A DNA stretch of 13,246 nt from Candidatus Brocadiaceae bacterium (GTDB lineage: Bacteria; Planctomycetota; MHYJ01; JACQXL01; CAKKQI01): positions 1 to 13,246 of the forward strand of contig CAKKQI010000061.1 of the NCBI GenBank assembly GCA_919901895.1. Reading direction: 5' to 3'. The position numbers and the translations under genes are program-made. Below the pieces are notes generated by a model. The model was given only the letters and a program-made list of their open reading frames with translations. It had not been told where the DNA came from and ran no database searches. This document shows, one piece after another, positions 1-13,246 of this stretch (position 1 is its first letter; every line of letters begins with the position of its first letter).

Positions 1-174
1 GGTGATCCGAGTGATGATTGACTATTTTTAACGAGGATAAATTTTTCATATGACACTACTGCCTTGTCAACTTTGTTTTTGTGGGCTACCCAGACTAAAG
101 TCTGGTCCGCCTAAGGCGGATTAGGCTTTAGCCTAAGGAAAACCACTAATTTCAGTATTGACAAGGCACTACGC
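1..174. other. Noncoding stretch downstream of mraY
   Basis: This left-edge stretch has no convincing gene. It is dominated by the inverted-repeat element at 60-168, described separately. murD or ftsW would often follow mraY in a dcw operon, but neither is recognisable here. A minus-strand ATG at 49-47 opens a frame that runs off the window edge after about 16 codons. Its peptide resembles no known dcw protein and it has no Shine-Dalgarno sequence. No clear intrinsic terminator (GC stem followed by T-run in the minus direction) is seen after mraY. Confidence 0.6.
60..168. repeat. MITE/REP-like inverted-repeat element with three hairpins
   Basis: The ends are perfect 11-bp inverted repeats: TGCCTTGTCAA at 60-70 and TTGACAAGGCA at 158-168. 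Inside lie three back-to-back perfect hairpins. CAGACTAAAGTCTG is at 91-104, TCCGCCTAAGGCGGA at 106-120 and TTAGGCTTTAGCCTAA at 121-136. The middle one recurs exactly inside pheT. No ORF of useful length is present, so it cannot code for a transposase. The structure fits a non-autonomous miniature repeat or a composite of REP-like units. The mobile nature is inferred; the symmetry is seen directly. Confidence 0.7.
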
Positions 175-1314
175 TTAAAACAATTCTATTTTTAAAGAGG
201 CCAGGCTTAAAAGCGCCAGGATCGCTGCGGTAATCCAGAAACGAATCGTAATTTTTGATTCGGCCATACCGGAGAATTGAAAATGGTGATGAAGCGGCGC
301 GATTAGAAAGATTCTTTTACCCCAACCACGGTAAGAAATAACCTGTAGAATGACTGAAAGGGCTTCAACCACAAAAATAGCTCCGATAATAAAAAGGACC
401 AATTCCTGTTTGGCACAGACCGCCACCAGTCCCAGCGCTCCGCCTAAAGATAATGCGCCGGTATCACCCATAAAAATCTGGGCCGGGTGAGAATTAAACC
501 AGAGAAAACCCAGACTAATTCCCACTAAGGCAGCAGTGAAAATAGTCAGTTCTCCCGTTCCCGGAACATAAGGAATTCTTAAATAACCGCTGTAATCCCA
601 CCGTCCGGTAATATAAACAATAACGGAATAACCTAAGGCCGCCATTACTAAACAACCGATGGCTAATCCGTCCAGACCATCGGTTAAGTTAACTGCATTG
701 GAACTGGCGACGATGACCAAAGCCACGAAAAAAGGGTAAAGAAGACCTAATTCAATTGAGGTTTTAAAGAGAGGAATGTATAATTCCGTGCCGGCCGGAA
801 TGAGTTCAAGACCGGCTTCCCGGGCTTTATTTAAGACGTTTTCCGGCAGGGGTGGTTTATGAGTGAAGTAATACCATAATCCAAAACCAACGGCCAGTCC
901 GATTATGGCTTGTCCGGAAAATTTTAAAGATTTACTTAAGCCGTGCTTATGAGGCGTATTTAATTTGAGATAATCATCAATGAATCCCAGTATTCCTAAA
1001 GAAAAGGTAACGAGAACGGCATAAATCACGAAAATATTATCAAGCCGGGCCCAGAGAAGGGTGGTAATTAATAAAATAGAAATGATTATTACCCCGCCCA
1101 TGGTGGGCGTGGTTGATTTGTTCTGATGAATCTTGACGAGTTCGAGTGAGTCTTTTTTTTCCGTTCGTTCTGAAATTTTTCTTTTTTTCAGAAAAGCAAT
1201 AAAACGCGGAAGTAAAATCAGGCATAAAAGAAAAGCAAACATCGCGCCCAGCGAGGCACGAAAAGTGATATATTTAAATTGGGCAATCAGGTCATTAATT
1301 AAATGATATAACAT
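175..1314 (-). CDS. mraY: Phospho-N-acetylmuramoyl-pentapeptide-transferase (MraY)
   Basis: This integral membrane enzyme transfers phospho-MurNAc-pentapeptide from UDP to undecaprenyl phosphate, giving lipid I on the cytoplasmic face. The 379-residue product has about ten hydrophobic segments and the family motifs: TPTMGG (69-74), the catalytic Asp pair in FIDDYLK (around 111-117), NLTDGLDGLA (209-218), FMGDTG (281-286) and the histidine cluster HHHF (342-345). It is slightly longer than the usual ~360 residues because the loop at about 150-185 is enlarged. The ATG at 1314 lies three bases after the murF stop, so it is probably translated by coupling within the dcw operon. It is the last gene of that operon visible here. 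Family assignment is firm. Confidence 0.98.
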   Translation of the reverse strand: MLYHLINDLIAQFKYITFRASLGAMFAFLLCLILLPRFIAFLKKRKISERTEKKDSLELVKIHQNKSTTPTMGGVIIISILLITTLLWARLDNIFVIYAVLVTFSLGILGFIDDYLKLNTPHKHGLSKSLKFSGQAIIGLAVGFGLWYYFTHKPPLPENVLNKAREAGLELIPAGTELYIPLFKTSIELGLLYPFFVALVIVASSNAVNLTDGLDGLAIGCLVMAALGYSVIVYITGRWDYSGYLRIPYVPGTGELTIFTAALVGISLGFLWFNSHPAQIFMGDTGALSLGGALGLVAVCAKQELVLFIIGAIFVVEALSVILQVISYRGWGKRIFLIAPLHHHFQFSGMAESKITIRFWITAAILALLSLASLKIELF

Positions 1315-1317
1315 GAC

Positions 1318-2724
1318 CTATTTTTTCTTTCTTTTTAAATAGGGGATAATCGTTTCCAACCCGATTCCCCGCGACCCTTTTAATAAAACGACGTCTTTTG
1401 ATTTAAGATAACCAGCCAGAAAATTACCAGCGTCTTTGGCCGAATCAAAATGAAACATTTGTGTCCTGGTGTTTTTTTGGGAGGACAGCCGGGTGAAAGC
1501 GTTTTTAACTTCTTTACCGACACAAAGTAAAGCATTAATGCCTGATTCCATAATACGTTGCACGGTTTTTAAATGTAATTCATTAGATGATTTCCCCAAT
1601 TCCAGCATATCGCCGAGAACGAATATTTTTCGCCCCCGGGCGGCCATTAATTTTAATTCTTCAGCGGCCAGTGACACTGAAGCGGGATTAGCGTTATAAG
1701 CATCGTTGATAATTGTGGTGCCTTTAATAACGGATGGTTCCATCCGCATCGGCGGTAACCGGAAATTTTTAAGCCGTAAAAGGCTTTCGTTTAAACTGAA
1801 ACCCAGGGCGCTGCTGGCCGCCAGAGCCGCCAGTGAATTTTTCATGTTCCATTGTCCTAAAACAGGCAAAAAACAGTGGTGTTTCTCGTTAACCAAAAAT
1901 TCAAGACCGTTAGGTTTAATCTTTAAATCGGAACCGGCCAGCTCGCCTTTTTTTATCCCAAAAGTTACGACCGTAGGTTCGGCATATTTAGAACGTCTCT
2001 TGAGATTGAATAATTTTGTTTTGTTGAACCAGTGGTTGCCTGCTTCCCATATTGCAATGGCCGGATAGTCCATGTGTTCCAGCAATGTTTTTTTTTCACG
2101 CGCGACGCCTTCTTCATTTTTTAATCCTTCCAGGTGGGTGGCGGAGATATTGGTAATAATCCCGATATGAGGGCGGCTTATTTTAGCCAACTGGGCGATT
2201 TCTCCGGGATGGTTGCTTCCTAATTCTAAAATAATGTATTCAGTTGTAGAATCCGCTTCCAATAAAGTTAAAGAGACGCCGATTAAATTATTAAAACTTT
2301 TTTGTGATTGGATAACACTTTTATTCTGTGAGAGAATATAGGCCAGCATATTTTTAGTGGTGGTTTTGCCGTTACTGCCGGTAACAGCTATGATTAAAGC
2401 GGCTAATTGGTCGCGATAATAACTGGCTAATTGCCCGAGCGCTGCGGTCGTATTGGTGACGCGAATAACAGGTATTTTTTTTAGCGCATCGGTTATTTTT
2501 AAATCACGCCGGCTGATAACTACACCAGCCACCCCTTTAGCCACGGCTGTTTTTATAAAATTATGGCCGTCAAAATTTTTGCCTCTCAATGCAAAGAAAA
2601 AAGAATCCGGCTTGAGTTTCCTGGTATCGGTGGAAATATTTTTGACCAGATGGTCATATTCGGCTGTCGTGAGCAAAACTCCTTTGGTGGCTTTAATAAT
2701 TTCATGAATACTGAGTGGTAGCAT
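1318..2724 (-). CDS. murF: UDP-MurNAc-tripeptide--D-Ala-D-Ala ligase (MurF)
   Basis: MurF adds D-alanyl-D-alanine to UDP-MurNAc-tripeptide using ATP, completing the cytoplasmic pentapeptide precursor. The 468-residue protein shows the three Mur-ligase domains. The N-terminal UDP-binding part includes STDTRKLKPDSFFFALRG (around 31-48). The central ATPase has the P-loop GSNGKTTTK (116-124) and an ELGSNHPGEI segment typical of MurF. The C-terminal domain contains NDAYNANPAS and VLGDMLELG. The start at 2724 is 17 bases after the murE stop and has no obvious Shine-Dalgarno sequence. The gene ends in TAG just before mraY. Position between murE and mraY is the standard dcw order. No missing catalytic residue was noticed. 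Confidence 0.98.
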   Translation of the reverse strand: MLPLSIHEIIKATKGVLLTTAEYDHLVKNISTDTRKLKPDSFFFALRGKNFDGHNFIKTAVAKGVAGVVISRRDLKITDALKKIPVIRVTNTTAALGQLASYYRDQLAALIIAVTGSNGKTTTKNMLAYILSQNKSVIQSQKSFNNLIGVSLTLLEADSTTEYIILELGSNHPGEIAQLAKISRPHIGIITNISATHLEGLKNEEGVAREKKTLLEHMDYPAIAIWEAGNHWFNKTKLFNLKRRSKYAEPTVVTFGIKKGELAGSDLKIKPNGLEFLVNEKHHCFLPVLGQWNMKNSLAALAASSALGFSLNESLLRLKNFRLPPMRMEPSVIKGTTIINDAYNANPASVSLAAEELKLMAARGRKIFVLGDMLELGKSSNELHLKTVQRIMESGINALLCVGKEVKNAFTRLSSQKNTRTQMFHFDSAKDAGNFLAGYLKSKDVVLLKGSRGIGLETIIPYLKRKKK

Positions 2725-2741
2725 AGAATACTAATTACGTT

Positions 2742-4205
2742 TTATTTAAGTGTTTTTATTATTTGTTCGACAACGTTCCGGTCATCAAACGGTTTAACCG
2801 TATCTTTAAAAATTTGATAAGTTTCATGGCCTTTTCCGGCGATTAAAACTAAGTCGTTTTGCCTGGCCGTGTTAAGAGCATGCTCAATTGCTTCATAACG
2901 GTCGACATAATTATAATATCGGTATTTTTTAGGCAATCCTTTCTTAATATCTTGGATTATTTTAAGCGGGTCTTCTGAACGGGGGTTATCCGAGGTCAGA
3001 ATAACCAGGTCCGCATACCGGGCGGTGATTTTTCCCATCAGGGGTCGTTTACCGCGGTCGCGGTCGCCGCCGCAACCGAAAAGCACGATTAACCGGCCGC
3101 TGACCAGAGACCGTAAACCGGTTAAAACTTTTTCCAGTGCATCAGGAGTATGGGCAAAGTCAATCATTACGGAAAACTCCCGGTCGGTGTGAACTAATTC
3201 CATCCTTCCCCGAACAGTGGTTAACGATTCAATGCCCTGGACGATAAAATGCGGTTCGATGTTAAGAGAAACAGCGCAGGCCGCGGCCGCCAGAATATTA
3301 TAAATATTAGGCTGTCCGATTAATTTCGTTTGAACCGGGAAATCACCGGTCGGGAGGCGGATGGTCAGATGAGTTCCTTTTAAAGAAGAATTATTTACGT
3401 AGGCGGTTACTTCTGCGTTTGATTTTAAACTGTACCAGATAATCGGGGCGCGTGTTAAGGAGGCAAAATAGTTGCTTTGAGGGTCATCTTTATTCAAAAT
3501 TGCACCGGCCTGGGGTGATAAGTGTTTAAAAAGAAGTGATTTGGCTTTGCGGTATTCGTTGAAATTTTTATGAAAATCAAAGTGGTCGCGTCCCAGATTG
3601 GTAAACACAGCTCGGTTAAAATTAATTTGAGAAACTCTTTTCTGGAACAAAGAATGCGATGAAGCTTCCATGACGACATGATTTAATCCCAAGCCGACCA
3701 TTTCGGATAAGAAGCGGCTGATTTCGTATGATTCCGGTGTGGTCAGCGGCGCCGGGATTTCCCGTGATCCGATGTGATAAGCAATCGTTCCTAATTGCCC
3801 GACTTTTTTGCCGCTGGCTTCAAGAATAGAACGGATTAAATAAGCGGTCGTCGTTTTCCCGTTAGTGCCGGTCAGGCCGATGATTTTAAGTTTTGAAGAG
3901 GGGTCCTGAAAAAAAAAATTGCTGATAATGGCTAATGCTTCTCTCGGGTTTTTAACAATTAGCTGCGGAATATTGGGATGGAGATCTATTTTTTTCCTGG
4001 CAATAAAAGCAACGCAGCCGCGATGAACAGCTTCGCCGATAAAATTCTGTCCGTCTGTTTTACTCCCCGGGATGGCGACAAAGAGACAACCCGGTTTAAC
4101 CGAACGTGAGTTATAACAGATATCGGTAAATTCCACATTTTGAAAACTATGTAATTTCGCTTGCGGTAAAATTTTTTTGAGGCAGTTAAGTTTCATAGCC
4201 ATCAT
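2742..4205 (-). CDS. murE: UDP-MurNAc-L-Ala-D-Glu--meso-DAP ligase (MurE)
   Basis: MurE adds the third stem-peptide residue to UDP-MurNAc-L-Ala-D-Glu in the cytoplasm. From the chosen start the protein has 487 residues. Motifs are the P-loop TGTNGKTTT (112-120), TTPE (155-158), the probable carbamylated lysine in KAKSLLF (near 222) and GCGGDRDRGKRP (377-388). DNPR at 406-409 is the known specificity signature for meso-diaminopimelate rather than lysine, so DAP-type peptidoglycan is inferred. A frame continues upstream to 4241 inside ftsI, but the ATG at 4205 overlaps the ftsI stop as ATGA, the usual coupled junction, and gives the family-typical N-terminus. Alternative ATGs lie at 4202 and 4196. 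Confidence 0.96.
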   Translation of the reverse strand: MMAMKLNCLKKILPQAKLHSFQNVEFTDICYNSRSVKPGCLFVAIPGSKTDGQNFIGEAVHRGCVAFIARKKIDLHPNIPQLIVKNPREALAIISNFFFQDPSSKLKIIGLTGTNGKTTTAYLIRSILEASGKKVGQLGTIAYHIGSREIPAPLTTPESYEISRFLSEMVGLGLNHVVMEASSHSLFQKRVSQINFNRAVFTNLGRDHFDFHKNFNEYRKAKSLLFKHLSPQAGAILNKDDPQSNYFASLTRAPIIWYSLKSNAEVTAYVNNSSLKGTHLTIRLPTGDFPVQTKLIGQPNIYNILAAAACAVSLNIEPHFIVQGIESLTTVRGRMELVHTDREFSVMIDFAHTPDALEKVLTGLRSLVSGRLIVLFGCGGDRDRGKRPLMGKITARYADLVILTSDNPRSEDPLKIIQDIKKGLPKKYRYYNYVDRYEAIEHALNTARQNDLVLIAGKGHETYQIFKDTVKPFDDRNVVEQIIKTLK

Positions 4206-5977
4206 CTTTGGGCGACAGGAATACGTCCGGGAATGCCCCAATATTTAAGGGTTTTGGTAATAATTTCGGTAACAATCGGCGTGGCGACCGTGCCTCCGTA
4301 ATAAGCGCCTTTAGGTTCGTCCACGACCGCCAGAACTAAAATACGCGGGTTATCAGCCGGCGCAAAACCAACAAAAAGACTGATAAAACGCTGATGTGAA
4401 TAAGTTCCGTCCGGATTTAATTTGGTCGTGGTACCGGTTTTTCCGGCAATTTGGTAATTCGGAATCTTGGCCTGCGAGCCGGTTCCATTATTGACCACAT
4501 CGATTAAAATTGATTTCATCTGTTGAGCGGTGCGCTGGCTGAAAATCTGACGAATTATTTCCGTATTATTTTGCTTGATTATTTCTTCTTCACCGGTAAT
4601 TTTTGAAATAACTTGCGGGCGGAGCAAATATCCGCCGTTAGCAAAAGGGAGATACGCTTTGGCCAGTTGCATCGTCGTAACGGCTACTTCGTGTCCCATC
4701 GGAACAGAGGTGATGGTAAATTTATCCCACTGGCGGTAAGGAGTTACCAGGCCGCTCGTTTCTCCGGGTAAGCCCAAGCCGGTTGATTCTCCCAGTCCGA
4801 ATCTTTTAATGTAAGTGTACATTTTTTCTTTGCCTAATAATAAGCCTAGTTTAGCCATTCCGATGTTACTTGACTGGCTGATTATTTCGGTGAAAGTAAG
4901 CTGGCCGTAAGGATGATGGTCGTGAATAGTTCTGAAGCCGGTTTTGAATATTCCATTTTCACAGAAGAATTTATTATTTAGGCCAACCAGGGAATTATCT
5001 AGCAGGGCCGCGGCGGTTAAAGGTTTAGCCGTAGAGCCAGGTTCATACTGGTCGGTAATGATCCTATTCCGCCTGGCCTCGTCAGAATATTTATTGTAAT
5101 AATTCGGGTCAAAATTAGGACGGTTGGCCAGGCCCAGAACTTCTCCGGTCCGCGGGTCTAAAACTATGGTGGAGGCCGATAATGGTTTCCATTTTTCGCA
5201 GGCCCTGTTTAGTTCTTCTTCCGCAATAAACTGGATGGTGGTATCAATGGTTAAATAGACATTTTTCCCGGGCCGGGGGGTCTGGCTGATAAGTTCCAAT
5301 GAGGAAATTTTTTTCTGGCGGGCATCGCGCGGCACCCAGCGGTAACCACATTCGCCCATTAACAATTCGTCGTAACTTAATTCAACCCCATCAAGCGCCT
5401 GCTCATCTATTCCCCGATAACCCAGAATATGGCAGGCCAGAGAGCCATTAGGATAAAATCGTTTATATTCTTCCTGGAATCCTACGCCGGCCAGATTTAA
5501 TTCTTTTAATATTTTAAATTCAGACTCGGAAATTCTTCTTTTAATCCAGATGAAATGCTTTTCCTTCTCAGCCAAACTGTTTATTTTGGTTTGAATTTCT
5601 TGAACGGGTAACCCAAGCGTCCGGCAAAAGGTATTAATAGTTTGAGGATTATCTTTAACAATTTGCGGATCGGCATAAACCGAGTAAACCAGGTTAGAAA
5701 TAGCCAGTAATTTACCATTACGGCTGAAAATCATACCGGCTTTTGGCTGGATGGCAACTTTTAAATAACATTGCGCCTTTTGTTGTTCTAAATATTTTTT
5801 ATGACCGGTTACCTGGATATGATAAAGACGAACGAGTAATCCTGAAAACAATAAAGATAAAAAAATAACGACAAAAACAGCGCGTTTGGCAATGGCTGGT
5901 GAGTTGCTCCCAGTTTCGTTATTACCAGAAGAGGTTCCGATGGAATCGAGCCAAGCCGGTCGCTTAAGATTTAACAT
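4202..5977 (-). CDS. ftsI: Septal peptidoglycan transpeptidase (FtsI/PBP3-type)
   Basis: This class B penicillin-binding protein cross-links septal peptidoglycan. Its 591 residues comprise a ~30-residue polar cytoplasmic tail, one membrane anchor (about 33-50), a PBP dimer domain, and a transpeptidase domain. The transpeptidase has the catalytic SxxK as STAK (315-318), SSN (369-371) and KTGT (512-515). No PASTA repeats follow, unlike Spo/PBP2x-type proteins. The gene starts seven bases after the ftsL stop and overlaps murE by ATGA. No FtsW gene is visible in the window. The N-terminal tail contains a possible decayed palindrome (5937-5948), in a region without expected conserved structure. 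FtsI and SpoVD cannot be split by sequence alone, but dcw context favours FtsI. Confidence 0.96.
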   Translation of the reverse strand: MLNLKRPAWLDSIGTSSGNNETGSNSPAIAKRAVFVVIFLSLLFSGLLVRLYHIQVTGHKKYLEQQKAQCYLKVAIQPKAGMIFSRNGKLLAISNLVYSVYADPQIVKDNPQTINTFCRTLGLPVQEIQTKINSLAEKEKHFIWIKRRISESEFKILKELNLAGVGFQEEYKRFYPNGSLACHILGYRGIDEQALDGVELSYDELLMGECGYRWVPRDARQKKISSLELISQTPRPGKNVYLTIDTTIQFIAEEELNRACEKWKPLSASTIVLDPRTGEVLGLANRPNFDPNYYNKYSDEARRNRIITDQYEPGSTAKPLTAAALLDNSLVGLNNKFFCENGIFKTGFRTIHDHHPYGQLTFTEIISQSSNIGMAKLGLLLGKEKMYTYIKRFGLGESTGLGLPGETSGLVTPYRQWDKFTITSVPMGHEVAVTTMQLAKAYLPFANGGYLLRPQVISKITGEEEIIKQNNTEIIRQIFSQRTAQQMKSILIDVVNNGTGSQAKIPNYQIAGKTGTTTKLNPDGTYSHQRFISLFVGFAPADNPRILVLAVVDEPKGAYYGGTVATPIVTEIITKTLKYWGIPGRIPVAQR

Positions 5978-5984
5978 ACGCGTT

Positions 5985-6335
5985 CTATTTTTTGTTAGCT
6001 ACCTGACGTGAGTCAGGAGGCAATCTATTATTATTTTGCTTCTGGAAAATATGAGCGTATTTTTCAGGTGGTTGAGAAAGGTCAACTATGTTCCAGTTCT
6101 TCGGATAAGTCAGCATTATTTTTAAGGCGTCGGCTTTGATGACCAGATTTTCCGGTGATTTTACTTCGGCCAGTTTTACTTCTAAATTTTTCCTGGTTTC
6201 TAATAATTGGTTTTGCGACTGAGCGGTAGTGGTAATTTTATAGCCGTAACGAACGGTTTGAATCTGTTGCCAGGCGGTAATTAAGCCCAGTGCCGTTAAT
6301 AAAATAATAATGATAATTAAACGTTTGGTTGTCAT
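5985..6335 (-). CDS. ftsL: FtsL-like divisome membrane protein
   Basis: The 116-residue product has a short basic N-terminus, a single hydrophobic segment (about residues 5-25), then a helical, probably coiled-coil stretch. That is the architecture of FtsL, which bridges FtsB/FtsQ and the FtsWI synthase. Sequence conservation in this family is low, so the call rests on topology, length and position between rsmH and ftsI. The frame is open 11 codons further upstream, but the ATG at 6335 is chosen because AGGAGG (6343-6348 on the minus strand) sits seven bases before it. The last residues (PDSRQV region) are encoded by a perfect palindrome at 6002-6017, suggesting the C-terminus was extended or replaced by a repeat. 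Confidence 0.82.
   Translation of the reverse strand: MTTKRLIIIIILLTALGLITAWQQIQTVRYGYKITTTAQSQNQLLETRKNLEVKLAEVKSPENLVIKADALKIMLTYPKNWNIVDLSQPPEKYAHIFQKQNNNRLPPDSRQVANKK
6002..6017. repeat. In-frame palindrome at the ftsL 3' end
   Basis: CCTGACGTGAGTCAGG has a 6-bp perfect stem and a 4-base loop. In the ftsL frame it encodes P-D-S-R-Q followed by V, a few codons before the stop. FtsL C-termini are poorly conserved, so an inserted repeat would be tolerated. That it is an insertion is inferred from its similarity in form to the other coding palindromes in this window. Confidence 0.6.
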
Positions 6336-6342
6336 GTTTTTT

Positions 6343-6348
6343 CCTCCT
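6343..6348 (-). promoter_or_regulatory. Strong Shine-Dalgarno of ftsL
   Basis: AGGAGG is read on the minus strand seven bases before the ATG at 6335. It decides the ftsL start against the upstream in-frame ATGs at 6368 and 6365, which would lie inside or next to the repeat spacer after rsmH. Confidence 0.8.
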
Positions 6349-6382
6349 AAATTAAAAGCCCGCATCAAGCGGACGTATTTAG

Positions 6383-6402
6383 ACCCCGATATTCATCGGG
6401 GT
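6383..6402. repeat. CCCCGAT/ATCGGGG palindrome containing the rsmH stop
   Basis: ACCCCGATATTCATCGGGGT forms an 8-bp stem with a 4-base loop. The rsmH stop codon (TGA at 6395-6393) falls in the loop region, so the palindrome supplies the last two residues (P-R) and the terminator of RsmH. It shares its arms with the pheT palindrome at 10112-10130 and, in diverged form, with 7305-7325. Confidence 0.7.
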
Positions 6403-7352
6403 GAGTCCGTTAAAATGTTTTTCAACGGACTCACTTTTTCTGCCACGCGTAGTTTAGCGCTTCGGGAACGGGGGTTCTTGGCCATTTCCTCATCCGAAGG
6501 GTAAACTGGTTTTTTAGTAAGCAGGTTAAAAATTCCCTGTTTAGCTTTTTCCCGAAAAGTTTGTTTTACCAGCCGGTCTTCCAGGGAATGAAAACTGATA
6601 ATACCCAGCCGACCGCCCGGTTTGAGATACCGGTCGCTTGTTTCCAGGAATTGTTCCAAGTTTTTTAATTCCCGGTTTACTTCAATCCGGAGCGCCTGAA
6701 ACACCCGCGTCGCCGGATGAAGGCGCGTTCTGACCGGCGGAACCGACTTTTTTACCAGGTCGGCCAATTCAGACGTTCGGTCGATTCTTTTTACCCGACG
6801 TTTTTTGATAATATTTTTAACGATTCGCTTGGTCCAGCGTTCTTCGCCGTAGGAACTGATAATTCTTAATAATTCTGGTTCACGATAGTGGTTAATAATT
6901 ATTTCAGCCGTCAGCGGTTGCGCCCGGTTTATTCTCATATCCAGTGGACCATCATCCTGAAAACTAAATCCGCGGTTCCGGTCGGCTAACTGAACGGATG
7001 AGATTCCCAGGTCCAGCAAAATAAGGTCAACCTGATTAATATTTAAATCCTGTAAAATCTCGCTCAGGTTAACAAAATTATCACAGAATAATTTAACGTT
7101 TTGATAATCTTTGAATTTTTCCTGGCACCATTTGATATTAAGAGGGTCCCAATCAATTCCGATCAACCGGCCTGTTTGCCCAAGGCCGATTAAAAAATAG
7201 TCGCTATGTCCGCCTCGGCCAATGGTGGCATCAACGGCCGTTTCCCCGGGGCGGGGAGATAATAAATTAATAATTTCTTTAACTAAAACTGGAATATGCT
7301 CCGCTCCCCGATGGACATCGGAGGGTGGGACAGGTTCATTATTTAGGTTCAC
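6393..7352 (-). CDS. rsmH: 16S rRNA (cytosine1402-N4)-methyltransferase (RsmH/MraW)
   Basis: RsmH methylates N4 of C1402 in the 16S rRNA P site using S-adenosylmethionine. The 319-residue protein has the SAM-binding VDATIGRGGHS motif, LLDLGISSVQL followed by GFSFQDDGPLDMR, PATRVFQALRIEVN and SFHSLEDRLVKQ, all family signatures in the right order. The start is GTG at 7352, two bases beyond the stop of the upstream small gene, with no strong Shine-Dalgarno sequence, so coupling is likely. Conservation normally starts at the EHIPVL segment. The preceding ~18 residues are extra and include a palindrome-encoded SDVHRG. The C-terminus is likewise extended by two palindromes, one of which contains the stop codon. 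Catalytic core is intact. Confidence 0.96.
   Translation of the reverse strand: MNLNNEPVPPSDVHRGAEHIPVLVKEIINLLSPRPGETAVDATIGRGGHSDYFLIGLGQTGRLIGIDWDPLNIKWCQEKFKDYQNVKLFCDNFVNLSEILQDLNINQVDLILLDLGISSVQLADRNRGFSFQDDGPLDMRINRAQPLTAEIIINHYREPELLRIISSYGEERWTKRIVKNIIKKRRVKRIDRTSELADLVKKSVPPVRTRLHPATRVFQALRIEVNRELKNLEQFLETSDRYLKPGGRLGIISFHSLEDRLVKQTFREKAKQGIFNLLTKKPVYPSDEEMAKNPRSRSAKLRVAEKVSPLKNILTDSPR
6401..6434. repeat. 11-bp-stem inverted repeat in the rsmH 3' end
   Basis: GTGAGTCCGTT (6401-6411) and AACGGACTCAC (6424-6434) are perfect inverted repeats around a 12-base loop. In rsmH this encodes the VSPLKNILTDS segment beyond the conserved methyltransferase core. It abuts the 6383-6402 palindrome, so two repeat units are nested or tandem. 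On the plus strand the stem is followed by TTTTT, so it could also act as a terminator of antisense transcription. That last role is inference. Confidence 0.7.
7305..7325. repeat. Diverged CCCCGAT-type palindrome in the rsmH 5' end
   Basis: The core CCGATG-GA-CATCGG (7308-7321) is a perfect 6-bp stem. The flanks would extend it as CCCC/GGGG except for one changed base (A at 7322). In the rsmH frame it encodes S-D-V-H-R-G, upstream of the conserved domain. The resemblance to 6383-6402 suggests the same repeat family, here partly decayed. Confidence 0.5.
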
Positions 7353-7354
7353 GT

Positions 7355-7621
7355 TTAGAATAATCCGGCCGCCCGGCTTAACAGCGGGAATTTTTTAATT
7401 GTTTTTTCCTTGTTTAACATCCGGACCAGTCCGTAAATATCCTCGCTCAGGTCAACGGATTGGAAACGGTTGTTCATTGCATGCAAATGTTCTATTTTTT
7501 TGAACAGCACGTAAATATCTTTTTCTATTTCTTTCAGGTTGGTTTCTATTTCTTCCAGAGACAGGACCCTGATCGTATCCAGAAATTTTTTAACCCGGTC
7601 GTACGAAACGCAATCGCTCAT
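7355..7621 (-). CDS. Unrecognised 88-residue protein between mraZ and rsmH
   Basis: I do not recognise this family. The product is 88 residues, charged and probably mostly helical, with a heptad-like Lys/Glu/Leu-rich stretch around residues 20-50 that could be a coiled coil. It has no signal peptide, membrane segment or metal-binding cysteine cluster (a single Cys at residue 4). It sits in the dcw operon with the same strand and codon style, ending two bases before the rsmH GTG. The ATG at 7621 is chosen because an AAGGAAGG Shine-Dalgarno sequence precedes it by five bases; a GTG two codons upstream overlaps that signal. Operon position suggests a division or ribosome-linked role, but no function can be claimed. 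Confidence 0.8.
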   Translation of the reverse strand: MSDCVSYDRVKKFLDTIRVLSLEEIETNLKEIEKDIYVLFKKIEHLHAMNNRFQSVDLSEDIYGLVRMLNKEKTIKKFPLLSRAAGLF

Positions 7622-7650
7622 AAACACCTTCCTTTCTTTTTTTACCTGTT

Positions 7651-7677
7651 GACCGTCCCGCTCTTCATCGGGCGGAC
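7651..7677. repeat. Imperfect palindrome in the mraZ 3' spacer
   Basis: The 57-base spacer between mraZ and the next gene contains GTCCCG...CGGGCGGAC, an imperfect inverted repeat around CTCTTCAT. It looks like a degraded relative of the GC-rich hairpins elsewhere in the window, or a weak read-through hairpin. Assignment is uncertain. Confidence 0.3.
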
Positions 7678-7684
7678 AAAAAAA

Positions 7685-8146
7685 TTAAATTGTTCGGTAA
7701 ATATCTTTTTCAAATTCTGAGGTATGCTCGTTTAACCAGTAGCTGATTTGTTGCCATTTTTCAATACACCAAACTTCAATATGGTCATTGCCGCCGATAA
7801 TCATAATGTCTCTTTTCAAATCGGCGCCTTTAATTAATCGCAGGGGGATCAGGATGCGCCATTGGGGGTCAAGGTGGCAAAATTCGGTATCGGCGGATAA
7901 TTTGCGCAGGTACCAGGTCGCTTTTTCGCTGGAGACGGCGATTTTTTCAATTCGTTCCAGTAATTTTGTCCAGGCCGAGGGGGGATAGAGATTAAGATAA
8001 CTCAAAGATGTTCCCGTGTGTTTAACGGTATGAAGACTGACGTAGATTCCTTCGTTCTCGCCCGCTTCAAAGGAAAGACGGAATTTTGAAGGAATTACCA
8101 GCCGTTTTTTAGTATCTAAAGTATGATGATGCTGTCCGACAAACAT
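7685..8146 (-). CDS. mraZ: Transcriptional regulator MraZ
   Basis: MraZ is a DNA-binding regulator with two SpoVT/AbrB-like beta-barrel repeats. It usually represses its own dcw operon and acts as a ring-shaped oligomer. The 153-residue protein has the first repeat signature HTLDTKKRLVIPSKFR near the N-terminus and the second as FCHLDPQWRILIPLRL (about 107-122). Length is close to the family norm of ~145-150. ATG at 8146 follows a GAGGG Shine-Dalgarno match by eight bases. It is the first gene of the dcw block, downstream of the promoter at 8242-8269. I looked for the TGGGN direct repeats bound by MraZ in other bacteria and did not find a clear set. Confidence 0.95.
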   Translation of the reverse strand: MFVGQHHHTLDTKKRLVIPSKFRLSFEAGENEGIYVSLHTVKHTGTSLSYLNLYPPSAWTKLLERIEKIAVSSEKATWYLRKLSADTEFCHLDPQWRILIPLRLIKGADLKRDIMIIGGNDHIEVWCIEKWQQISYWLNEHTSEFEKDIYRTI

Positions 8147-8158
8147 TATAATGCCCTC

Positions 8159-8192
8159 TTTTAGCCAAAGGACTAATCAGCCTCTGGCTGAA
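8159..8192 (-). promoter_or_regulatory. Twin hairpins in the mraZ leader
   Basis: Read on the minus strand, TCAGCC-AGA-GGCTGA (8177-8191) forms a 6-bp stem. The adjacent TTAGTCC-TTT-GGCTAA segment forms a second stem with one bulge. The second ends right before the GAGGG ribosome-binding sequence, so it could tune mraZ translation. The pairing is visible; the regulatory role is inferred. Confidence 0.35.
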
Positions 8193-8241
8193 TGGAATAT
8201 TATGCTAAAGTATACCATTTCGTGGGATTCCATACCCCTAT

Positions 8242-8269
8242 ACTCTACTTATTTATATCGGACTGTCAA
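8242..8269 (-). promoter_or_regulatory. Probable sigma70-type promoter of the mraZ operon
   Basis: On the minus strand a perfect -35 TTGACA (8269-8264) is followed after 16 bases by TAGAGT (8247-8242, four of six matches to TATAAT). Transcription would start near 8235 and give a leader of about 90 bases to the mraZ ATG. It is the best promoter-like sequence in the gap and lies at the expected place for the dcw operon. Confidence 0.6.
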
Positions 8270-8287
8270 CATATATTCCTTTAATAT

Positions 8288-8407
8288 ATAAAAATTTTTC
8301 CGGAAGCCCAATTAGGTTACAATCCCATCTATCCTTTATGTAGTATGTTTACCATTAAGGTGTCCTACTAATAGTATCAAGGCCGGTAGTTTTGGAAAAA
8401 TTTTTAT
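8288..8407. repeat. 14-nt inverted repeat upstream of the mraZ promoter
   Basis: ATAAAAATTTTTCC (8288-8301) and GGAAAAATTTTTAT (8394-8407) are perfect inverted repeats enclosing 92 bases. Near-copies of GGAAAATTTT follow at 8412 and 8425. They could be binding sites for a regulator, the ends of a small element, or the base of a long RNA stem. Confidence 0.5.
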
Positions 8408-8443
8408 GGCAGGAAAATTTTCACGGAAAAATTATTTTTTTTA

Positions 8444-8471
8444 TTGACACCGTTAGAGATTACGGTAGATA
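8444..8471 (+). promoter_or_regulatory. Possible divergent promoter
   Basis: TTGACA at 8444-8449 is followed after 16 bases by TAGATA. It points to higher coordinates, away from mraZ and into the pheT 3' end, and lies 60-90 bases before the small plus-strand ORF. The -10 is weak. Confidence 0.3.
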
Positions 8472-8530
8472 TGGGATATTCAACCACTTAAAAATTTTGT
8501 AGCGGCGATGGCTTATGGAGGTGTTAATAA

Positions 8531-8587
8531 ATGATAACTATTATATCTGTTTTAACCGGTGATTTTAAGTGCGCAGAGTCGCATTGA
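8531..8587 (+). CDS. Possible 18-residue peptide, antisense to the pheT end
   Basis: A plus-strand GGAGGTG (8517-8523) sits seven bases before an ATG, which opens an 18-codon frame ending in TGA at 8587. The peptide MITIISVLTGDFKCAESH is hydrophobic at its start and then polar, with one Cys. The last 23 bases overlap the 3' end of pheT on the opposite strand. The Shine-Dalgarno sequence is as good as any in the window and a promoter-like sequence lies upstream, which is why it is listed. The length is far too short to exclude chance and no family is recognised. Confidence 0.25.
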   Translation: MITIISVLTGDFKCAESH

Positions 8588-10622
8588 ATTGTTTTTGGAG
8601 AGTTGTAATAATTTCGTTGATTATTTTATCGGCTTCTTCGTTGGTTAGGGTTCGGTCCGGATGGCGGAAATAGAGCGAAAAGGCCAGACTTTTTTGGTGG
8701 GACGGAACCTGCTTGCCCCGGTAGAGGTCAAAAAATCTGACCGATTCTAATAATGAACCGCCTTTTGACTGAACAGCTGATTTAATTTCTTCCCATTTGA
8801 TTTTTTCATCAACCACAACGGCGAGGTCGCGTTGAATGGCCGGCTGACGTGGAAATTCCCGGTAAACAGCCGAAGCATCAGATTGCGAAATAATTTTTTC
8901 CAGGTCAATTTCCGCCACGGCTACGTTTTTTTGAGTTTCATACTTTCCCCGGGCTTCAGGGGATAATTCACCTGAATAACCAATAGTTTCGGTATTCATC
9001 AGAATGGCCACCATTTTTTTTGAATCAAGAGCATTTATTTCACCTTGAACCGGGTGGTAAGAAATATTTTTTACCAGGTTTAACTTTATCCATAAAGCGT
9101 TCAAAGTCCCTTTTAAGGAATAGAATCCCTGGTTATCCAACAAACCCAGCATCAACTTTTCCTGTCCGGGCCGAGAGTAAATCTTCGCCATTTCAAACAA
9201 TTGGATGACTCTTTCCCGCTCGGAGGCTTCATTTGTTTTATTGGCCAGTAATAAAACCGGACAAAGACTGTTGCGCAAGAACCGGTCTTCCATCCCTTCG
9301 GGTCCCAAAAGTCCGATTAATTTTTGCTCGGACCAGAAAGTAAAATCCGGTTGATATTTTTCTTCCATAAAACTGGAGGTCATTATTTCATTATAAGCCA
9401 GTCCGGCCAGGGTAGGCCGGATGAGTTCGGTTATTTCATCAACTTTGTTCTTTTGCTCAACTTTTAAATTGATCACCGGTGGGGTTGTCGGAATCTGTTC
9501 ATATCCCCGGATGCGGGCGATTTCTTCAATCAAATCTATTTCCGCGTTGATGTCATTCCGGAAATCAGGAATCTTGATTTTAATTCCGGCCGCTGATTCG
9601 CTTAATCGGTTGAACCCCAGCCCTTTTAAAATTCTTTTTATTTCAGATTTCTGAAATGGGCAACCTAAAATTTGAGCCACCCGTTTGAAGCGGAGCGTGA
9701 TTGTTTTTTCTTTTGTTTTAAGGAGATTAATAATCTGTTGTTCGGTTACCTCGCCGCCGGCCAGTTCGGTTATCAGCTGGATCGCCCGTCGGGAGGCCGG
9801 TGCAATCACCGATGGCGCCACGCCGCGTTCAAAACGGTAAGAAGAATCAGAAGAAAGATTTAACCGGCGCGCTGTTTTTCTGATAAGTGATGGATTAAAA
9901 TAAGCGGTTTCCAGGAGAAGATTGGTCGTTTGTTCGTTTACTTCGGTTGATTGGCCGCCCATAATGCCGGCGATGGCGACGGGTTCGCGGGCATCTGCGA
10001 TGACCAGCATTTCCGAGGTCAGCTGGTATGTTTTTCCGTCAAGCGCTACGATTTTTTCTCCGCCTAAGGCGGACGGTTTGGCCCGCCGGACCACAATCCG
10101 TTTTTCGGCCAGCCCCGATTCTATCGGGGCCAGGCGGTCCAGGTCAAAAGCATGCATTGGTTCGCCGTATTCAAACATCACGTAATTTGTAATATCAACG
10201 ATATTATTGACAGAACGCAATCCGATATCGGCCACTTTTTTCTTCAACCATTCCGGGGATGGGGCGACGCGGACATTTTTAATGACTCGGGCGATATAAA
10301 CCGGGCAGTCTTCAGTGTTTTCAATGGTAATAATATTTTTTACCGATCCCGCCGCCTTGGCGGGACGCTGAGGTAATGTTTTTAAACGGGGCGGCTGATA
10401 GTCTTGTCTGGTAATGACGGCCACTTCACGGCTGACGCCGAGAACGCTGAGGCAATCCGGCCGGTTAGCCGTAATTTCCAGTTCAAAATAAGCGTCATTA
10501 TTATTAATGGGCCGGTAATGTTCCACCTTGACGCCGTGCATCGTTAAAAGATGCGCCAATTCATCAGACGGCGGTAATTTAAATGAACAATATTCTTGAA
10601 GCCATTGATAAGTGAATTTCAT
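8565..10622 (-). CDS. pheT: Phenylalanyl-tRNA synthetase beta subunit, short form
   Basis: PheT forms the alpha2-beta2 enzyme with PheS, binding tRNA-Phe and editing Tyr-tRNA-Phe. The 685 residues start with the B1 segment (MKFTYQWLQEYCSF), pass directly into NRPDCLSVLGVSREVAV (53-69), then the B3/B4 editing domain (about 105-275), the B5 domain, the catalytic-like core and a C-terminal anticodon-binding FDX-ACB domain (about 590-685, starting at REFPRQPAIQRDLAVVVD). The OB-fold tRNA-binding domain found in ~800-residue PheT proteins is absent, with no frame disruption. Three GC-rich palindromes are read in frame (residues 86-92, 165-170, 184-188), the last two in editing-domain loops longer than in E. 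coli PheT. The start follows an AT-rich hairpin and lacks a Shine-Dalgarno sequence. Confidence 0.97.
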   Translation of the reverse strand: MKFTYQWLQEYCSFKLPPSDELAHLLTMHGVKVEHYRPINNNDAYFELEITANRPDCLSVLGVSREVAVITRQDYQPPRLKTLPQRPAKAAGSVKNIITIENTEDCPVYIARVIKNVRVAPSPEWLKKKVADIGLRSVNNIVDITNYVMFEYGEPMHAFDLDRLAPIESGLAEKRIVVRRAKPSALGGEKIVALDGKTYQLTSEMLVIADAREPVAIAGIMGGQSTEVNEQTTNLLLETAYFNPSLIRKTARRLNLSSDSSYRFERGVAPSVIAPASRRAIQLITELAGGEVTEQQIINLLKTKEKTITLRFKRVAQILGCPFQKSEIKRILKGLGFNRLSESAAGIKIKIPDFRNDINAEIDLIEEIARIRGYEQIPTTPPVINLKVEQKNKVDEITELIRPTLAGLAYNEIMTSSFMEEKYQPDFTFWSEQKLIGLLGPEGMEDRFLRNSLCPVLLLANKTNEASERERVIQLFEMAKIYSRPGQEKLMLGLLDNQGFYSLKGTLNALWIKLNLVKNISYHPVQGEINALDSKKMVAILMNTETIGYSGELSPEARGKYETQKNVAVAEIDLEKIISQSDASAVYREFPRQPAIQRDLAVVVDEKIKWEEIKSAVQSKGGSLLESVRFFDLYRGKQVPSHQKSLAFSLYFRHPDRTLTNEEADKIINEIITTLQKQFNATLRT
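9402..9421. repeat. 7-bp-stem palindrome in pheT (B5/core junction)
   Basis: TCCGGCC-AGGGTA-GGCCGGA is a perfect 7-bp stem with a 6-base loop. It encodes RPTLAG in a segment that aligns without length change to other PheT proteins (helix before the EIMTSSF segment). It may be chance or a replaced segment, so it is held apart from the insertion-like palindromes. Confidence 0.3.
10059..10073. repeat. In-frame palindrome in pheT encoding SALGG
   Basis: TCCGCCTAAGGCGGA (6-bp stem, 3-base loop) is identical to the noncoding hairpin at 106-120. In pheT it is exactly five codons, residues 184-188. It sits in the loop between VVRRAK and EKIVALDG, where E. coli PheT has only two residues, so it appears as an added segment. 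Confidence 0.75.
10112..10130. repeat. In-frame CCCCGAT palindrome in pheT
   Basis: GCCCCGATTCTATCGGGGC has an 8-bp stem and a 3-base loop. It encodes A-P-I-E-S-G (165-170) between FDLDRL and RIVVRRA, a loop about eight residues longer than in E. coli PheT. The arms match those of the repeat at 6383-6402. Confidence 0.7.
10347..10365. repeat. In-frame TCCCGCC/GGCGGGA palindrome in pheT
   Basis: TCCCGCCGCCTTGGCGGGA has a 7-bp stem and 5-base loop. It encodes P-A-K-A-A-G (87-92), in the linker between the N-terminal B1 part and the B3/B4 domain. Linker length varies in the family, so an insertion there would be harmless. Confidence 0.65.
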
Positions 10623-10627
10623 AGTAT

Positions 10628-10652
10628 ATAAATTTTTCTTTGAAAAATTTAT
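10628..10652. repeat. AT-rich hairpin in the pheS-pheT spacer
   Basis: ATAAATTTTTC-TTT-GAAAAATTTAT is a perfect 11-bp stem with a 3-base loop, filling most of the 33-base spacer. It ends five bases before the pheT ATG, where a Shine-Dalgarno sequence would be expected and is missing. It resembles the hairpins at 11708-11733 and 12954-12982. Confidence 0.65.
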
Positions 10653-10655
10653 GGA

Positions 10656-11705
10656 TTAAAATTGTTCCAGAAATTTCAGATGATTTTCCGTAAACAGGCG
10701 GATATCGTTAATAGAATATTTAAGCATGGCCATGCGTTCCACGCCGAGCCCGAAGGCAAACCCGGTATATTTTTCAGAATCATAGTTTACCGCTTCAAAT
10801 ACTTTGGGGTGGACCATTCCGGCGCCCAGGATTTCCAGCCATCCTTCACCGCGGCAGACCGGGCAGCGGTCGCCTGTTCCGCCGCAGATAACACAGGAGA
10901 TGTCAACTTCAGCGCTGGGTTCGGTAAAAGGGAAGAAAGAAGGGCGGAATCTCATTCTGGTTTCCGAACCAAAAAACTCCCTGATAAAAAGAGAGAGTAT
11001 TCCTTTAAGATTGGCAAAGGAAACGTTTTCATCGACCATTAAACCTTCAATCTGGTGAAACATCGGGAAGCGGCTCGGGCCGGGGGTATCGGGCCGGAAA
11101 ACTTTACCAGGGACGATTACCTGCAAAGGAGGTTTTGTTTTTTCCATTATCCGCACCTGAACCGGTGAAGTATGACTGCGCAGGAGAAGCCGTCCGGTAT
11201 TTGAAACCGATGAATCCGATAAATAAAAAGTATCAAAGGCATCGCGGGAGGGATGGTCCAGGGGAATATTCAAAGCCGTAAAATTATAAAATTCTGTTTC
11301 TATTTCAGGTCCGTAGGCGATATTGAATCCTAACCTGACAAAAATAGCACTTAATTCCTGCATAGTTCGGTAAACAGGATGGAACGAGCCGGTAACTTTT
11401 TCGAAACCTGGTAAAGAAATATCAAAAAATCCCTCCGGTAATCTGGTCTGGGGTGCGGCGGCTAATATTTTTCTCTGTTCGGTAATTTTTTCCTCAATAA
11501 CTTTTTTTAGCCGATTAATGGCTTCTCCAGCCTGAGGTTTTTGTTCATCCGGTAAAGCGGCCATTTGTCCGAAGAAACCACGAAGAATACCCTTTCGGCT
11601 GAGGTAGTTGGTTTCAAGTTGTTGTAATATCTCCGGTCCGGTGGCCCGGCTGATTTCTTCCAGCGCCTGATTTTCTGTAGTGTCCAGTTGGTCAAACAGG
11701 TTCAT
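10656..11705 (-). CDS. pheS: Phenylalanyl-tRNA synthetase alpha subunit
   Basis: PheS is the catalytic subunit charging tRNA-Phe. The 349 residues comprise an N-terminal coiled coil (about 1-90) that grips tRNA and a class II core. Core motifs include GKVFRPD at motif 2, MFHQIEGL, RFRPSFFPFTEPSAEVD, the four-cysteine insert CVICGGTGDRCPVCRGEGW, GAGMVHPKVF and motif 3 FGLGVERMAML. The Cys-rich insert occurs in many Gram-positive and deep-branching PheS proteins and may bind zinc. Between RPD and MFHQ the usual D-x-T-H motif reads G-P-S-R, so the histidine of the Phe-binding site is an arginine here. The start at 11705 has no Shine-Dalgarno sequence and lies next to an AT-rich hairpin. Cotranscribed with rplT and pheT. 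Confidence 0.97.
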   Translation of the reverse strand: MNLFDQLDTTENQALEEISRATGPEILQQLETNYLSRKGILRGFFGQMAALPDEQKPQAGEAINRLKKVIEEKITEQRKILAAAPQTRLPEGFFDISLPGFEKVTGSFHPVYRTMQELSAIFVRLGFNIAYGPEIETEFYNFTALNIPLDHPSRDAFDTFYLSDSSVSNTGRLLLRSHTSPVQVRIMEKTKPPLQVIVPGKVFRPDTPGPSRFPMFHQIEGLMVDENVSFANLKGILSLFIREFFGSETRMRFRPSFFPFTEPSAEVDISCVICGGTGDRCPVCRGEGWLEILGAGMVHPKVFEAVNYDSEKYTGFAFGLGVERMAMLKYSINDIRLFTENHLKFLEQF

Positions 11706-11707
11706 AA

Positions 11708-11733
11708 ATAAAATTTTAGCGGTAAAATTTTAT
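11708..11733. repeat. AT-rich hairpin over the rplT stop / pheS leader
   Basis: ATAAAATTTTA-GCGG-TAAAATTTTAT is a perfect 11-bp stem with a 4-base loop. It includes the rplT stop codon (11732-11730) and ends two bases before the pheS ATG. It takes the place of a Shine-Dalgarno sequence. It could protect or pause the transcript, or control pheS translation. Confidence 0.65.
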
Positions 11734-12086
11734 AATAAGGCCTTTTGGGCGACCGCAACGATTTGTTTGAAAGCGTTCTGGTCTGAAATGGCCAGTTCGG
11801 CCAGCATTTTACGATTGATAGGCAGGTTTGCTTTTTTCAAACCGTTCATCAGCCGGCTATAGGAAATACCGATTTCCTGGGCAGCGGCAGAAATACGGAT
11901 AATCCAGAGACTTCTAAAATCACGTTTGCGTAGTTTGCGGCTGCGATAGGCATAAACTCCTCCGCGCAAAAGAGTTTCTTTAGCCGCCCGGTATAATTTA
12001 CGGCGTCCGCCGTAAAAACCTTTGGCGGCGCGTCGCACTTTTACCAGGCGTTTGTGTCGGGCCACGCCGGTTCTGGCTTTAGGCAT
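11730..12086 (-). CDS. rplT: 50S ribosomal protein L20
   Basis: L20 binds 23S rRNA early in large-subunit assembly and in several bacteria represses the infC-rpmI-rplT mRNA. The 118-residue, very basic protein has the family start MPKARTGVARHKRLVKVRRAAKGF shape (MPKA...RHKR), the RKLRKRDFRSLWIIRI segment and SYSRLMNGLKKANLPINRKMLAELA near the C-terminus. Length is standard. GAGGAG lies eight bases before the ATG. The spacer to rpmI is 132 bases, much longer than typical, and filled with repeats, so any L20 autoregulation would have to cope with that. No defects seen. Confidence 0.98.
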   Translation of the reverse strand: MPKARTGVARHKRLVKVRRAAKGFYGGRRKLYRAAKETLLRGGVYAYRSRKLRKRDFRSLWIIRISAAAQEIGISYSRLMNGLKKANLPINRKMLAELAISDQNAFKQIVAVAQKALL

Positions 12087-12103
12087 AATTTTTTCTCCTC
12101 TGT

Positions 12104-12204
12104 TAACACGAATCTACACGAATCACGCCGTGGCTGGACGAATTAACACAAATTTTATGCCGATGCCGATACGGTTAGATTCGCGAGTATTCGTGTATAA
12201 TTTG
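12104..12204. repeat. Degenerate ACACGAATC repeats in the rpmI-rplT spacer
   Basis: Tandem decamers CACGAATCTA and CACGAATCAC (12107-12126) are followed by GACGAATTAACACAAATTTTA. Then comes the inverted counterpart GATTCGCGAGTATTCGTGTATAATTTGTG (from 12178), listed here only as arms: GATTCG, ATTCGTGT, AATTTGTG. The 20-base arms match at about 15 positions. This kind of ATTCGTGTNNATTCGTG repeat is common between genes of many environmental bacteria; that comparison is from memory. Confidence 0.55.
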
Positions 12205-12218
12205 TGCTTATATCTCTA

Positions 12219-12413
12219 TTATAACAACAATGCTTTTCTAAATGCTTTAGCGGATGCACCGGTTAAAGTGGTGCGAGTCCGTAATTTTCGTCGCCGTTTG
12301 CTGTTTTTACCGGAAAGCAAATGGCTTTTCCCCATTTTGTATATTTTAACTTTACCGCGCCCCGTTATTTTAATCCGTTTAACGGCTGCTTTAATTGGTT
12401 TTAATTTGCCCAT
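12219..12413 (-). CDS. rpmI: 50S ribosomal protein L35
   Basis: L35 is a small, highly basic large-subunit protein. The 64-residue product has the expected KLKPIKAAVKRIKITGRGKV beginning in place of the common KMKTHRGAAKRF, then HLLSGKNSKRRRKLR, the typical HLLxxKsxKRKRxLR stretch, and a lysine/alanine-rich end. The ATG at 12413 is ten bases from TAGGAG and 19 bases after the infC stop. Gene order infC-rpmI-rplT is the standard ribosomal operon. The usual T-H-x-G-A near the start reads I-K-A-A, a slightly divergent N-terminus but within the family range. Confidence 0.95.
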   Translation of the reverse strand: MGKLKPIKAAVKRIKITGRGKVKIYKMGKSHLLSGKNSKRRRKLRTRTTLTGASAKAFRKALLL

Positions 12414-12432
12414 AAGATTTATACTCCTATTC

Positions 12433-12936
12433 TTATTTATGAACTAACATCATTGCCATCCGCCGGCCGGTGGATTTCAGCGGCTCATCCACTTTAGTGA
12501 TATCACTTAATGACTGGATAAAACGGTTCATTAAGTTTACTCCTAATTCCTTATGCGTGATTTCACGACCTTTAAATTCCAGGGTGACTAAGACCTTGTC
12601 GCCTCGGTGGATAAAATCACGAGCATGTTTTATTCTTACCTGGAAATCATGTTCCTCTATTTTTGGACTCAATTGTAATTCTTTAATATGCACAACATGA
12701 TGTTTATGTTTAGCCTGGCGTTCTTTTTTATGTTGTTCGTATTTATATTTTCCATAATCCATTATCTTGCAGACCGGCGGTGTGCAGGTCGGAACGATTT
12801 CCACGAGGTCAAAACCGCGTTCGTGAGCCATCTGGCGGGCTTCATCCGTCGTAACCACCCCGACCTGTTGACCGTTTTCGTCAATTAAACGAACGGTTTT
12901 GATTCTGATTCGTTCGTTCATTCTTAATTCTGGAAT
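12433..12936 (-). CDS. infC: Translation initiation factor IF-3
   Basis: IF-3 binds the 30S subunit, blocks premature joining and checks the start codon. Both halves are present: the N-terminal domain (NERIRIKTVRLIDENGQQVG, then CKIMDYGKYKYEQ) and the C-terminal domain (KELQLSPKIEEHDFQVRIKHA, then EPLKSTGRRMAMML). An ATG exists at 12921, but it is 22 bases from the strong AAGGAGGTG at 12952-12944. An in-frame ATT at 12936-12934 sits at an ideal seven bases and gives 167 residues. AUU start codons are well known in infC, where they let IF-3 repress its own translation. The AUU start is therefore preferred. Gene follows thrS, as is usual. Confidence 0.96.
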   Translation of the reverse strand: MPELRMNERIRIKTVRLIDENGQQVGVVTTDEARQMAHERGFDLVEIVPTCTPPVCKIMDYGKYKYEQHKKERQAKHKHHVVHIKELQLSPKIEEHDFQVRIKHARDFIHRGDKVLVTLEFKGREITHKELGVNLMNRFIQSLSDITKVDEPLKSTGRRMAMMLVHK

Positions 12937-12943
12937 AAGTTAT

Positions 12944-12952
12944 CACCTCCTT
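12944..12952 (-). promoter_or_regulatory. Strong Shine-Dalgarno fixing an AUU start of infC
   Basis: AAGGAGGTG on the minus strand is a near-perfect anti-16S match. Spacing is seven bases to ATT (12936) and 22 to the first ATG (12921), so it selects the ATT codon. Confidence 0.75.
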
Positions 12953-12953
12953 A

Positions 12954-12982
12954 ATAAAATTTTGGCTCGGCCAAAATTTTAT
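12954..12982. terminator. Hairpin between thrS and infC
   Basis: ATAAAATTTTGGC-TCG-GCCAAAATTTTAT is a perfect 13-bp stem with a 3-base loop, starting just after the thrS stop. Read on the minus strand it ends in TTTTATT, so it could be a weak intrinsic terminator or attenuator, or an mRNA processing site that separates thrS from infC. Its foot lies one base from the infC Shine-Dalgarno sequence. It shares the ATAAAATTTT arms of the hairpins at 11708 and 10628, so it may instead be a member of that repeat set. Confidence 0.5.
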
Positions 12983-12983
12983 A

Positions 12984-13246
12984 TTAACCAGTTACTGCAT
13001 TTTTTCCTTCTTCAGCAGTATTTTTTACTTCGGTTTTTAGTTGCATGATAAAATCTAATAATTTTTGTTGACCGAGGTCGCCTTTGGTTCGTGCGCGGAT
13101 GGCAATAGTTTTCTCTTTTTCCTCATTTTCGCCCACAATGACCATGTACGGTATTTTTTGGCCGGTGGCGTCTTTAATCCGTTGGGAAAGCCGTTCGTTT
13201 CTTAAATCGGTTTTTGCCCGGATGCCGGTCTGAAGCAACTCATTCA
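12984..13246 (-). CDS. thrS: Threonyl-tRNA synthetase, C-terminal end (partial)
   Basis: The frame enters from the right edge of the window and ends in TAA at 12984, so only about 87 C-terminal residues are present. They match the anticodon-binding domain of ThrRS: GIRAKTDLRNERLSQRIKDA, then KIPYMVIVGENEEKEKTIAIRAR, then KGDLGQQKLLDFIMQL. The catalytic and editing domains lie outside. The last ~15 residues form a short extra tail. thrS directly upstream of infC is a conserved bacterial arrangement and supports the call. An internal TTG at 13238 could be mistaken for a start, but conservation continues to the edge. Confidence 0.95.
   Translation of the reverse strand, partial: NELLQTGIRAKTDLRNERLSQRIKDATGQKIPYMVIVGENEEKEKTIAIRARTKGDLGQQKLLDFIMQLKTEVKNTAEEGKNAVTG

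Follow-up and report, generated by a model that had tools for sequence, protein, structure and literature searches.

The question raised by this locus is whether short GC-rich palindromes, read in frame within the pheT gene of a Candidatus Brocadiaceae bacterium, are selfish DNA that has invaded a protein-coding sequence. The window, i.e. the whole stretch of 13,246 nucleotides that was analysed, corresponds to contig C61 in a genome bin of 2.5 Mb (509 contigs, 93% complete, 4.75% contamination). Its pheT was identified with the profile TIGR00472 at 564.5 bits, against a cut-off of 402.65, and a scan of genome contigs for PheT returned one distant match and nothing closer. The features of the window concerned are the following.

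8565-10622, minus strand: pheT, phenylalanine--tRNA ligase beta subunit, 685 aa (TIGR00472), the gene bearing the inserts
10059-10073, minus strand: F1 unit TCCGCCTTAGGCGGA, stem 6, loop 3; codons S-A-L-G-G, residues 184-188; net +12 bp
10109-10112: 4-bp direct repeat flanking F2_17, first copy, CCAG (coding strand: CTGG)
10113-10129, minus strand: F2_17 unit CCCCGATAGAATCGGGG (coding strand); residues LAPIESG; net +21 bp including the duplication
10130-10133: 4-bp direct repeat flanking F2_17, second copy, CCAG
10347-10365, minus strand: F3-type palindrome TCCCGCC-N5-GGCGGGA in a linker, residues ~86-92; stem 7, loop 5
106-120, minus strand: the window's second F1 copy, lying in no ORF and adjoining other hairpins

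All three hairpins that the preliminary description had placed in pheT are there, in frame on the pheT strand, and their simple hairpin folds give z-scores of -4.1, -2.4 and -3.1. The middle hairpin spans 10112-10130 with a stem of 8 and a loop of 3, and the G-C pair at its base is best assigned to the CCAG repeat that flanks a 17-bp core. Their assignment to two editing-domain loops and one linker also stands. The F1 and F2_17 units fall within the B3/B4 domain (residues 106-289), the third palindrome lies in the linker at residues 76-97, and all three stretches are loops in the AlphaFold2 model of PheT (mean pLDDT 89.8). In this model residues 164-175 contain two isolated bridge residues (166 and 174) alone, residues 181-188 none, and the linker likewise none, with a pLDDT below 50 at 87-94. 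Elsewhere in the window, a hairpin resembling F2_18 (6383-6402) spans the 3' terminus of the 6393-7352 ORF, and the palindrome TCAGCC-TCT-GGCTGA is found between ORFs at 8177-8191.

Comparison with relatives indicates that the residues encoded by two of the three palindromes are gap-matched insertions. The 7 residues at the F2_17 site and the 4 residues at the F1 site are absent in 29 of 29 aligned relatives. Both inserts are absent again in 37 of 37 homologues of a second set, partly overlapping the first (37 aligned out of 119 other proteins, among the matches listed), and all 37 have 0 residues at 164-170. The inserted residues therefore occur in no aligned relative, and an origin of these loops by ancestral residues with altered codons finds no support in pheT. 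The named PheT homologues indicate Planctomycetota, with Scalindua and Brocadia lower among the matches listed. The nearest relative, G001, is of the same family and shares 60% identity in PheT; it has AFDLDK-LTEQR at the position of AFDLDRLAPIESGLAEKR in the window, and RRARQ-GEK at that of RRAKPSALGGEK. When the 17-bp core and one CTGG are removed, pheT reads D-R-L-A-E, which is the pattern of the relatives. Of the loop extensions of 4 and 8 residues reported earlier, the first is confirmed and the second amounts to 7, both against the Staphylococcus-type chains shown and against planctomycete relatives. The linker palindrome adds 5 residues compared with G001 and is likely an insertion as well; its status is less firm because the linker varies in length, the alignments shown differing locally by 0 to 6 residues. 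Taken at the level of sequence, these comparisons support the view that palindromic units have invaded coding sequence in frame, at least two of them within pheT.

The genome-wide search shows that two of the three palindromes have many copies. F1 occurs 70 times and F2_17 (CCCCGA-N5-TCGGGG) 64 times in the genome, against 0 for the reversed pattern in either case. A 595 kb sample, from which 13 contigs with a GC content below 40% were left out, contains 99 F1-like, 42 F2-like and 50 F3-like copies where a third-order Markov model expects 0.1-0.2, in addition to 27 copies of F6, 23 of F5 and 7 of F4 (Markov means of at most 0.2); these densities are not genome averages, because most other sampled contigs were chosen for carrying F1. 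The idea of a selfish palindromic repeat in coding sequence is thus supported, with three sequence families in pheT in place of the single repeat first supposed. That the palindromes arose by chance in ordinary variable loops would fit an acyltransferase with an F2_18 match, in which TPIIIGD occupies a conserved site and an 80%-identical relative has the same length. As a general account, chance is ruled out by the reversed-pattern and Markov controls, and we give it practically no credence. A further dispersed palindrome, GATTACACTGATT...AGATTACACAGATT, recurs with varying loops (L108 5223 and other loci). Thirteen contigs among C1-C26 (L097-L120) have a GC content below 40%, 12 of them below 33%, and zero palindromes, the rest of the sample lying at 40-60%; these contigs are probably foreign to the bin.

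The families differ in their spread. F1 is nearly private to its own genome, with matches in 6 of 99 genomes (70 in its own, 4 in G006, 2 each in G001 and G074, 1 each in G005 and G093). F2_17 has matches in 37 of 59 genomes, with 16 in G008, 13 in G001, 12 in G006, 7 in G005 and 5 in G003, all five belonging to the same order as the genome studied, and controls of 0. Beyond the order, counts are mostly low, and where they are higher (14 in G023, control 4) the controls match too. In G008, 15 of the 16 copies share one common loop, which suggests separate amplifications.

The flanks of F2_17 show how this unit differs from a mere hairpin. An exact 4-bp direct repeat surrounds 8 of the first 13 copies; among the 45 distinct copies (out of 64 in the genome) whose flanks could be read the repeat is exact in 18, has one mismatch in 11 and two or more in 16. 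Permuting the right flanks 20,000 times gave a mean of 2.6 exact repeats and a maximum of 11, and the inner two bases, which match in 21 of the 45, gave a mean of 4.3 and a maximum of 13. The outer bases are strongly biased, position -4 being C in 41 copies, -1 being G in 37, +1 being C in 36 and +4 being G in 37, and the consensus of the repeat is CNNG. F2_17 thus carries a signature of transposition that the preliminary description had not anticipated, namely a target-site duplication CNNG, which has decayed in, or is missing from, a third of the copies, as 16 of 45 have at least two mismatches; two copies in G001 have flanking repeats with 1 and 2 mismatches. The 17 bp of the unit and the 4 bp of the duplication make up the +21 bp seen in pheT, and a net gain of 7 residues recurs in the alignments shown of three proteins: PheT, a UbiD-like protein (73% identity to G001; flanking repeat with one mismatch) and a TPR protein (41% identity). 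Inverted-repeat ends with a target-site duplication (29 of 45 copies at no more than one mismatch) and the lack of coding capacity are features that F2_17 shares with MITEs. Bacterial MITEs measure 70-300 bp with ends of 15-30 bp in the accessible text of PMC3733652, whereas the F2_17 unit consists of two 7-bp arms and 3 bp.

These flanks also bear on whether the units are ordinary REPs, i.e. GTAG-footed hairpins moved by a RAYT, some of which enter genes. As in REP/REPIN and RAYT systems, the repeats are short, palindromic and present in many copies, and REPs within genes are described in the available portion of PMC3733652. One Y1_Tnp match in the genome resembles the NCBIfam RAYT (54 bits, cut-off 80, on a matched piece of 107 aa), and GTAG-footed hairpins gave 43 matches in 625 kb. 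The RAYT-like gene (L026 15080-15760, contig C364) adjoins GTAG-footed and other palindromes, e.g. GGCGACC-ACAA-GGGTCGCC repeats; its flanks in the stretch read hold other palindromes, and neither F1 nor F2_17. The gene and the GTAG hairpins are a probable true REP system that exists alongside F1 and F2_17. The latter two, in contrast to REPs, mostly lack the foot, with GTAG within 8 nt on either side in 8 of 70 F1 and 0 of 13 F2_17 copies. Nor is F2_17 extragenic, as 21 of the 24 copies with enough flank lie inside ORFs of at least 100 codons (coding fraction 0.87); the corresponding figures are 7 of 18 for F2_18 and 26 of 70 for exact F1, which is mixed in this respect. Single-strand transposition of the IS200/IS605 type is not expected to leave a target duplication, unlike what is seen at F2_17. 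We consider it improbable that F1 and F2_17 are ordinary REPs.

F1 behaves differently from F2_17. It adds a net 4 residues three times in the alignments shown (PheT, AtpG and KorA). The AtpG insert faces a gap in 22 of 22 aligned relatives, 7 of 29 loci having been dropped for low word sharing, and likewise in the three solved-structure alignments shown. At the codon level AtpG has CAG-F1-TTG where G001 has CAA-GAG-CTG, i.e. 15 bp replacing 3. KorA gains 4 residues relative to G001 (75% identity) and L220, and the relative L224 is aligned with +2. The same step is seen in a nested host, GTCCGCCT-AAG-GCGGATT, which is present in the genome as an empty site and elsewhere with AAG replaced by F1, again +12. 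In total, 20 of the 70 F1 copies are nested in palindromes, 11 in F1 hosts, 6 in F2-like hosts (some degenerate) and 3 in F3. The gain may be read either as 15 bp in exchange for 3 or as 12 bp that abut a matching triplet. No target duplication of F1 was detected at offsets of -4 to +4 and lengths of 2-8, so that F1 does not share this trait of MITEs with F2_17. The three bases preceding the 26 coding copies are C in 17, C in 18 and G in 16 (often CCG), and 16 of these copies are read as SALGG, 5 as RLRR and 5 as PPKA. A longer conserved element around F1 was considered and rejected, the flanks of the 70 copies being weakly biased outside shared host repeats. A longer repeat, CACCATCCTGC/T-F1-, often followed by CTACGTGG, contains F1 at six loci (L016 10207, L083 6018, L091 79, L063 992, L017 7749 and L020 12432), each time at the same point within the repeat, and this constant position implies that some F1 copies spread within larger repeats.

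The behaviour of F1 gives some weight to an origin without any transposase, in which repair or template switching, with a preference for existing hairpin loops, would join hairpin fragments (of DNA, or of RNA copied back into DNA) to broken ends. F1 replaces bases without duplicating them and is nested in palindromes in the proportion given above, and capture or an RNA route is possible above all for this family; an RNA or retrotransposition route is also the one favoured by the authors for mitochondrial GC clusters in the accessible text of PMC4478555. The fixed 4-bp duplication of F2_17 and the constant net sizes at independent sites argue instead for a defined insertion reaction, and we regard capture without a transposase as rather unlikely overall.

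Not every palindrome in a gene follows the fixed steps. Larger palindrome-bearing insertions were found in QueA (+11), an MsbA-like transporter (+12), KorA (+14) and aspartate-semialdehyde dehydrogenase (~+17) when compared with solved structures, and in arginyl-tRNA synthetase when compared with G001. TrxB carries two tandem F1-like units and +30 bp relative to G001, which deviates from +12; the gap is present in 27 of 28 relatives (1 of 29 loci dropped for low word sharing), and G003 equals the length of TrxB there without palindromes. The alignment of IorA is ambiguous as to insertion, one F3 match in an ORF adds just 2 residues, and one F2_18 and one F7-type ORF match have no insertion relative to the relatives in the alignments shown. 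A functional signal that arose by point mutation and was favoured by selection at numerous sites (for uptake, methylation or recombination, or as a terminator) would also yield palindromes in high copy number, and since 63 of the 99 F1-like copies lie outside ORFs, in a sample that is 87% coding, some may function as RNA hairpins. In conserved genes, however, the copies are insertions of defined net length and not substitutions, which contradicts a signal made by point mutation at the tested sites, and the duplication at F2_17 speaks against it too; a function may still have been gained after insertion. This explanation appears very improbable to us.

We propose, with good confidence, that the palindromes are ultra-short dispersed insertion elements, amplified in this lineage of planctomycetes both inside and between protein genes. 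An enzyme acting in trans would insert F2_17 units at a staggered cut, and in view of the 4-bp duplication it would most likely be a DDE-type transposase or integrase; F1 may take another route. Copies that land in surface loops may be tolerated, because the net sizes (+21 and +12) are multiples of three and the units are open in most frames, and would then be kept as selfish DNA that encodes short peptides (APIxSG, SALGG, PPKA, RLRR). Against mobility stands the fact that no pair of strains shows presence versus absence at one site. The searches of the genome's transposase matches and of ~625 kb of sequence found no mobilising enzyme for F1 or F2_17, and ~625 kb of the 2.5 Mb genome contained no parent element with F2 ends; the sole F2-ended match, of 1,100 bp, is in another genome (L213). 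The genome has two DDE_Tnp_1 matches. One of them, at L028 15633-16313 (contig C317), has one internal stop codon, and no F2 inverted ends surround it in the stretch read.

The preliminary description likened the palindromes to the RPEs of Rickettsia, with different sequences. The elements do work like RPEs, in that dispersed palindromic inserts are found in frame in functional genes (here PheT, AtpG, KorA and the UbiD-like protein), but the likeness does not extend to their size, and several families are involved. In the accessible texts RPEs are elements of ~150 bp in ten families with a conserved encoded peptide (PMC10969869) and a CGTC end (PMC3733652). The units described here, in contrast, measure 15-19 bp and have neither that length nor such a peptide, CGTC is found near 6 of 70 F1 and 0 of 13 F2_17 copies, and F2_17 bears the CNNG duplication. 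By description, then, the elements may be considered a functional parallel of RPEs; membership of that group is not claimed.

The SDRs of Nostoc, reportedly described by Elhai et al. in 2008, are said to be 21-27 nt long, hairpin-forming, recently mobile and nested in themselves or in other repeats. Nested insertion is the shared feature, seen here in the F1 copies described above with an empty host site present; SDRs belong to another phylum and have other sequences. Neither in-frame residence in conserved proteins nor a 4-bp CNNG duplication is known as a feature of SDRs. Small size alone is not new, since the GC clusters of yeast mitochondria (such as GC42), which have short direct repeats and merge, include an 18-nt GC18 unit of varying copy number in the available text of PMC4478555; as portrayed there, these clusters differ in being mitochondrial and mostly intergenic, with repeats of 2-3 bp against the 4-bp CNNG here. 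Entry into small palindromes is reported for the REPs of T. roseum in the accessible part of PMC3733652. Within the literature searched, which mostly lay outside subscription journals and was available in part (including PMC3116915, PMC10969869, PMC3733652, PMC4478555 and PMC7218506), such elements are not described in Planctomycetota, and a 17-bp unit that combines a 4-bp CNNG duplication with frame-neutral residence in ORFs is likewise absent.

We advance more tentatively, with confidence that falls a little short of even, that F2_17, at 17 bp (two 7-bp arms and 3 bp), ranks with the smallest units of DNA known to duplicate their target site on insertion, and that it is handled by an enzyme of this planctomycete order, is frame-neutral, and settles in coding sequence as chance allows, thereby lengthening housekeeping proteins step by step. 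If this is true, insertion with target duplication would reach down to a 17-bp unit, and the lower size limit of a mobile DNA substrate would become directly testable. Nested palindromes would make the order of insertions readable. The units would lengthen essential enzymes (a tRNA synthetase, the ATP synthase gamma subunit and a 2-oxoacid oxidoreductase) by fixed in-frame steps, and would account for some lineage-specific protein indels that are otherwise taken as loop variation.
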